Shown here piece after piece: positions 1-64,000 of a stretch of DNA of 64,000 nt. The notes under the pieces are model-generated. The model was not told the origin of the DNA. It worked only from the letters and a program-made list of their open reading frames with translations, and made no database searches. The stretch lies in the NCBI GenBank assembly GCA_029262455.1, contig JAJCZJ010000020.1, positions 248,001 to 312,000 of the forward strand, written 5' to 3'. A program made the position numbers and the translations under genes. Origin of the DNA: Deltaproteobacteria bacterium. GTDB lineage: Bacteria > Desulfobacterota > Binatia > HRBIN30 > CADEER01. How positions within the stretch are numbered: the stretch's first letter is position 1; each line of letters begins with the position of its first letter.

Positions 1-393
1 GATCCTGATGTCCGCAACCAGTACGGCGTGACGCGCCAGGTACTCGCAGATATCGGAGCCTCCGATCACCCTCGCTTATTGATTCTCAACAAGAGCGACC
101 TCCTCACCAACGATCAGCGCGAGGCACTTGCTAGCGACTTCCCAGAAGCAATCATCATGTCGGCGCGGGCAGCGGATGACGTCACCGCGTTGCACAAACA
201 CATCCAAGAGTTCTTCGAGCGATCGATGGAAGAAGCGGACTTCTTCGTACCCTACGATCGGCAAGCACGTGTCGGCCGACTGCACGAGAGCTGTCGCGTC
301 GTCGAAGAACGCTACGACGAAGACGGCGCGCACGTCCGCGTACGCGCGCCCGAGTCGGTGCTGGGCAGACTGCGCCGAGAGTTCCAGAGCTAA
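1..393 (+). CDS. hflX: GTPase HflX, C-terminal part (gene cut by window edge)
   Basis: The frame enters from the left edge and ends at TAA 391-393, so only the last 130 residues are visible. It carries a G4 guanine-specificity motif NKSD (fragment residues 30-33), a G5-like IMSAR, and then a C-terminal tail ending SVLGRLRREFQS, all as in HflX. HflX is a cytosolic, ribosome-associated GTPase that splits stalled ribosomes under stress. The G1-G3 motifs and the HflX N-terminal domain lie outside the window. The family call rests on the G4/G5 spacing and the tail. Another Obg/HflX-class GTPase is possible but less likely. Confidence 0.8.
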   Translation, partial: DPDVRNQYGVTRQVLADIGASDHPRLLILNKSDLLTNDQREALASDFPEAIIMSARAADDVTALHKHIQEFFERSMEEADFFVPYDRQARVGRLHESCRVVEERYDEDGAHVRVRAPESVLGRLRREFQS

Positions 394-452
394 AACTAGG
401 AAGATCTAAAACCGATTCCTCAACACATCGCCCAGCTCGCCGACCGTTGTTA

Positions 453-1985
453 TCAGGCCGGAACGCCCAAGAAGTCGCGCCAACGCTGTAACGACAGGAA
501 CTCACGCCAAGTCTGTGGCCCATCGCCTTGTTGAAACGCCCAGCGCCGCGGGCCGAGGTTTTCGTCCATCTCTACCTTGGCCATCTGAATCGGATTGGAG
601 GCGAGCTGGCAGCGTACTTCCTGTGGATCAATCTCGTACAGCCGCGCCGCGTTGAGCCCCAGAATCTTCGCCTTGATCTCCGGCGTAAGCTCCGGATACC
701 CGTAGGTCTCCTGGAATTCCTCCGAAATTTCGAACGCTCGGAAGGCTTCGATCTGCGGCTGCGGCGATCCGAACCACGTGCACTCCGACCCCCAGAGGAC
801 ATTGTCCTCACCCAAGTTCTTCACGAGCTTGCCGATCAAATGCTGCGCCTGCACTGCATCGAAGCTTGCCAGGACCCACGCCGACCCGAGCTCGGCGAAG
901 ACATTCTTGCCCTTGAGGTCATGGTCGAGAACCGTGCGCACCAAGCTGTCGGTACCGTCTCCCGCCGGATCGTAGGGCCCAATGCGAACACCGGGGCGAA
1001 CACCCGAGTGGTAGATGATGAAACTCGCATCCGGATGCTTGATCGCAGCCCGCCCGGCGTCAATCGGATCGTTGTGGGCGAGATCAAAGCCGGGGAACTG
1101 CGGACCCTTGTGCGCACAGATGAGCGGCCTACCGAGCTCCTTGCACTTGTTGATAAAGGGGTCGGCGACGATCGGATCGTCCAACCACCACGGCTCCCGC
1201 GAACCGGGCGCCCACGGGGGATAGCACTTCCAACCGTGGTTGCCGTACTCCTCGTGAACGCGATCCATCATCGCCGATTGCAAGTCCCAGCGGTCGTTGG
1301 GCGCGACCTGGCAGTGCTGAATGACTCGCTGGCTCATCGCCGAGTTGTTGAAGAAATCACGCCAGTAGGCCATGCCCTCGTTGCTGTTCAGGTTCGTACA
1401 GAGCGTCGCATCGTCGCAAATCGGCGACGGAAAACCCGACAAGACGGCCACCGAGGTATCACTGCCCATGAGTACTTGATCGACGTAGGCCATTGGCCCG
1501 ATGCAATCCGCACGCGGCTCCAGATCACAGGGGTAGAACGTGATCCCATTGGCAAATTGCTCGCCGAAATACGTGCCTCCCGGATGACGCTCCGACCATC
1601 GCTCTTCGTCTTCAATGTGGTGGGTTTGTAGATCGAGAATGAACTCGTCACCGGACAGGATTTCATTGGTCTCGGTGCAGTCCATCTCGCCCGGGTTGGG
1701 GACATTGAAGCCGCCATCGTCGTCGCCACACCCCGAGGCGAGGTTGATCGCCCATAGCGAGGCGGCCATCCCCATTGAGCTGGCGAGGAATTGCCGTCGA
1801 TCCATGCCACGCCGAGCCGCCTGCTCATCGGCTACTCTCAGGATCAAGTCGCGAATCTTACGGTCTCTCGGTGTCTGCTCGAGAAAGAACTCGCCGTTCG
1901 ACTTGTTTCCGAGAAGGATAGGCGGCTCGAGTGGAGCCTCCACATCGGTCTTCTTCTTCATGTCGAGCCACGGATATCGCTTCAT
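453..1985 (-). CDS. Tat-exported amidohydrolase (Amidohydro_2 family, probable lipoprotein)
   Basis: A 510-residue protein of the metal-dependent amidohydrolase superfamily (PF04909-like TIM barrel). Visible elements are the early QTHHIEDE, then CAHKG, YHSG and ELGSAW, which fit metal-ligand and strand-end positions. The substrate cannot be read from sequence; relatives hydrolyse or decarboxylate aromatic-type compounds. The chosen ATG (1983-1985) follows a strong Shine-Dalgarno (GAGGAAGGGGAGG). A twin-arginine signal DRRQFLASS sits unusually far in (residues 62-70) and ends in a lipobox-like ASGC (Cys86). The 60 residues ahead of it are therefore a long n-region or are lost on export. A shorter start at Met61 (position 1805) would give a standard Tat signal but lacks a good ribosome site. 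The gene is divergent from the MaoC gene. Confidence 0.8.
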   Translation of the reverse strand: MKRYPWLDMKKKTDVEAPLEPPILLGNKSNGEFFLEQTPRDRKIRDLILRVADEQAARRGMDRRQFLASSMGMAASLWAINLASGCGDDDGGFNVPNPGEMDCTETNEILSGDEFILDLQTHHIEDEERWSERHPGGTYFGEQFANGITFYPCDLEPRADCIGPMAYVDQVLMGSDTSVAVLSGFPSPICDDATLCTNLNSNEGMAYWRDFFNNSAMSQRVIQHCQVAPNDRWDLQSAMMDRVHEEYGNHGWKCYPPWAPGSREPWWLDDPIVADPFINKCKELGRPLICAHKGPQFPGFDLAHNDPIDAGRAAIKHPDASFIIYHSGVRPGVRIGPYDPAGDGTDSLVRTVLDHDLKGKNVFAELGSAWVLASFDAVQAQHLIGKLVKNLGEDNVLWGSECTWFGSPQPQIEAFRAFEISEEFQETYGYPELTPEIKAKILGLNAARLYEIDPQEVRCQLASNPIQMAKVEMDENLGPRRWAFQQGDGPQTWREFLSLQRWRDFLGVPA

Positions 1986-2175
1986 GAGAGCCTCCCCTTC
2001 CTCACTGTTTCGCCAAGTTGGGACCGAAGACCCGCAGGTTATCCACTTCGACGACAACTTTGAAACCAATGCCTGCCAAACGGCATATTCGCCGCCCTCA
2101 ACCTCGCGTCGAAAGGCTGTAGCGATTCGCAGCTGGTCGCAAAAGGATCACTAGACCACGGGAGATCGTTAAGGG

Positions 2176-2631
2176 ATGATCCGGTACGTGAAGTACTTCG
2201 AGGACCTAGAAGTCGGGCTCGCGTTTGATTTTCCAAACGAACACTTGGTGACCAAGGAAGAGATCATTCGCTTCGCTAGCGAATGGGACCCGCAGCCGTT
2301 CCATACCGACGAACAAGCAGCCAAAAACTCGATGTTTGGTGGGCTTGTCGCGTCGAGTGTCCACCTGTTTGCGATCGCTGTCAGACTGGCCAACATGGAT
2401 ACTGAGAAGCGAGCGGCAGTCAGCGCGCTCGGTTTCGACAACGTCAAAGTCCTGCACCCAACCCGTCCCGGCGACCGACTCCGCTACCAGTCGCGCTGTG
2501 TCGGCAAGCGAGAATCGAAGAGCCGCCCCGAGCTGGGAATCATCCAAGCTCAGGGCCAGCTCGTGAACCAGGATGGTACGATCGTTTTTTCCCTTACCTC
2601 TGCCGCACTCTTCGCCAAGCGACCGCAGTAG
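2176..2631 (+). CDS. MaoC-like acyl dehydratase (hotdog fold)
   Basis: A 151-residue single hotdog-domain protein of the MaoC/R-specific enoyl-CoA hydratase group. The hydratase signature DPQPFHTD (about residues 40-47) supplies the catalytic Asp/His pair, followed by a GGLVASSVH helix that packs in the fold. Members hydrate or dehydrate enoyl-CoA or enoyl-ACP thioesters in fatty-acid or aromatic-acid catabolism, in the cytosol. It stands alone between the divergent amidohydrolase and pyruvate kinase, with 130 bp on its 3' side, so no pathway can be assigned. Length fits single-domain MaoC proteins. Confidence 0.85.
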   Translation: MIRYVKYFEDLEVGLAFDFPNEHLVTKEEIIRFASEWDPQPFHTDEQAAKNSMFGGLVASSVHLFAIAVRLANMDTEKRAAVSALGFDNVKVLHPTRPGDRLRYQSRCVGKRESKSRPELGIIQAQGQLVNQDGTIVFSLTSAALFAKRPQ

Positions 2632-2764
2632 TCACGTTCCAGCCGTGTAAAAACGGCCGTCGCGCGAGTGCTCCACGTATTGGAATAATGGCCCACCGGT
2701 TGGCTCCACACATGCGCCCCTCGGGTTGTCACGCCCCGACCCACGGCCTACGGTCCATTCGACG

Positions 2765-4198
2765 ATGAAACTGCCCGCGCAACAATCACATCCTCGACTC
2801 ACCAAGATCATCTGTACGATCGGTCCTTCGACGAGCTCCTCCGAGCAACTCGCCGGTTTGACCCGTGCCGGAATGAACATCGCACGACTCAACATGTCGC
2901 ACGGCAATCACGCCTCGCACCTTCAAGTCATCCGCAACCTCAAGAGCCTCAGCAAGAAGCTCGCCCATCCGGTCTCGATCTTGATGGACTTGCAGGGGCC
3001 GGAAATCCGGACAGGCGAGCTTGCCGAGAGTCTCGACCTCAAGGCAGGAGAGGTCTTCTACTTTAGTGTGATCGCCGATGACGCCGAAGAGCGCAGTGTG
3101 CACATCAACTACGAAGATCTGGTCAACGATCTTCGCGTCGGCGAGCGCGTCACCGTGGACAACGGCCTGATCAACCTCGAAGTCCTCGAGGTCTTGGAGC
3201 ACCGGCTCAAGTGCAAGGTACTGGACGGCGGGACGCTGGGCTCGCGCAAGCACGTCAACCTGCCCGGCATTCGCGTCAACCTGCCCTCGATCACGAAGAA
3301 GGATCGGGAGGATATCGGATTCGCGATCGAGCAGGATCTCGACTTCGTGGCGCTGTCGTTCGTTCGGCGAGTAGAAGACGTCCTTGAGGTACGAAAAATC
3401 GTCGACGATGCCGGAGGACATCAGCGCCTCATTGCCAAGATCGAGAACCAAGAAGGCATCGACAACTTCGAGGAAATTCTCGAGGCGGCCGACGGCATTA
3501 TGGTCGCACGTGGAGACCTGGGCGTCGAAGTAGCGTTCGAAGAACTCCCCATACTGCAGCGAGAAATGGTCCGCCTCTGCGCCATCGCCGGCAAGCCGAT
3601 CATCGTCGCGACCCACCTGCTCGAATCGATGATCGGCAACCCATCACCAACCCGGGCTGAGGTTACCGACGTGGCCAACGCCGTCTACGAGCAAGCCGAC
3701 GCGATCATGCTCAGCGGCGAAACTGCCACCGGGAAATATCCAGTACGGTGCGTCGAGGTGCTCGACACCATCGCTCGTCGCACCGAAACCGCGCCGGGGC
3801 TCGAATTTTACAAACAACGCGAAGCCCCGACAACGCAGCGCGCGCATATCGCCCAAAGCGTGTGCCGGCTCGCAGATTCACTCGATGCGCGGGCAATCGT
3901 CGTCATGACGAGGCGCGGCTACTTCGGCCAGTTGGTTGCGAGTTACCGCCCTCGCCGCGCGATCATCTACACCTTCACGAACATGAGCACGACGCGGCGC
4001 AAGCTCTGGCTGATCCGCTCGATCATCCCGTTTCGCATGAACCTTTCCAGCGACCCCGAAAAGACGATCGTCAACGCCCTCGCGAAACTGCGCGAACGCG
4101 AGGCTATCGAAGCTGGGGAAGCCGTGGTCGTCGTCTCGGACGTCGCTACATCAACCGGGGATTTAGTGACCAGTATCCAAGTACGCGTCTCTGGGTAG
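2765..4198 (+). CDS. pyk: Pyruvate kinase
   Basis: A 477-residue pyruvate kinase, the last ATP-forming step of glycolysis (phosphoenolpyruvate + ADP to pyruvate + ATP). Clear family blocks are [10 protein letters not shown] at the N-terminus, ARLNMSHG, the active-site lysine segment [10 protein letters not shown], the metal and phosphate loop [10 protein letters not shown], and the ATHLLESM region. The alpha/beta allosteric C-domain is complete. Start: ATG 2765 gives the usual length; an in-frame TTG at 2726 would add 13 residues with no family support. No strong Shine-Dalgarno is visible. Not obviously in an operon: 130 bp separate it from the MaoC gene, and it converges with the uracil-DNA glycosylase gene. 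Confidence 0.96.
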
Positions 4199-4237
4199 CC
4201 GTGTCGGACCCACCGCGCCCTTCTTCCGTCGGGGCAC

Positions 4238-4819
4238 TCACAATTCTAGAATCTCGGCCACCCGCTTGCGCAATGCCGGGACTACGTCACGCTCGAACCA
4301 GGGATTGCGGCGCAACCAGAGGTTGTTGCGCGGGCTCGGATGCGGCAGCGGCACTTTGTCCGGCCAGTGAGATTGCCAGGCCGCGACCAATTCGGTGACC
4401 GACGACCGCGTTCGGCCGAAATGGTAGTCATGCGCGTACTTGCCGATCACGACGGTAAGCTCCAACTGACGCAAGTGTTGCAGCAGCTGGTCGCGCCATG
4501 CCGGCGCGCATTCCGGACGGGGCGGCAGGTCTCCGGACTTCCCTGTTCCGGGATAGCAGAACCCCATCGGCACGATGGCCATCTGTTTGGCATCGTAGAA
4601 TATCTCACGACTCACACCCAGCCACTCGCGCAACCGATCACCGCTCGGATCATCAAACGGCCGTCCAGACTCGTGCACTCGCCGGCCCGGCGCCTGGCCG
4701 GCTATTAGAATCTTCGCCTGCGGATGAAGCTGCAACACCGGCCGCGGGCCCGCCGGAAGTTCGTCGACGCAGATCACGCACGCGCGAACGTCTTTGAGGA
4801 GTGAAGTGTACGACGGCAC
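4238..4819 (-). CDS. Uracil-DNA glycosylase superfamily protein
   Basis: A 193-residue protein of the UDG superfamily (PF03167-like). GQAPGRRVHESGRPFDDPSG near the N-terminus matches the family's active-site motif (GQAPG plus a phosphate-contacting loop). LPHPSPRN near residue 160 matches the second, DNA-intercalating motif. Such enzymes remove uracil or other damaged bases from DNA. This subgroup is smaller than canonical Ung, and its exact specificity is unknown. The GTG start (4817-4819) lies 12 bp after the stop of the upstream gene on the same strand, so it is probably the last gene of the TetR / secreted protein / glycosylase operon. Confidence 0.85.
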   Translation of the reverse strand: MPSYTSLLKDVRACVICVDELPAGPRPVLQLHPQAKILIAGQAPGRRVHESGRPFDDPSGDRLREWLGVSREIFYDAKQMAIVPMGFCYPGTGKSGDLPPRPECAPAWRDQLLQHLRQLELTVVIGKYAHDYHFGRTRSSVTELVAAWQSHWPDKVPLPHPSPRNNLWLRRNPWFERDVVPALRKRVAEILEL

Positions 4820-4831
4820 GTGCGCAGCCGC

Positions 4832-6238
4832 TCAATCCGGCGGGTCGAGGCGCCGCTGCGGGGGCAGCGGGCGAACGTCGCTTTCCTCGGTCGAAAATCG
4901 ATTGCCGCAGTGCGACAGCAGCTTCTCGACCTTTGCGACGGCGGTCACTGCGTCGATTTCGCTCACCACGTCGGCGAGCGTTTCCTCATTGGGTTCTTCG
5001 ATCAGACGAATCCAATCGACCAACGTTTCCACTTCGCCCAGATAGGAGTCTCGAATCCCGTCTCCACGCAGAACCTGCGTCGGCATCGCGGCGAGGAGGA
5101 CGTCGAGACGGTTCAAGGCTACACGCCAATCCTCCTGCCCTGACAAGAGCTGGATTTCGATCTCGTTCGATCGAAAAGCGATCTCGGCCAAGACGCCCAA
5201 TGATCCGTCCGCTTCCGTGACGCGCACGACGTACGACTGTGGACCCAGTCCAACCCGCGGCGGATCGAGATCCAGCGCCACATCGATTTCCGCAAAGAGA
5301 TTTTCGCGCGCGTCGGTCATTCGATAGGCCGCGACGCGGCGCGCCAACCGCGCAACCTTCTTCCGATCGCCGACCCCGATCCAGGGGAACGTGCCGCGGC
5401 CTTCCAATCCGACGAAGAATCCAGCTCCGACGCGGTGATGCTGCCACTCGACGACCGCATGGTAGAGGTATCGATCCCCGATCGTCACCCAATCGGCGCC
5501 GATCGCCCACTCGTAGCATCCACACTGGTAGGACCGCATCTCGGTGGGCGCACCACGCCTTTCGTCGCTCACCGTGTCGACCAATTCCAGGCTCTTGCGA
5601 TGATAGAGCAACGCGCGTGCGTGGTGAATCTTCCAACCATTGCTGGTCACGTGAAACGCTGAACTAAAGTTGGCGGCGGGGTTCTCTGCATCGCCAATCG
5701 TCACGCTCCCATCGACACGACGACCCGCAATTTCGTACCACACCCGCAGATCGCGTCCCGTCTCAGCTCGGTGGATCTCTTCGAAGAGACGAGTGTCGGG
5801 CTCGAGCCCGTTCGACTCGAGCCACCGTTGGAGCAGAGCATGCTCCTCCGCGTTGATCCCCTCATCGTCGCCGCTGAAAGGAACACCAAGCCCTTCGATC
5901 TCGATGGGGGACAATGGAGCCAGCAGATCGTACTGCTGTCGTACTCGCGGTCCGCTGTTGCCGATCTGTCCAGTCAAGACAACGCGAAGCGGATACGGTT
6001 TGTCTGCGACGATCGGCCTGCGGGTTCGCTCGAGTCGGACTTGCATCGCACCCGCCTCAAGCAAACGGGTTTCCCGGCCGTGACGAATTCTCCCAACCGT
6101 CACGCCATCCACGGAGATATTGTCGACCCCGAGCTTGAGGTCGCTCTTCATCCGAATCACTGTCTCGCCCGCAAGACCCGGCGGCACAATGCCAATCGAA
6201 ACAGCGATTGCAATCGCGGTCGCGAGGAAGAGCCTCAC
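4832..6238 (-). CDS. Secreted protein of unknown function
   Basis: Not recognised. I place the start at GTG 6236-6238, which overlaps the TGA of the TetR gene as GTGA and begins directly with a signal peptide (VRLFLATAIAIAVSIG..., probable cleavage after GLAG). This gives 468 residues. The mature part is mixed alpha/beta without membrane segments. A middle segment with MRSYQCGC and CYEWAIGADW looks enzyme-like or ligand-binding, but I cannot match it to a family. The C-terminal 30 residues are Pro/Asp-rich. Overlap with the regulator and a 12-bp gap to the glycosylase gene suggest co-expression and possibly control by the TetR protein. Confidence 0.7.
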   Translation of the reverse strand: MRLFLATAIAIAVSIGIVPPGLAGETVIRMKSDLKLGVDNISVDGVTVGRIRHGRETRLLEAGAMQVRLERTRRPIVADKPYPLRVVLTGQIGNSGPRVRQQYDLLAPLSPIEIEGLGVPFSGDDEGINAEEHALLQRWLESNGLEPDTRLFEEIHRAETGRDLRVWYEIAGRRVDGSVTIGDAENPAANFSSAFHVTSNGWKIHHARALLYHRKSLELVDTVSDERRGAPTEMRSYQCGCYEWAIGADWVTIGDRYLYHAVVEWQHHRVGAGFFVGLEGRGTFPWIGVGDRKKVARLARRVAAYRMTDARENLFAEIDVALDLDPPRVGLGPQSYVVRVTEADGSLGVLAEIAFRSNEIEIQLLSGQEDWRVALNRLDVLLAAMPTQVLRGDGIRDSYLGEVETLVDWIRLIEEPNEETLADVVSEIDAVTAVAKVEKLLSHCGNRFSTEESDVRPLPPQRRLDPPD

Positions 6239-6852
6239 CGGGACCGCAGCAGAGCCTTCAGCGCACCCGACATTGCGGCGCGCGCCGCTTCTCGACCGAG
6301 ATCTTGATCCGACCGCAAACGGTTCCACGCCTCGAACGACATCAGCAGCTCCGCGGCGTTGCGTACCGGTGCCGGAGCAGACTTGACCTCCGGCAACCAC
6401 TCGTACAACAGCCGACGCTCCTCCTTCACCATCACATTCCGCGCCTTCTGTAGAAACTCGGAGCGCCAGCGAAAACGATCGGCCGATCGCCTGTACGGCG
6501 CGACCTTTTCATAAAGCGCACAACGCTGCTGGACCATTGCGTCGGCACGTTGATTCACTCCAGCGTTCGGAGGCTCCAGGTCGAGAACCGCGCGAACCTC
6601 TTGGTACAGATGGGCGTCGAGTTCAGCGTAGAGGCTGTCAATCTCCGAGAAGTGGCGGAAAACCGTCCGAATGTTGACCTTTGCACGCTCGGCGACCTGT
6701 TGTGCAGTCGGGCGCATGACGCCCTCACCGATCAAATCGAAGAGAGCAGAAACGATCGCAGCGCGGCTGCGCACACCCCGCCTGACGCGGCCATCCTCGC
6801 TCTCGACTATGCTCGCCGCACTCCGCACCGCTAGCTTTATGCCAGCTGCCAT
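6235..6852 (-). CDS. TetR/AcrR-family transcriptional regulator
   Basis: A 205-residue repressor-type regulator. The N-terminal TetR helix-turn-helix is seen as SRAAIVSALFDLIGEG, then RPTAQQVAERAKVNIRTVFR, then HFSEIDSLYAEL. The C-terminal ligand domain is diverged, as usual. Start: Met at 6852 puts the HTH at the usual distance; a longer frame to 6972 would run into the TauD gene. It is divergent from the TauD dioxygenase gene and translationally coupled (GTGA) to the secreted protein downstream. A perfect 13-bp palindrome at 6920-6932 in the divergent promoter region is a candidate operator. Confidence 0.85.
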   Translation of the reverse strand: MAAGIKLAVRSAASIVESEDGRVRRGVRSRAAIVSALFDLIGEGVMRPTAQQVAERAKVNIRTVFRHFSEIDSLYAELDAHLYQEVRAVLDLEPPNAGVNQRADAMVQQRCALYEKVAPYRRSADRFRWRSEFLQKARNVMVKEERRLLYEWLPEVKSAPAPVRNAAELLMSFEAWNRLRSDQDLGREAARAAMSGALKALLRSR

Positions 6853-6919
6853 CTCACGGTACAACAATCGCCGTCTCCACTCTTCCCGCCATTTGCAATC
6901 GTATCCCAGGACATGCGAC

Positions 6920-6932
6920 GCATCCCGGATGC
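6920..6932. promoter_or_regulatory. Candidate TetR operator palindrome
   Basis: GCATCC-C-GGATGC is a perfect 6-bp inverted repeat with a 1-bp centre. It lies between the divergent TetR start (6852) and the TauD start (6949). Position and symmetry suit a TetR-type operator, although TetR sites are usually 15 bp or longer and this is only one short palindrome. Confidence 0.35.
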
Positions 6933-6948
6933 ACGAGGCGAACCAACA

Positions 6949-7803
6949 ATGATCGTCACTCCAACTGGGCAAGCCTGCGGAGCTTCTGTCACAGGGGTCG
7001 ATCTAACCCAGCCACTGGACCCACACAGCGTCGACAATATTCGCAAGGCCTGGTTGAGGCATCACGTGCTCGTTTTTCCTGATCAGCCCATGAGCGACGA
7101 TGACCTGGAGCGATTCACACTCTACTTCGGACCGTTCGGCGAGGACCCATTCATCGCCCCCATCCGAGGACGCGAGCACATCATCGCAGTCAAGCGAGAA
7201 GCCGACGAAACCTGCCCACTATTCGCGGAAGCCTGGCACAGCGATTGGAGCTTTCAAGAAAATCCACCGGCCGGAACTTGCCTTTTTGGCATCACAATGC
7301 CGCCAACGGGCGGCAACACCCTGTTCGCGAACCAACATCGGGCGCTCGAAGAAATGCCTGCGCCCCTGCGTTCGCAACTCGAAGGCAAGATGGCAATTCA
7401 CTCGGCAAAGGTCGCGTACGCCCCCGAGGGGATCCACGGCGACGCCGATCAAGCGGGCGGACGCAGCATGGACATCCGTCCCTCTAGAGAGGCCGACGCT
7501 TCCCAGCTGCACCCGATCATCCGCGCGCACCCCGAAACGGGACGCCCGGCAATCTTCAGCACCGTGGGCTACATCGCAGGCATCGATGGCATGACGAACG
7601 AAGACGGGCGGGCGTTGTTGAGCGAGTTATACCTCTGGCAGACACGCCCAGAGTTCCAGTACCGCCACGTGTGGCAGCCGAACATGCTGGTGATGTGGGA
7701 CAATCGAAGCGTCCTCCACATGGCTACAGGTGGCTACGAAGGCCACGAGCGATTGCTGCACCGAACAACCATCGGCGCCGGCAAATCAGCCTTCGGGCAA
7801 TAG
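6949..7803 (+). CDS. TauD/TfdA-family Fe(II)/2-oxoglutarate dioxygenase
   Basis: A 284-residue non-haem iron oxygenase. The facial triad is visible: HSD (His97, Asp99) within EAWHSDWSF, and the distal His257 in SVLHMA. Arg272 in HRTTI is the expected 2-oxoglutarate anchor. Family members hydroxylate taurine, alkyl sulfates, phenoxyacetates and related small acids, coupled to decarboxylation of 2-oxoglutarate; the substrate here is unknown. Start at ATG 6949 (GAGG 10 bp upstream) begins with the family's usual beta-strand. An earlier in-frame ATG at 6913 would place the palindrome inside the gene. Divergent from a TetR gene, hence probably substrate-induced. Confidence 0.9.
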   Translation: MIVTPTGQACGASVTGVDLTQPLDPHSVDNIRKAWLRHHVLVFPDQPMSDDDLERFTLYFGPFGEDPFIAPIRGREHIIAVKREADETCPLFAEAWHSDWSFQENPPAGTCLFGITMPPTGGNTLFANQHRALEEMPAPLRSQLEGKMAIHSAKVAYAPEGIHGDADQAGGRSMDIRPSREADASQLHPIIRAHPETGRPAIFSTVGYIAGIDGMTNEDGRALLSELYLWQTRPEFQYRHVWQPNMLVMWDNRSVLHMATGGYEGHERLLHRTTIGAGKSAFGQ

Positions 7804-8083
7804 ACGGGCCGGACGCCCTCCTGAGCGATCGCCGTTCATCGGCGTTCATCTGCGGTTGGAATCAGCCCAACACCCGTGTCGGCGTGGATCCGTGCAACAA
7901 ACATCTCGTTTGTGCGCGGCGCGCGAAGATTTCATTGGCAACAAAGATCCGTGTTATTCCGTGGGCTTGGTGATTGGTGACTCGTGATTGGTGAGGCGGT
8001 TGGTCGTGTCGTGCGTAGCCTCACCGCTTACCAGCGGTTTGGTTCGGGCCGTCAGCCGGGCCGTGTTCATCTGTGGCCAAAGT
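7804..8083. repeat. Intergenic region with short degenerate GTTCATC-type repeats
   Basis: There is no gene in these 280 bp. They hold several variants of one phrase: CGTTCATC at 7833-7840 and again at 7843-7850 (followed by TGCGGTT), a diverged copy around 7950-7965, and GTGTTCATCTGTGGCC near 8063-8078. A separate 11-mer, GTGATTGGTGA, occurs at 7970-7980 and again at 7984-7994. Their repetition suggests remnants of a dispersed intergenic repeat family rather than coding sequence. Confidence 0.35.
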
Positions 8084-10429
8084 TCAGAAGCGATGACTAA
8101 GCTCAATGCCGTACGTGCGCGGCGGCTCGTAGTAGCGCACCACTGTACCGGTCAACCGTGCCCATGACAGGGTGTTCTTGAAGTAGTCCTGGTCCGTCAA
8201 GTTCTTCGACCACAGTGCGATCCGGCTGCGGTCATCGTTGAAGAGATAGGCAATCCGCAGATTCACTCGGTTGTAGCCCCTCTGCGTCAGCTCGGTGATC
8301 TCGGGCGCCCAGTTCGTCACCTCGCTCTCGTAGTACCAGTCGACGCGCGGCGAAATCGACCCGTTGAGCCGTTCGCGACCGAACCGCGGTAGCTCGTAGA
8401 CGTACTGCAGGCCGAGATGGCTCTGGAACTCGGGCAAGAACGAAAACTTCTCCCCGGCACGGTTGATCAACTCCCCGGTGATCGCATTCTGCGCTTCCGG
8501 AAAGTCGAGAAACTCGGCTTTGACGTAACCCACCGATCCATCCGCGGTGAATCCCGCGAACGGTCGCGCCACCAGCTCCAGCTCGACACCGCGACTCCGA
8601 GTCTTCGCCGCGTTACGCGTAAAGACATCGGTCGGACAAACGACTTCTGGACAGTCGGCACTGACGATCTGCGGCACCTGTTGACCATCGCGATCGCTCT
8701 GAAAAACCGCGACATTGGCACTCAAGGCGCGATCGAAAAAAATCGTCTTCACGCCAACCTCGTACGAGTCGATAAACTCCGGCGTGAAGGCCTTGAGCGA
8801 CTCATCCGACACTGTCCGCGCACCACCATTGAATCCGCCGCCGCGGAACCCTCGCGCGTACGTAAAATACCCCATGAGGTGATCCGTCTCGCCGAGATAG
8901 TCGAGGAGGCTCTCGGGCGCAGACAGCGACACCGAGGCGGAGGGCGTCCATGCGTCGAACTCCTGCCGACTGGGCGTCAACGGTACGACCGACTCCCCGG
9001 TAATCGCATTGTTGAGAAAACGAACCAGGCTCTTCTTCTCCCTGGTATAACGCACACCTGCTGTTAGATTCAGCCAATCGGTAACATCCAACACGGCCTG
9101 CCCGAAGAGTGCCCAGTCCCAGTTGTCTGCGCGTGAGAAGTTGGTCGTCGTGCCGTTGCCCAAATTGCTGTCGAGAACGAAATCCCCCGTGAGGAACCTC
9201 AGGCTGGTGTTCGTCTCGGCCTGTTCCCAAAACGCAAAGACACCGCCGACCAACGACAGACGACCGTCGAGCGCCTCAGCCGAAAACTGCAACTCCTCCT
9301 GGATTTGGCGCGCTTCTTGTGGCTTGGCGAATACGAGATCGTCACCTTCCCGTTGCGCCAAGGTGAAGACCGGGAACTCGGTCATCTCGCCGTCGTCTTG
9401 AAAAGCTGTCTCCTGCTCGCGCCAAGCCGCTGTATTTTTCAGGCGGAAGCCGTCGAAGATCCAAAAGCCTCCGAGCTCCCACCGCGTAACGCCCCAAACG
9501 CCGTAGCTGATCGAGTTGGCAAACCCATCAATGTCGGATCGAAAGCGGAAGCGACGACTACGCCTACAAGCGTCATGAAACTGTGGGTAGGCACCGTTCA
9601 CAAAATCCGCGGAGGGGAAGCCGCTGTCCTGAACAGAAACGCACTGACCGCCGAGCCCGCGGTTCTGCTCGCGGGTCCAGTTTCCAGAAACAGTCAGCGA
9701 AAGATCTTCTGTGAGTGCCAGCCTTGCCGAGCCCAAGAAGTTCAGCGAATTGCGATCCGACGCGCGCGTGCCGGTCTCGAGATTCTTAGTGTACCCCTCG
9801 TTGAAAAAGTTCGCGAAGGTAAAGCGCGTCGCCAACTTATCCTTGAACCAGCCGTATTCGATCGGAATGTTCAAGGTCGACTTGGTATTGATCGTTCCGA
9901 AATTGCCAGCGGTTAAGGAAACGCGGCCCGAGAACTCATCTTGCGGCTGGATGGTCGTAACGTTGATCGCGCCGCCAACCGTGTTCTTGCCAAAGAGAGT
10001 GCCCTGCGGCCCGCGCAATACTTCGACTTGCTGTAGGTCGACAATATCGAGGAGCGAACCCTGCTGCCGCGAAAGAAAAACCCCATCGACATAGGTTCCG
10101 ACCCCCTGGTCGAAGTAAATAAAAGGAAACGCTCCAACACCACGGATCACCACCGACGAATCTTGCGAGCTGCGCCCCGATAGAATCGTGAGGTTGGGCA
10201 CCAAAGCGGCGACGTCCTCCAAACTTTCGGTTTGCGTCGCGCGCATGCGATCGGCGTCGAGAGCAGTGACCGACACCGGGATGTCTTCGAGAAGCTCCGC
10301 CCGGCGCCGCGCCTGGACAACGATCTCCTCGACCCCTTTCCGTTCCGACTCCCCGGCGCCAACTTCGTTCGACACCAAGACAGACATACAAACAGCAGTC
10401 ATCAACACGAAACGAATCATTCGTGGCAT
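8084..10429 (-). CDS. TonB-dependent outer-membrane receptor
   Basis: A 781-residue receptor for energised uptake across the outer membrane. ATG 10427-10429 follows a GGGGGGAG ribosome site and starts a signal peptide (MPRMIRFVLMTAVCMSVL...). EEIVVQARRRAELLEDIPVS fits the TonB-box-proximal region. The plug domain shows IRGVGAFPF, YVDGVF and VEVLRGPQGTLFGKNTVGGA, and the 22-strand barrel ends in the canonical terminal Phe (LSHRF). It is of the FecA/CirA-like 'SusC-independent' type common for siderophores, terpenoids or aromatic ligands. It lies 122 bp downstream of the P450 gene on the same strand and may be its uptake partner. Confidence 0.93.
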   Translation of the reverse strand: MPRMIRFVLMTAVCMSVLVSNEVGAGESERKGVEEIVVQARRRAELLEDIPVSVTALDADRMRATQTESLEDVAALVPNLTILSGRSSQDSSVVIRGVGAFPFIYFDQGVGTYVDGVFLSRQQGSLLDIVDLQQVEVLRGPQGTLFGKNTVGGAINVTTIQPQDEFSGRVSLTAGNFGTINTKSTLNIPIEYGWFKDKLATRFTFANFFNEGYTKNLETGTRASDRNSLNFLGSARLALTEDLSLTVSGNWTREQNRGLGGQCVSVQDSGFPSADFVNGAYPQFHDACRRSRRFRFRSDIDGFANSISYGVWGVTRWELGGFWIFDGFRLKNTAAWREQETAFQDDGEMTEFPVFTLAQREGDDLVFAKPQEARQIQEELQFSAEALDGRLSLVGGVFAFWEQAETNTSLRFLTGDFVLDSNLGNGTTTNFSRADNWDWALFGQAVLDVTDWLNLTAGVRYTREKKSLVRFLNNAITGESVVPLTPSRQEFDAWTPSASVSLSAPESLLDYLGETDHLMGYFTYARGFRGGGFNGGARTVSDESLKAFTPEFIDSYEVGVKTIFFDRALSANVAVFQSDRDGQQVPQIVSADCPEVVCPTDVFTRNAAKTRSRGVELELVARPFAGFTADGSVGYVKAEFLDFPEAQNAITGELINRAGEKFSFLPEFQSHLGLQYVYELPRFGRERLNGSISPRVDWYYESEVTNWAPEITELTQRGYNRVNLRIAYLFNDDRSRIALWSKNLTDQDYFKNTLSWARLTGTVVRYYEPPRTYGIELSHRF

Positions 10430-10550
10430 TGAGCTCCCCCCGTTGGCCAGCCGTATATCGAATCTCGTCCGAGTTACCAAGAAATTCTGATTCGTCGATC
10501 CAGAGAAAGCCCACAAGCGCCCTGTATCGACCAGTTGGCACCCCCAACCA

Positions 10551-11771
10551 TCAAATAGACAGCACCATCGGCATCTTGCCAATTCCGTTGATAAAGCTGC
10601 TGTCGACAAACTCGACATCGCCGGCGATTTCCCAATGCGACCGACGCGCCAGAAGTTCTTCGAAGAGCACACGCGCCTCCAGCCGAGCGAGACTGGCGCC
10701 GAGGCAGAAGTGCTGACCGAAACCGAGCGACACATGAGGTACGAGCGGGCGCTTCAGGTCGAGCTTGTCCGCATCCTCGCCCCACACGGTCTCATCGCGA
10801 TTGGCTGCGGCGTAGAGCAACATGACCGGATCGCCAGCGCGAACCTTCATGCCGTGCATCTCAATGTCGCGGGTTGCACCGCGAAAAAAGTATCGAATCG
10901 GTGTCACCAGGCGAAGGATCTCTTCGAGAGCGTCCGGCAACGCAACAGCACCAGAGCGGAGCAACTCCAGCTGCGCCGGGTTCTCGAGCAAAAGGCGCGT
11001 GCCCTGCGAAACAAAGGTGCGAGTCGTTTCGTTGCCGGCAACCAACAAAGTCATGCAGAAGACGAGGATCTCGCCCTCATCGAGAGAACGGCCATCGACC
11101 TCGGCAGCCAGTAGAGCTGAAATGAGGTCGTTGCCCGGTTTGGCCCGGCGCTTGTGCAAAGCCTCGGCAAAGTAAGCAAACACCTCGCCAACCGCCTCCA
11201 TTCCCGTCACCCGGTCGGCATCGGCGCCAGCTTGCACCACGACCGCATCGGACCAGCGACGGAAGTTTTCCATCTCGTCTTCCGGCACGCCGAGCATCTC
11301 CGCGATCACACGCATCGGGAGCGGCAGGGCGATGTGCTCGACAAAGTCGAACGGCGTACCCGTAGGCGAGCCCTCGATACTCTGCACCGCGATTTCCCGC
11401 ATCCGCGCCTCCATGTCGGCAACACGGCGCGGTGTAAAGGCACGACTGACCAGCGAACGGTGGCGATTGTGTTGCGGTGGGTCCATTTGAATAATCGACG
11501 GCGACGATCCGACGCCGACCGGATCCTCCTCGCCAGAAGGCATGATGATACCGGCTTTCGAGCTCCATACGTCCGGCTGCTGCGACATGCTCTGAATATC
11601 ACTCAAGCGCGAGGCCACCCAGAACCGACGCGGCTCAAACCACCACATCGGCGCCTCCCGACGAAGCCATCGGTAGGCGGCGTCAGCACGGCCTTGGTCG
11701 AAATAGAAGTGTCCCTGATCGAGGGCGATCGACTCGGCTGCCGGTACAGGAACTTGGGATTGCGTGCTCAT
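10551..11771 (-). CDS. Cytochrome P450
   Basis: A 406-residue soluble bacterial P450. Visible motifs are the I-helix oxygen-activation motif AGNETT (245-250), the K-helix EILR with Glu284/Arg287, and the haem-binding loop FGQHFCLG with axial ligand Cys356. MDPPQHNRHR (residues 96-105) is the usual C-helix haem-propionate segment. Class I P450s hydroxylate steroids, terpenoids, alkyl or aromatic substrates with separate ferredoxin and reductase, none of which is encoded nearby. The start has a good site (GGGAGG, 6 bp upstream). It is flanked on the same strand by an epimerase-like gene and a TonB receptor gene. Confidence 0.95.
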   Translation of the reverse strand: MSTQSQVPVPAAESIALDQGHFYFDQGRADAAYRWLRREAPMWWFEPRRFWVASRLSDIQSMSQQPDVWSSKAGIIMPSGEEDPVGVGSSPSIIQMDPPQHNRHRSLVSRAFTPRRVADMEARMREIAVQSIEGSPTGTPFDFVEHIALPLPMRVIAEMLGVPEDEMENFRRWSDAVVVQAGADADRVTGMEAVGEVFAYFAEALHKRRAKPGNDLISALLAAEVDGRSLDEGEILVFCMTLLVAGNETTRTFVSQGTRLLLENPAQLELLRSGAVALPDALEEILRLVTPIRYFFRGATRDIEMHGMKVRAGDPVMLLYAAANRDETVWGEDADKLDLKRPLVPHVSLGFGQHFCLGASLARLEARVLFEELLARRSHWEIAGDVEFVDSSFINGIGKMPMVLSI

Positions 11772-11871
11772 GACCTACCTCCCGCGATCCAGTCGCGAAG
11801 TCGCAATTGCCTCGACAGCCGCGTGCCGACCCATCGAATCAGGCAACGATCTTTCAAAGCGCCATCCATGC

Positions 11872-12720
11872 TCAGGCTTTCGTCCACTCGCTTCTCATGA
11901 ACCCCAACCCCTCTCGGGCAAGGCCTTCTTCATCGTGAAACATGCGACGCCAGATCTTGGTCGCCGCGGCGATGCTCGGTAGTGCAGAACCAAAGGCTTC
12001 GATGACCAACCATTCGTCATAGCCAATAGACTTCAGAGCCGAGAACGTTTTCCGCCACTCCACTTGCCCCTGCCCAGGGGTGCTCCGATCATTTTCCGAA
12101 ACGTGGACGTGACGAATCGCATGGGCGTTCTCACGGATCGCTCGCGCCACGTCTTTCTCTTCGATGTGAGCATGAAACGTATCGTAGTGAATGCCGATGT
12201 TCGACGTACCGACGTCTCGCGCGAAACGCGCCGTATCGTCGCTACAATTGAGGAGATAAATCTCGAAGCGGTTGAGGAATTCCAACACCAGGGTGATCCC
12301 ACGGCGCTCCGCATCCTCAGCGACCGTGCGCAGGGTCTCGACACCCCACTTCCACTCGTCAGCTCTTGGCGGTTCGCCCGAGAATTCGCCGATCGCCGCA
12401 TAAAAGGGCCCGCCTAGCGTCGTCACGCCGGCTGCCCCACAGCAGTCCATCGTTCGCTTCATCTGATCGACAGCCGCACTGCGGATCGCGGGGTCGGGAC
12501 TGATCGGGTTGTCCTCGGCCGTGCGGATGGTCGTCGCCGTACGCTGAAGACCGAGGTCATCCAGCCTCGCCGCTAGACTGCGATAGCGCTCCGGTTGGGG
12601 ATCGAAGATCGGTAACTCGACACCGTCGAATCCCATCTCTTTCAGACGGGCGTAGAGCGGAAGAAACTCTTCTTGGGTGCTGTCGTCGGTCCATAGAAGC
12701 AGGTTCATGCCGAATTTCAT
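11872..12720 (-). CDS. Sugar phosphate isomerase/epimerase-like TIM-barrel protein
   Basis: A 282-residue protein of the AP-endonuclease-2/xylose-isomerase-like barrel family (D-tagatose/D-psicose 3-epimerase group). Probable metal ligands are Glu in LVLEFLNRFE, Asp/His in GIHYDTFH, His in HVHVSENDR and Glu in WLVIEAFG. Such enzymes interconvert keto-sugars or inosose-type compounds in the cytosol. The ATG overlaps the TGA of the upstream MFS transporter gene (ATGA), and GGGGAGG precedes it. Transporter and enzyme are thus translationally coupled, which suggests the transporter imports its substrate. Confidence 0.88.
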   Translation of the reverse strand: MKFGMNLLLWTDDSTQEEFLPLYARLKEMGFDGVELPIFDPQPERYRSLAARLDDLGLQRTATTIRTAEDNPISPDPAIRSAAVDQMKRTMDCCGAAGVTTLGGPFYAAIGEFSGEPPRADEWKWGVETLRTVAEDAERRGITLVLEFLNRFEIYLLNCSDDTARFARDVGTSNIGIHYDTFHAHIEEKDVARAIRENAHAIRHVHVSENDRSTPGQGQVEWRKTFSALKSIGYDEWLVIEAFGSALPSIAAATKIWRRMFHDEEGLAREGLGFMRSEWTKA

Positions 12721-14018
12721 GTCGCCTCCCCAGCTGCCAAACGATCGCGTAACCAGAGCGCACCAAACACGAACACGAGAAACGCCGGAACCAAGGCGAG
12801 TGTGCGAAACGAAGCGCTCGAGGCAAGCCGAAGTACCGCCTCAAGGTTCTCGCCCGAGAGTGCGGCAAACGCTTCCGCACCACCAGCTGCCTCGATCTTG
12901 GCAGCGTCAAAGATCGCCCCAAGCTGCGGCAGCACAAAATGTATCGACAGAGCGCCGGCGACGCCCATCAAGCCTATGAAGAGCTCGCCGCCCCTCGGAT
13001 AACGCTCGGCCACGTTGGCCAGCATGGTCGGCCACATGAAGCATACACCCAGCCCCCAAACCGTCGCCGCCAAGAGACCCGTCACCGGCGAGTCCGCCGC
13101 ACTGAGCAGAAGCAATCCAAGTGACGCGAGCACCGCAGACCCACAAAGCATGCCGGCCGGAGACAGCCGATGCGCAATCGGTCCGGCGAAGTGCCGCAAG
13201 ATGAACATCATGCCGCTAACGTAGATCAACAACCAGATGCCGCGCATCCCAACGGTCCGGGTCAGCGCCAGGTCGATCCATTGCCCGGGTGCAAGCTCGG
13301 ACGCGGCGGTGAGGAACATGCACAACCACCAGACGATAAAAAGCGGCTGGCGCAGGATCTCCGCAAACATCTCTCCCGTCGACACACCAGCGGCGGCCCG
13401 CTCGGTCTTCGGGAACTTGACGCCGATTGTCATGACGATCACCGCGAGTGCGGGCGCAATGATGCAGGCAAACTTCGCCCGCCAGCCGAGGTCCAAGGCG
13501 CCCATCCCGACCCCAATCAAACCACCGGCAATGAGCCCCGCCGGCCACCACGCGTGGACAATATTGAGCTTACTAGTCTTGTCCTCGGGATAGAGAGTCG
13601 CTGTAAGCGGATTGATCGATGCTTCGACGAAACCCCACCCCAAGCCGCCCAAAAGAAAGCCGAGCCAGAGACGGCCATAGCTCGCATTGGCGTCCGACAC
13701 ACCATCGACTGCGATGACGATGCCGGTGCCGACGGCAAACGCCAGGCCGGCCATCGTCAACATTCGCCCCATGCCAATAAAATTGAGAAACGCGCTGCCG
13801 ATTCCAAGAGTAAAGGCGAACCCAAGGAATGCGATGCCGAGAAGCTCGCCAGCTAACATAGCCGACGCCTCAGCGTTGATGGGAACCAGGAACTCGGTTT
13901 CGAGGTCACCGATGATATTGGCGCGCAGAGAAAAACTGAGCCCCGCCGTAAACAGAGCCAGGGACGAAACGACGAAGATCCGTCTGGCGGGATATTGCTC
14001 GGTGCCAGAAGCGCCCAT
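12717..14018 (-). CDS. Major facilitator superfamily transporter
   Basis: A 433-residue inner-membrane protein with about 12 hydrophobic helices. It has a glycine-rich pattern (LGFLLGGLGWGFVEASINPL) reminiscent of fucose/sugar-permease-like MFS proteins, including an acidic residue in that helix. Substrate is not readable. Its stop overlaps the start of the epimerase gene, so a sugar or polyol is a reasonable inference. It heads the minus-strand set MFS, epimerase, P450, TonB receptor. No clear Shine-Dalgarno precedes the chosen ATG at 14018. Confidence 0.88.
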   Translation of the reverse strand: MGASGTEQYPARRIFVVSSLALFTAGLSFSLRANIIGDLETEFLVPINAEASAMLAGELLGIAFLGFAFTLGIGSAFLNFIGMGRMLTMAGLAFAVGTGIVIAVDGVSDANASYGRLWLGFLLGGLGWGFVEASINPLTATLYPEDKTSKLNIVHAWWPAGLIAGGLIGVGMGALDLGWRAKFACIIAPALAVIVMTIGVKFPKTERAAAGVSTGEMFAEILRQPLFIVWWLCMFLTAASELAPGQWIDLALTRTVGMRGIWLLIYVSGMMFILRHFAGPIAHRLSPAGMLCGSAVLASLGLLLLSAADSPVTGLLAATVWGLGVCFMWPTMLANVAERYPRGGELFIGLMGVAGALSIHFVLPQLGAIFDAAKIEAAGGAEAFAALSGENLEAVLRLASSASFRTLALVPAFLVFVFGALWLRDRLAAGEAT

Positions 14019-14177
14019 ACTGCAACCACATCGCAGTCGATTCCCGTCAAATCAAACGCAACTCGCGGCGCTCCAGGGATCGCCCCCCGCCGGAGGACCG
14101 TACAAAGATGCCGACATTAGCCGAGACTGCGATCGCGCCAGTTTTGACAAGCCATGGCCGGGTGGCTAGGCCAAAGC

Positions 14178-15062
14178 ATGACCAAACTCAAAAATACGCT
14201 TCTACGGGTGGTCCTGGCTACGGGGCTACTTCTCGGCGCGAAGCCTGTCTTGGCACAGAATCCAAATTGCGAAGGCGACTTGAATGGCGATGGCAGGGTA
14301 GCCGTCTCCGAGCTAGTTCGTGCCGTGCGGTCAGCTCTCGAAGGATGCCCCCCGACAGACTGCCCCGGAGACCACAACAACGACGGGAAGGTAACCATTG
14401 CCGAGCTGGTTCGTGCGGTCACGCGCAATCTCGCAGGCTGCCCTGACAACCCGACGCCAACCTCCCTTCCGGACACGAGCGCAACAGCCTCTCCAACCCA
14501 GACCGCTACCGCCACAGCGACTTTGTCGAGCACCCCGACTCCTACATCGGCAACGCGCTTTGTAAACAATGGGGATGGCACAATTCGCGACACGACGACT
14601 GGCCTCGTTTGGGAGAGCAAGAGCCGCGACGGAAGCATCCACGACCAAGGCAACTCTTACCGTTGGAGCGCCGAGTTTGGATCGCGAACCGGCGACGGAT
14701 CGGTGTTCACCGACTTCCTCGCAACCTTGAATGCGCAGAGCTTTGGCGGGCACAATGATTGGCGACTACCCGAGCGTGCGGAGTTGGAAGAACTGCGCGA
14801 GCTCGGTCGATCGGCAATTACATTGATCGTACCGGTCGAGTTTGCGACCGGCTGCTCAGCAGGATGCGACGTCCTCTCCTGCTCCTGCACTGCTCAGCAG
14901 GACTACTGGACGGCAACCGACGCCCCCGATCAGTTCGCCGGGGAGACGATCATTCCCCGAGCGTGGCTGATCAATTTCAGACCGGTGGAGCCGGCTCCTG
15001 ACTTCGCCGTAGCGCTCCCCAAGAACGCTCAGGCAGCGACACGCGCCGTCCGCGGACCTTGA
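14178..15062 (+). CDS. Secreted DUF1566-type protein with two dockerin-like calcium motifs
   Basis: A 294-residue exported protein. The signal peptide is MTKLKNTLLRVVLATGLLL..., probably cleaved after VLA. Two EF-hand/dockerin-like segments follow: GDLNGDGRVAVSELVRAV and GDHNNDGKVTIAELVRAV, each ending in Cys. Next come a Thr/Pro/Ser linker and a C-terminal DUF1566 (Lcl C-terminal) domain with TTGLVWESKSRDG, HNDWRLPERAELEEL and YWTATD. DUF1566 proteins are surface or secreted and mostly uncharacterised; the calcium motifs probably stabilise or tether. No scaffoldin/cohesin partner is visible. Start chosen to match the signal peptide; an in-frame ATG lies at 14154. Confidence 0.8.
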   Translation: MTKLKNTLLRVVLATGLLLGAKPVLAQNPNCEGDLNGDGRVAVSELVRAVRSALEGCPPTDCPGDHNNDGKVTIAELVRAVTRNLAGCPDNPTPTSLPDTSATASPTQTATATATLSSTPTPTSATRFVNNGDGTIRDTTTGLVWESKSRDGSIHDQGNSYRWSAEFGSRTGDGSVFTDFLATLNAQSFGGHNDWRLPERAELEELRELGRSAITLIVPVEFATGCSAGCDVLSCSCTAQQDYWTATDAPDQFAGETIIPRAWLINFRPVEPAPDFAVALPKNAQAATRAVRGP

Positions 15063-15136
15063 CGAGGCCGACTTTCCGATCGACACAGAGGTCACTCGGG
15101 TCAATCGGTTGAGCCAATTGGCGAAGGCCGACCGCC

Positions 15137-16153
15137 CTATCCAATCTCGATCGCTACCTTACCAAAATGCAGGCCGCCTTCGAGATGTCTCACCGCGGCG
15201 GCAAGGTCGCGCATCGCGAAAGTGTCGCTGATCGCCGGGCGAATTGCGTGCGATTCCATGAAGCGGCACATGGTGTCGAAATCGTCGCGGCTCCCGACCG
15301 TCACGCCCTGCAGTTTCAAGTTGCGCGTCATCGCTGCGGTCACAGGCACTTCGGCGTTACCGAAGCCCCCGAGCACTCCGACGATGCCGATGTGGCCTGC
15401 GACCCTGGCCGCCAACACCGACTGACCGAGAGAACTCTCGCCGCCCACATCCACGATGACATCGGCGCCAATGTCGTCAGTCAGACGCATGACCTCGGAC
15501 GCCCAATCGGGATGCTCGCGGTAGTTGATGCCATCGTCAGCCCCTAGGGACCGACCACGCTCGATCTTCTCGTCGGAGGATGAAGTCAGGATGACGCGTG
15601 CACCCAGCGCCTTCGCGAAGCCGAGGGCAAACAGTGAAACACCACCCGTGCCCTGAACGACGACCGTCTCGCCCTTGCCGACTTTCCCGTCGGTCACGAC
15701 CGCGGTCCACGCAGTCACGGCCGCACATGTCAGCGTTCCCGCCTCAACGTCGCTGAGGTGGTCCGGCACGCGAACCAGACAGTCGGCATCGACGACCATA
15801 TGCTCGACGCAACAACCATCCACGCCTTCGCCGAAGATCACTTTCTTCCCAGCATCCGTCGGGGGGCCGTTCAGCCAGCGAGGATAAAACGCTGGAGCAA
15901 CGCGATCCCCGGGCGCGACGCGATCGACGCCATCCGCGACCTCCAGCACGGTCCCGCAACCATCGGACAGCGGTATCCTCGGGTACCGCATACCGGGGAT
16001 GAGCCCCCAAACAACCACGGCGTCGTGGTAGTTCAAAGAAGAGCCGCTCATCCTGAGAAGCGCCTGCCCAGCACCCAAGGTTGGAACTTCTCGCGTCACT
16101 GCGACGACCCCTTCGACACCGGGAGCATCGAGCTGCATGGCATTGGTCTTCAT
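15137..16153 (-). CDS. MDR-family zinc-independent alcohol dehydrogenase / quinone oxidoreductase
   Basis: A 338-residue medium-chain dehydrogenase/reductase. The N-terminal GroES-like part includes [13 protein letters not shown]. The Rossmann domain shows [20 protein letters not shown] and an NADP-type loop TSSSDEK. The GHE zinc-site motif of classical alcohol dehydrogenases is absent, so this is closer to zinc-independent quinone or enoyl reductases. The start at 16153 (GGAGG seven bases upstream) matches family length. It stands alone, divergent from the SdrD-like surface protein gene and convergent with the DUF1566 gene. Confidence 0.88.
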
Positions 16154-16286
16154 GAAATCGGCCTCCAGAGAGCTCGCCGCGCCCCGTCGACGCGGCGCGA
16201 CTCCCCTACACAGCCAAGAAGTCGCTGTCGAGCAAACGCTCCAAGAGCCGTTGCAACATCCTTGGGCGAGTTCGATAATCGCCGCC

Positions 16287-17981
16287 ATGAAGCACAAAAG
16301 TCTGCGGCGAGGGTCAGAGGGGTTCATCAACATTGCCATCGCGGTCCTGCTGGCGATCGTCAGCCCCGCTGCCGCGCTGACGTGTATGCCGACGTGTGCC
16401 TCCAACGACGGGCGTTTTCTCCAGCTAGCAGGGGCCGGACTGTCGACCATGGCGGACCAGAGCCTCTCAATCGTTCTCGCCGTGCCCGCCACGCAGAGCA
16501 CGATCGAAGTCGGGATTTTCGATGGCGACACCAATCTCGGAGATCCACTAACCGAAACTACCTGGGATGTCGGCGTACCGATGGCAATCACACACTTTAC
16601 CGTGTTCGAAGATCCCCTATGCAACGGAAGCGGCACAGTGGTTGCACCTGGAGTCGGTCCCGGAGCGCACCCCTACGACGGCCAGACAATGCCCAACGGA
16701 GACTGGTTCGATTTCATCGTTCCGGTATCAGCCGGAGCTCAGTCACCGAGCGGCATCTACTGTTACACTCTGTTCGGTGAGCTAATGGACCCCGCGCTCA
16801 TCGTCACGAACAGCTTCAAGGTCAGGACAAACGCAACGATTCGACTCGGCTCGCAACCATTCGCGTTCTCCGCCGCCACCTCATCACTTCAAGACGTTCT
16901 GGTTCTCTACCCCGACTTCGTTCCGCCGCCGGTGATTGACCCATCTCAAATCGACCCGAGCCAGATCGGAAATTCGACGTACGATGGAAGCTTTTCCTTC
17001 TTTCTCGACGTTTTTACCGGTCAGTCGGAAGTAACCGTGTGGGACGGCGACCTCGACCGCGGCAAGTTCGACGGATCGGACCTCGACGAAGACGACCTAG
17101 ATACGCCACCGCTTCTACCCCCCTGGAGCGTGGCGGCGGTCGTCGCCGAAGGGGCCTTGCCAGCAAGTCCTAGCGACGACCGCGATCCAAGCGGGTTTGG
17201 CTTCTTTTTCTTACGTTCGCCGTCTGTCTTTTATGAGATGCTGCTTCCCGACGGAGGGGACGAGTTCACCAATTTCAATCCATCGGCGAACCGCGAGTGG
17301 GAACAGTTTCGGGTCTCGATCGACCCGTTCGATCCAACCCAAATGGACCACTCGACACCCGACCTGCCTCCCGGGGCATACGAGCTTCGCCTTTCCGGCA
17401 TGGACGTCACCAACCTCAACGCCTGGCGCTTTACTCACACGCTGATGGGCGTCACCCCGGACGGCGACCCGGTCCCACCGCTGCGCCCATACCTCGTCGG
17501 CGACACGGTGTTCTCCGACAAGAACGAAAACGGCATCCAAGACACGGGTGAGCCAGGAATTGGTGGAGTGACCGTCGAGCTGATCGACAGCTTCGGCAAC
17601 GTCCTCGCCACCACAACGACGAACGCCGGGGGCGGCTATCGATTTTCCGTCGAAGCCCTGACAACGACCATCGGACTGGTGGACGGCATTTTCGATGACA
17701 TCGTCATCTACGATGGCGTCTACTCCGTGCACGTCACTGGCTCCAATTTCAGCGGCAGCGGGAGACTGGTCGGCGCGCACTTCACTACTCCGGGCGGCGA
17801 TAACCAAACCGACACTGTCATCGACGACAACGTCCTGACCTACGACTTCGGCTTGGCCGGCCGCAACTTCACACCACCCGCCCCGGCCCCCGTACTCAGC
17901 TACTGGGGGCTAGCCGCGAGCATCATGCTCCTCCTAGGCACGGCAAAGCGCCACTCGGCGCGAAAATCGCCAGCGAGGTGA
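16287..17981 (+). CDS. Exported surface protein with SdrD B-like domain and C-terminal sorting-like tail
   Basis: A 564-residue exported protein. A signal peptide follows ATG 16287 ([17 protein letters not shown]). The middle is a beta-rich region I do not recognise. Residues about 410-530 form an SdrD B-like/prealbumin fold: [20 protein letters not shown], then [12 protein letters not shown] and GYRFSV. The very end is PAPVLSYWG, a hydrophobic stretch and a basic [10 protein letters not shown] tail. This resembles IPTL-CTERM-type sorting signals read by archaeo/exosortase-like systems, though the signature is imperfect. The same layout recurs in the large repeat protein at 51285-55436. Function unknown; adhesion or surface-layer role inferred. 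Confidence 0.75.
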
Positions 17982-18565
17982 AAGCGAGGGGCCGGACTTG
18001 AAGTCGTATCGGTTGATACCTTACGTGAGTGACAACGCATCCACCCGCTGGTCCAGACGCGGTCTCGCGATCACAGTGTCGGATCGGCGAAATAACCCGG
18101 ATCGAGGGGCCCACGGCCAGAGCCCCAAGCAGAATCGCCCCGCGAGCGTCCACGAATCTGAAACGCCTCCTCAGTCGGCTTAGTCAGGGTGTGACCGATC
18201 TGCAAGATGTCGGCGCCAAGCGACTCTCCGGCGCAGTCACAATCGCCTTCCTCACACCACGCAGCAGGGCGAAAGCATGCTTCGGCTCCGGCCAAACGCC
18301 ACGACTGCCCACCGTGTCTAGCAACAGAAGTCCCTGTTTTTGTTCGATCTAAGGGAGTCCGAGCAGCCCAACGCAGCCGACAACCCACACCGTAGCCATC
18401 CGACCGACCCTCCACAGGCCAGCCATTGCGGTCCTCCGCCGGCAGCCTCGGGAGAGCGTCCCCCCCACCCCCGCCAACCAGGGATGGCCCCCCTCGGGAG
18501 ACCAAATCTACTTAGCGCAAGGGGCGAACCAGAAACGCGTTCGGCCCCTATTTTGCCGAGGCTAT
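17982..18565. other. Gene-poor stretch
   Basis: About 580 bp between the SdrD-like gene and the HU promoter. Apart from the doubtful interrupted frame at 18184-18426 (minus strand), I see no gene, RNA or clear repeat. The region is C-rich near 18460-18490. Confidence 0.5.
18184..18426 (-). pseudogene. Possible decayed small lipoprotein gene with in-frame TAG
   Basis: On the minus strand an ATG (18424-18426) follows GGAGG at ideal spacing. It opens 25 codons encoding a signal-like segment with a lipobox-like VVGC, then meets TAG at 18349-18351. The same frame continues for 54 more codons to TGA at 18184-18186. It may be a broken lipoprotein gene, a 25-residue peptide, or chance. No homology is recognised. 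Confidence 0.25.
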
Positions 18566-18593
18566 TTGCATGTTGGCGCTCTCCAAGTATAAA
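18566..18593 (+). promoter_or_regulatory. Sigma-70-type promoter for the HU gene
   Basis: TTGCAT (18566-18571), a 16-bp spacer and TATAAA (18588-18593), about 107 bp upstream of the HU start codon. This is one of the best -35/-10 pairs in this GC-rich window and suits a highly expressed nucleoid protein. It implies a leader of roughly 100 nt. Confidence 0.55.
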
Positions 18594-18700
18594 GCGCGCA
18601 GACTTAGACGAACCTGCGCTAGCCTAGCCGGCGGGGATCATTGGTGTGTGGGCGCGCTCGAACGCACGGAGCGCGCGAACAAAAGAAGGGGAAATAAGCT

Positions 18701-19033
18701 ATGGCGAAGAAGGCAGCTCTATCCAAGGCGATGACCAAGAGCGAAATTTTGGCGGACCTCTCGGAGACGACCGAACTCTCAAGGAAAGAAGTCGCGTCCG
18801 TGATCGACGGCCTCGCCGACATCATTGAGCGTCATGTCAAGAAGCGTTCAGTCGGCACGTTCATGCTTCCGGGCCTGCTCCGGATCAAGGTCGTAGCGAC
18901 GCCTGCGCGCAAGGCGCAGAAGAACGTTCCGAATCCGTTTCGTCCAGGCGAGACGATGGACGTTGCAGCACGACCGGCAGGACGCAAGGTAAAGGTCCTA
19001 CCGCTCAAGAAGCTGAAAGAAATGGCCAAGTAG
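18701..19033 (+). CDS. HU-family DNA-binding protein
   Basis: A 110-residue, highly basic protein of the HU/IHF fold. The helical dimerisation part is MTKSEILADLSETTELSRKE..., followed by beta-arm residues around VGTFMLPGLLRIKVV and NPFRPGETMDVAARPAGRK. It ends in a Lys-rich tail (KVKVLPLKKLKEMAK). It is about 20 residues longer than E. coli HU because of the N- and C-terminal extensions and belongs to the diverged branch seen in planctomycete-, delta- and phage-type proteins. Role: nucleoid compaction and DNA bending. It has a strong ribosome site (AGGGGAAATAAGCT before ATG) and its own promoter. Confidence 0.9.
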   Translation: MAKKAALSKAMTKSEILADLSETTELSRKEVASVIDGLADIIERHVKKRSVGTFMLPGLLRIKVVATPARKAQKNVPNPFRPGETMDVAARPAGRKVKVLPLKKLKEMAK

Positions 19034-19118
19034 AAAACCGCGGTAGGGGGTGGGTCCGGACAATTCTTTGACCAGATCAACCCACTTCGCGACTAGCTAG
19101 CCAGCTTCACGGCGTGAT

Positions 19119-19154
19119 CGACCAGCCTCGCCGCCTTCAGCGCGAGGCTGGTCG
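19119..19154. terminator. Strong hairpin between convergent genes
   Basis: Perfect 13-bp inverted repeat CGACCAGCCTCGC / GCGAGGCTGGTCG with a 10-nt loop, 85 bp after the HU stop and 20 bp after the stop of the convergent beta-helix gene. It lacks a T-tract on either side, so a rho-independent role is uncertain; a bidirectional terminator or RNA-stabilising stem is likely. Confidence 0.5.
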
Positions 19155-19173
19155 AACCGCCGGTACTCCCACG

Positions 19174-21084
19174 CTATCGACAACGGACGACCCCGTCCTC
19201 GATAGCGCACCCAGACGACGCACCGTCAAAGTGGGCACATTGACCGGACTCTGCCGTCGGCTGGTCAATAATCAACGTCGCACGTATCGGCAGCTTCGAT
19301 CCGTCCAAGTCGAGCGACGCGGACGTCCCTTTGACGAGAAAGTCGACCCGCCCCGGTTGGCGTTCCGATCGATCCTTGAGCACCACCCGGTTGATGCCGG
19401 CGGTGGGCGACTCGCGTCGATCGACATAGGTCCACGCCACACCCGAGCGACGCAGACGCCACCCAATTCGGGTCGACGGATCGTAGGCACCGGCCGGAAG
19501 AACGAGATTCACCAGGCTGGTCCCATTCGTATCGACGATCGTCAGCCCAGCTCCGTGAGCAACCGGGTCAAGGGGTGGGTCAAACGGATGCGCCAATGTC
19601 ACACGTCCACTCAGGCGCAGCTTGTCATCTCCCGGCGGCGTATCGAGGCCGCGGATCGTCAGCCGTGGCCGCACGACCGTGTCGGAACCATTCGCGCATG
19701 CAAGTGGGCACGCCGCGAGCACATCGGGTTCCGGTAGAGTTGGCGGCTCTCCGACCGGCGGGTTTTCGGGGTCGAAGGCCTCGAACGCAACGACAAAGAC
19801 AAAAGGCCCTACCGCGGGCTGCTGCCCTTCGCAAAACCCGACCGGGCGCCCGAAACTCAGGTTACTCGCGAACTCCGTTTGGGAGTGGCCGTGCACCCAA
19901 CGAAAGGGGTTACCGTTGCCCACGATGGAAGCGTGATTGGATCTGATCGTCGTGCGATCAACCGGCAACCCCAGAGCCCCGGTGCGAAACCTGGTCCCGA
20001 CGACAACCGCCTGGTGCGCCGGATCCACGCTGATGATGTCGTTCCCCTCGATGAGGCTATCATCATCTTCAACTCGTACAGCAAAAGTCACGTCGCGAAA
20101 GATGTTTCCACGCACGATATTGCCGCCTGCAAAATCCAGAACCACCCCGGGACGGTAGCTGGGATCGCTGCAATCCATCGGCGTCGTGTTCTCACCCATG
20201 CGAGCACCGATCCACACACCGTTCCTGCCGCCGTCGAACGTGTTCCCCTCGATGAGGTTATCGTCCGCACCATAGCGCCGATGAAACCAGCGCTCGGGCC
20301 TCTGGTTCACGAACTCGCCGCAATTCTTGTACAGCAGAATCCCACCATTCGCGTTATCCGAGAAATAGTTGTTCAGAATCCGATTGCTGCGTGAGCCGTC
20401 AATCGCCAAGCCGGCTCGGCCCGGTCCCCAGAACCAAAACGGCATGCCGGCGATTTCAAACTGTTGCCCATTGGGGCCGTTCTCGATGAAACCATTATTC
20501 AAAACCTCGCAGTCCTCGACGACATTGTCCTTCGACCCTGCCTCGAGGTAGATGCCCGCGCTGCCAGCTCCATCGATGCGCAGATTTCGCAAGGTAACAC
20601 CCGTCACGTATCCGTCGACAAACACACCGGTTCCGCGCGAGCCCAAGAATGTGCTGTTCTCGATGACGATGTTCGACGTGCCGTCCTCGTACTCCTCGCC
20701 TGCGGCAAGATCACGGAATCCCTCGCGCGTGATCCGGAGGCTATTCAAAAACCCTTCGACCGTGCAATTGCGCACCTTGATGTTCGAAAGACCGACGTCT
20801 ACTGCAGTCGTGATCAATAGGCCCTGGCCACCCCCCGTGCTCGCAATGAGAGCGCCCTGGCAGTCGAAGGTCACGTCGGAGGCGACGATGCGAACGCCCC
20901 GCGTCCACGTGCACGACGGGTCGAGGTGAGAGCTCTCACTGAGCACGATCACCTCGTCCGCACGATCGCACGCGATGAGATTCGAGCCGGGAACCAACGC
21001 TGCACCCAGCCGGGGCAGGAGGAAGGCCTGGCAAAAAACTATCGTCGTTAGAAAGAAGCGCGACATGCATTGAGAAAAACACAT
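19174..21084 (-). CDS. Secreted right-handed beta-helix protein with C-terminal beta module
   Basis: A 636-residue exported protein. ATG 21084 follows AAGGGGG and gives a signal sequence MCFSQCMSRFFLTTIVFC. Residues about 60-400 are parallel beta-helix (NosD/PbH1-like) rungs with repeated N-x-[IV]-x-x-N/G-N patterns, such as NIVIENSTF, NRILNNYFSDN, NLIEGNTF and NIVRGNIF. These folds occur in polysaccharide lyases, epimerases and adhesins. From about residue 450 there is a separate module containing PGDDKLRLSGRVTL and ending GQCAHF...CAIEDGVVRC, related to the C-terminus of the DUF3604 protein at 23683-26079. No catalytic residues identified. Confidence 0.82.
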   Translation of the reverse strand: MCFSQCMSRFFLTTIVFCQAFLLPRLGAALVPGSNLIACDRADEVIVLSESSHLDPSCTWTRGVRIVASDVTFDCQGALIASTGGGQGLLITTAVDVGLSNIKVRNCTVEGFLNSLRITREGFRDLAAGEEYEDGTSNIVIENSTFLGSRGTGVFVDGYVTGVTLRNLRIDGAGSAGIYLEAGSKDNVVEDCEVLNNGFIENGPNGQQFEIAGMPFWFWGPGRAGLAIDGSRSNRILNNYFSDNANGGILLYKNCGEFVNQRPERWFHRRYGADDNLIEGNTFDGGRNGVWIGARMGENTTPMDCSDPSYRPGVVLDFAGGNIVRGNIFRDVTFAVRVEDDDSLIEGNDIISVDPAHQAVVVGTRFRTGALGLPVDRTTIRSNHASIVGNGNPFRWVHGHSQTEFASNLSFGRPVGFCEGQQPAVGPFVFVVAFEAFDPENPPVGEPPTLPEPDVLAACPLACANGSDTVVRPRLTIRGLDTPPGDDKLRLSGRVTLAHPFDPPLDPVAHGAGLTIVDTNGTSLVNLVLPAGAYDPSTRIGWRLRRSGVAWTYVDRRESPTAGINRVVLKDRSERQPGRVDFLVKGTSASLDLDGSKLPIRATLIIDQPTAESGQCAHFDGASSGCAIEDGVVRCR

Positions 21085-21231
21085 CTCGCCCCCTTGCCTC
21101 AACACGCCCCTGCTACGCTGGCGTGCGACCGGGTATTCGACGGCCCCGCCGCATGACGGGTTTGGCGCAACCCTGCCAAAGTGTCACTAAAGGGAGCGCC
21201 CCACACGATACGTCGAAAAAAAGGAGACATC

Positions 21232-22041
21232 ATGAAGAGATTCGAGGGAAAGTCGGTCCTGATCACTGGCGCAGGCTCGGGGATCGGAGCTGCCACCGCG
21301 CGACGGTTCTTCGACGAAGGCGCAAACCTGGTTCTTGGCGACCAAAACGAAGACACTCTAGGCTGGCTGGTTGCCGATCTCGGCGGAGACGAAAAGCGAA
21401 TCGCCAGTCTAGTCGGAGACGTTGCGGTTCTCGCAGATGTCGAAGCACTTATCATTCTCGCTGAGAAGCGCTTCGGCGGATTGCACGTCCTCATCAACAA
21501 CGCCGGCATCGGCTCGATCGGTGCCACCCCCGATCTCGAGACGGAACATTGGCAACGCGTCATCGACGTCGACTTGAACTCGGTCTTCTACGGCTGCAGG
21601 GCCGGCATTCCCTTGATGCGGAAAAGCGGTGGCGGATCGATTATCAACACAGCATCGGTATCTGGACTCGGTGGAGACTGCGGCTTCGGCGCGTACAACG
21701 CGGCCAAGGGTGGCGTCGTCAACTACACCAGAGCCCTGGCGATCGATCACGCGCCGGAGGGAATTCGTGTCAATTCCATATGTCCTGGGATCATCGAGAC
21801 GGCGCTGAGCGCCGGTCTCTTCGATTTAGACGGTTTCGCCGAGGCAGTCGAAGACAATGTGCCGATGGGACGTGCCGGTCGAGCCGACGAAGTCTCCGGA
21901 GCCATAGCCTTCCTCGCGTCGGAAGATGCTTCCTACATCACCGGCGCTACCATCGTGATCGACGGAGGTGTGACCGCCACCACCGGTCAGGTCAACTTCC
22001 CAAAAATCATCAATCGGGCAATTCAGGGAGCTTCGAGCTAG
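21232..22041 (+). CDS. Short-chain dehydrogenase/reductase (SDR)
   Basis: A 269-residue classical SDR. It has the cofactor motif TGAGSGIG (12-19), NNAG (89-92), catalytic Ser in the 142-144 region (ASVSG), and Tyr155/Lys159 (YNAAK). Asp37 after beta-2 (LVLGDQN) favours NAD over NADP. Substrate unknown; typical roles are oxidation of secondary alcohols or 3-oxoacyl reduction. The start has a near-consensus ribosome site (AAGGAGACATC before ATG). Monocistronic by position, divergent from the beta-helix gene and convergent with the methyltransferase gene. Confidence 0.93.
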   Translation: MKRFEGKSVLITGAGSGIGAATARRFFDEGANLVLGDQNEDTLGWLVADLGGDEKRIASLVGDVAVLADVEALIILAEKRFGGLHVLINNAGIGSIGATPDLETEHWQRVIDVDLNSVFYGCRAGIPLMRKSGGGSIINTASVSGLGGDCGFGAYNAAKGGVVNYTRALAIDHAPEGIRVNSICPGIIETALSAGLFDLDGFAEAVEDNVPMGRAGRADEVSGAIAFLASEDASYITGATIVIDGGVTATTGQVNFPKIINRAIQGASS

Positions 22042-22063
22042 CTCCACGGCAAGAGAGGGGCCC

Positions 22064-22774
22064 CTATTCAGATTTTCGCCATACCGCGAGAATGGTTTTG
22101 CCAAAGGCGTGGAAGATCAGAGGATCGACAACCCGCGACATCGGCACAAGTAACTGATCCCAGACGCGCAGTTGCTCTGCCGTCGGCATCGATTGTCTGA
22201 GGAACATCCGATTGACAAGTGAAGCCGATAAGCCCACCGAGTCCAGGTAGCACATCTTCGTTTCCACCAAACCTGGCGGAGCGATGTTTCTCAGCTTCGC
22301 GCTCGTGTACCTCCGGTGATGGCCAATCGCCGTATCAAAAGGGCTGAAGAGGAAATCGTAGGCCGGCGACAGAACGATCAAGGCCCCACCTCCCGACAGA
22401 TGAGACGCAATCCGCCTGAGCTCTTCCCGATCGTCTTCGATGTGCTCCAAGACATCGAGGTACACGATCGTATCGAATACATCACTCTCGTTGAGGTCGG
22501 CCGTTGTCCCGGTTCGGACCGAACAACGGGCCAATAGGGAATGCTCGTCCAGCAACTCAGTCAGTCGGTCGACAAGGCCAGGATCTGGCTCCATGCAAGT
22601 GATCGGGAAGCTGCCGAGCTCGCTCAGCATCAGCGTGTTGTTCCCACAACCGCTTCCGACCTCCAGCGTGTGCCCGCTTACGTAGGGTTCGATCAGCCGC
22701 AGCCAGTAGTCCTTCCACCGCACAGCCTTGGCGAAGAGATCCAGCTCGGTTCCCTCGTAGGCGCGCTCAGACAT
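22064..22774 (-). CDS. Class I SAM-dependent methyltransferase
   Basis: A 236-residue Rossmann-type methyltransferase. Motif I is LEVGSGCGNNT, motif II acid is in CMEPDP, and IVYLDVLEHIEDD is the post-motif signature often seen in methyltransferases acting on small molecules or glycans (Methyltransf_11/23). GHHRRYTSAKL is common in lipid-, sterol- or glycan-modifying relatives. Substrate unknown. Start at ATG 22774 begins near the family's N-terminus; a TTG at 22837 would add 21 residues, and neither has a clear ribosome site. Confidence 0.85.
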   Translation of the reverse strand: MSERAYEGTELDLFAKAVRWKDYWLRLIEPYVSGHTLEVGSGCGNNTLMLSELGSFPITCMEPDPGLVDRLTELLDEHSLLARCSVRTGTTADLNESDVFDTIVYLDVLEHIEDDREELRRIASHLSGGGALIVLSPAYDFLFSPFDTAIGHHRRYTSAKLRNIAPPGLVETKMCYLDSVGLSASLVNRMFLRQSMPTAEQLRVWDQLLVPMSRVVDPLIFHAFGKTILAVWRKSE

Positions 22775-23130
22775 GCTCGGTTGCGTTGGGACGACGAAGA
22801 GATGGGCTCCGGCCAGCGTCCTCTCCCTCAAATTCAATCCGGGTCCGATGCATCGCTCGATCTCTACACGGAGGAAGTAACCGGAGCAAAGGGACCAACC
22901 AGCGCCAGCGCAGGCAGGCCGACGAGCTCAGAGAGTCTGTAACTCCGGCCGGCGCAACACCGAGGAACGTTGGCAGCTTGACGGGGAGTAGCCGCCGAAC
23001 TACGCCTGTGCTCGATGAACCAAGTGTAGCACCGACAGGAATCCCTCGAGGTCGGCCGCCAGTACGGAGCTGAAAACGAGATGTTCTCGATAGAGAATTT
23101 GCCTCCCATCATCAGAAGGAGAACCTAGGA
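22775..23130. other. Intergenic region
   Basis: About 355 bp between the divergent methyltransferase and MAPEG genes. It contains a 5-bp inverted repeat TTCTC-GATA-GAGAA at 23084-23097 and the MAPEG ribosome site. No gene or stronger signal is seen. Confidence 0.4.
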
Positions 23131-23514
23131 ATGGAACTACCCGCAATCGTTACTCTCATCGCCCTACTCGAGTACATGGCTTTCACGCTACGCGCTGGGC
23201 TCGGGCGCGAGAAGTACAACGTGCCGGCACCGGCGATATCCGGAAACGAGACTTGGGAACGCCTCTTTCGAGTGCAACAGAACACGATGGAACAGCTCCT
23301 GATCTTCTTGCCCGCACTGTGGATCTTCGCGCACTTCTGGAGTCCGACGATCGCTGCTGGAATCGGACTGCTATTCTTGGTCGGTCGCCCGATCTACGCG
23401 ATCAGCTACGTCAAAGACCCGTCGAGTAGAACCGTCGGCTTCCTGATGGGGTTCGCTGCAAACGTCATACTGGTTCTCGGCAGCCTCGTCGGAGCGATCC
23501 GCGCCGCGCTCTAA
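23131..23514 (+). CDS. MAPEG family membrane protein
   Basis: A 127-residue protein with four membrane helices, the size and topology of MAPEG (microsomal glutathione transferase/eicosanoid) proteins. The family signature is present as RVQQNTMEQ (residues 47-55), with Arg, Gln and Glu in the expected glutathione-side positions. Bacterial members conjugate or reduce lipid and xenobiotic electrophiles at the inner membrane. Ribosome site AAGGAG lies 9 bp before ATG. No co-transcribed partner. Confidence 0.9.
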
Positions 23515-23682
23515 GCGGCGCAACGGCAGAACCTGTACACCCTCCATTCGTGACGGTCCCTGGGCAGTCCACCTTTACCGAGGCAGTCCAAATTTGCTTG
23601 ACTTCACGACCTCGCCCATCCTAGTGCTGGGTCCTGCCACTGAGCATGACAATTGATCGGCAGCGGCCAAAGGGGGAAGACC

Positions 23683-26079
23683 ATGATCCACTTCGTGTCG
23701 CGGGGAAGTCGGCTCGCAGCGTTGATTGCACTTGTTGGGCTAGCGATCTGCGCTGCATCGACTACCTCCGTCGCCAATCCCGGGCCTTGGAAACGCACCG
23801 AAACACGAGCTGATTGCACCGCCTTTTCCACGTTCCGCAATCCGTACTTTGGTGAGACCCACGTTCACACATCGTACTCCGCCGATGCGTTTGTCGCAGG
23901 AGCGCTCGGCCGACCGCGCGAGGCCTACCAGTTCGCGCAAGGGCAGCCGCTCGGCTTGCCGCCGATCATTCTCGGTGCCCCTGCTGGTACCGCTCAGTTG
24001 CGCCGGCCGCTCGACTTCACGGTCGTGACCGACCACGCCGAACAAACCGGCGAGACACAACTCTGCCAAACTCCGGGTGCACCGGGGTTCACAGATCCAG
24101 TCTGTGTCGACATGCTCTCCGTCGTTGGAACGCTGAGCCCGACCCCGCCGCCCCTCCCCCCGGCAGGAATCCTCAACTACCTCATCCCCTACGTTGCCGT
24201 CCCAAACCCGCAGCGCTTCTCTTTCTGCGGCCCCGGCGGAGTCGACTGCCTCAACGCATCGTCACTCGTCTGGCAAGATACTCAGTCCGCCGCTGAAGAA
24301 TTTTACGACCGCTCGGCCACCTGCTCATTCACGAGTTTCGTTGGTTACGAGTGGACCGGGTCGCCGGGAACCTTCAACGCTCACCGCAACGTGATCTTCC
24401 GCAACGACGTCGTTCCGCCCTTGCCAACTAGCTACATTGAAGAGAACACAGTCCAAGGACTGTGGGATCAGCTCGAGACACAGTGTCGGAACGCCGGCAC
24501 CGGTTGCGACGCACTGACCATTCCGCACAATTCGAATGCCAGTAACGGGGTGATCTTCAATCCGGTTAACGGCGACGGCAGCCCACTGACCGCCGCCGAC
24601 GCCGCGTTCCGTGCCAGCATCGAACCGATCGCCGAGGTGCTCAACCACAAAGGCAGCTCGGAATGCATGCTGGGCGTCGGCACCACCGACGAGGTCTGTG
24701 CATTCGAAACGAGTTACCGACCGACATTGTTCACCCTCGCTCCGGTCACCAACACCGCCGCTTACAACCCACTCTCCTTTGTCCGCAACGCCCTAAAGGC
24801 GGGTCTCGAGGAAGAAGAGCGTCTGGGTGTGAACCCGCTCCGCATCGGCATGGTCTCGGCCACCGACACGCACAACTCGACTCCCGGCATGGTCCACGAG
24901 CAGGACTGGGCCGATACCGGACACAACGGACTCCGGGACCGCAACGACGTGTTCTTGGCCACCCAGTTCCCGCCCAGCGGAATCCCCACCAACGGCAGCG
25001 GTGTCGCGGTGGTATGGGCAGAGGAAAACTCGCGCGACGCACTGTTCGCCGCCATGAAACGCCGCGAGGTGTACGCCACCAGCGGCCCCCGGCCAGTCGT
25101 GCGCTTCTTCGGAGGCCGCATGCCCGCGGGAATCTGCAACAGTCCCGACTTCGCTCAGAAGGGATACGAGAGCGGAGTGCCGATGGGCGGCGAAGTCGGC
25201 CCGGTTGCGAACAACAGTAGCCCACGTTTTGCCGTCTTGGCACTGCGCGACACCGGCGACCCGGGGACGCCTCTGCAGCGGATCCAAATCGTCAAAGGTT
25301 GGGTGGATGTGATGGGCAACGCACAAGAGCGGGTGTTTGAAGTTGCCGGCGACCCCGACAACGGCGCCAGCGTCGACACGGCGACTTGCACCAGCCAGGG
25401 AATCGGAGCCGACGCGCTGTGCACGGTCTGGAAGGACCCCGAATTCGATCGCGCCCAACGCGCCTTCTACTACGCACGAGTGCTCGAAAATCCTGTTTGT
25501 CGCTGGAGCACCTACGTCTGCAACCGCAACGGAGTCGACTGCGACGATCCGGGTTCGATCCCGGCGGGGTTCGAAGCCTGCTGCAGCGCCCTGTGGCCCA
25601 AGACGATTCAAGAGCGCGCCTGGACCTCACCCATCTGGTACCGACCGGAAGGTATCGCCCGGCTGCGCGGCCGCGTGACCTTCGGCAAGACCCCCGCCAA
25701 CGACAAACTGAGTCTCGTCGCCAGAGTCGGTCAAAGCACCGCAGACTGGGATCTCGCCACAAACGATCTAACCGTCGCCCTCACCGACGACGACGAGATC
25801 TATCGCGTGACGGTCCCCACCGGCAGCTTCCAGCAAAAAGGCCAGTTCTTCCTCTACAAGGATCCGACCGGAGCACTCAACGGACTCAAGAAGCTCGGCG
25901 TACGATTCCGCAACAACGGCGAGGTCGTCGTGTCTCTCAAGACCACCGGGATGGACCTATCCAATGCGGACCAAACCCAACACATGGTGCACTTCGAGAT
26001 CAACGTCGGCGACTACACCGCAACACATAACCGTCTGTGGGAAACACGGGCCAACCGCTTCATCGCCATCCGCCACTGA
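23683..26079 (+). CDS. Secreted DUF3604 protein (PHP-like metal-dependent fold)
   Basis: A 798-residue exported protein. ATG 23683 follows AGGGGG and opens a signal peptide ([18 protein letters not shown]). DUF3604 hallmarks are [16 protein letters not shown] (early His pair), [20 protein letters not shown] and [12 protein letters not shown], which together resemble the metal ligands of PHP phosphoesterases. The C-terminal 140 residues form another beta module ([19 protein letters not shown]... onward), shared in pattern with the beta-helix protein at 19174-21084. Biochemical function of DUF3604 is unproven. Convergent with the ThuA-like gene. Confidence 0.88.
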
Positions 26080-26217
26080 GCCGAGCCCAGAGCAAACAAC
26101 CCGATCGCCGTCGACCGGCACAGATCGTCCCAACTCAAACCAAAAATTGGGAAGGCGAGGCACCTGTCCCGCAGTTGGCTCGCGGAAGAGGACGTGTCCT
26201 GCCCACACCCCTATTCC

Positions 26218-27366
26218 CTATTGACACTCACAGGTGCTGCCGGTGTCGTTGCAAACCCCGCCGCAGCCCGAACACGCCTGAGCATCGGCGCACGCTCCAG
26301 GCGTGCAGACGCCGTTCGTGCATGTGTCAGGGCGGGTACACAAATTGCCGTCGCAACTCGCATTGCCGTTTGGTTTGAAATCGCAGGACGCCGTGCAACA
26401 AGAAGACGCAGTGCCATTGTCCGCGGCGTCGTCGCAATCCTCGCCGTTGGCCACGTCCACGACACCGTTGCCGCAGAACTCATCGGCCGCAAAGACGATC
26501 ATGTTGGCGAGGATCTGGAAATTGTTGCCATCGAGATCGTCCAGGGCGCTCGGCTGATACTCGCCCGGCTGGTAGGCCACGACGACACCCGCCCAAGCCG
26601 GCCGGTGGTGCGTGAAGCCCAGGATGTGCGACGTACCGTTTTCCGAATAGTCACTGCCAAAGAGCAACTCGATCGTCCCGGCGCCGGGATTGATATCGAA
26701 GTTGATGTAGCGCTCGTCGGGAACGTTCTGGAAGAAGGGATACGTGCTGGCGGCAACACCGCGCGCCACATCGGCGTAAGCTACGGTACCGGGGTACTCC
26801 ACCCCATGACGGGTCACGAAGTGGTGCGGCACGACGTTGATGACATTCTGTCCATCGATCGTGTTCCACGACACCGACCCTGTCGCGGTCGCCCCAATCA
26901 GATCTTGCATCGCCTCCTTGCCGGTCGTTTCGTAGGAGCCGTGGTGAAACGAAACGACGCCGCCTCCGTCTTCGAGAAAGTCCTCGACCTCGGCGACGAA
27001 GGCGGCCTGATCCGTGGCCCCGCCGGGCCCGGTGGGAATGCGATGGGCGAAATAGATCAATACATCGTAGGCCGCAGGATCGCCGAACGGGACAGACAGC
27101 AACGCGGTCGCGGTGGGCAAGGAATCCGTGCCGACTTCAGTGACGACGTCAATGGTGAGACCGCTACCGGCGGCCAACAACGCCGCCGAAATCTCACCTG
27201 GCTGCGTAAGCTCGGGATCGGTCAATCCGTGCGGATTCACTTCATCGCTGACGATGAGGATTCGTAAAGCCGTGTGGGCCGGCAAGGTCGCCGCCCGCGA
27301 CAAACTCGGCAAAGCAACGACAACAGCTGCGTGGAGAAGCGCGAGACGTGCAAGATTCGAAAACAT
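26218..27366 (-). CDS. Secreted ThuA-like protein with Cys-rich C-terminus
   Basis: A 382-residue exported protein. After the signal (LLHAAVVVALPSLSRA) comes a ThuA/glutamine-amidotransferase-like fold: LRILIVSDE, YDVLIYFAHR, GGGVVSFHHGSYE, NVVPHHFVTRHG and ILGFTHHRPAWAG. The family is tied to trehalose and other glycoside utilisation. The last 90 residues are a Myxococcus-type cysteine-rich repeat (CGNGVVDVANGEDCDD and following Cys pairs), also used in the large repeat protein at 51285. This module is generally seen on extracellular proteins. The start has an AAGGGA site 6 bp upstream. Confidence 0.8.
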   Translation of the reverse strand: MFSNLARLALLHAAVVVALPSLSRAATLPAHTALRILIVSDEVNPHGLTDPELTQPGEISAALLAAGSGLTIDVVTEVGTDSLPTATALLSVPFGDPAAYDVLIYFAHRIPTGPGGATDQAAFVAEVEDFLEDGGGVVSFHHGSYETTGKEAMQDLIGATATGSVSWNTIDGQNVINVVPHHFVTRHGVEYPGTVAYADVARGVAASTYPFFQNVPDERYINFDINPGAGTIELLFGSDYSENGTSHILGFTHHRPAWAGVVVAYQPGEYQPSALDDLDGNNFQILANMIVFAADEFCGNGVVDVANGEDCDDAADNGTASSCCTASCDFKPNGNASCDGNLCTRPDTCTNGVCTPGACADAQACSGCGGVCNDTGSTCECQ

Positions 27367-27524
27367 CGCTATCCCTTCATCATCCCTTCTTCTCCTTCAT
27401 CTTGGGGAGGTCGGTACGACCGTACCGAACATGAACCGCACGGCCGTTTGGTCTCAGCGGGCCGCTCGGATCGCACGATCCTAGCGTTTCCGAATCGGTG
27501 TTGTCGACGCCAAATTTCGCAGGC

Positions 27525-29702
27525 TCAATCAGTGACTTGCGAAGGTACACACAAGATGCGGCTACGACGTAAGGCAAACTCGTGCTCGCCAAAGGCGTCC
27601 GCCACACGAACGGTCGGCATTGCAGCGCGCGGCATCGGATGGGCTTCCTCGAGTTGGTAACAAGCCAGGTGCGCCGTTGAGTTGTTGATACGACCACCGT
27701 TGACCCCCGTCGGCGAACAAAGCATCCGCGGGCGTCCGAGACGGGCGACGCTCGCATGGATATCGTCCTGGAACGACGCGACGCGCGCGGCCATCTCGCT
27801 CTGCAGAACACGCACGCGGCGGCAAAGAAACGAGTCGGGCCTGGCAACTTCCGCACCGCGCGGCTCCGGCCCCCCGACCTCGACCGCACCGATGTCACAC
27901 CCGAGCATCTGCGGGCGCGACACGCCCCGCTGATCCACGTCGCTACAGACTTCCAGATCGGGATCAGCCGAACCAGGATTCCCAGCGTCGATCGCCGGAC
28001 TCCCCGACAAGGGCGACATCGTCAACGTCAAGCCACCATTGTCCGCCAGCGGACCAAGCATCGGATCGGAAAAGCCAATGTCCCCAGTCGCTCCGTCGCA
28101 GCTGCGTCCCGCATCCAGATTGTACCCGCGCGACTCTGATGACGCATGCTCACAGCTCTCCGCGACGGGATCGTTGTCGAAGATCGAGTTGGCATAGCTC
28201 AGCTGAGTCCGGCGGTCCGAACTGATCCCACTGCCAGTCGGCGCCGAGTTGCCGACCAATGTACAGTTATTGATCGAAGTTTCGCCGGCAGCAGCGATCG
28301 CTCCACCGTCGTTGTGGGCGCTATTGTCGACAAAGGTCGAGTTCACGACATCGATATGGAGTTCGCCGGGCGACGACCTCGACCCGGCATGTCCGTCGAT
28401 GGCCCCACCGGACCCCTCCAACGCGTGATTATCCACCAGCGTAGATCCCGAGACCCTGAGGATCGAATCGTCTGCTGCAGAGGACAGCAGCCTCGCCATG
28501 ATCGCTCCTCCGCTGTAGCTGCTGTTGCCCCGAAAGGTCGATTCATCAATGGTCAAGATCGCCGAGGTATCACCGGGGAAACCGCGCTCTCGAAGGGGCC
28601 ACCCACCTTCGCTCACGATTGCGCCCCCGTCCCCACCGGAGGTGTTCGAATCAAAATTTGATCGAGCGATGGTCACGATCCCACGGCCACCACCAAAGCC
28701 ACCACTATTATGGATTGCGCCGCCCGATCCATCGCTGTAGTTGCCTTCAAACACGCAATCGGAAACCCTCGCCACGGCATCCCACACGGGGCGATCACGG
28801 TCCAAGCTACTGCCCTCGTTGGAGAGCGCTCCCGCGGACGAGCCTGAAATATTGCCCGTGAACGTCGATCGCGCGATATCGATCACGGCGGCGGCTCGTG
28901 TCGTCGCCGAATTGAGAATCGCGGCCGCGACCTCGTCTGCGCGGTTGTTCTCGAATAAGCTGTCCGTGAGCATCATCGTAGCAGTGGTGCCGGCCAGAGC
29001 CCAGCTCGCTGAGTTCTCGAGTGCCCCACCGTGTCCTTCATTGCGACGGAACGTCGACCGTTGGATCGTAGCCGTTCCAGCGTTGCTCACGCCGCCACCG
29101 GTCGCTGCTTCGTTGTCTTCGAATACACAGTCGGCAATGAGCAGCGAACCAGCGTTGAAGATGCCTCCGCCGTTCCCGGAAAGACAGCTATTCGAAGTCA
29201 CGCCACAGTCGGAAAGTGCCAAGATCGAATCATTGAAAACGCCTCCCCCCCGGTATCCAAACGCTCTACCGTTTTGAAGTGTCAGGTCGCGCAGCCAGAG
29301 CTCTCCATCGAGGATGTGGAAAATACGATCGAGGTCGCCGCCGTCAATCCTCGATAGCTCGCGATTGACGCCGCGCACTTCGAGTGTCGCGGTGACGTCG
29401 AGGTCGCCCGTGCGGGCCTCGTCTTCCAATATCCCATCGATCGTCAGCGCAACCGTGCCGGCAGGCAAGCTTATCTCGTCGTCCCCGGGAAGGGCATTCG
29501 CCTCAATGACGGCGGCGCGAAGCGTACACGTTTGGTTGCCGGTCACCGTCTCGCAAACACCATCGCCGGGCGCCGCATCGACCGCATCGCCGAGATCGTT
29601 GACTTCAAACAAGTCAGCCCTGACTTCGCCGCTGGCTAGCAACAACAACGCAGCCACCATTGAAACAGCGGCAATTTTGCAAACTCGAACCGGTAGGTAC
29701 AT
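27525..29702 (-). CDS. Secreted CSLREA / choice-of-anchor Q beta-helix protein
   Basis: A 725-residue exported protein. Signal peptide (CKIAAVSMVAALLLLASGEV), then a CSLREA-type start (GDGVCETVTGNQTCTLRAAV). A long right-handed beta-helix follows with repeats of the form N-x-S-x-F-x-x-N-x-[AS]-x-x-G-G-[AG]-[IV], and a choice-of-anchor Q segment (SPAIDAGNPG ... DIGAVEVG). The C-terminal 100 residues resemble a DUF7450-like doublet (RPRMLCSPTG; HLACYQLEEA; RSRILCVPSQ). Ribosome site AGGGGGGCATC before ATG. Probably adhesive or structural; no catalytic site evident. Confidence 0.82.
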   Translation of the reverse strand: MYLPVRVCKIAAVSMVAALLLLASGEVRADLFEVNDLGDAVDAAPGDGVCETVTGNQTCTLRAAVIEANALPGDDEISLPAGTVALTIDGILEDEARTGDLDVTATLEVRGVNRELSRIDGGDLDRIFHILDGELWLRDLTLQNGRAFGYRGGGVFNDSILALSDCGVTSNSCLSGNGGGIFNAGSLLIADCVFEDNEAATGGGVSNAGTATIQRSTFRRNEGHGGALENSASWALAGTTATMMLTDSLFENNRADEVAAAILNSATTRAAAVIDIARSTFTGNISGSSAGALSNEGSSLDRDRPVWDAVARVSDCVFEGNYSDGSGGAIHNSGGFGGGRGIVTIARSNFDSNTSGGDGGAIVSEGGWPLRERGFPGDTSAILTIDESTFRGNSSYSGGAIMARLLSSAADDSILRVSGSTLVDNHALEGSGGAIDGHAGSRSSPGELHIDVVNSTFVDNSAHNDGGAIAAAGETSINNCTLVGNSAPTGSGISSDRRTQLSYANSIFDNDPVAESCEHASSESRGYNLDAGRSCDGATGDIGFSDPMLGPLADNGGLTLTMSPLSGSPAIDAGNPGSADPDLEVCSDVDQRGVSRPQMLGCDIGAVEVGGPEPRGAEVARPDSFLCRRVRVLQSEMAARVASFQDDIHASVARLGRPRMLCSPTGVNGGRINNSTAHLACYQLEEAHPMPRAAMPTVRVADAFGEHEFALRRSRILCVPSQVTD

Positions 29703-29859
29703 GATGCCCCCCTGACGGCAAACGATCTCTGGTGCGGCGCCTGTTGGTCACTAAAGCTTTGATCGCCTGCTGTTGCAACAAATTCCACTTGATCCAAGGC
29801 CAATGAATTCAGAGCTGACCACGTCGCAACCTTGCTAACCTATCGAATCGTAAGAGATT

Positions 29860-30834
29860 ATGACCGCGTTCCCCTCGCCCAGACCAGTCGCATTCGGCAC
29901 CAAGGGCGGCGCTCGACCAATCACGCTATCGACGCACGATCTCGGTAGCGGTCCGCCAGTCGTTTTCTGCCACGGCTTTCCAGACCTCGCGTACGGTTGG
30001 CGCAACCAGCTTCCGGCCGTCGCGGCGGCGGGCTTCCGCGCCATTGCGCCCGATCAGCGTGGCTATGGCGGTAGCAGCGCACCAGCCGACATCCGCGACT
30101 ACGGCCTCACCGAACTGTGCGGCGATTTGGTCGGGTTGCTCGATGCACTGGAGATCGAGAGGGCAACCTTCGTAGGTCACGACTGGGGCGGTTTCGTCGC
30201 ATGGGCGATGCCTGTGCTCTACCCCGACCGCGTCGCCGCCGTTGCGGGATTGTGTACACCGTACATGCCGTTCCCAAGCGTCTCCAGGCATCTCGAAGCC
30301 GTTGGAGGCGAAGTCGACCGCCAGTACGTCGCGTGGTTTCAGCAACCCGGTATCGCCGAAGCGGAAATGGACGCCAACGTCCGCCCGATCCTCACCCGCA
30401 TCCTACGCAGCGGCGCGCCGCTCGATGAAGTATTGAAGTTCGCCCTCGACGGCGGCGTACTCAACATGAATCCATTCAAGAACGCCGAGGCATGGCCGAT
30501 CCTCGGCAATCCCCTCGGCGAACCGGCAGTCCTCGATCACTACTGCGCGGTCTACGAGCGCACAGGATTCCGCGGTGGCATCAACTGGTATCGCAACGGC
30601 GACCGGAACGCTGCCGAACATCCCGACATCGGCGTGCGCAAACTCGACATACCCTGCTTGATGTTGACCGCCGAATGGGACCCCGGCCTACGCCCAGAAT
30701 TCGCCGCCGGTATGCCCGCGCTCTGTTCCGACTTGGAGATCCATCTCGTCGAAAAAGCGGGACACTGGATTCAACAGGAAGCACCGGCGGTCGTGAATCA
30801 GCACCTCATCACCTGGCTGAAACGCTTGAATTGA
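29860..30834 (+). CDS. Alpha/beta hydrolase, epoxide-hydrolase type
   Basis: A 324-residue alpha/beta hydrolase. The oxyanion motif HGFPD, the loop RGYGGSSAP and the nucleophile elbow GHDWGG (Asp) are those of soluble epoxide hydrolases. Acid LTAEWDPGLRPE and base His in AGHWIQQE complete the triad. A cap domain lies between residues about 140 and 240. Such enzymes open epoxides to diols through an Asp-ester intermediate; haloalkane dehalogenase-like activity is the main alternative. Ends 5 bp before the stop of the convergent D-aminoacylase-like gene. Confidence 0.9.
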   Translation: MTAFPSPRPVAFGTKGGARPITLSTHDLGSGPPVVFCHGFPDLAYGWRNQLPAVAAAGFRAIAPDQRGYGGSSAPADIRDYGLTELCGDLVGLLDALEIERATFVGHDWGGFVAWAMPVLYPDRVAAVAGLCTPYMPFPSVSRHLEAVGGEVDRQYVAWFQQPGIAEAEMDANVRPILTRILRSGAPLDEVLKFALDGGVLNMNPFKNAEAWPILGNPLGEPAVLDHYCAVYERTGFRGGINWYRNGDRNAAEHPDIGVRKLDIPCLMLTAEWDPGLRPEFAAGMPALCSDLEIHLVEKAGHWIQQEAPAVVNQHLITWLKRLN

Positions 30835-30839
30835 AGCGC

Positions 30840-32564
30840 CTACAACGTCGGTGCAGGCTGGTGGCCGCGAACCAGCTTGCCCGGCAACGCTCCCGTGGGT
30901 TTACCATCTTCGTAAATCACCTGACCGCTGCAGATCGTGTAACGATATCCGTCGACCTTCTGGATGAGTCGGCGCCCTTGCGCAGGTAAATCGTACACCA
31001 TCTCAGGGGAGTGAATGCGTAATCCGTCGAGATCGATGACGTTGACATCCGCCTTCATCCCCGGAGCGAGCACGCCGCGGTCGTCCATGCCGAAGAAACT
31101 CGCCGTGCGCTGGGTCTGCTTGGCAACCACCTCTTCGATCGGAATGCGTTCGCCGCGTGTCCGATCGCGCACCCAGTGTGTCAGTAGAAACGTCGGCACG
31201 CTCGCATCGCAGATGACACCACAGTGCGCGCCTCCGTCGGAAAGACCGAAGACCGACAATGGATGCACCATCATCTCCCGCATTTCGTCGAGGCTGCCCC
31301 GGGTGTAACCGAGCATCGGTAGATAAATCAGCCCCTTGCCTCCGCGCTCGAGCATGATGTCGTACGCTACTTCATGCGGGTCGCGCCCTTCGCGCTTCGC
31401 TATCGACGCAATACTCTTCTCCGCTGGCGGCTCGTAGTCTGGTGGATCGCCGAGCGGAAAGTGCATGTCGAAGCCGTTGGCGACGAGAGCAACCACTCCC
31501 GAATACGAGGAGAAGTCGGGCGGATCGGCGAGGATCGATGCTCGCACAGCCGGGTCCGCCAATCGCTCGAGCCTTTCGGCGATCGGCAATCCGGCGATCG
31601 CTTGGTAGCCCGTGAAGAATACGAACGGATGAACGGTGCTCTCGAACCCGAGCAGCAACCCGGCCGGCCGCTGCGCGACCTGCGGGGTGATGCGACCGCC
31701 TTGCTCGGCGTCTTCCTCGCAGGCTTTGAGCAAGCGCTTCCACTGATCCGGCACGATGCTGTTCTGCAAACAGGCAAACGAAACGGGCTGACCCGTTTCG
31801 CGCGACAGCTTCTTCATCCAGGCTAGCTCGTTCTCCTCGGGCAACAAGTCACTGGCGACCTGAAACACCCCGTGGCCAACTTCTCCGAGCACACGACCAA
31901 TGCCAAGTAGCTCGTCCTCACTGGCGCTAGTGCCGGGTACGAGCTCACCGTCCTTGGCCCGATGCAGCACGGTTCGCGATGTCGAGAAACCCAGGGCCCC
32001 CGCCTGCAACGCCTCCTTGACGATCTGTGCCATCGACTCGATGTCGTCCGCACTCGACTCCTCATTCTTGGCACCGCGCTCACCCATGACGTACGCCCTC
32101 ACGGCCCCGTGCGGAACTTGCGCGCCCACGTCGATTGCCCGAGACATCTTATCGACTGCATCGAGATACTCTGGAAAGGTCTCCCAGTCCCACGTGATCC
32201 CCTCGGCAAGAGCGGTCCCCGGTATATCCTCGACGCCTTCCATGAGCTGGATCAGGAACTCCTGTTGCCCCGGACGGACAGGAGCAAAGCCGACGCCACA
32301 GTTGCCCATCACCACTGTCGTGACACCGTTCCACCCCGACGGCGTCAGGTGCGTGTCCCAAGTAACCTGGCCATCGTAGTGGGTATGAATATCAACCCAA
32401 CCGGGCGCCACAATCTGGCCCCGGGCATCGATCTCGCGGCGTCCACTGCCGACATCGTCGCCGACCGCTACGATGCGATCGCCATCAATCGCCACATCGG
32501 CCCTGCGGGGTGCCTGCCCGGTACCATCCACAACGGTACCACCGCGAATCACGAGATCATGCAT
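30840..32564 (-). CDS. N-acyl-D-amino-acid deacylase family amidohydrolase
   Basis: A 574-residue amidohydrolase (Amidohydro_3/D-aminoacylase type). The start MHDLVIRGGTVVDGTG and the C-terminal DVNVIDLDGLR are the two halves of the small beta-sandwich domain. Metal-site motifs are PGWVDIHTHYDGQ (HTH) and the distal GLSDGGAHCGVICD. Family enzymes hydrolyse N-acyl-D-amino acids, dihydropyrimidine-like or other cyclic amides in the cytosol; the exact substrate is unknown. Good ribosome site (GAGGAG, 6 bp). Divergent from the lipoprotein endonuclease/phosphatase gene. Confidence 0.88.
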   Translation of the reverse strand: MHDLVIRGGTVVDGTGQAPRRADVAIDGDRIVAVGDDVGSGRREIDARGQIVAPGWVDIHTHYDGQVTWDTHLTPSGWNGVTTVVMGNCGVGFAPVRPGQQEFLIQLMEGVEDIPGTALAEGITWDWETFPEYLDAVDKMSRAIDVGAQVPHGAVRAYVMGERGAKNEESSADDIESMAQIVKEALQAGALGFSTSRTVLHRAKDGELVPGTSASEDELLGIGRVLGEVGHGVFQVASDLLPEENELAWMKKLSRETGQPVSFACLQNSIVPDQWKRLLKACEEDAEQGGRITPQVAQRPAGLLLGFESTVHPFVFFTGYQAIAGLPIAERLERLADPAVRASILADPPDFSSYSGVVALVANGFDMHFPLGDPPDYEPPAEKSIASIAKREGRDPHEVAYDIMLERGGKGLIYLPMLGYTRGSLDEMREMMVHPLSVFGLSDGGAHCGVICDASVPTFLLTHWVRDRTRGERIPIEEVVAKQTQRTASFFGMDDRGVLAPGMKADVNVIDLDGLRIHSPEMVYDLPAQGRRLIQKVDGYRYTICSGQVIYEDGKPTGALPGKLVRGHQPAPTL

Positions 32565-32742
32565 GGGATTCTCCTCAATGGAATTCAGCCATCAACCTAG
32601 CACAAGCACCGATTTGAGGACGAGCCGACCCGTCCAATCACAAGGAGGGGCTCGATCGCACGATCTTTCGTCGCGTCGACGCCCAAAACGATTCCCCGGG
32701 CGCACGCTTGACCAGCCGTGCAGATTCGGGCTTTCGTCAGGC

Positions 32743-33765
32743 ATGAAAAGGCTGATTGTAGCTGGCGCATGTTGTCTTTTTCTGCTCGCTTGCGGCGGTG
32801 ACGACGATGTCGCTACCCCACTGCCGGACGTCTCGCTCGCGACCCTGAACATCCTGCATGGAATCTTCTGCGCACAAGAAACTGAGGATTGTCGCATCGA
32901 AGACCGCGTCGATCTGTTCTTCGACTGGGTCGAAGACACGGGGTGCCCCGATATCCTGACCATGCAAGAAGTCTTGGGCGACCGGGTCGCGGATCTCGTT
33001 CGTGACCGCGTCACCAGGCGCTGTCCATTCACCTACCAAGTGTTGGAGCCACCGGGCAGTCAGAACTTCACACTGTCGCGCTATCCGGCGCTCGAGACAA
33101 ACGAGGCCCTGCTGCATGGCATCATTCCTCGCCTTGTCTGGCATACCCGGATCGACCATCCGACCGGGACAGTCGATGTCTTCAACACACATCTTGCAGC
33201 GGGCGTCGACGGGGGGCCGCTGGCCTGCGCAGAAAACTGCCCGCCCGAATGCGTCAACGCGGGTGCCCTGACCAACCGCGACTGCCAAGCGGTCCAGGTC
33301 GCGAACTTCGCCGACTTGAGATCCGCTCCCGGCTCTCTCCGCATTCTCGCAGGAGACTTCAATGCAACTCCGGATACGTTCGTCTATCGCCACTTGACCG
33401 AGGAGCGTCAATGGCAGGACACATACCTCGAAGCGGGCCTGCCGGAATGCGACGCCGACACCGGCATCGGGTGCACTTCCGGCCGGGAGGACAACGACCT
33501 CAGCGATATGGAGTCGCCGGCCAATGGGGTGCGACGACGAATCGACTACCTCTTTGTCCAAACGACACCGGCGATGCCCGGGCGCGACTATCGAATCGAT
33601 TCCGCGCAGGACGACGACGGCGACGGGCTCCCCACTAGGATTTTCACAGACGATCCAAATCCGTTCGCACCGTCGTGCGGCCCCCTCCCCGATCCAATTT
33701 GTTGGCCATCGGACCACGAAGGGATGCAAGTTGACCTCAACTGCCACGGAGATTGCGGCAGTTGA
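32743..33765 (+). CDS. Lipoprotein of the endonuclease/exonuclease/phosphatase family
   Basis: A 340-residue lipoprotein: MKRLIVAGACCLFLLACGG with a lipobox at Cys17. The rest matches the EEP (DNase I-like) fold: ATLNILHG, Glu in TMQEV, NTHLAAG, ILAGDFNATPD, DYLFVQ, and terminal SDHEG. Members cleave phosphodiesters in nucleic acids, sphingomyelin or inositol phosphates. Several Cys pairs (CAENCPPEC, CHGDCG) suggest disulfides and an outer-surface or periplasmic site. Start selected at ATG 32743 for the lipoprotein signal. Confidence 0.87.
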   Translation: MKRLIVAGACCLFLLACGGDDDVATPLPDVSLATLNILHGIFCAQETEDCRIEDRVDLFFDWVEDTGCPDILTMQEVLGDRVADLVRDRVTRRCPFTYQVLEPPGSQNFTLSRYPALETNEALLHGIIPRLVWHTRIDHPTGTVDVFNTHLAAGVDGGPLACAENCPPECVNAGALTNRDCQAVQVANFADLRSAPGSLRILAGDFNATPDTFVYRHLTEERQWQDTYLEAGLPECDADTGIGCTSGREDNDLSDMESPANGVRRRIDYLFVQTTPAMPGRDYRIDSAQDDDGDGLPTRIFTDDPNPFAPSCGPLPDPICWPSDHEGMQVDLNCHGDCGS

Positions 33766-33801
33766 AACGGAGCCGGATTCACCCACGAGGAGAGAAACCA
33801 A

Positions 33802-34704
33802 TTGGAAGGTAGTCTAGCGACCTGGATTCTTCCGGCCTCCTGGATTCTTCCGGCCTCCATGTTCGGGCTGATGTTCGGCATGGGCCTCGCTCTGTCGCCC
33901 GCGGACTTTCGGCGCATTGCAAAGGTTCCGGGTCCGGTCATCGCCGGTACCATCCTGCAACTGATCGTGATGCCTGGCCTCGGTGTTGGCCTCGCCCTCG
34001 CTTTCGACCTTCCGCCTATGCTCGCGGTCGGACTGGTCATTATTGCCGGCTGCCCCGGCGGCATGATGTCCAACATGCTCGTACACTACGGACGCGCCAA
34101 CACAGCCCTCTCGATCACTCTCACCGCGACAGCCACGACCGCCACCCTGCTGACGCTTCCCCTTTGGATTCGTTTCATCCTTTCTCGCGTGGCCAGCGAC
34201 AACGCCGCAGTTGAGGTCCCGCTCCTTGCCACCGCCCTGCAACTCGGCGGGCTCACCGTATTGCCCGTCATCCTGGGCATGGCCTTACGCATGATTCGAC
34301 CGAGATCGGTTCGGCTCGAGAGGCCGTTGACCGTTATCGCAGCCGTCGGAATCATTGGAAATCTCGCGCGCGACGCCGCAATGCGTCCGGAACTCCCGAC
34401 CGCAGAATTCGTGGCGAGCCTTCCGCCAACCGTCTGCCTCGCGTTGGCTTCAGTGGCTCTCGGTCTCGGGATACCGCGTGTGCTTGGTCAACCGGCACGC
34501 GACGCAGTCGCCATCGCGGTCGAACTCTGCGTCAAGAACGGACTCTTCGGTTTGGTCGTCGTCGGCGGAACGTTTTCCGCGTTCGCTCCGAACATCCCGA
34601 TATTCGTCTACTCAGGCCTCATGGTACCGGTCGCTGCCGCCCTACTGACGATCCACAGTATTCGCGAAGTTCGTGTCGGCCGCCGGAGCCTGGAGAAGGC
34701 ATAG
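33802..34704 (+). CDS. Bile acid:sodium symporter-like (BASS/SBF) transporter
   Basis: A 300-residue integral membrane protein with about nine helices and BASS-family motifs: FGLMFGMGLALSPADFRRI, GCPGGMMSNMLVHYGRAN (crossover region with Asn) and VAIAVELCVKNGLFGL (Glu in the second Na site). It likely symports an organic anion with sodium. Start is TTG 33802 with GAGGAG 9 bp before. Its N-terminus has a perfect 18-bp in-frame duplication (33823-33840 and 33841-33858), giving WILPAS twice. Follows the endonuclease/phosphatase gene by 36 bp, so they may share a transcript. Confidence 0.88.
   Translation: MEGSLATWILPASWILPASMFGLMFGMGLALSPADFRRIAKVPGPVIAGTILQLIVMPGLGVGLALAFDLPPMLAVGLVIIAGCPGGMMSNMLVHYGRANTALSITLTATATTATLLTLPLWIRFILSRVASDNAAVEVPLLATALQLGGLTVLPVILGMALRMIRPRSVRLERPLTVIAAVGIIGNLARDAAMRPELPTAEFVASLPPTVCLALASVALGLGIPRVLGQPARDAVAIAVELCVKNGLFGLVVVGGTFSAFAPNIPIFVYSGLMVPVAAALLTIHSIREVRVGRRSLEKA
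33823..33858 (+). repeat. Perfect 18-bp in-frame tandem duplication
   Basis: The unit TGGATTCTTCCGGCCTCC occurs twice back to back with no mismatch, encoding WILPAS-WILPAS at the N-terminus of the BASS transporter. Absence of any drift suggests a recent event. Confidence 0.85.
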
Positions 34705-34729
34705 TCTCGTGCCGCGAACCTTCCCAAAC

Positions 34730-34747
34730 TACGACCAACGTCGTAGC
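34730..34747. terminator. Small hairpin after the BASS transporter gene
   Basis: CTACGAC-CAAC-GTCGTAG is a perfect 7-bp stem with a 4-nt loop, 26 bp after the transporter stop. No T-tract follows; it could equally be a protein-binding palindrome ahead of the histidine kinase gene. Confidence 0.3.
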
Positions 34748-34901
34748 ACCTCCCGAATACCAGGAACAATTGCGACCTCCCGTCGAACGAATTCGATCGG
34801 TCCTATCGATAAGGTAACCCTCAGCAGAACCTTGCCGTTTCGTTGACGCAGTGCCCGTAGGTCAGTCCCAGAGCAGTCCATATTTGTTGATTTCCGAGAC
34901 C

Positions 34902-36860
34902 ATGCTAACGCGAGCCCTCAATATCGTAACTCTATTCGCAGCCATCGCCTGCAGCGTCGGGTTCTTGCTGCTGTGGCTCGAGCATCCGTCCCTACCGGCG
35001 GAAATCCTCAACCGCCGCACTGGCGCCTTGGCTGCTCTCGCAGCCTGCTCCGCCGGACTGTCTGTGATCTCGATCTCCCGCCTCGGAGCCAGCTTCAGAC
35101 GTCGCCTCAATCCGCCCGAATACGACGCCGACCAGATCCTTACCGAGTTCGGCAATCGCCTCGCCCGCGCCAACGGCGCCTCGTCGGTCATCCACGAGGC
35201 AGAAAAGCTCCTCACCGAGATTTTCGACCCAGTCCGTACACTACCGTTTCTCGAGGGACAAAACGGGCGAATCTGGATGCAAAGCGTCAATCTCGACAAC
35301 TCCACTGAACTTCACCTCACCGACGCAATGCTCCATCAACTGAAGGATGGCGACGTACTGACACAAGCCAACTCGGAAAGCCGAGGCTTTGGTCGAACCG
35401 AAGGGCTCTGGCAAAGTCTCGGCGTCCAGGTCCTACTGCCATTACGCGGAACACCGCGTTTCGGCATCATCGCCCTCGGCAAGCGGCGCTCGGGCAAGGC
35501 ATACACTGCCCGCGACATCAGCTTCCTGAAGACCGCCTGCAATCAACTGTCCCTAGGTCTGGCCAAAGCCACACTTTTCGACCAAATGGAACAAGACGCC
35601 AGCATTCTGTCGGCGCTCATCCACGCACAAAACGAAATCGCCTTCTCGCTGAACGCACCCGACATCCTCCAACGACTTTGCCAAATTACCGCCGAAGCCC
35701 TGAACCTGGAATGTAGCCACACCCTCGTGTGGGACGCCAAACAGGAGGCGTTCATCGCAATCTCCGCATTCGGAGATACAACCGAGCAAGAGGAAGAGCT
35801 GCGCCTGGTGCGGATCCCCAAAGCGGTGCTTGCCGATTTACCTGAGAGAGCAGCATCGGAGCACGCGATTCTCAGCCGAAGTGACCAACTGCGCTACCGC
35901 GTTCTCTCAAAGACTTTCGGGTACCAACAATCGAGCATGATCATCATGCCCCTTCGCCGCGAACGAGAACTCATCGGCCTGCACCTCGCCGGCGCCCGCA
36001 ACACAAACCCTGTCCTCACGTCTCGGCACGAGCGTATCGCTCGCGGAATCGGCCACGCATCCTCAATGGCTTTCGCCAACGCCTATCTGATGAAAGAGCT
36101 CGCCAGTGCCAGCAACATCAAGTCGGACTTCGTCGCCTCGATGTCGCACGAGCTGCGCACTCCGTTGAATCACATCATCGGGTACAACGACCTGATGATC
36201 GACGGCGTCTTCGGGGATGTCAGCGACGAACAACAAGACACTCTGCAACGCGTAAAGCGCAGCTCGCATAACCTGCTCGACTTGATCGAAGCGACTCTCG
36301 ACTTAAGTCGCCTCGACGCACCAAAAGAAACCATCGCCGAACGCGAAGTCGACGTAGCACCTGTCGTCGCAGAGCTTGCGGACCGACTCGAGCACTCGTG
36401 TAAAAAGCCAGGCGTCGCCGTCGAGTGGAAAGTGCGCCCCGAAATTTCGACAATGAGAACAGATCCAGTGAAGTTGCAGATGGTCCTGAAGAACCTCGTC
36501 GAGAATGCTGTCAAGTTCACCGACCGCGGCCGCGTCGTCATCGACATCCGGCACCAAGACGATGGAGTCGTGTTTGAAGTGAGCGACACCGGGACCGGAA
36601 TCCCGAAGGATCTGCAGACCGCGATCTTCGAGCCATTTCGCAGGATGCACGACCCCACCGCCTCCCCCGGTGTTGGCCTCGGGCTCCACATCGTGCGACG
36701 TCTCGTAGACCTACTACAAGGGAAGATCAGTGTAGAAAGCGAGGTCGACCTCGGCTCCTGCTTCCGCGTCTGGCTCCCCCTGGCCCCCGTGCCGCCAGAG
36801 GAGAGAGACGCAGACGCCACCCATGGCACGCCAGCGCAACTGACCTCCGCTTTTCACTAG
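34902..36860 (+). CDS. Membrane sensor histidine kinase with GAF-like sensors
   Basis: A 652-residue kinase. Two membrane helices lie at residues about 8-26 and 42-60. Two GAF-like sensor regions follow (about 80-225 and 250-395), then a HisKA domain with phospho-acceptor His416 in SMSHELRTPLNHIIGY. The HATPase has an N box (NLVENAVKF), a G1 box (DTGTGIP) and a G2 box (GVGLGLHIV). There is no periplasmic domain, so it probably senses an intracellular or membrane signal through the GAF regions. No response regulator gene lies next to it; the nearest in the window is the NtrC-type protein 26 kb away. ATG 34902 preferred over GTG 34851 because it starts just ahead of the first helix. Confidence 0.92.
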   Translation: MLTRALNIVTLFAAIACSVGFLLLWLEHPSLPAEILNRRTGALAALAACSAGLSVISISRLGASFRRRLNPPEYDADQILTEFGNRLARANGASSVIHEAEKLLTEIFDPVRTLPFLEGQNGRIWMQSVNLDNSTELHLTDAMLHQLKDGDVLTQANSESRGFGRTEGLWQSLGVQVLLPLRGTPRFGIIALGKRRSGKAYTARDISFLKTACNQLSLGLAKATLFDQMEQDASILSALIHAQNEIAFSLNAPDILQRLCQITAEALNLECSHTLVWDAKQEAFIAISAFGDTTEQEEELRLVRIPKAVLADLPERAASEHAILSRSDQLRYRVLSKTFGYQQSSMIIMPLRRERELIGLHLAGARNTNPVLTSRHERIARGIGHASSMAFANAYLMKELASASNIKSDFVASMSHELRTPLNHIIGYNDLMIDGVFGDVSDEQQDTLQRVKRSSHNLLDLIEATLDLSRLDAPKETIAEREVDVAPVVAELADRLEHSCKKPGVAVEWKVRPEISTMRTDPVKLQMVLKNLVENAVKFTDRGRVVIDIRHQDDGVVFEVSDTGTGIPKDLQTAIFEPFRRMHDPTASPGVGLGLHIVRRLVDLLQGKISVESEVDLGSCFRVWLPLAPVPPEERDADATHGTPAQLTSAFH

Positions 36861-36864
36861 CCCG

Positions 36865-38322
36865 CTAACGCGAGGCAGGCGCCGGCAGCGAGTGCTCCGC
36901 AACGACGACGCCCCTCGCGTTGACGATCGACACGGTCAAATCACCTTCCGCATCAACTTCGAGTAGTCCAAAGTTGAACCACGAGAGAGCCTCGGCGTAA
37001 CTCTTGATCGGCTTCTTCGGTCCCCAGAAAAACAAGCGCTCAGGGCGAAACGTTTGGTCGAGCTTCTCGTGCGGAAAGACTCCGGCATTCATCGGGCCAG
37101 AGACAAACTCGTGGACCGCAAAATCTCGGTCCTCGCCGATCGGTCGGTAGAGAAATCCCGTTGCAAAGTGCACATCGGTCGTAATCCAAATCAAGTTGCG
37201 CATGCCATGGTCATAGGCGTGGCGCAGGATGAGTGCCGCCTCACTCTCGAAACCGGTCACACCGTTGAAGTTGGCCCAGCCGTCGCGGGCCTGATCACCC
37301 CGACCAGTCGGGATCGACAGCGGCACGCTGCTGACGACGATGCGCCACGTAGCATCGGAACGATCCAAGGCTTCCAATAGCCAAGTACGTTGTTCGGTCC
37401 CCAACAGGGACTTGACCCGCTCCGGACCGTCGACCGCATCGTTGCGGTCGCGGTACTGGCGTGTGTCGAGGACAAACATCTCGAGGTGCCTCCCCCAACG
37501 CAGAGAACGATAAAGTCTTCCGTACTCCCCTGAATCGATCGGATGATACGCGAGAAACGATGCCAGCGCCGGGGGTAACAGCCGCACACCGTCGGCGCTT
37601 TCCTCGCGAGGACCGCTGTCATTGCGGATTTCGTGGTCGTCCCAGATACCGACATAAGGCACTGCCGCCAACAGAGCGCGATGATGACGATCGGCCCGGT
37701 TATATCTCCAGTGCCTCTCGAAATCGGACAGCTCGAGTGCGGGTGCGGGCCCGACAACTTGACGGTTGCCATAGCGCCCCACGGCCTCGCATTCATTGTC
37801 CGCGTAGATCATATCGCCGAGACCGATGAAGACCTCCGGCCGAGTCGCGCCGATAGCGGCAAAGACGCTGTACCCATCTGTTTCATCGCGACACACGTTC
37901 TGCCCACCGATATCGCCACCCCAAGCAATCTTGACCGGCCGCCGCGCGTCCTTCGGCGGAGCCGTGCGAAACGTCCCTTGAACTCCGCGGCCGCAGCCAA
38001 ACCGGTACGCGTACGTCGTATCCGGACGAAGGTCCGCCAACCGCACGGACGCGGTCCAGTCGCTTTCCCGCGAGGGGTCGACAGACCGTCGCAGCGAAGT
38101 CGCTCCGCCGTCGACCACCAGCCCGACGTCCGTGCTTCCGACGCAACGCACCCACAAGACCGCGCTCGTCGCCCGCACGTCCCCGGCCGCTACCCCTTGG
38201 GGAGCCGCGCCGGGATCGGCGAAAAAGTCCGATACGGAGCAGCCCGCCGACAAAGCGACGAGCGCGACAAGGGCTGCTCGCAGCAATCCTTCGACTCTGC
38301 ACCCAGAACGCAACTTGGACAT
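36865..38322 (-). CDS. PhoD-like alkaline phosphatase lipoprotein
   Basis: A 485-residue lipoprotein (LVALVALSAGC lipobox). After a fibronectin-like N-domain (TSAVLWVRC, SVRLADLRPDTTYAYRFGC) comes a metallophosphatase domain of the PhoD type: AWGGDIGGQNVCRD, IGLGDMIYADN, VGIWDDHEIRNDSG, LEMFVLDTRQYRD and WITTDVHFATG. PhoD enzymes are phosphodiesterase/monoesterases that use Ca/Fe. Convergent with the histidine kinase gene (4 bp apart). ATG 38322 chosen; a TTG at 38346 would add eight residues. Confidence 0.9.
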   Translation of the reverse strand: MSKLRSGCRVEGLLRAALVALVALSAGCSVSDFFADPGAAPQGVAAGDVRATSAVLWVRCVGSTDVGLVVDGGATSLRRSVDPSRESDWTASVRLADLRPDTTYAYRFGCGRGVQGTFRTAPPKDARRPVKIAWGGDIGGQNVCRDETDGYSVFAAIGATRPEVFIGLGDMIYADNECEAVGRYGNRQVVGPAPALELSDFERHWRYNRADRHHRALLAAVPYVGIWDDHEIRNDSGPREESADGVRLLPPALASFLAYHPIDSGEYGRLYRSLRWGRHLEMFVLDTRQYRDRNDAVDGPERVKSLLGTEQRTWLLEALDRSDATWRIVVSSVPLSIPTGRGDQARDGWANFNGVTGFESEAALILRHAYDHGMRNLIWITTDVHFATGFLYRPIGEDRDFAVHEFVSGPMNAGVFPHEKLDQTFRPERLFFWGPKKPIKSYAEALSWFNFGLLEVDAEGDLTVSIVNARGVVVAEHSLPAPASR

Positions 38323-38739
38323 CACAAAAGGCACGATCAAGCTCAACAGTCGGCCGGCGTATCCAAGCCGGTCGCCGGCGACTTTAGCGCGCTACTCCTT
38401 GGCTCGGTAACACACAAACACGTAGCGCGTGTCCTGTTTTTCAACGGGCTGCCAATGAGTTTCTCTTCCGCATCTCGTCCCCCGAAGAGTTCATTGCTCG
38501 GATACTGAGACCGTGTGCCCCCAATGTCCAGAGCGCGGGACTCGTGCGACGACGAGATCCTCAAGACCACCGACCGTTATAGACTCGATCGAAACCTGTA
38601 CTGACAGCCCCAAAGCAGTTTGACACAGTAGAACGCACGCCGCATTGTGAGCAGCCCCAGCAGGGCTCAGCGGACTCAACAGCCCATCAGCCGGCATTGG
38701 ACAACGCTGGTGTTCCCCCAAGCGCCCGGAGGAAAATTC
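38323..38739. other. Divergent intergenic region
   Basis: About 417 bp between the PhoD-like gene and the VioB-like pair. It carries the likely promoter of the pair (38620-38648) and its GGAGG ribosome site. No other gene or RNA is supported. Confidence 0.45.
38620..38648 (+). promoter_or_regulatory. Possible promoter for the split VioB-like pair
   Basis: A perfect -35 hexamer TTGACA (38620-38625), 17-bp spacer and a weak -10 CATTGT (38643-38648), about 85 bp upstream of ATG 38740. Only three of six -10 positions match consensus. Confidence 0.35.
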
Positions 38740-40656
38740 ATGAGCTACTTATCCAGCCCGAGAATGCACTTCGCAGGCTACTTTCAGGCCGATGTTTCGA
38801 CCATCAACAACGACGTCCGCCACTTCGACTCAGCGGCGTTTTTGCCGAAGTATCAGTTGCCGCAGCACGGCAACGAAATGAACGGATGGTGGAACCCGGA
38901 GGGATCTGGGGCGTACCGACTGGTGCAATGCACGATCACCGGCGGGGTGCTCAACGGCAATCCGATCGCCACCGCATCCGACGATCCCGCTATTGGTATG
39001 ACCATCTCCGGGTCTGATGGTCGGGTCAGTGGCAAGTTGGTCGATCTGGACCCGCAACAACAGATGGTTTCCCAGATCTGGGGAATGAGCGTCCGACTCA
39101 CGGACGGCTCCGCTAAAGATTTGTTCAACAGCGAATACCGCGTTGCCCCCTTCATGAACCTCTGGCGTCGGCAACAGGGCCCTTCACAAGGAGATCAAAC
39201 ACTCGCAGCCAAGTATCAGTCGGTTCTCGAGAACGTCGTCTGGAGCGACACCCTGGGATCGCCGCTTGTCGATGCAATCCGGGCCGCGAGCGACGACGGA
39301 GTTCTGTCGATCGATTTCAACGTCTTCGGATACAAAATGGACGCTTCGTCTCCGACTTTCACTCTAGGTCGGATCATCGGCACGATCGGGCCAGCGGGCA
39401 AAAACGACCCGGCTCACTTCGTGATTGGCCGACACTTGATGGCGACGTTCGCCGGTGGCGACCCGACGACACCGATGCAGGGAATCTACAATCTCCCCTG
39501 CGTCGTCGATACCGATTCAACGACGGTGACCGCCAACCTCGGCAATGCAATCCCCATCTCCAACGCCGACGGCACCCCACAGAACCTGGGTGAGCTGCAG
39601 ATGGCCGTTCTCAAGAACACCGGGACGGCCAACGGCGACGTCATCGATTCCAGTGAAATCGAAATCCTCGGCCAAGTGCCGTATCGGGGCGATGGATGGT
39701 ACACGCAAACCGCCGGCGTCATCGATTTCCCCTACACCGGTAACCAGTGGGTGGAAGACAACATTCACGATCGGCCTCTAGCCTTGGTCCGTCCGGCCGG
39801 CCACGACGACTACAGCGTGTTGATCCGCGAGGGACAGGACGGCCTCTACATGCGTGCCGACGAGCACGTCTATCGTCTAGATCCCGGCACGTCAGCCAGC
39901 GTCGAATTCTTTGCAAGTCGCTACGGCCATCCTCACGAAGGCAAGATCGATCTGTCGGCCAACAACACCATGATCGGCGGCGGGGGTGGGCCGAATCAGC
40001 TCCATCCGCATGTCGATATCCCCGATGTCGGAGATCCACCGGATGCGATCAGCTATCCAAACACCATCGCGACGGACGCCAACGGCCGTGCGACGTTGAC
40101 TCTCACCGCGTCCCCCACCGGACCCGGTAACCCTCGTCAATACATCGACGGTCAACTCTACGGAATCGGCTATTCGCTCACCGATCAGCCGCCGGGATAC
40201 AACAGCAACCCTTGGCTATTCGTCAGCGTTCTCGTTTGGGACGCGATCGAAGCACCCGACGAACCAACCTGGTACCGCGACATTCAGCCGATCATGCAGC
40301 AGTACGGCAATCTGTACCCGATCATGAGCAAACACCTGGTCGACCTCGGCGACTACCAGTCTGTCGTCGAACACCGCTCGATCCTGAAGCTCGCTTTCGG
40401 GCTCCCCGTCAGCGATCCCAACTACATGCCGGTGACGCGAGACCTATCCAGCGCCAAGCGCGACATGCTGCTCGCGTGGTTGGACTCGATCGGCCCGAAC
40501 GGACTGCCCATCAAAGGACATTCACAGCAGAGCGGCGCTCGGGGCCGCGCTAGCCTCAAGGCGGCCGTTGGGTCGCTGACCGAGAGCGTCTCGGCAGCCG
40601 CAACCGCTGGGGGCAAGACCACGTTTCTGGAAAACTTGAAGCAAAAGGCACGCTGA
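38740..40656 (+). CDS. VioB/RebD/StaD N-terminal-domain-like protein (first half of split enzyme)
   Basis: A 638-residue cytosolic-looking protein with no signal peptide. The start MSYLSSPRMHFAGYFQADVS and the DVRHFD just after parallel the N-terminus of VioB-type iminophenylpyruvate dimer synthases (…FPRIHFRGW…). The end, around WYRDIQPIMQQYGNLYPIMS and NYMPVTRDLSSAKRDMLLAW, parallels the segment that in VioB leads into its ferritin-like domain. In VioB/RebD/StaD both parts are one chain of about 1,000 residues that couples two imine units. Here the chain stops, and the next gene, 13 bp on, carries the ferritin-like part. Ribosome site GGAGG before ATG 38740. Residues 600-638 are an Ala/Ser-rich tail. 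Confidence 0.65.
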   Translation: MSYLSSPRMHFAGYFQADVSTINNDVRHFDSAAFLPKYQLPQHGNEMNGWWNPEGSGAYRLVQCTITGGVLNGNPIATASDDPAIGMTISGSDGRVSGKLVDLDPQQQMVSQIWGMSVRLTDGSAKDLFNSEYRVAPFMNLWRRQQGPSQGDQTLAAKYQSVLENVVWSDTLGSPLVDAIRAASDDGVLSIDFNVFGYKMDASSPTFTLGRIIGTIGPAGKNDPAHFVIGRHLMATFAGGDPTTPMQGIYNLPCVVDTDSTTVTANLGNAIPISNADGTPQNLGELQMAVLKNTGTANGDVIDSSEIEILGQVPYRGDGWYTQTAGVIDFPYTGNQWVEDNIHDRPLALVRPAGHDDYSVLIREGQDGLYMRADEHVYRLDPGTSASVEFFASRYGHPHEGKIDLSANNTMIGGGGGPNQLHPHVDIPDVGDPPDAISYPNTIATDANGRATLTLTASPTGPGNPRQYIDGQLYGIGYSLTDQPPGYNSNPWLFVSVLVWDAIEAPDEPTWYRDIQPIMQQYGNLYPIMSKHLVDLGDYQSVVEHRSILKLAFGLPVSDPNYMPVTRDLSSAKRDMLLAWLDSIGPNGLPIKGHSQQSGARGRASLKAAVGSLTESVSAAATAGGKTTFLENLKQKAR

Positions 40657-40669
40657 GCGGAGGTCCATC

Positions 40670-41725
40670 ATGATTAAGCTCGATCGCAAGTATGTCGAAC
40701 AGGTCCAAGCCAGTGCTACGAAGGCGGACTTGTTTCCGCTGCTGCAGAACGCCATCGAATTGGAGCACGCAACGATTCCGCCTTACTTGACAGCCATGTT
40801 CTCGCTCAAGGCCGGCACCAACGACGCCATCCGTAGCCTGATCCGGTCGATCGTGTTCCAGGAGATGTCGCACATGACGATCGCGGCCAATCTACTGATC
40901 TCGATCGGTGGCTGCCCTCAAATCAACACGCCGGACTTCATCCCCAAGTACCCAGGCAAGCTGCCGATGGGAATCGGTGGCCAAGACTTCGAGGTGCCGA
41001 TCAAACACTTCTCGAAGGAATTGGTCCGCGATGTCTTCATGGTCATCGAAGAGCCCGAGCACCCGGTCTATGTGCAGCCACCGGAAGCCGGGCTAGAGGC
41101 CGCGCAAGACCAATTCGCCACCATCGGGGAGTTCTACGATGCAGTGAAGCAGAAGATCGAAGATCTCGGGGACGGCATCTTCGTCGACGACCCGAAAAAG
41201 CAGGTCGTCGAGTGGTTTGAAACCGATCGAGTGTTCCCGATCACCAACGTCGAGACGGCTGGCAAAAGCATCGACGTGATCGTCGTCGAAGGTGAGGGTA
41301 CTCGTACGACGCCGTTCGAATCACCGGCGGACCCGGCACACTTCTACAAGTTCAGCGAGATTTACGAAGGGCAACGGATCGTCGAGACGCAAGACGGATT
41401 TGCCTATGCCGGAGCTTCAATTCCATTCGACGCGACCGGCGTCTTCCCGATGGTCGACAACCCGAAGGTCGCCGATTTTGCCATCGGCACCGCCGCGCGC
41501 ATCGGCGTCGAGCGCTACGCCTACAGCTACAGCAGTCTGCTCAACGCGCTTCATGTCGCGTTCAACGGCAAACCCGATCACATCAACACGGCCATCGGGC
41601 TGATGTACTCACTGAAGATCGAGGCCGTCAATCTCATGTCGATCCAGGTCGGCCAAACCGGGCAAACCGCCGGTCCGAGCTACGAATACCGCAACACCCA
41701 AGGGGGAGTCAGCGCGGCTTCATGA
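40670..41725 (+). CDS. Ferritin-like domain protein, VioB C-terminal-like (second half of split enzyme)
   Basis: A 351-residue protein with a ferritin-like four-helix domain of the PF12902 type found at the C-terminus of VioB/RebD/StaD. Helix 1 is AIELEHATIPPYLTAMFSL (Glu30, Glu32, His33) and helix 2 is IVFQEMSHMTIAANLLISIGG (Glu65, His68). These E and ExxH positions are where di-metal ligands sit. It lies 13 bp after the N-terminal-like gene, behind a GGAGG ribosome site, so co-translation is likely. Sizes 638 + 351 sum to the length of a typical fused enzyme. No amino-acid oxidase (VioA/RebO) is encoded nearby, so the substrate is open. Confidence 0.7.
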   Translation: MIKLDRKYVEQVQASATKADLFPLLQNAIELEHATIPPYLTAMFSLKAGTNDAIRSLIRSIVFQEMSHMTIAANLLISIGGCPQINTPDFIPKYPGKLPMGIGGQDFEVPIKHFSKELVRDVFMVIEEPEHPVYVQPPEAGLEAAQDQFATIGEFYDAVKQKIEDLGDGIFVDDPKKQVVEWFETDRVFPITNVETAGKSIDVIVVEGEGTRTTPFESPADPAHFYKFSEIYEGQRIVETQDGFAYAGASIPFDATGVFPMVDNPKVADFAIGTAARIGVERYAYSYSSLLNALHVAFNGKPDHINTAIGLMYSLKIEAVNLMSIQVGQTGQTAGPSYEYRNTQGGVSAAS

Positions 41726-41837
41726 GCGTATCGCCACCTCGACCCTGCCGACCGAGACGCCGCACCCACCCGTCACTGCCGCTCAGTTTGCGGTCGATGG
41801 CGTGCGCTTCTAGTCTCGACGCGTGAGACTCCTGACA

Positions 41838-43316
41838 ATGAAGTTCGCAACCAATCCGTTCCAAAGATCAGCGAAGTCCCTGCTCGTCGGCTTGGCTCTA
41901 GCGACCGCTGCGAGTGCGATCGGCTGCGGTTCCGACGACGATCAATCGCTGCGAGTGCCATCCGGGTTCACCGAAGTCACCGGCGTAGCCGGAGACTTCG
42001 ACTTGCCGGCTCTCCCTACGGGACGACCCGGTGATCTTTCCCTACTCGACCCCGCGGAGCGCGAAGTCGTCGCTGCGGCGGATGCGCGCGCGCCGAGCCT
42101 GCGGTCGACGAAGATCCAACTATGGATCGATCAGCCGGGGATCGAAGTCACCGTGAATCAGATCAAACACGGCTTTACCTTCGGCTTCCCGATCGAGCTC
42201 GGTCGCTTCCGCGAACCCGGGGATCTCGAATGGTTCACGGAGCGGATGAAAGAGCACTTCAGCCTCGCCGTACTCGAGAGTGATGCAAAGTGGGCGCGCG
42301 TCGAGCCCAGTCCGGGCGAACGAAACTTCAGCCGCGCCGACGCCGATGTCGCCTGGGCCGAAGACAACGGATTCCAAGTCAAAGGACATACGCTGCTATG
42401 GGGCATCCCGATGCCTCTGTCCTCGAGCGCCCTACCGACATGGGCCGAGGATCGTTATCCTTCGTTCGACCTCTCACCGGCAGAGCAAGACGAGCTGCGC
42501 GCCACCTTGCGTTCTTTCATTCAGGACAGCGTTCGCCACTTCGATCGGCGTCTGGCGTACTGGGACGTCACCAACGAAACCCAACAGCCGCTGGCGCAGT
42601 GGTTCAACGTTCGCCTCGGCCCGACAATCGTCAACGACGCATTCGCTTGGGCCCGCGAGGCAGACCCGGACGTCCAGCTCGTATTCAACGAATGGATCGT
42701 CGAGGTCTTCACCGGTTTCGATTCCCCGACCGCGGCCGACGTGAGAGATCGCGTGCTCGAGCTTCTCGACCAAGGAGTCCCGATCGACGCGCTCGGTCAG
42801 CAAGCCCATTTCGCCCCTACGATCGCCTTCGCCGACCCGTCGGTCGACATCAGCGGCCGCACCCGAATCGACGACTACGCGCTTGCCCTCGACACCTTGG
42901 CAGAAACAGGGCTGCCGATTCACCTGACCGAGACGAACTTCATTTCGCCAGACGATCCGGAAATGCGCGCCGCGCAGGCCGAAGCTCTACTGCGATTGTG
43001 GTGGGGACATCCGTCTGTCGAGATGATCGTCTTCTGGGGTCCGTGGAACAAGGTCGCCGGTCGCGACGAGTTCGATGTGGGGTTTTGGGACGACAACCGC
43101 CAGATCACGCGTCATGGCGAAGCCGTGTTTTCGTTGCTGAACGATCGGTGGCGGACCAACGTCGCGGCGACCGCAGGAAGTGACGGACGATTCGACATCG
43201 ACGCCTACTACGGCGACTACGTAGCGCAGTGGACCGTCGATGGCGAGATACACCACGCCCGCTTCGCGGTCGAGGCAGGCTCTGCTACCGCCGGAGTCGC
43301 TCTCGTCACACCATAA
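41838..43316 (+). CDS. GH10 endo-beta-1,4-xylanase lipoprotein
   Basis: A 492-residue lipoprotein (LATAASAIGC, Cys30) with a glycoside hydrolase family 10 barrel. KGHTLLWG (182-189), acid/base Glu247 in WDVTNE and nucleophile Glu365 in HLTETNF are visible, as is FNEW before them. GH10 enzymes cleave xylan backbones. The lipid anchor suggests action at the cell surface or periplasm. About 80 residues ahead of the barrel form a small beta domain or linker; no carbohydrate-binding module is seen. GTG 41823 is an alternative start five codons upstream. No other xylan-utilisation genes are nearby. Confidence 0.9.
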   Translation: MKFATNPFQRSAKSLLVGLALATAASAIGCGSDDDQSLRVPSGFTEVTGVAGDFDLPALPTGRPGDLSLLDPAEREVVAAADARAPSLRSTKIQLWIDQPGIEVTVNQIKHGFTFGFPIELGRFREPGDLEWFTERMKEHFSLAVLESDAKWARVEPSPGERNFSRADADVAWAEDNGFQVKGHTLLWGIPMPLSSSALPTWAEDRYPSFDLSPAEQDELRATLRSFIQDSVRHFDRRLAYWDVTNETQQPLAQWFNVRLGPTIVNDAFAWAREADPDVQLVFNEWIVEVFTGFDSPTAADVRDRVLELLDQGVPIDALGQQAHFAPTIAFADPSVDISGRTRIDDYALALDTLAETGLPIHLTETNFISPDDPEMRAAQAEALLRLWWGHPSVEMIVFWGPWNKVAGRDEFDVGFWDDNRQITRHGEAVFSLLNDRWRTNVAATAGSDGRFDIDAYYGDYVAQWTVDGEIHHARFAVEAGSATAGVALVTP

Positions 43317-43377
43317 TCACCGGTTGATGAGGCTGTCCGGGTTCGCCATGCCGGCGCCGGACTGCTAGCTTAAGTTG

Positions 43378-44754
43378 GTGAATCAGGGCTCATCTGGCGC
43401 GGCGCGCACGAACGTTCCACCCGTCGTTCGAGTCGTCTACCTCCTCGGGATCGCGATCTCTCTATTCCTATTGCGCGAGTCCGTCTCGGTCGGCGGCCTG
43501 GTAGCGCTGCAGCTCGTTCTCTGGCCACTGGTCGGCCTTCCCGGCGCGGGATTATTGCGTCAGCTCCGCAAATTATCGGTTTTTGCGACAGCGATCTTGG
43601 CGACCTATGCCCTCTTCGGCGAGGTCCGGCCCGGAGCGCCGACATGGGATGTCGGGCCGTTGCAACTCGACGCAGCCAGCATCACCGTCGGCATCCTGAT
43701 GGTATTGCGAATCGTCGGAGTCGTCCTGGCCTCGCAGATCGCCCGCGCCGGCGACCCGCGTTCCCTCACTGCAGGTTTGCAACAGCTTGGACTACCCCAA
43801 CCCGCGGCGATCAGCCTCGACGCCATTCTCGCACTACTCGGAGAAGCCGGCGACAGCACCAACACCAAGCGCGGTGGCGGTGGTGGTGGTGGCGGCGGTG
43901 GCGGTGGCGGTGGTGGCGGTCGAGGCAAGAACCGCGCCGCGGCCACCGCGCAGGATCCGACCGCGGACGGTCCGACAGCGGAAGAAGGTGGTGGCTGGCG
44001 CGCGATGGCGGATTGGGCTCGTCACCTGCGGCGCGGCGACCTACAACCACTCATCCGACGGTTGGACGACTCGGTACGGCGAGCGCAGATCCAGGTCGGC
44101 GACCAGGCCTCTCCCGGTTCCGACCTCGCACCGATCGTCGGCATCGCCGTGACCATGCTCGGCTTCAAAGCGCTCAAGATTCTGCCCGGGCTGCCGTACG
44201 CACCTGGACATAAGCTGATCATCTTTCTGCCCCTGTATGTAATCGCGGCGGTGCGCACCAAGAGCCGCTTTGGCGCCACCTATGTCGGACTCGCCCTCGG
44301 CTTCGCCAGCTTTCTGATGGGCGACGGCAAGTACGGTATTTTCGAGGTGCTCAAGCACGTGGCACCCGGACTCGTTTGCGACCTGGCTCTGCCACTCTTT
44401 CGATCGACACCGCGCGGCATCGCGTTCTGGACCGTATTTGGCTCCATCGCCGGGGCCACACGTTTTGCCACCGAGTTTTGCGTCATCGCCCTGGCACAAC
44501 CACCCGCGGTCGCCTATGCCCTACTCTTCCCGGGATTGGCCTCCAACCTTTTTTTTGGTTTCCTTTCTGGCTACCTTACGCGTCATGCGCTGGTCGCCCT
44601 CGAGGAGGTCGACCGCGACGGCAACGACAACACGAGCAAAGAAAAGAGGCACGGGGATGGGACAGTTGGAAACGGGGGACGGGCGCACTCACGTCAAGTC
44701 AAAGCTGATGCGCGAATCGCTGGTAAACCGCGACGTAGTGGCGCAGACGGATAG
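43378..44754 (+). CDS. Membrane protein resembling an EcfT-EcfS fusion, molybdenum cluster
   Basis: A 458-residue membrane protein in two parts. Residues about 15-160 resemble an ECF-transporter T component: several helices, then VLASQIARAGDPRSLTAGLQ and QLGLPQPAAISLDAIL, like the EcfT coupling region. Next is a linker with 16 consecutive glycines (43873-43920). Residues about 255-425 form 5-6 helices resembling an S component (LPYAPGHKLIIFLPLYVIA; GATYVGLALGFASFLMGDG; LKHVAPGLVCDLALPL). No EcfA ATPase is encoded here. Start is GTG 43378 or TTG 43375, without clear ribosome site. The polar tail overlaps the next gene by 98 bp. Inference: import of molybdate/tungstate or a related metal. Confidence 0.55.
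   Translation: MNQGSSGAARTNVPPVVRVVYLLGIAISLFLLRESVSVGGLVALQLVLWPLVGLPGAGLLRQLRKLSVFATAILATYALFGEVRPGAPTWDVGPLQLDAASITVGILMVLRIVGVVLASQIARAGDPRSLTAGLQQLGLPQPAAISLDAILALLGEAGDSTNTKRGGGGGGGGGGGGGGGGRGKNRAAATAQDPTADGPTAEEGGGWRAMADWARHLRRGDLQPLIRRLDDSVRRAQIQVGDQASPGSDLAPIVGIAVTMLGFKALKILPGLPYAPGHKLIIFLPLYVIAAVRTKSRFGATYVGLALGFASFLMGDGKYGIFEVLKHVAPGLVCDLALPLFRSTPRGIAFWTVFGSIAGATRFATEFCVIALAQPPAVAYALLFPGLASNLFFGFLSGYLTRHALVALEEVDRDGNDNTSKEKRHGDGTVGNGGRAHSRQVKADARIAGKPRRSGADG
43873..43920 (+). repeat. (GGT/GGC)16 poly-glycine codon tract
   Basis: Sixteen consecutive glycine codons in mixed GGT/GGC order, inside the fused transporter gene, joining its two membrane halves. Prone to slippage and therefore to length variation. 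Confidence 0.9.
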
Positions 44755-45493
44755 CCCGCGCGAATACGAAATCATGCCGCACGTGTCGCTGGTCAGTATC
44801 GGCGGCAGATCGATTTTCGACCGCGGCCGATCGGCACTCATGCCCATCGTCGATGAGCTCGCAGCGACACGAAAAAAGCACCCAATCGTGGTCGGCGTCG
44901 GCGGCGGTACGCGGGTGCGTCATACAGCTTCGATCGCGCTCGATCTCGGACTACCCACCGGCGGCATCGCTCAATTGATCGGCGCGATGGAGGAGTGCAA
45001 CGCCGTCTTCCTCAACGCCCTGCTCGCCAAACACGGCTCGATCCAAATGCCGCGCGACCATTTCTGGGAGCTGTCGATGTACATCGATAACGGCATGATC
45101 CCAATCGTCATCAGTGTGCCGCCCTACCATTTCTGGGAGCCGCCGCCAGAAGTCGGAGTCCTGCCGGCACACGGTTCGGACTTCGGTCTTTTCATGCTCG
45201 CCGAAGTCCTCGGCATGAAAAAGATCATCTTCGTCAAGGACCAGGACGGCCTGTTCGATCGGGACCCGGCCAGACACGAAGGCGCTCGCCACATCGAGAA
45301 GGCAACTTTGGCGGAGTTGAAAGCCGACATGCCACCCGAGGTCATCCTCGACGAGCTACTGTTCTCGGCTTGGGAGAATGCGCGCCACGTCAAGCGCATT
45401 CAGATCGTCAACGGCCTGACCCCGGGAGCTCTCACGCGTGCGCTCGACGGGGAAGACGTCGGCACCGTTCTGACCAAGGAGAGCGCATCATGA
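44657..45493 (+). CDS. Molybdenum storage protein subunit (MosA/MosB-like, amino-acid-kinase fold)
   Basis: A 278-residue amino-acid-kinase-fold protein of the molybdenum-storage (MoSto) type. GG in LVSIGGRSIFDRG (about 46-56) and GVGGGTRVRHTASIALDLGLP match the nucleotide-binding core. ARHVKRIQIVNGLTPGALTRAL and EDVGTVL match the C-terminal signature of MosA/MosB. In Azotobacter, MosA and MosB form an alpha3beta3 cage that stores about 100 Mo as polyoxometalate using ATP. Start: ATG 44657 has GAGG upstream but lies inside the previous gene; ATG 44708 is an alternative. Its TGA overlaps the next ATG. Confidence 0.85.
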   Translation: MGQLETGDGRTHVKSKLMRESLVNRDVVAQTDSPREYEIMPHVSLVSIGGRSIFDRGRSALMPIVDELAATRKKHPIVVGVGGGTRVRHTASIALDLGLPTGGIAQLIGAMEECNAVFLNALLAKHGSIQMPRDHFWELSMYIDNGMIPIVISVPPYHFWEPPPEVGVLPAHGSDFGLFMLAEVLGMKKIIFVKDQDGLFDRDPARHEGARHIEKATLAELKADMPPEVILDELLFSAWENARHVKRIQIVNGLTPGALTRALDGEDVGTVLTKESAS

Positions 45494-46302
45494 GTGACGT
45501 CGATCAGCAGCGGCAGCTGTCCATCGCCAGCGCTCTCGAAGACGCGACGCTGACGACATCCGATGTGAAATTCGACTACGACCCGGTCGCCATCATGCCC
45601 GATGTCAGGGTCATGAAAATCGGCGGGCAATCGGTCATGGACCGCGGGCGCACCGCGCTCTTTCCGATCCTCGAAGAAATCGTCGCCAACAAAGATCGAT
45701 TTCACATGCTGCTGTGTTGTGGCGGCGGCACGCGCGCCCGGCACATCTACGCGATCGGCGCCGATCTCGAGATGCCGACCGGAGTCTTGGCGGCCATGGG
45801 CGGCTACGTGCCGATGCAGAACGCCCGCATGCTGCAGATGCTGCTCGCCAAGCACGGCGGCATCTTCATCGACGAAGACGACTTCGTGAAGCTTCCCCTG
45901 TACTTCCAGATGGGGTGTTTGCCGATCATGACCGGCATGCCACCTTTCTCCTACTGGGAAAAGCCGGGCAAGAACGGTCGGATCCCATCAAATCGCACTG
46001 ACGCCGGCGTCTTTTTATCCGCCGAATTCCTCGGCGCACCGCGCGCCATCTTCGTCAAAGACGAAAACGGACTCTATGAGGACGACCCCAAGAAGAACCC
46101 GAAAGCGAAACATATCCCTCGCATCTCAGCCGCCGAGCTGATCGAACGCGATTTGCCCGATTTGGTGGTCGAGCGAGTCGTCATCGACTACCTGACCCGG
46201 GCGCGATTCTGCAAGGAGATACAGATCGTCAACGGTACGGAACGGGGAATGCTCACGCAGGCCCTCGAAGGCGAAGACGTCGGGACCATCATCCACGCCT
46301 GA
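45490..46302 (+). CDS. mosB: Molybdenum storage protein subunit MosB-like
   Basis: A 270-residue paralogue of the preceding gene and the same length as Azotobacter MosB. VMKIGGQSVMDRGRTALFPI (42-61) is closer to MosB than to MosA; CGGGTRARHIYAIGADLEMP and IFVKDENGLYEDDP follow the UMP-kinase-like layout. Overlap of start and stop (ATGA) with the first subunit predicts 1:1 synthesis for a heterohexamer. The presence of both subunits next to modABC supports metal storage rather than pyrimidine kinase function. Whether the cage holds Mo or W cannot be told from sequence. Confidence 0.87.
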   Translation: MSDVDQQRQLSIASALEDATLTTSDVKFDYDPVAIMPDVRVMKIGGQSVMDRGRTALFPILEEIVANKDRFHMLLCCGGGTRARHIYAIGADLEMPTGVLAAMGGYVPMQNARMLQMLLAKHGGIFIDEDDFVKLPLYFQMGCLPIMTGMPPFSYWEKPGKNGRIPSNRTDAGVFLSAEFLGAPRAIFVKDENGLYEDDPKKNPKAKHIPRISAAELIERDLPDLVVERVVIDYLTRARFCKEIQIVNGTERGMLTQALEGEDVGTIIHA

Positions 46303-46308
46303 AGACTG

Positions 46309-47103
46309 ATGCGGCGTCTTCGACGACACTTTGTATTCCTTGCCGCGCTCCTGACAGTCGGCGTGCCGCCCAACGCTTCGGCCGCCGAACACAAAGGCAT
46401 CACGATCGCTGCGGCAATGAGCCTGCGCGACACCATGCCGCGCATGGTCGAGGCCTTTCGCAAACAGTCGGGGGCACCGGAGATCACCATCACCTACGGG
46501 GCTTCGGGCAAGCTGCGACGTCAAGTCGAGGCCGGCGCACCGATCGACGCCGTCATCTTTGCGAGTTCTTCGCATATCGAACGCCTGATCAACGACGGTC
46601 TCGTCGACGCAAACTCGCGGCGTGTCGTCGCTACCAACTCGCTGGTACTGGTCGGTCCAAGCGACGCCAAACCACTGACCTTTTCCACCATCGACTTGAT
46701 CTCTGCGAACGATTTGATCGCCATCGGCGACCCCGAGTCGGTACCAGCCGGTCGCTACGCTCGCGACGCGCTGCGCAGCCTGCACAAGTGGGAGGCGATC
46801 CAATCACAGCTGATCTTCGCCGGCCACGTCGCCGCCGCATTGCAATATGCGCGACGCGGCGAGGTCGCTGCCGCCGTGGTTTACGACACGGATGTCCGCG
46901 ACCCCAGCGGCGTCACCATCCTCGACCGCGCACAAGGCGCTTGGGCACCCGCAATCGAGACGGTCGCGGCAGTGGTCGAAGGGGGGTCGCAACCCACGGC
47001 CCAGGCGTTCGTGGACTTCATGGCTTCCGCAACAGGCCAAGGCATCTTCGCCGCCAACGGCTTCGGCCGCATCCAAAGTGCCCAAGCCGCCAACACGCCG
47101 TGA
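46309..47103 (+). CDS. modA: Molybdate ABC transporter, periplasmic binding protein ModA
   Basis: A 264-residue secreted binding protein (signal FLAALLTVGVPPNASAA). ModA hallmarks: ITIAAAMSLRDTMPRM at the first strand (oxyanion-binding Ser/Ala), YGASGKLRRQVEAGAPID, and GDPESVPAGRYARDAL, which supply the loops that bind MoO4/WO4. Six bases separate it from the MosB-like stop. Binds oxyanion and delivers it to ModBC. Its stop overlaps the ModB GTG. Confidence 0.93.
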   Translation: MRRLRRHFVFLAALLTVGVPPNASAAEHKGITIAAAMSLRDTMPRMVEAFRKQSGAPEITITYGASGKLRRQVEAGAPIDAVIFASSSHIERLINDGLVDANSRRVVATNSLVLVGPSDAKPLTFSTIDLISANDLIAIGDPESVPAGRYARDALRSLHKWEAIQSQLIFAGHVAAALQYARRGEVAAAVVYDTDVRDPSGVTILDRAQGAWAPAIETVAAVVEGGSQPTAQAFVDFMASATGQGIFAANGFGRIQSAQAANTP

Positions 47104-47771
47104 CTTACCCAGCGACCTTTCCCGTCCTTCTCTCCCTTCGCGTCGCGACCACGGCGTTGATCCTCGTAGCTCCGATCGGCATCGCACTGGCGTGGACACA
47201 AGCCCGAAAGACCTACCGACTACGCGCCGTCGTCGACGCAGCGATCTTGCTGCCTCTCGTCTTGCCCCCGTCGGTGATCGGCTACTTTCTCGTCGTCATC
47301 TTCGGGCGCCGCGGACCGATCGGGCAGTGGCTCGGAGAAACGTTCGACGTCCGCCTGATCTTCACTCCGAACGCGGCTATCGTCGCGGCGGCTGTCGTCG
47401 CGTTACCTATGTTGGTGAAAACCGCGCAGCCGGCAATCGAAAGTGTGCCAAGAGATCTCGAAGCGGTGGGTCGCTCGCTCGGCCTTGGTCCGCTGGCGGT
47501 CTTCTTCCGCATCACTTTGCCGTCGGCGTGGCGCGGCATCGTCGCCGGGATCGTACTCGGCTTCGCCCGAGCGGTCGGAGAGTTCGGCGCGACGCTGATG
47601 TTCGCCGGCAACATCCCCGGCCGCACCAACACCATGCCGCTAGAAATTTTCGCCGCCTACCAGGCCGGCGACGACCGCCGTGCCCTGCTTTACGTCGCAA
47701 CGCTCGTGGCGATCTCCTGCCTGGTGGTGCTGGTCGCCACCCGCCTCAATCCACGCGAGGCGACCTCGTGA
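47100..47771 (+). CDS. modB: Molybdate ABC transporter permease ModB
   Basis: A 223-residue inner-membrane permease with five or six helices. The ABC-permease EAA-type loop is DLEAVGRSLGLGPLAVFFRI, followed by TLPSAWRGIVAGIVLGFARAVGEFGAT, a classic ModB/CysT segment. The GTG start overlaps the modA stop (GTGA), and its own stop overlaps modC. Works as a homodimer with ModA and ModC. Confidence 0.92.
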   Translation: MTYPATFPVLLSLRVATTALILVAPIGIALAWTQARKTYRLRAVVDAAILLPLVLPPSVIGYFLVVIFGRRGPIGQWLGETFDVRLIFTPNAAIVAAAVVALPMLVKTAQPAIESVPRDLEAVGRSLGLGPLAVFFRITLPSAWRGIVAGIVLGFARAVGEFGATLMFAGNIPGRTNTMPLEIFAAYQAGDDRRALLYVATLVAISCLVVLVATRLNPREATS

Positions 47772-48658
47772 GCAACACGGAAACCGCCGCCCTCGAAGCG
47801 CGATTGACGATTGCCGTCGGCGGCACGGACGGATTTCGCGTCGACACGGATTTGGCCCTCGCCGGCGGCGTCTTGGTGCTGTTCGGCCCCTCCGGTGCCG
47901 GCAAGTCCCTGACCCTCCAGGCATTGGCCGGGCTCGTACAGCCGGAGCGCGGCTACCTCCGGGTTGGCGGCGAAACCCTCTACGACAGCGAGCAGCGGAT
48001 CGACGTGCCGACCCACAAGCGACGCATCGGCTACGTCCCGCAACACAACTCCCTGTTCCCTTTTTGCAGCGTGGTGCGCAACGTGAGCTTCGGCCTGCCG
48101 CGACGCGAGCGAAGCGACGACCACCCCTACGTGTGCGAGCTTCTCGACGAGCTCGGCATCGCCCACCTCGCCGACGCGCGACCGCCTTCGCTTTCCGGCG
48201 GTGAGCGCCAACGCGTAGCGCTGGCGCGAGCGCTGGCGGTACGACCGCGCCTGCTGCTGCTCGACGAGCCATTTTCGGCTCTCGACCGCGACGGGCGCGA
48301 CGCCCTGCGTGCGACGTTGCGCGCGACCCTCGATCACCACAAAATTCCGGCGGTCTTCGTAACGCACGACCCCGAGGAGGCGGTCGCACTCGGCGACCGC
48401 ATGGTTCGCTACCAGCGCGGCCAAAGTTGCGAAGCAGGAGAACCGACGGTTCTCCTGCCCATGGCGGCACGACTCTCGCTTCAAGCCGAGCAGGTTCGCA
48501 TCGTCAAGTCACCCAATACAAACGGTCGCGAAGTCGAGGCCGTACTGGTGAATGCGCGACTGCGCGGCCCGGCGTCGGCGCTACCTGAAGCAGGGTCCGA
48601 GCCGGTCGAATTGAACGTGCGGCGCGCCACCGGCCCATCAGGGGGGGAGAAATCGTGA
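47768..48658 (+). CDS. modC: Molybdate ABC transporter ATPase ModC
   Basis: A 296-residue ATP-binding subunit. Walker A GPSGAGKS (about 44-51), Q-loop YVPQHN, signature LSGGERQRVALARAL, Walker B LLLLDEPFSALD, and H-loop FVTHD. The C-terminal extension after residue 225 is only about 70 residues and too short for a full tandem MOP/TOBE regulatory domain. The GTG start overlaps the ModB stop and its TGA overlaps the lipoprotein GTG, so transport and the downstream lipoprotein are co-translated. Confidence 0.93.
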   Translation: MSNTETAALEARLTIAVGGTDGFRVDTDLALAGGVLVLFGPSGAGKSLTLQALAGLVQPERGYLRVGGETLYDSEQRIDVPTHKRRIGYVPQHNSLFPFCSVVRNVSFGLPRRERSDDHPYVCELLDELGIAHLADARPPSLSGGERQRVALARALAVRPRLLLLDEPFSALDRDGRDALRATLRATLDHHKIPAVFVTHDPEEAVALGDRMVRYQRGQSCEAGEPTVLLPMAARLSLQAEQVRIVKSPNTNGREVEAVLVNARLRGPASALPEAGSEPVELNVRRATGPSGGEKS

Positions 48659-49158
48659 ACCGGCTCATCCGCTATCACTTCGCCTGCTTGGCAATTCTCC
48701 TCACCATCCTCGGCTCCTGCACGCACTCGCCGCAACCCGAGCGCGCCAACGTCCCGGCGGATCTGCTGATCCAGGTCGAGGTGAACGGCCGAGAACTGCC
48801 ACCCATCAGTGCTTCGACTCTCGCCGCGCCCCCCGACGTACGCGACGAACACCGCACAGCCTGGAAGCTCGATCGATTTGTCGGCGAGATCAGCGCGGCG
48901 CGCAAGCTGGTGGTCGAGCAGGCCGACGGACAGAGAGTCGTCATACCTCTCGGCAACACCGATTCGGCAGCGCCGAACATCGCACTGATACTCAATCGCA
49001 AAGGCGAGGTCCTTGTCGCCGCCCTCGACCCCGAAGACCCCTTCCCCGCCTTTCACGGGCGCGGCGGCAACCGCGGTCGCGGCATGGGCGAGCAATGGGT
49101 ACGGCAACCGAGCTGGCTTCGCCTGCGTTCGCGGACCTCGGAACACCCGTCGGACTAG
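48655..49158 (+). CDS. Small lipoprotein of unknown function, co-translated with modC
   Basis: A 167-residue lipoprotein: signal CLAILLTILGSC (lipobox Cys22), strong ribosome site GGGGGGGAG, and GTGA overlap with modC. The mature part looks like a small beta domain (LLIQVEVNGRELPPIS, TAWKLDRFVGEIS, IALILNRKGEVLVAALDPED) ending in FHGRGGNRGRG. The tight link to modC argues for a role in periplasmic metal-oxyanion handling, possibly sensing or scaffold, but no family is recognised. Confidence 0.7.
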   Translation: MNRLIRYHFACLAILLTILGSCTHSPQPERANVPADLLIQVEVNGRELPPISASTLAAPPDVRDEHRTAWKLDRFVGEISAARKLVVEQADGQRVVIPLGNTDSAAPNIALILNRKGEVLVAALDPEDPFPAFHGRGGNRGRGMGEQWVRQPSWLRLRSRTSEHPSD

Positions 49159-49293
49159 AACCGGAGCAGACTCGTGCGAACCCGCTTTCGATTTCCTCGC
49201 TTGGCAGAGGCGCAACAACATGACAAGCCAAAGCTCAACAACGTAACAAACCAAGCCTTGCAACGATTCCCCTCACTTTTGGAGACGTACTCA

Positions 49294-50274
49294 ATGGTCA
49301 CTCGATCGAACATCACAGTCATTCTATGGGTGGCGACGGTCCTGACGACTGCCTTCATCTCCCCCGTGAACGCGCAATCTGCCGAGACCCCAACCGCGAA
49401 GAGTGCGGACGAATCCGCAGCCGCGACGCCTGGCTCGAAAGGCGAGATCACTCCCACGACAGTGACATCCTTACAAACCATCGAGGGCGTCGTGCTGGAG
49501 ATGGGGGAGGCCGGCAAAAACCGTCGCGACGGCGGCCGGCGCAAAGACAAAGCTCGACGCCGGGACGAGGCCGGCAGCAATGCCGAAGCCCGCACATCCG
49601 GCATCGGTCAAGGCGGCGGCGGAGGTGACGGTAGCGGTGGCGGCAAAGGCCGTGGCGGCGGAGGTGACGGCAGTGGCGGAGGTGACGGCAGTGGCGGCGG
49701 CAAAGGCCGTGGCGGCGGAGGTGGCGGCAGCGGTGGTAGGGGAAGCGGTCGCGGGAACTCCGGCAAACGCAAAGATAGCGACGCAAGATCTTCCCGCATC
49801 GAGGACGGCAACCGGCACGGCCGCGACGCAAAGCGCGACGGTAGCGGTGAAGGCAAAGGCAGGGGCAAAGGCGGAGGCGAAGGTCGCGATCGTCAGAGCG
49901 GTGGCACCGGAAACGGGCCCGGCGGGGAGCAGGCGGCGACGGCGGCGACCAAGCGGGAACGCGGTGGCCAGGACCGACAGCGGCAGCGGCGCTTACGCCG
50001 CGGTCAACTGCTCCTCGATGTCGCAGGCAAGCAGATCGTCGTCGACACCGGCCGCGGACAATCGCGCAGACGCCCCAAATTTGCCGTTGGCGACCGACTC
50101 ACGGTGACCGGGTCCGAAGTCAAGCGCGGGCGACGAAGCGTCTTTGTCGCCACGACAGTGCAACACGGCAGCGACACTTACGAGATCACGCCGGCACGCG
50201 CGCGCCTGACACCAAAACAGGCCAAGCCAACGCCCCAACCGACGACCGGGCCGCACGGCCAGGAAAAATCCTAG
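49294..50274 (+). CDS. Secreted Gly/Arg/Asp-rich protein with interrupted OB-fold-like module
   Basis: A 326-residue exported protein (signal ILWVATVLTTAFISPVNA). An OB-fold-like module starts at TIEGVVLEMGEAGK and resumes after a roughly 180-residue insert at LLLDVAGKQIVVDT, then FAVGDRLTVTGSEVKRGRRS and VFVATTVQHGSDTYEIT. The insert is low-complexity Gly/Ser/Lys/Arg/Asp with near-tandem blocks such as GGGGDGSGGGKGRGG. The module is the same type as in the next gene. Ribosome site GGAG before ATG 49294. A cation- or oxyanion-rich surface is likely. Function unknown. Confidence 0.65.
   Translation: MVTRSNITVILWVATVLTTAFISPVNAQSAETPTAKSADESAAATPGSKGEITPTTVTSLQTIEGVVLEMGEAGKNRRDGGRRKDKARRRDEAGSNAEARTSGIGQGGGGGDGSGGGKGRGGGGDGSGGGDGSGGGKGRGGGGGGSGGRGSGRGNSGKRKDSDARSSRIEDGNRHGRDAKRDGSGEGKGRGKGGGEGRDRQSGGTGNGPGGEQAATAATKRERGGQDRQRQRRLRRGQLLLDVAGKQIVVDTGRGQSRRRPKFAVGDRLTVTGSEVKRGRRSVFVATTVQHGSDTYEITPARARLTPKQAKPTPQPTTGPHGQEKS
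49613..49745 (+). repeat. Imperfect tandem coding repeats (Gly/Ser/Asp/Lys)
   Basis: GGC-rich blocks coding GGGGDGSGGGKGR-type units are reiterated three to four times with small changes inside the Gly-rich exported protein gene. Likely expanded by slippage or unequal exchange. Confidence 0.75.
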
Positions 50275-50290
50275 CCGATCGCCGGGTCGG

Positions 50291-51154
50291 CTATTTCTTC
50301 TTGTCCGGCTTCCACAACGGCTTGCGCCGATCGGTGCGGAGCTCGACGTCCACACCGCCGGAGACGACGCTGCGCACGATCACGAACGGACGGTTCGACA
50401 TGCGCGCGTCGATACGCCACGCCCGCAAGGTGAGCTGGTCGCCGAGCGCGAGCCGCAATCCCGCCGCTTGGCGAAAGACAGCCGGGCCGATGTGGCCGTA
50501 GATGTCGCCTTCAGCGGCGCGGATGAGCACGACGCCGTTTTCTCCGTCGTCCGGAGTCGAGTTCCCCGGCTCGTGCGCCTTCATCCCAAACCCGATGATC
50601 TCGCCGGTGATGCTGTCGAACGGCGACCCATCGTCAGCCGGGTCCGGGCGCTTCCAAAGCCGCTTGCCGGTCTCGTCGCGTACCTCGAGGGTTTTGTCGC
50701 CATTCTTGACCGTTCGCACCGCGATCAGTTGGTAGCCGTCACGCGGTTCGCGCCAGCCCGTGGCAACGAGCTTGTCGCCCAAGGCAATCGGAAACTCCTT
50801 TTCTTTGCGCAAGAACGGCGGTCCGACGTGTAGTATGAGCTCTTCGCCGCTCGCGGTACGCACCGTAATCACCGGCGCGCCGGACGGATTGCCCTCCGAA
50901 CCACCAGCGCGCCGCAGCAGTGTCACCTCGGCCTCCACCGTTTCTTGCGGCCGACCCGAACGATCGCGTTTCCGGCCGTCGAGGCCTCCGCCGGCGCCAC
51001 GCGCTGCGCTGCGCGAGACCTCGGCTGGTGTAGCGGCCGCTTCGGGGACCTCACCATCAGCATAGGCAACACCCACAAATGTCATCATGGCAACGCCTAG
51101 AAGCGCGCCCAGACGTCTGGCTGAAAAATGGACCTCTAACACACGGGAACCCAT
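50291..51154 (-). CDS. Secreted protein with two OB-fold-like modules
   Basis: A 287-residue exported protein. The signal is LGALLGVAMMTFVGVAYA, and GAGAGG precedes the ATG. Two similar modules follow. Module 1: ETVEAEVTLLRRAGG, LILHVGPPFLRK, FPIALGDKLVATGWREPRDG, TVKNGDKTLEVRDETGKRLW. Module 2: SITGEIIGFGMK, GHIGPAVFRQ, LALGDQLTLRAWRIDA, VVSGGVDVELRTDRRKPLW. Such 'HxGP ... GD-x-L-x-x-[TRS]G ... LW' modules occur in MamS/NrfJ-like periplasmic proteins; I know of no fixed biochemical role. It is convergent with the Gly-rich gene and lies at the edge of the molybdenum island. Confidence 0.68.
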   Translation of the reverse strand: MGSRVLEVHFSARRLGALLGVAMMTFVGVAYADGEVPEAAATPAEVSRSAARGAGGGLDGRKRDRSGRPQETVEAEVTLLRRAGGSEGNPSGAPVITVRTASGEELILHVGPPFLRKEKEFPIALGDKLVATGWREPRDGYQLIAVRTVKNGDKTLEVRDETGKRLWKRPDPADDGSPFDSITGEIIGFGMKAHEPGNSTPDDGENGVVLIRAAEGDIYGHIGPAVFRQAAGLRLALGDQLTLRAWRIDARMSNRPFVIVRSVVSGGVDVELRTDRRKPLWKPDKKK

Positions 51155-51284
51155 GCAAGCTTCCTCTCGTTCACAAGCTAAGGCAGGTACGCGCCCGCCA
51201 ACGGCACCGATAACTGCGTCGGCGCAGCGAGGGATACACCCAGGCCTGAAAAATAGGAAACCAGGCCCGGGCGGCAAATTCAAA

Positions 51285-54200
51285 CTACTCGGTGTCGCGA
51301 CGGCGCAGTGCAGCCAACGACAAGCCCAACAAGGACAGCAACATCAGGCCGTAGCCCCAGCCGCCCACGGCGGGCGCCGGAACCACAGCCCCTTGGCCGA
51401 TCGGCGTCGGCGTCGGTGTTGGCGGAACAAGGACCAACTCGACGCACATTCCGTTCGCGTCACACGCCGAGGCCGCGGTCCCGTCCAGACCGTCGTCGCA
51501 CTCCGTCCCTTCCGGTTCCGGAATCGGCATCGACATCGGGTCCGGGCCGGGGCCGGGGCCGGGAATGCCTTGGAGCTGTGCACCTACCGCGCGTCCACCG
51601 CCACCGCGATCCCGATCGTCACACGCGTTGTCGAACTCATTGCAATCGTCAGCAATACACGAGCCGCAGATCCGCGGCACCGCCCCTACACAAGCACCCG
51701 CCTGACAGGCTCCGGCACCCTCGCTGCAAAACAATCGGTCGGTGCAAGCCGACCCGTTCGGTTCCAACTGACACGACGAGTCGCAGCAATCGCCGTCGAA
51801 CATGTTGCCGTCGTCACACGACTCGCCGGTTTCCACGACACCGTTGCCGCAGCCGACAGCGCAGGTATCGACGCACTCGCGGCCCGATTGCGAGGGCACC
51901 CCACAGCCAAAACATCGCTCCTCCTCTGCATTCCAAGCACAAGAAGCAGCAAACGGGTCAATCGTTGGACCTCCGGTAATATGCCATGCCGCCTCACACT
52001 CGCCCTGGGTATCGATTTGGCGGCACTGGCCGATGCGAGTCGTCCGGCTAGCGTCACCATCACACGCGAGCGGCGAGCAAACGTTGACGTCGCAGAAACT
52101 GTTTTCGTTTCGGTTGCGACCACAGCCGCGACAATCCTGAGTCGCCGCATCCCAAGAGCAGGCGATCGGAACCCTACCTCGGAAGCCGATGTAGAATGCA
52201 TCTTCGCATTGCATCTCGGTCGTGCTGGCAAGATCGCGACACGCACCCTGCCCCTGCCCGCCGACTACGGTCGTGCGACCGTCGCAGGTAAAGCCGCCGG
52301 TGAGGCATGTATTGAATTCCGATTGGTTGCGCGATCCCCCACAATTGCCAGACCAACGGCAAGCGATGGGCTCGTCCTGTTTGTTGACATAGAAAGCCAT
52401 CTCGCAGGTCGGCTGGTCGCTAAACTGTCTACACGACCCCCCGCTGCTACGACCGAAACTGTTTTTGTTCCCTCGTCCGGCGAAGACCGTTCGCGTCGGA
52501 TCACGCGGGCAAGTCGGCGGCTCCGCGTCGGCGAGGCAGGCGTTCAACGAATCGTAGTTCGACGTCCCCAGGCAGAAGTCCGTCGCCACGTTCCACACAC
52601 AGGCGACCGGAACATAGTCGTCGGCGCTCTCGTAGAAGGCCGTTTCGCACATTGCCTGGTCGCCGTCGAATTGTCGGCAAGCGCCACCCCGCCTTCCAGA
52701 TCCGGTTTCGCCGAAGCCAAGCAAGACACTGCGCGCCGCACAGGTTGCTGTCGCCGGCTGGGGTGTACGCAAACACGAGTTCAAACGACTATTTGCATCA
52801 TTCGAGCCGCGGCAATCACCGTCATCCCACCAACAGGCAACGGCATCCCCGGAGTCGCTTTCGACGTAGAACGAGTTCTCACACATGGTCTGATCACCGT
52901 CCAATTGGCGACAGACGGCCGTGTTGTTTTCTCCGAAGCCGAGAACAGTCGTCCGCCCCGGATCGAGCGTGCATTCGGCGTCGGGTAGGCACACGTTTTC
53001 GTCAGCGTTGTCATCACCGGAACCACGGCAGTTAGACCCGTCCCACCAACAGGCTACGCCAAAACCGCTGTCAAAACTCTGGTAATACGCGTTTTCACAA
53101 ACAGTCTCGTCGTCCAAGGCGCGGCACGTGCGGGCGCCGTCGTTACTCTCGTCGAACGAACCAAAGCCGAGGAGAACAGACCGCGCCCCGCCGCCACAGA
53201 CCGCATCGGCCACCAGCGGCGGCTCGTCATACAAGCATTCATTGTGAAAGAAGAACCTGCCACTGGTACCACGACACTCGTCGCCGTCCCACCAGCACGC
53301 CACCGGTATCGGTCCCTCGTCGCTGATGTAGTAGGTATCCTCACAGACAGCTTCGCTCGTACCATCGAGCACCCGGCAGGGCCTCGAGCCGTTGCCGCCA
53401 CGTCCGATCTGGGTCGTCCGATCTGCATCGAGAGTGCAGGTCACCGGCGTCGCCACCGCCCCGCCGCGGCACGCGTCTTCGTTACTATTGTCGCTAGAAG
53501 AACCGTTGCACGTAAAGCCGTCCCACCAGCAAGCAACGCCAGCCCCGCTACCGATGTTCTCGTAGAACGCCATGTTGCACATCGCCGCGCCGGCGCTGTC
53601 GAGGGAATGGCATGCCGCGCCGGCGTTCCCCAAACTGGCGTTGCCGGCATTGCCAAAGCCCACGGAGATCGTACGGTTCGGGTCGCCGAGACAGGTCGCG
53701 TCCGGTCCAATCGGATCTAGTACGCAGGCGTTCTGCTGGTCAAACTGGCCACCGGATCCGAGGCAAAGGCCGGTAGAAAACCAACATGCAACTGGAAATC
53801 CTTCCCGTTCGTCTTCGTAGAATGCGTCGTCGCACATCGCCTCAACGCCATCGAAGACCCGGCAGGGGCTTTGGCCGCCCCCACCAAAGCCAAGGAGGGT
53901 GTTGCGACCACCGAGGGCGCACTCAGCCGAATCGACTCGGCAGGCATCGTCACCCCCTTGTCTCCGGGTCGAGCCCCTACACTCGGCCCCATCCCACCAG
54001 CAACCAACGCCGCGTCCCCTCCGCCGGCTCATGTACCAGGAGTTCTCGCAGGTGGTCTCGTCGCCATCGTACTGGCGACACGAGCCGCCGTTCTGGCCCA
54101 GACCTCTAGCAATCGAGCCAAAACCGATGAAATTGCTTCGACCCGGATCGCCGGCGCACTCCTGCGCGACGCAGGCATTGACCGCACAGTCTTCGTTCCG

Positions 54201-55436
54201 ACCGCCGCATCCGCGACATTCCGCGTCGGTACCATTCCAAGCACAAGCCACAGCAAAGCCACCGGGAAAACTCTGATAGTACGAATTCTCACAGGTCGGC
54301 TGGTCGGTGCCGTCAAGACCACGACAAACCTCTTGGTCGTCACCACCAAATCCGAGAAGGCCGGTCCGCCCGTCCTCACACGTCACCGACGCCGGCACGA
54401 CACTGCGAGCGCAAGCGTTTTGGAACGAATAGTCGTCGAGCGAGCCGCGGCAGTCCGTACCATTCCACCAACACGCCACCCCGTCTCCGGTCCGCACATC
54501 TTCGTAGAAGGAATTCTCACACGTGGCGCGGCTGGTGCCGTCGAGGGATCGGCAGGGTGCCGTGTCATTATTTCCAAAGCCGACTAAATTAGTCCGTCCG
54601 GGATCCATCGCGCAGGTTGCGCTCGCCGTTGGCGGCGCTACCGAGGACAAGCACTCGTTCCATCCGAAAAAGTCGTCAAAGCCGGAACCGCGGCAATCGC
54701 CGCCGTCCCACCAGCAAGCGACGCCGACGCCGCTGTCTCGATCTTCGTAGTAGGCATTTTCACAGGTCGCCTGGTCGGTGTCGTCCAACCGGCGACAGGC
54801 GCGAGAGTCATTGCCGCCAAAACCGAGCAGATTGGTTCGCTCTGTGTCCTGCGGACACGGAGCATCCGCCACCTCGGCGAGCGGGTCGCAAGCGTTGCTC
54901 GGGCAACTACTATCGGCGCTGCCAGAGCCGCCGGCACACCCCATGCATGAACCGCTGACGGACTCCCAGAAACAGGCAATCGGCTCGCCGTGATCTCGCG
55001 ACTCATCGTGGTAGTAGGCGTTCTCGCACGTACCCTGGTCGGTGTTGTCCAGGTTGCGGCATCGCCGCTGTCCGTTCCCACCCAGGCCCAGCATCGCGCT
55101 GCGCCCCGGGTCACCATCGCACACCAGATCGGACAGCCCATTGGCCGTCCCGTCGCAAGTGTTGACCGGACAGACCAAGTTGCGCCCGCCACAGCCGACA
55201 CAGGTCCCGGCGACAAAGCCGCACGAGGCCGCCTCGCCGCTCTGATTCATGTAGTAGGCCGACTCGCAAGTGGCCTGATCCCCGTGAAACTTCTTACACG
55301 GAGCGTGCGTCGCCCCCGCGAAGATCGTGCGCGAAGCATCGTCGGAGCAAGGCGGCGGTTGGACCGCTGTCGAAGTCGTCGCAAACAGCCCCAGCAATAC
55401 GCAAAAAACCACCGATTGCCGACTCAGATAGACCAT
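51285..55436 (-). CDS. Giant exported Cys/Trp-rich 15-repeat protein with sorting-like C-terminus
   Basis: A 1,383-residue exported protein (signal SVVFCVLLGLFATTSTA). It is built of about 15 copies of a roughly 75-90-residue unit: R-x4-GFG-G/N, CR-x-LDG, the core CENAYY, about 10 residues, then ACWWDG-x-x-CRGS and an N-x-C end. Six to eight Cys per unit imply disulfide-rich domains. Copies 1, 2, 5, 14 and 15 carry a CxGCG variant. Near the end come a Myxococcus-type Cys repeat (CGNGVVETGESCDDGN), a Pro/Thr linker (PPTPTPTPIGQG) and a tail PAPAVGGWGYG-hydrophobic-RRRDTE that resembles IPTL-CTERM sorting signals. Unit family not recognised. Surface or matrix role inferred. Confidence 0.8.
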   Translation of the reverse strand: MVYLSRQSVVFCVLLGLFATTSTAVQPPPCSDDASRTIFAGATHAPCKKFHGDQATCESAYYMNQSGEAASCGFVAGTCVGCGGRNLVCPVNTCDGTANGLSDLVCDGDPGRSAMLGLGGNGQRRCRNLDNTDQGTCENAYYHDESRDHGEPIACFWESVSGSCMGCAGGSGSADSSCPSNACDPLAEVADAPCPQDTERTNLLGFGGNDSRACRRLDDTDQATCENAYYEDRDSGVGVACWWDGGDCRGSGFDDFFGWNECLSSVAPPTASATCAMDPGRTNLVGFGNNDTAPCRSLDGTSRATCENSFYEDVRTGDGVACWWNGTDCRGSLDDYSFQNACARSVVPASVTCEDGRTGLLGFGGDDQEVCRGLDGTDQPTCENSYYQSFPGGFAVACAWNGTDAECRGCGGRNEDCAVNACVAQECAGDPGRSNFIGFGSIARGLGQNGGSCRQYDGDETTCENSWYMSRRRGRGVGCWWDGAECRGSTRRQGGDDACRVDSAECALGGRNTLLGFGGGGQSPCRVFDGVEAMCDDAFYEDEREGFPVACWFSTGLCLGSGGQFDQQNACVLDPIGPDATCLGDPNRTISVGFGNAGNASLGNAGAACHSLDSAGAAMCNMAFYENIGSGAGVACWWDGFTCNGSSSDNSNEDACRGGAVATPVTCTLDADRTTQIGRGGNGSRPCRVLDGTSEAVCEDTYYISDEGPIPVACWWDGDECRGTSGRFFFHNECLYDEPPLVADAVCGGGARSVLLGFGSFDESNDGARTCRALDDETVCENAYYQSFDSGFGVACWWDGSNCRGSGDDNADENVCLPDAECTLDPGRTTVLGFGENNTAVCRQLDGDQTMCENSFYVESDSGDAVACWWDDGDCRGSNDANSRLNSCLRTPQPATATCAARSVLLGFGETGSGRRGGACRQFDGDQAMCETAFYESADDYVPVACVWNVATDFCLGTSNYDSLNACLADAEPPTCPRDPTRTVFAGRGNKNSFGRSSGGSCRQFSDQPTCEMAFYVNKQDEPIACRWSGNCGGSRNQSEFNTCLTGGFTCDGRTTVVGGQGQGACRDLASTTEMQCEDAFYIGFRGRVPIACSWDAATQDCRGCGRNRNENSFCDVNVCSPLACDGDASRTTRIGQCRQIDTQGECEAAWHITGGPTIDPFAASCAWNAEEERCFGCGVPSQSGRECVDTCAVGCGNGVVETGESCDDGNMFDGDCCDSSCQLEPNGSACTDRLFCSEGAGACQAGACVGAVPRICGSCIADDCNEFDNACDDRDRGGGGRAVGAQLQGIPGPGPGPDPMSMPIPEPEGTECDDGLDGTAASACDANGMCVELVLVPPTPTPTPIGQGAVVPAPAVGGWGYGLMLLSLLGLSLAALRRRDTE

Positions 55437-55641
55437 GACTCCACCCTGCACCCGCTCCAGACAAGAATGGGACCGTACCCATAAAGCCCGAGCGGATACA
55501 ACAAAAACCCGGGCATACCCTCTAATAGATGTGGACTCTGGTCAAGGGTAAATTTTCTCCGTGACCCGACAGCGAAGACGCGCGCCCGCGCATCCTCCTG
55601 GGCACGAGCAATCCATCCCAGAGTATGCTACCCAACCGGCC

Positions 55642-55905
55642 ATGCAGAAACAGAGTGTTTGGCTACTATGGGGCGGCTCGCTGGCCGCGATCTTGTTCGG
55701 CAGCGGCTGGGTTGAGACGGTCGGCCAAGGCGTATTTGGTCTCACCTTTGTCGCCCACGTCGTCGAGTTCTTGATGAACCGGTCGCTTTTCGAAGAATCC
55801 GACGGCTCGATGATGCATCACTTCGTCCAGACGATGATCTACGGAATGTTCCATTGGCTGCCGATCAAGCAGGCGCAGGCGTCGGGCGCGGCCACCGGCA
55901 GCTGA
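55642..55905 (+). CDS. Small membrane protein of unknown function
   Basis: An 87-residue protein with two probable membrane helices (VWLLWGGSLAAILFG and GVFGLTFVAHVVEFLMN) and a conserved-looking HHFVQTMIYGMFHW near the end. I do not recognise a family. It lies 130 bp ahead of the monooxygenase gene on the same strand and could be co-transcribed. An upstream ATG/GTG frame to 55561 would add a polar segment with no visible support. Confidence 0.5.
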   Translation: MQKQSVWLLWGGSLAAILFGSGWVETVGQGVFGLTFVAHVVEFLMNRSLFEESDGSMMHHFVQTMIYGMFHWLPIKQAQASGAATGS

Positions 55906-56033
55906 CGACAACGTCCCACACGGCGCTCCCTCCGCGCAGCCAGCACTTCCAGCAGCGCCGCTCGCGCCGCCATGTTTTGCCCACCGCCGATGACGGCGAT
56001 CGACGCGCCCCCGACTCGCGGAAAGCTTTTTCA

Positions 56034-57500
56034 ATGCCCGACCCTCTTGACCACGCTTCCCTCAGCATCGCCGTTATCGGCGGTGGCCCGGCCGGTATCG
56101 CGACCGGTCACGAGCTCCTCGCCCAGGGCTTCACCAACTTTACGATCTACGAAGCCACCGACGCAGTCGGTGGGACCTGGCACATCCACACCTATCCCGG
56201 TCTCGCCTGCGATGTCTGGGCGCACTCGTACACGTTCACGTACCGCCCCAATCCGGAGTGGAGCGCGAGCTTCGTCGAACAACCAGAAATCGAGGCGTAT
56301 CTCCAACAGTGCGCTCGCGAGTTCGGCCTCGAGCAGCACATTCGCTTGAACAGTCGGATCGCCAAAGCGACCCTGCTCGACGGAGCCAGTTGGCGGCTCG
56401 AAACCGACACCGGCGAAGCCTTCGAGCACGATATCGTGATCAACGCGATGGGCAACCAACACACGCCGCTCCACCCCAACGTACCGGGCATCGATCAATT
56501 CGCCGGCGACAGCTTCCACGGCACGCGCTGGAACCACGACGTCGCTCTGGCCGGAAAACGAATCGCCATCGTCGGTTCAGCCGCCAGCGCCGTCCAGATC
56601 GTTCCCGAGGTAGCGAAAATCGCCGGTCATCTGACCGTCTTGCAACGCACTGCGAACTGGATCATGCCGCGCGGGCGCAAACCCTACTCGGAAGCGCGCC
56701 GCAAATGGTTTCGCCGCGTCCCGGCACTGATCCACATCACCAAACGCTTCCAACGCTTTCTCATGGGATTCGTTCAGCCCGCTGTGACCCTGGGCAACAA
56801 GACGATGGACAACTTCGAAGGCCGCGTCAAAAAGTTCATCGACAAGACGATCCCCGATCCAGCCCTGCGCGAAGCGCTCACCCCGAAGAGTCGCTGGGGC
56901 TGCAAACGCGGACTGGTGTCGGACGACTTCTACCCCGCCCTCATGCGCGACAACGTCGCGCTCGTGCCCGAAGGCCTCACCGCGGTGCGCCCGCAGGGCA
57001 TCACCACTGCAAGCGGCCGCGAAATCGATGTCGACGTGATCATCTACTGCACCGGTTATCGCATTCAGGACTTCGACCGCATCGACGTCACCGGTGACGT
57101 CGGACAATCGCTGGCCGATGTCATGGGCGACGCGCCCATGGCGCACAAGGGCATCGCCACCCCGGGCTTTCCGAACCATTTCTTCGCCGTCGGTCCGAAC
57201 GGTTTGGTCCTCAACGTCTCGTACTTCATCACCCTCGAGAAGAACGTCGAGAGCATCGTTCGACTGCTACGCGAAAAGCAGGCTGCCGGAGCACGCGCCA
57301 TCAGCGTGAAACCTGAAGTCCATCGGACCTACAACGAGTGGATGGACGCGCGGTTTCCGATGTTCTCCTGGGGCAACGAGTCGTGCGACAGCTACTACAG
57401 AAACGCGGCGGGCCGGGCGCCCTTCCTCTTTCCCGGCGACTTCGCGCTCTACGCGAAGCTGCAAGACGAAGGCGGCCTGCACGAATTCGACACCTACTAA
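56034..57500 (+). CDS. Flavin monooxygenase, Baeyer-Villiger type
   Basis: A 488-residue FAD/NADPH enzyme. FAD motif VIGGGPAGIATG and the associated YEATDAVGGTW and YPGLACDVWAHSY. NADPH motif IAIVGSAASAVQIVPE. The Baeyer-Villiger fingerprint F-x-G-x3-H-x3-W is intact as FAGDSFHGTRW. These enzymes convert ketones to esters/lactones or oxidise N/S-containing compounds; here the substrate is open. Weak ribosome site ahead of ATG 56034. The stop overlaps that of the convergent GT-C-like gene by a few bases. Confidence 0.92.
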   Translation: MPDPLDHASLSIAVIGGGPAGIATGHELLAQGFTNFTIYEATDAVGGTWHIHTYPGLACDVWAHSYTFTYRPNPEWSASFVEQPEIEAYLQQCAREFGLEQHIRLNSRIAKATLLDGASWRLETDTGEAFEHDIVINAMGNQHTPLHPNVPGIDQFAGDSFHGTRWNHDVALAGKRIAIVGSAASAVQIVPEVAKIAGHLTVLQRTANWIMPRGRKPYSEARRKWFRRVPALIHITKRFQRFLMGFVQPAVTLGNKTMDNFEGRVKKFIDKTIPDPALREALTPKSRWGCKRGLVSDDFYPALMRDNVALVPEGLTAVRPQGITTASGREIDVDVIIYCTGYRIQDFDRIDVTGDVGQSLADVMGDAPMAHKGIATPGFPNHFFAVGPNGLVLNVSYFITLEKNVESIVRLLREKQAAGARAISVKPEVHRTYNEWMDARFPMFSWGNESCDSYYRNAAGRAPFLFPGDFALYAKLQDEGGLHEFDTY

Positions 57501-58897
57501 GCGAGCTCTCGCGGCACAGCCGCGGCGCTCCGCGGCCGGCACCAAGCTTTGGCGGCCGCGATCACGACGAACAACAAAGCCGAAGGCGCCAACGTAAGGA
57601 ACAACCTGCTGTCGGCGGTCTGGCCCGCGGCGAAGTGCCACGCGTCGGTGCACCAAAGTACATAGAGGAACGGCACGACGGGCATGGCGACGACCAACGC
57701 CAGGCGTCCGGCTGCGTCGCAACTCGGCGATCGCATGCGCAACACGACCAAAGCCCAGAAAACGAACCACAGAAGGTTCCAGTTCCCTTGCGCAAACAGA
57801 TCCAAGAGAACCGGCAAGACCGCCTGCGCATGAAAGTGAGTGCTGGAGATATAGTCGCGAATACCAGCGTTGAAGAGTGCAAACCCCAGTGCCGCGGTAC
57901 CAACCAACAGCAACACGAGGACGCGACGCAATCTAAACTTACCGGTCGCGCGCGGACCCCGAGCGGCAAGACCGAGAACGCCCGCTACCATCAGGACCAC
58001 GCCCTCGAACTTCACCAAGGGCAGAGACAACAAGAAGCCGACACACAACACGAGGGAAGCACGCCCATCGGCATCGGCTCTACCGCGCTGACGGTCGGCC
58101 AGGTAGCTCAAGGCGCAGAAGGCAAGGAAGTGTACCGCCAGGATTCCGTCCGCATAACCGGCATGACTCGCGTGAATCACGAAGAGCGGCAGCCCCGAGA
58201 GACCCACCGCGGCGACCAGCCCCCAATCCGTCGAGAAAGATCGACGCAAAACAGCGAAGACGAGCACGACGGCGCTGGCGTAGTAGAAGGCCCAGGGAAG
58301 ATTCACCAACACGTCGTTCCACTCGCCGATGCCGATCGCCACCCACGCATGCAGGAGCGATACGTGCGGCGGGTAGTCGGTGCGGGCACCGCCACCGAGG
58401 TAGAACGGATCCGCCGGGTCGAGCACCAGCGACTGACGTGCAGACCAAACCTTGGCTCGCAACGTCCACACGGCGAACGCGTCCCAAACCTCGATCGGCT
58501 TGCGAACCACATCGAAGAAGACAAAGGACAGCTTGGAAACAACCAGCGCCCCAAGTCCGAAGGTGACCGGAAGCGGTAGTTCGGACGGCGGCATTGCCTC
58601 GCCTTCCCGCCGCGCGTTCGGGCCGGCCAACCGACGCCAGGCGACCGCGCCTAAAATCGCAGCGAGGCTCATGGCAAGCGCGGCAATCGAAGCCCGGTCG
58701 AGTCGGATCTCCACCAAGCCGAGGACGAGCATTGCCGAGGAGATCAGGGTTGCGCCCGTCGGATAAACGAGCCCGACGGCCACCATGCGATCGCCGACGC
58801 GACCGCTCAGCCAGGGAGCGAGGCACAATGCCCCCACGCTACAAGGGAACACCCCGGCGACCACAAGCCCCGCGAACAGTGCGCCGCAGTCGCTCAC
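57497..58897 (-). CDS. Polytopic membrane protein, GT-C glycosyltransferase-like
   Basis: A 466-residue protein with about 11 membrane helices. The segment KPIEVWDAFAVWTLRAK after an early helix resembles the first external loop of GT-C glycosyltransferases (WD motif near a lipid-sugar site), and ARTDYPPHVSLLHAW resembles the YPP motif in the following loop. Such proteins add sugars from polyprenyl-phosphate carriers on the outer side of the inner membrane. Its ATG overlaps the stop of the upstream gene (58894-60045, ATGA), so the two are a coupled pair. Confidence 0.65.
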   Translation of the reverse strand: MSDCGALFAGLVVAGVFPCSVGALCLAPWLSGRVGDRMVAVGLVYPTGATLISSAMLVLGLVEIRLDRASIAALAMSLAAILGAVAWRRLAGPNARREGEAMPPSELPLPVTFGLGALVVSKLSFVFFDVVRKPIEVWDAFAVWTLRAKVWSARQSLVLDPADPFYLGGGARTDYPPHVSLLHAWVAIGIGEWNDVLVNLPWAFYYASAVVLVFAVLRRSFSTDWGLVAAVGLSGLPLFVIHASHAGYADGILAVHFLAFCALSYLADRQRGRADADGRASLVLCVGFLLSLPLVKFEGVVLMVAGVLGLAARGPRATGKFRLRRVLVLLLVGTAALGFALFNAGIRDYISSTHFHAQAVLPVLLDLFAQGNWNLLWFVFWALVVLRMRSPSCDAAGRLALVVAMPVVPFLYVLWCTDAWHFAAGQTADSRLFLTLAPSALLFVVIAAAKAWCRPRSAAAVPRELA

Positions 58898-60045
58898 GGT
58901 TTCTTCTTCCCGCGCTGCATCGGCAGAATCCGCAACACCCGCATCAGACGCATCGTCGGCCTCGCGACGATCTCTTTGACGCGAAAGCGACGGCCATTGC
59001 CCAGCGTCAGGATGCCTTTCGCGGCGTCGAAGGTCTGGTTCGTGTAGCGGTAGATCAAGATGTATTCGGGACGACGACGGGTGTGGGTCCGCAACGGACC
59101 AACCAGCCGGCGCGGATAGAACAGATACTTCGACCGAATCACGTCGAACGGATAGTCCGACAACATTGCCATACTGGCGTCGGGCGGTACGTGGGTTCGC
59201 ACGCTCTCGACCACCTCACGAAGCTGCGGCCCGTACCCCTGCGCGGATGCATCGGCCGCCGCCACGGTCGGGAAACGCCGGAAGTCATCCATTGCGTTCG
59301 CAAACAGATCCATCGAAAAGCGCAGATCAATCAGCAGCCAGCCCAGCCCCACGGCGACCACTAACCGTCGCGTCCGGATGGGCTGCCGAGCGAGGCGCGA
59401 AACGAGAACCTCGAACAAGAGCAGCAGCGCCAGAGTCACACCGACCCAAAACGTCAGAGATACTCCGAGCAAGGTCGGGCCCATGAGCAGGTTGACGGTC
59501 TGCTGAGCACCGTACACTTCGCCCGAAAACAGCTCGCGCATCGCGCGGTGCAAACCAGCAACGGCGCCGTGCCCTTCGACCACGATCCGCCGCACGCGAA
59601 AGTCGGCGTCGTGCAGAACCCTCGCACCCAGCTGGCCGACGACCCCAGACCAGTCGGGGTGTTCGGATAGATCGAAGTACAAGCGGTCGCGCACCACACG
59701 GTGAAACACCAGCGTCTGGTTCCACTGGTCGACGTCACCGCGACGCCAGCGAAACTCCACCTGGACCTGGCCCTCCCGCGCCGGCTCGAGATCGAGCCAC
59801 ACACCCGGAGAGTTCCCGGCATCAAATCCCTCGTGTACCGCGTATACCCATCGATCTTCCGGATCGCGCTGCCAGGTAACGTCGAGACTATCGTCTTCCC
59901 AGACCGCGAGCGGCGCCGCCCCCAAGCTGATCGGGCCTGGGCTGAGCAATGCAATGGCACCCGACCAGCCGATCGCTACGACCGCAATCGCAAGCCACGG
60001 TCGGCGCAAGAGAGACCACGATCGCGTCTCTTTCACGTCGACCAC
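58894..60045 (-). CDS. Membrane protein with extracytoplasmic domain, partner of GT-C-like gene
   Basis: A 383-residue protein. One N-terminal helix (PWLAIAVVAIGWSGAIALL) precedes a beta-rich extracytoplasmic domain of about 130 residues (WEDDSLDVTWQRDPEDR, VQVEFRWRRGDVDQWNQ). Two or more helices follow (MGPTLLGVSLTFWVGVTLALL; LVVAVGLGWLLIDLRF) and then a cytosolic or periplasmic tail with SKYLFYPRRLVGPLR. A similar 'YPR' tail occurs in partners of GT-C proteins. Translationally coupled to the GT-C-like gene; probably one complex. Confidence 0.6.
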   Translation of the reverse strand: MVDVKETRSWSLLRRPWLAIAVVAIGWSGAIALLSPGPISLGAAPLAVWEDDSLDVTWQRDPEDRWVYAVHEGFDAGNSPGVWLDLEPAREGQVQVEFRWRRGDVDQWNQTLVFHRVVRDRLYFDLSEHPDWSGVVGQLGARVLHDADFRVRRIVVEGHGAVAGLHRAMRELFSGEVYGAQQTVNLLMGPTLLGVSLTFWVGVTLALLLLFEVLVSRLARQPIRTRRLVVAVGLGWLLIDLRFSMDLFANAMDDFRRFPTVAAADASAQGYGPQLREVVESVRTHVPPDASMAMLSDYPFDVIRSKYLFYPRRLVGPLRTHTRRRPEYILIYRYTNQTFDAAKGILTLGNGRRFRVKEIVARPTMRLMRVLRILPMQRGKKKP

Positions 60046-60117
60046 CCGGCGCTCTTCAAATCGGCTCTTGCCCGCAAGACTTTCCCCACCTCGTCGGTGA
60101 ACCTTCGGGGCGGACTG

Positions 60118-60297
60118 CTAGCGGATCGCCCCCTCACAACACTTCTTGTACTTCCGACCGCTACCGCACGGGCAAGGCTCGTTTCGTCCGACCTTGATCA
60201 CGCTCCTCGGCTCGGGCCGCTGGTGATGATGATTACAATCTGGGCCGTGGACGTGCTCCTCGGCGGCGGCCGACCCTGGCTCTTTCGAGGAATTCAT
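60118..60297 (-). CDS. SEC-C motif mini-protein
   Basis: A 59-residue protein ending in a complete SEC-C zinc motif: [18 protein letters not shown]. The N-terminal part is acidic and His-rich ([14 protein letters not shown]). SEC-C motifs bind zinc and, in SecA, contact SecB and the ribosome; small free-standing versions are probably adaptors. Start at ATG 60297; an upstream frame to 60372 adds unsupported residues. Divergent from cysK. Confidence 0.75.
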
Positions 60298-60431
60298 CAC
60301 AGACACGCTACCAGATCGTGCAACAGGACCAAGGGGCGTCACCACTTCACGCCAAGCGCAAGTTGCCGGCAACGGCGACGATCGCGCCCAGGGGCTGGCC
60401 TCGAGTCCCTGTTCGAGGCAAAGTCACGATC

Positions 60432-61385
60432 ATGACAAGTCCCATTCACGATTCGGTTCTCGGACTGATAGGCGCTACGCCGATGGTCAGGCTCAACCGC
60501 ATTGCCGGCGAAGGCTGCGAGGTCGTCGTCAAGCTCGAGTCGGAGAATCCGGCGGGCAGCGTCAAGGACCGTGTCGCCCTGGCCATGGTCGAAGCGGCCG
60601 AACGCGACGGGCGACTCACTCCGGGTGACACCATCGTCGAACCAACCAGCGGCAACACCGGCATCGGACTCGCACTCGTGGCGGCAGTGAAGGGCTATCG
60701 GCTGATCATCACCATGCCGGACGACAGCTCGAAGGAGCGTCGCGACTTACTCGGGCACTACGGTGCGCAGGTCGTACTCACCCCGGCACGCAAGCTGATG
60801 CAGGGAGCCATCGATCGGGCGCGGCAGATCGTCGCTGAGAATCCGCGCTGCTTCATGCCACAACAATTCGCCAACCCAGCCAACCCCGAGGCCCACCGCA
60901 CGACGACAGCACGCGAAATCCTTGCCAGTACCAACGGAAGGATCGACGCGTTCGTCGCCGGGGTCGGCACCGGCGGAACGATCACCGGAGTCGGCGAGGT
61001 ATTGAAGCGAGAAATCCCGGACATTCGGATCATCGCCGTCGAGCCCGAGCACTCAGCCGTCCTCAGCGGCGGCGCTCGCCCCGTGCCTCACGCCATTCAG
61101 GGAATCGGCGCTGGGTTCGTACCCGAAATCCTCAACCGAGACCTCATCGACCAGATCCTGACCTGCTCGGACGAAGACGCCTTCGTGACCGCCCGACGGC
61201 TGGCGAGTGAAGAAGGGATCTCGGCGGGCCTTTCAGGCGGCGCGGCTGTTTGGGGAGCCTTGCGTGTCGCCGCTGATCTCGCACCCAAACAGCGCGTCGT
61301 AACGGTCGTGCCGGACGGGTGGGATCGCTACGCCAGCGTCAAGCCACCGGGTGCGGCACTCGCCGGTGTCGACTTCATCATCTAA
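60432..61385 (+). CDS. cysK: Cysteine synthase (O-acetylserine sulfhydrylase)
   Basis: A 317-residue PLP-dependent fold-type II enzyme. PLP lysine Lys45 in AGSVKDRVAL, substrate loop PTSGNTGIGL, and phosphate cradle GTGGTITG are all present, as is the C-terminal GISAGLSGGA. Joins O-acetylserine and sulfide to give cysteine. A cystathionine-beta-synthase branch is unlikely given length and motifs. The next gene, 12 bp downstream, is a YeiH-type sulfate exporter, so the two form a small sulfur operon. Confidence 0.93.
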   Translation: MTSPIHDSVLGLIGATPMVRLNRIAGEGCEVVVKLESENPAGSVKDRVALAMVEAAERDGRLTPGDTIVEPTSGNTGIGLALVAAVKGYRLIITMPDDSSKERRDLLGHYGAQVVLTPARKLMQGAIDRARQIVAENPRCFMPQQFANPANPEAHRTTTAREILASTNGRIDAFVAGVGTGGTITGVGEVLKREIPDIRIIAVEPEHSAVLSGGARPVPHAIQGIGAGFVPEILNRDLIDQILTCSDEDAFVTARRLASEEGISAGLSGGAAVWGALRVAADLAPKQRVVTVVPDGWDRYASVKPPGAALAGVDFII

Positions 61386-61397
61386 CGTCACAATCGA

Positions 61398-62486
61398 ATG
61401 ACCGACACCAAAACCTCAGTCCTGCCGGGGGTCGCGCTGACAACCGTGATTGCGATCGGCGCCGTCTACGTCAACCAGCTGCCTTTCCCGCCCTTCACCG
61501 TGGGTGAGGCCGGCCGCCATCCGATCGACAGCATCCTCTTCGCGGTCCTCTTCGGGGTCGCGTTGCGCAATACCGTCGAGTTGCCGGCATGGCTCGGCGC
61601 CGGGATCGTGTACTCCGTTCACAAAGTGTTGCCGTTCGCCATCGTTCTGATGGGAGCCAAACTCGACTTCTTCGATGTCGTCAGGATCTCCGGGCAATCG
61701 TTGCTCATCAGTGTGACCTGCGTGGTCTTGGCGCTCGTGCTCACCGTGTGGTTGTGCAAGCGCAATGGCGTCAGTCGCAACCTCGGACTTCTCATCGGTG
61801 TCGGCACGGCGATCTGTGGCGGCACCGCGATCGCGGTGGCGGCGCCGGTCATCGAAGCCGACGAGAACGATACCGCCTTTGCCATCACGACCATCACGGT
61901 CTTCGGGCTCATCTCGATCGTCGTCTTTCCGTTAATGGGTCACGCCATCGGCATGTCGCAGGAAGACTTCGGGGTGTGGGCCGGCACCGCGATCCACGCG
62001 ACGCCGCAGGTCGTGGCGGCCGGCGTGGCCTACGGCCCGATCGCTGCGGAGGTCGCGGTCATCGTCAAGCTCGTACGCGTACTCCTGCTGGCACCGCTCG
62101 TCGTCGGGCTCGGGATCATGCACGCCAGGGAAAAACGTGCTCGTCAGGAAGCCCATGTGACACAGGCCACAGATCTGACAACACTATTTCCGCCATTTAT
62201 CTTCGGCTTCATACTGGTCGCGCTCGCCAATACCCTGAACCTGCTTCCCGACTTCACCGTACACGTGAAGGAGAGCTTCCTCTGGCCAGAGGGGAGCCAC
62301 GCACTAGCAATGAGCAAGATGGTCACCTCAGCTTCAGGCTGCCTCATCACCATGGCAATGGCCGGCGTAGGGCTCGGCGTCAACATTCGCGGACTCCTCA
62401 AGGTTGGCCTAACAGCCGCGTACGTCGGGCTGTTCTCCGCCGTCGTCCTAGCCGGCTTCAGTCTACTGTGGATCGCCGTATTGTGA
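61398..62486 (+). CDS. yeiH: YeiH-family putative sulfate exporter
   Basis: A 362-residue membrane protein with about 10 helices of the YeiH/UPF0324 family (PF03601). Signature blocks: PFAIVLMGAKLDFFDVVR, GVGTAICGGTAIAVAAPV, and GTAIHATPQVVAAGVAYG. Described as putative sulfate or sulfite exporter; evidence for the transported species is limited. Pairing with cysK supports a sulfur-oxyanion or sulfide-related role. Its 3' end overlaps the convergent NtrC-type gene by 24 bp. Confidence 0.88.
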   Translation: MTDTKTSVLPGVALTTVIAIGAVYVNQLPFPPFTVGEAGRHPIDSILFAVLFGVALRNTVELPAWLGAGIVYSVHKVLPFAIVLMGAKLDFFDVVRISGQSLLISVTCVVLALVLTVWLCKRNGVSRNLGLLIGVGTAICGGTAIAVAAPVIEADENDTAFAITTITVFGLISIVVFPLMGHAIGMSQEDFGVWAGTAIHATPQVVAAGVAYGPIAAEVAVIVKLVRVLLLAPLVVGLGIMHAREKRARQEAHVTQATDLTTLFPPFIFGFILVALANTLNLLPDFTVHVKESFLWPEGSHALAMSKMVTSASGCLITMAMAGVGLGVNIRGLLKVGLTAAYVGLFSAVVLAGFSLLWIAVL

Positions 62487-63935
62487 CGCCACGCCCAGTT
62501 TGAATTTACGAATCTTGTCGAATAGGGCACGCCTGGTGATTCCCAGATCCTCCGCTGTTTTCGTTCGATTCCACGAGTTCCTTTCGAGAGCATCCCTTAG
62601 CAAACCGGCTTCATAGCGTTCCAAATCATTTCGAAAACTTGAAGCGTTGCCGTCGGCGGTGAGTCCAGGCGCGCGGTCGATCCGCTTGGAGAACATGTCG
62701 GCGGAGATATAGGAATCATCGTCTGCCAGCACAAACGCCCTTGCGATCTCGTTCGCCAATTCGCGAACGTTTCCCGGAAAGTCGTGAGCCGACAGGACAT
62801 CAAGCGCTTCGCTCGTGCAGCCCAGCACGCGTCGAGCACCAGACCGATTGAATTGGTCGACGAAGTGTTGCGCAAGCAATGGGATATCTTCCTTCCGCTC
62901 GCGCAACGGAGGTAGACTCAGCGAAAACACATCTAAGCGAAAAAACAAATCCTGCCGAAACTTTCCTTCGGCAACGTCTTTCTCGAGATCGTGATGAGTC
63001 GCCGCAATCAGTCTGACATCGACACTGCGAGGGATATTCTCGCCAACGCGACGAACTTCCCGCTCTTCAATTACCCTTAGCAGCTGGCTCTGCAGCTCAA
63101 CCGAACAATCACCGATCTCATCGAGAAAGAGCGTACCGCCGTTAGCTTGTTCGAAAAGCCCGGCCCGATCATCAATCGCGTCACTAAACTCTCCCATCTT
63201 GTGACCGAAGAGTTCACTCGAAAGATCTTTGGCGATCGCGACACAGCTCTCGGCGACAAACGGACCGTCCGCTCTGGGTCCGTTGTAGTGAATTGCGCGG
63301 GCAAGTAGGTCTTTCCCCGTACCGGTCTCACTCAAAATCAGAACGGTCGTATCCGAACGCGCAACTCGCTCCGCCAGGGCCAGGCTCTTGCCCAGCGCAG
63401 TACTGTTACCAACGATACCGTCAAAGCGATTCCGACCTTTCGCCTCACAGCGGAGTTGCGCATTCTCGACACGAAGTCGTCCGTTCGCTCGTCTCAGCTC
63501 CTCTTGCAAGCGCACGTTCTCCCGCTCGAGCCGGTACTTTTCCAGGCCCTGGGCAATCACTCCCAAGAGTTCATCTTTGTTCCACGGTTTCGTCAGATAT
63601 CGGTACACACTACCCGCATTGATCGCATCGATCAGAGAATCGATGTCCGTAAACCCCGTGAGAATGACCCGAACCAGATCCGGATACGGCTCCAGCGTTC
63701 GGCGAATGAACTCAACCCCCGACATTTCAGGCATCCGCTGATCAATGATTGCCAAGGCAATATCGGGATGCTCTGCAAGGGCTGAGAGCGCATCCTGACC
63801 GCTGGTCGCCGTATAAACCGTGTAGTCCATGCCCAGCGTTATTCTCAGGAGATCAACGCTGTCGAGCTCGTCATCGACGACGAGGATCGCGGCTTTCTCG
63901 CTATGAGCGCCGCTGGCGCTAGATTCTCCTGGCAT
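62463..63935 (-). CDS. NtrC-type response regulator with altered sigma-54 loop
   Basis: A 490-residue protein: receiver domain (acidic pocket DDE at 21-23, phospho-acceptor Asp65, Lys116), coiled linker (131-165), AAA+ domain and Fis-type HTH ([21 protein letters not shown]). Walker A ETGTGKD (203-209), Walker B LFLDEIGD (269-276) and the Arg fingers near 327-333 are kept. However, the sigma-54-contacting loop that is normally GAFTGA reads GEFSDA (248-253). The receiver ([13 protein letters not shown]) resembles HupR/HoxA-type regulators, some of which act without sigma-54. No kinase gene adjacent. Confidence 0.9.
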
Positions 63936-64000
63936 AGAGGTCGGAGCCTATCTCACCGAAAGACCGGCGGTCAAAGACCGATGCGGACCCAAATGGGCGC
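63936..64000. other. Upstream region of the NtrC-type regulator gene
   Basis: Only 65 bp remain to the window edge. I see no distinct promoter or operator in them. Confidence 0.4.

Follow-up and report, generated by a model that had tools for sequence, protein, structure and literature searches.

A two-gene variant of the VioB/RebD superfamily in a deltaproteobacterial genome and its relatives in other phyla

A two-domain enzyme carries out the first carbon-carbon coupling in the biosynthesis of violacein and of indolocarbazoles; in the violacein, rebeccamycin and staurosporine pathways this enzyme (VioB, RebD and StaD, respectively) is one chain of about 1000 residues, VioB and RebD are described as haem-containing, and their substrates are the imines delivered by VioA or RebO. 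Here we describe two adjacent genes in a 64,000-nucleotide stretch of deltaproteobacterial DNA (the window, meaning the whole stretch analysed), the products of which, P1 and P2, correspond to the two halves of such a chain; their place in the VioB/RebD superfamily, as a variant made up of two genes, is well supported by sequence comparison. We consider it probable, though well short of certain, that P1 and P2 assemble, as its two subunits, into a single cytoplasmic metalloenzyme of the VioB/RebD/StaD superfamily, which likely couples aromatic amino-acid derivatives. The analysis goes beyond an earlier note on this DNA in three respects: the pair belongs to a widespread family, that family includes naturally fused members, and it is linked to ebo genes.

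The gene pair and its match to VioB/RebD

P1, the N chain (638 aa), is encoded on the plus strand at 38740..40656 including the stop codon (coding 38740-40653), and P2, the C chain (351 aa, with a PF12902 ferritin-like domain), follows head to tail on the same strand at 40670..41725 including the stop (coding 40670-41722). The ATG of P1 is at 38740 (context CCCGGAGGAAAATTCATGAGC) and that of P2 at 40670 (context GCGGAGGTCCATCATG), each with a GGAGG-type ribosome-binding site close on its 5' side; the site serving P2 (GGAGG) lies within the 13-bp gap between the genes (40657..40669, plus strand). The P1 reading frame is also open from an upstream GTG at 38647, and the start was placed at 38740 because of the homologues and the ribosome-binding site. 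Third-position G+C of the two genes (0.73 for P1, 0.77 for P2) is like that of the neighbouring genes (0.70 and 0.73). A PhoD-like phosphatase gene precedes P1 on the opposite strand, while downstream of P2 there are genes for a GH10 glycoside hydrolase, a CbiQ-like protein and two amino-acid-kinase-family proteins; no violacein or indolocarbazole gene was recognised in this neighbourhood. The CbiQ-like membrane protein gene and the two amino-acid-kinase-family genes in tandem behind it (43375-46302) resemble a molybdenum-storage-type arrangement. A phage origin of the pair was also considered, and a PHROG search gave no match.

The earlier note, made from the letters alone, had taken the 638-residue protein for the N-terminal part and the 351-residue ferritin-like protein for the C-terminal part of a VioB-type enzyme, and had suggested profile searches against PF12902 and the VioB/RebD/StaD family. 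In the searches both proteins matched. P2 covered the whole PF12902 profile (E 2.5e-65; 220.9 bits, cut-off 22.3), and P1 matched no Pfam family. Against TIGR04492, the VioB model, residues 500-608 of P1 aligned with profile positions 496-604 (E 2.7e-7, 28.8 bits) and residues 51-337 of P2 with positions 663-937 (E 9.8e-5, 20.3 bits); the two proteins thus fall on successive parts of a single VioB profile, almost without a shift in register. This colinearity bears out the note's reading of the genes, 13 bp apart, as a split counterpart of VioB/RebD, and the two lengths (638 + 351) do sum to that of the single-chain enzyme. Both scores are sub-threshold, the TIGR04492 cut-off being 1250 bits (the best score in a genome-wide search with this model was 18 bits), and by the curated definition the pair is not VioB. 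Profile-profile comparison aligned columns 1-611 of the N family with columns 1-691 of VioB/RebD (99.7%, pairwise E 1.7e-26) and columns 23-354 of the C family with columns 662-1027 (probability 99.6%, E 6.8e-24), as compared to 0.1% in a control with the reversed reference. The VioB rows of the reference were 29 genes above the TIGR04492 cut-off, and its RebD-type rows were three plasmid loci (L091-L093), in each of which a flavin oxidase gene lies directly upstream. Judged by these alignments, the homology of P1 to the N-terminal half of VioB/RebD extends across the entire folded part of P1, and P2 is a homologue of the C-terminal half.

Residues R8, F11, G13, D102, Q160, G214, R231 and E364 of P1, as well as its segment Y562-M-P-x-x-R567, are conserved in both the pair family and VioB/RebD. 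In P2, E32, E65, H68, E127, E209 and H224 are common to the VioB and RebD rows, and are plausible candidates for the di-metal ligand set of the ferritin-like fold. The pair therefore resembles VioB (iminophenyl-pyruvate dimer synthase) in the homology of both halves, in their identical order, in the six candidate metal ligands and in the N-half motifs MSxLxxPRxxF at the start and YMPxTRxLS near the end; it differs in consisting of two chains rather than one, in having no VioA partner and in the position of its C half, which sits in a different branch of PF12902. RebD/StaD (chromopyrrolate synthase) are likewise homologous and colinear in both halves, as judged from the three plasmid loci, but RebD-type genes are single-chain, immediately preceded by the flavin oxidase gene and surrounded by tailoring genes, and no such neighbours are found here. 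Since the identity to VioB/RebD is only about 20-25% and both scores are far below the VioB cut-off, the reaction may have changed.

Split, reversed and fused members of the family

A scan for relatives of P1 in one genome per species yielded 36 loci, and a plasmid collection contributed 8 records; the analysed set comprises 41 loci. An N gene followed by a PF12902 gene is found in 28 of the 41, in addition to the window, and the gap from the N to the C gene is between -4 and 46 bp in 23 of 24 measured loci. The order is C-then-N in five loci: L008, which is one of the 41, and four others, of which L096-L098 are from genomes of the Undibacterium family, and L104, from an actinobacterium, has genes that overlap by 4 bp. 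Eleven of the 41 loci carry a single-chain form (nine complete, two cut by a contig end), and the N gene of L032 has no C gene that could be found near it. The single-chain members, from Pyrinomonadaceae, Solibacteraceae, Undibacterium, Myxococcaceae and Verrucomicrobiales, have the same two domains as the pair and an N half 39-44% identical to P1; unlike the pair they are one chain, with a linker of 8-12 residues and no tail motif. A Gloeothece plasmid (L042:2899-6305, minus strand) carries a second VioB-N-like gene (667 aa) without an adjacent ferritin-like partner; it adjoins the gene of a 444-aa protein that matches no Pfam family and contains CITCH, a c-type haem motif. Judging from this plasmid, the N half may be present in other enzymes too.

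The hosts belong to at least eight phyla (Pseudomonadota, Bacteroidota, Acidobacteriota, Myxococcota, Cyanobacteriota, Verrucomicrobiota, Actinomycetota and SAR324). Within the window's own phylum the pair was found in one of 395 genomes, that of the window itself, and was absent from three congeners, which indicates horizontal acquisition; no other PF12902 genes were found in the window's genome. The divergence of the N chains from one another closely tracks that of the C chains: over 28 pairs the distances correlate at r = 0.94, as compared to a maximum of 0.50 under permutation. Adjacency, fusion in a sister clade and this mirrored divergence support the conclusion that the two genes behave as an evolutionary unit. 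In the records viewed the N chains are annotated as 'hypothetical protein' only, so that the family is missed by annotation based on PF12902 or on the VioB model, and no paper describing the two-gene family was found in the literature collection searched.

In a tree of the combined N and C halves, the closest partner of the window's pair is one from SAR324, with 53% identity in the columns retained, and a pair from a Mycetohabitans plasmid joins next. The fused family members form one clade (support 100), the sister groups of which are split pairs (support 97), and in the best tree they are nested within the split ones; VioB/RebD stand apart, in a clade of their own with a long branch. When the C half was analysed alone, VioB/RebD fell among PF12902 proteins from outside the pair family and apart from that family. 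The most economical interpretation has the two domains joining on two or more occasions; a single joining also fits, as a topology with one common fusion uniting VioB/RebD and the fused family members was not rejected (p-AU 0.145). A topology joining L104 to VioB/RebD was not rejected either (p-AU 0.334).

Two simpler explanations of the pair can be weighed on these data. Two open reading frames only 13 bp apart, with lengths summing to that of the single-chain enzyme, are what a decaying, split remnant of a VioB/RebD-like gene would leave behind, but an identical split recurs in many phyla, where the start sites are proper and the residues conserved; the nearest relatives of the window's genes are themselves split; the conserved columns are kept in both genes; and the third-position G+C is like that of the neighbours. 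Because the split form is a family present in at least eight phyla, the pair is not a broken VioB, and we regard decay as extremely improbable; the recurring split, the conserved columns and the neighbour-like third-position G+C likewise led us to reject a pseudogene or frameshift reading. The genes might instead be unrelated and neighbours by chance, with the ferritin-like protein working alone in iron storage or detoxification, as would suit both the PF12902 proteins that occur without an N half in most genomes examined and the solved single protein of the same fold (3hl1). This we consider very unlikely, if slightly less so than decay, given the near-universal adjacency, the natural fusions, the occurrence of both gene orders and the mirrored divergence of the two chains.

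Structure models and the C-terminal tail of P1

The structure models cover single chains only. AlphaFold2 modelled P1 (pLDDT 85.5, pTM 0.86) as a beta-rich protein with helices at 511-582, a disordered stretch at 593-624 and a C-terminal helix at 623-637. The fused homologue L013 was modelled as one compact unit (pLDDT 89.8, pTM 0.87), the C half of which superimposed on 3hl1 with a Z of 27.5 (rmsd 2.6 over 263 residues); P2 matched the same structure by sequence (E 1.4e-12). The protein concerned, CC_0557 of Caulobacter (PF12902, ferritin-like), shares the fold of the C half, and the solved chain has no N half. In the libraries searched, no solved structure was matched by the N half in sequence, and by fold its matches were limited to generic Ig-like ones (Z 5.1) to the sandwich at about residues 367-501, in a long model the other parts of which were barely probed; this is not evidence of a new fold.

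The earlier note had taken SSAKRDMLLAW for the end of P1; this stretch in fact lies at residues 570-580 and is followed by a tail of 58 residues. Residues 583-638 (40486..40653, plus strand) comprise a low-confidence linker and a helix containing GGKTTFLENL, and our guess is that this tail is a docking peptide for the partner chain. A pattern of the form [GSD]-x(0,1)-[KR]-x2-[FLAV]..., near the chain end and after a variable linker, was counted in 16 of the 22 split N chains from hosts other than Bacteroidota, as compared to a mean of 1.2 and a maximum of 5 in shuffled tails, an excess somewhat flattered by the pattern having been drawn up after the tails were viewed and by the separate counting of related sequences. 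The tail is absent from the eight fused junctions inspected, in which the halves are joined directly by a linker of about 8-12 residues. The seven Bacteroidota split N chains likewise lack both the tail and its motif, and docking therefore cannot rely on the tail everywhere. Five gammaproteobacterial N chains (L003, L006, L031, L012 and L007) carry a PC-x-x-C motif (e.g., IEPCASCEI) in an otherwise variable tail.

Genomic context and proposed reaction

When the neighbours of the 41 loci were clustered, the only set besides the pair itself that recurred across taxa consisted of six ebo families. At least one ebo gene is present in the examined flanks of 14 of the 41 loci, in nine taxonomic groups, and none was found around any of 23 loci whose PF12902 genes do not belong to this family. 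The other two neighbour clusters listed were long overlapping frames and histidine kinases, a common family (window, L036 and L044). A single EboE query, which could miss a distant EboE, had no match in the window's genome. The ebo genes have been assigned a role in the export of the scytonemin monomer, an indole-phenol, and are included in the EDB cluster of P. fluorescens NZI7 (PMC6282210), a cluster reported to convert tryptophan to indole products (PMC9655573). The ebo papers searched do not mention a ferritin-like gene, nor violacein where it was looked for. On plasmid pAB510b of Azospirillum sp. B510 (NC_013856.1) the pair is at 253222 and an EboE gene at 664704, far apart on the replicon. 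In Symploca (L008:3815-5743) the ferritin-like gene precedes the N gene within an ebo cluster, and its ferritin-like chain is C-terminal to an extension of about 300 residues with a signal-peptide-like beginning, which the N chain lacks. Such an extension on one chain only fits poorly with a single cytoplasmic complex in that organism, and its sequence suggests a possible periplasmic version.

The absence of a VioA/RebO partner, remarked upon in the earlier note for the window, was found to extend to the genome as far as a RebO query and a check of PF01593 proteins reach. The best match of the RebO query had an E of 2e-4 over 65 residues; the seven strongest PF01593 proteins are of the protoporphyrinogen oxidase, HpnE or CrtI types, and none of them matched an amino-acid oxidase model. 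No amino-acid oxidase or other source of imines was found linked to the pair in the window or recurring near its relatives.

In the mechanism that we propose, P2 would be the ferritin-like subunit carrying the candidate metal site (E32, E65/H68, E127, E209 and H224), and P1 the beta-rich subunit equivalent to the part that precedes the ferritin-like half in the VioB/RebD chain. P1 probably docks on P2, in part through its flexible tail and C-terminal helix, and probably helps to bind and orient the substrate; a physical complex of the two and the binding of metal by it are both likely. By homology, the complex would most likely carry out an oxidative coupling in which two activated derivatives of aromatic amino acids, either imines or 2-oxo acids, yield a dimeric intermediate; in many relatives the product would be moved out of the cytoplasm by the proteins that the adjoining ebo genes encode. 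Oxidative coupling of imines, known only in relatives within the superfamily, is a plausible activity of the pair by analogy.

The same two-subunit complex might instead act as an oxygenase or oxidase on one substrate molecule, with the N chain as its specificity subunit. No amino-acid oxidase is linked to the pair, its identity to VioB/RebD is in the 20-25% range, and the settings of PF12902 genes outside the family are diverse, one such gene having a GMC oxidoreductase as its neighbour and another sharing an operon with a radical SAM protein and a tryptophan 7-halogenase; all of this would suit such a role. The full-length homology of both halves is nevertheless specific to the coupling enzymes, and most PF12902 genes outside the family have no N half nearby; we thus see single-substrate chemistry as a serious but less probable alternative to coupling by P1 and P2. 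A more far-reaching version of the coupling proposal, which we hold to be less likely than not, is that the pair represents a family of oxidative dimerases, as yet unstudied, with two subunits and with tryptophan-type precursors as substrates. In such a family the N chain would dock on its ferritin-like partner through a short C-terminal peptide, which would have been lost upon fusion, and in many bacteria the product would be handed to ebo export. If this is true, non-cyanobacterial ebo clusters would often be units for both production and export of dimeric indole or aromatic metabolites.

The ebo linkage, the second trp operon upstream of the pair in Chitinophaga (see below) and the disordered linker and conserved C-terminal helix at the end of many split N chains, which the fused forms lack, are new here. 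The ebo link suggests a substrate class for an export system that is familiar chiefly through scytonemin, and points to many bacteria as places in which to seek new dimeric aromatic products. As the pair recurs in many bacteria, often beside ebo genes, it marks an unstudied branch and a candidate for tryptophan-type pigment or alkaloid chemistry. A natural two-subunit form means that the halves can be made, mutated and recombined separately, so that the role of each becomes testable; with the split, reversed and fused versions and the ebo link at hand, the same applies to the division of labour in this enzyme class.

With regard to the substrate, a tryptophan-type compound is our best guess, with modest support. 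In Chitinophaga solisilvae (L030:1-5919) a second, divergent trpEGDCBA operon, lacking trpF, ends directly upstream of the pair; most of its genes are about 52% identical to those of the main operon, which is located elsewhere in the genome (L126). This arrangement, seen in one genome, is the best hint of such a substrate. The window's own genome contains, on contig 105 (L127:7642-8990), a second, distant indole-glycerol-phosphate-synthase-like gene with 27% identity to TrpC, which overlaps a NUDIX gene by 4 bp.
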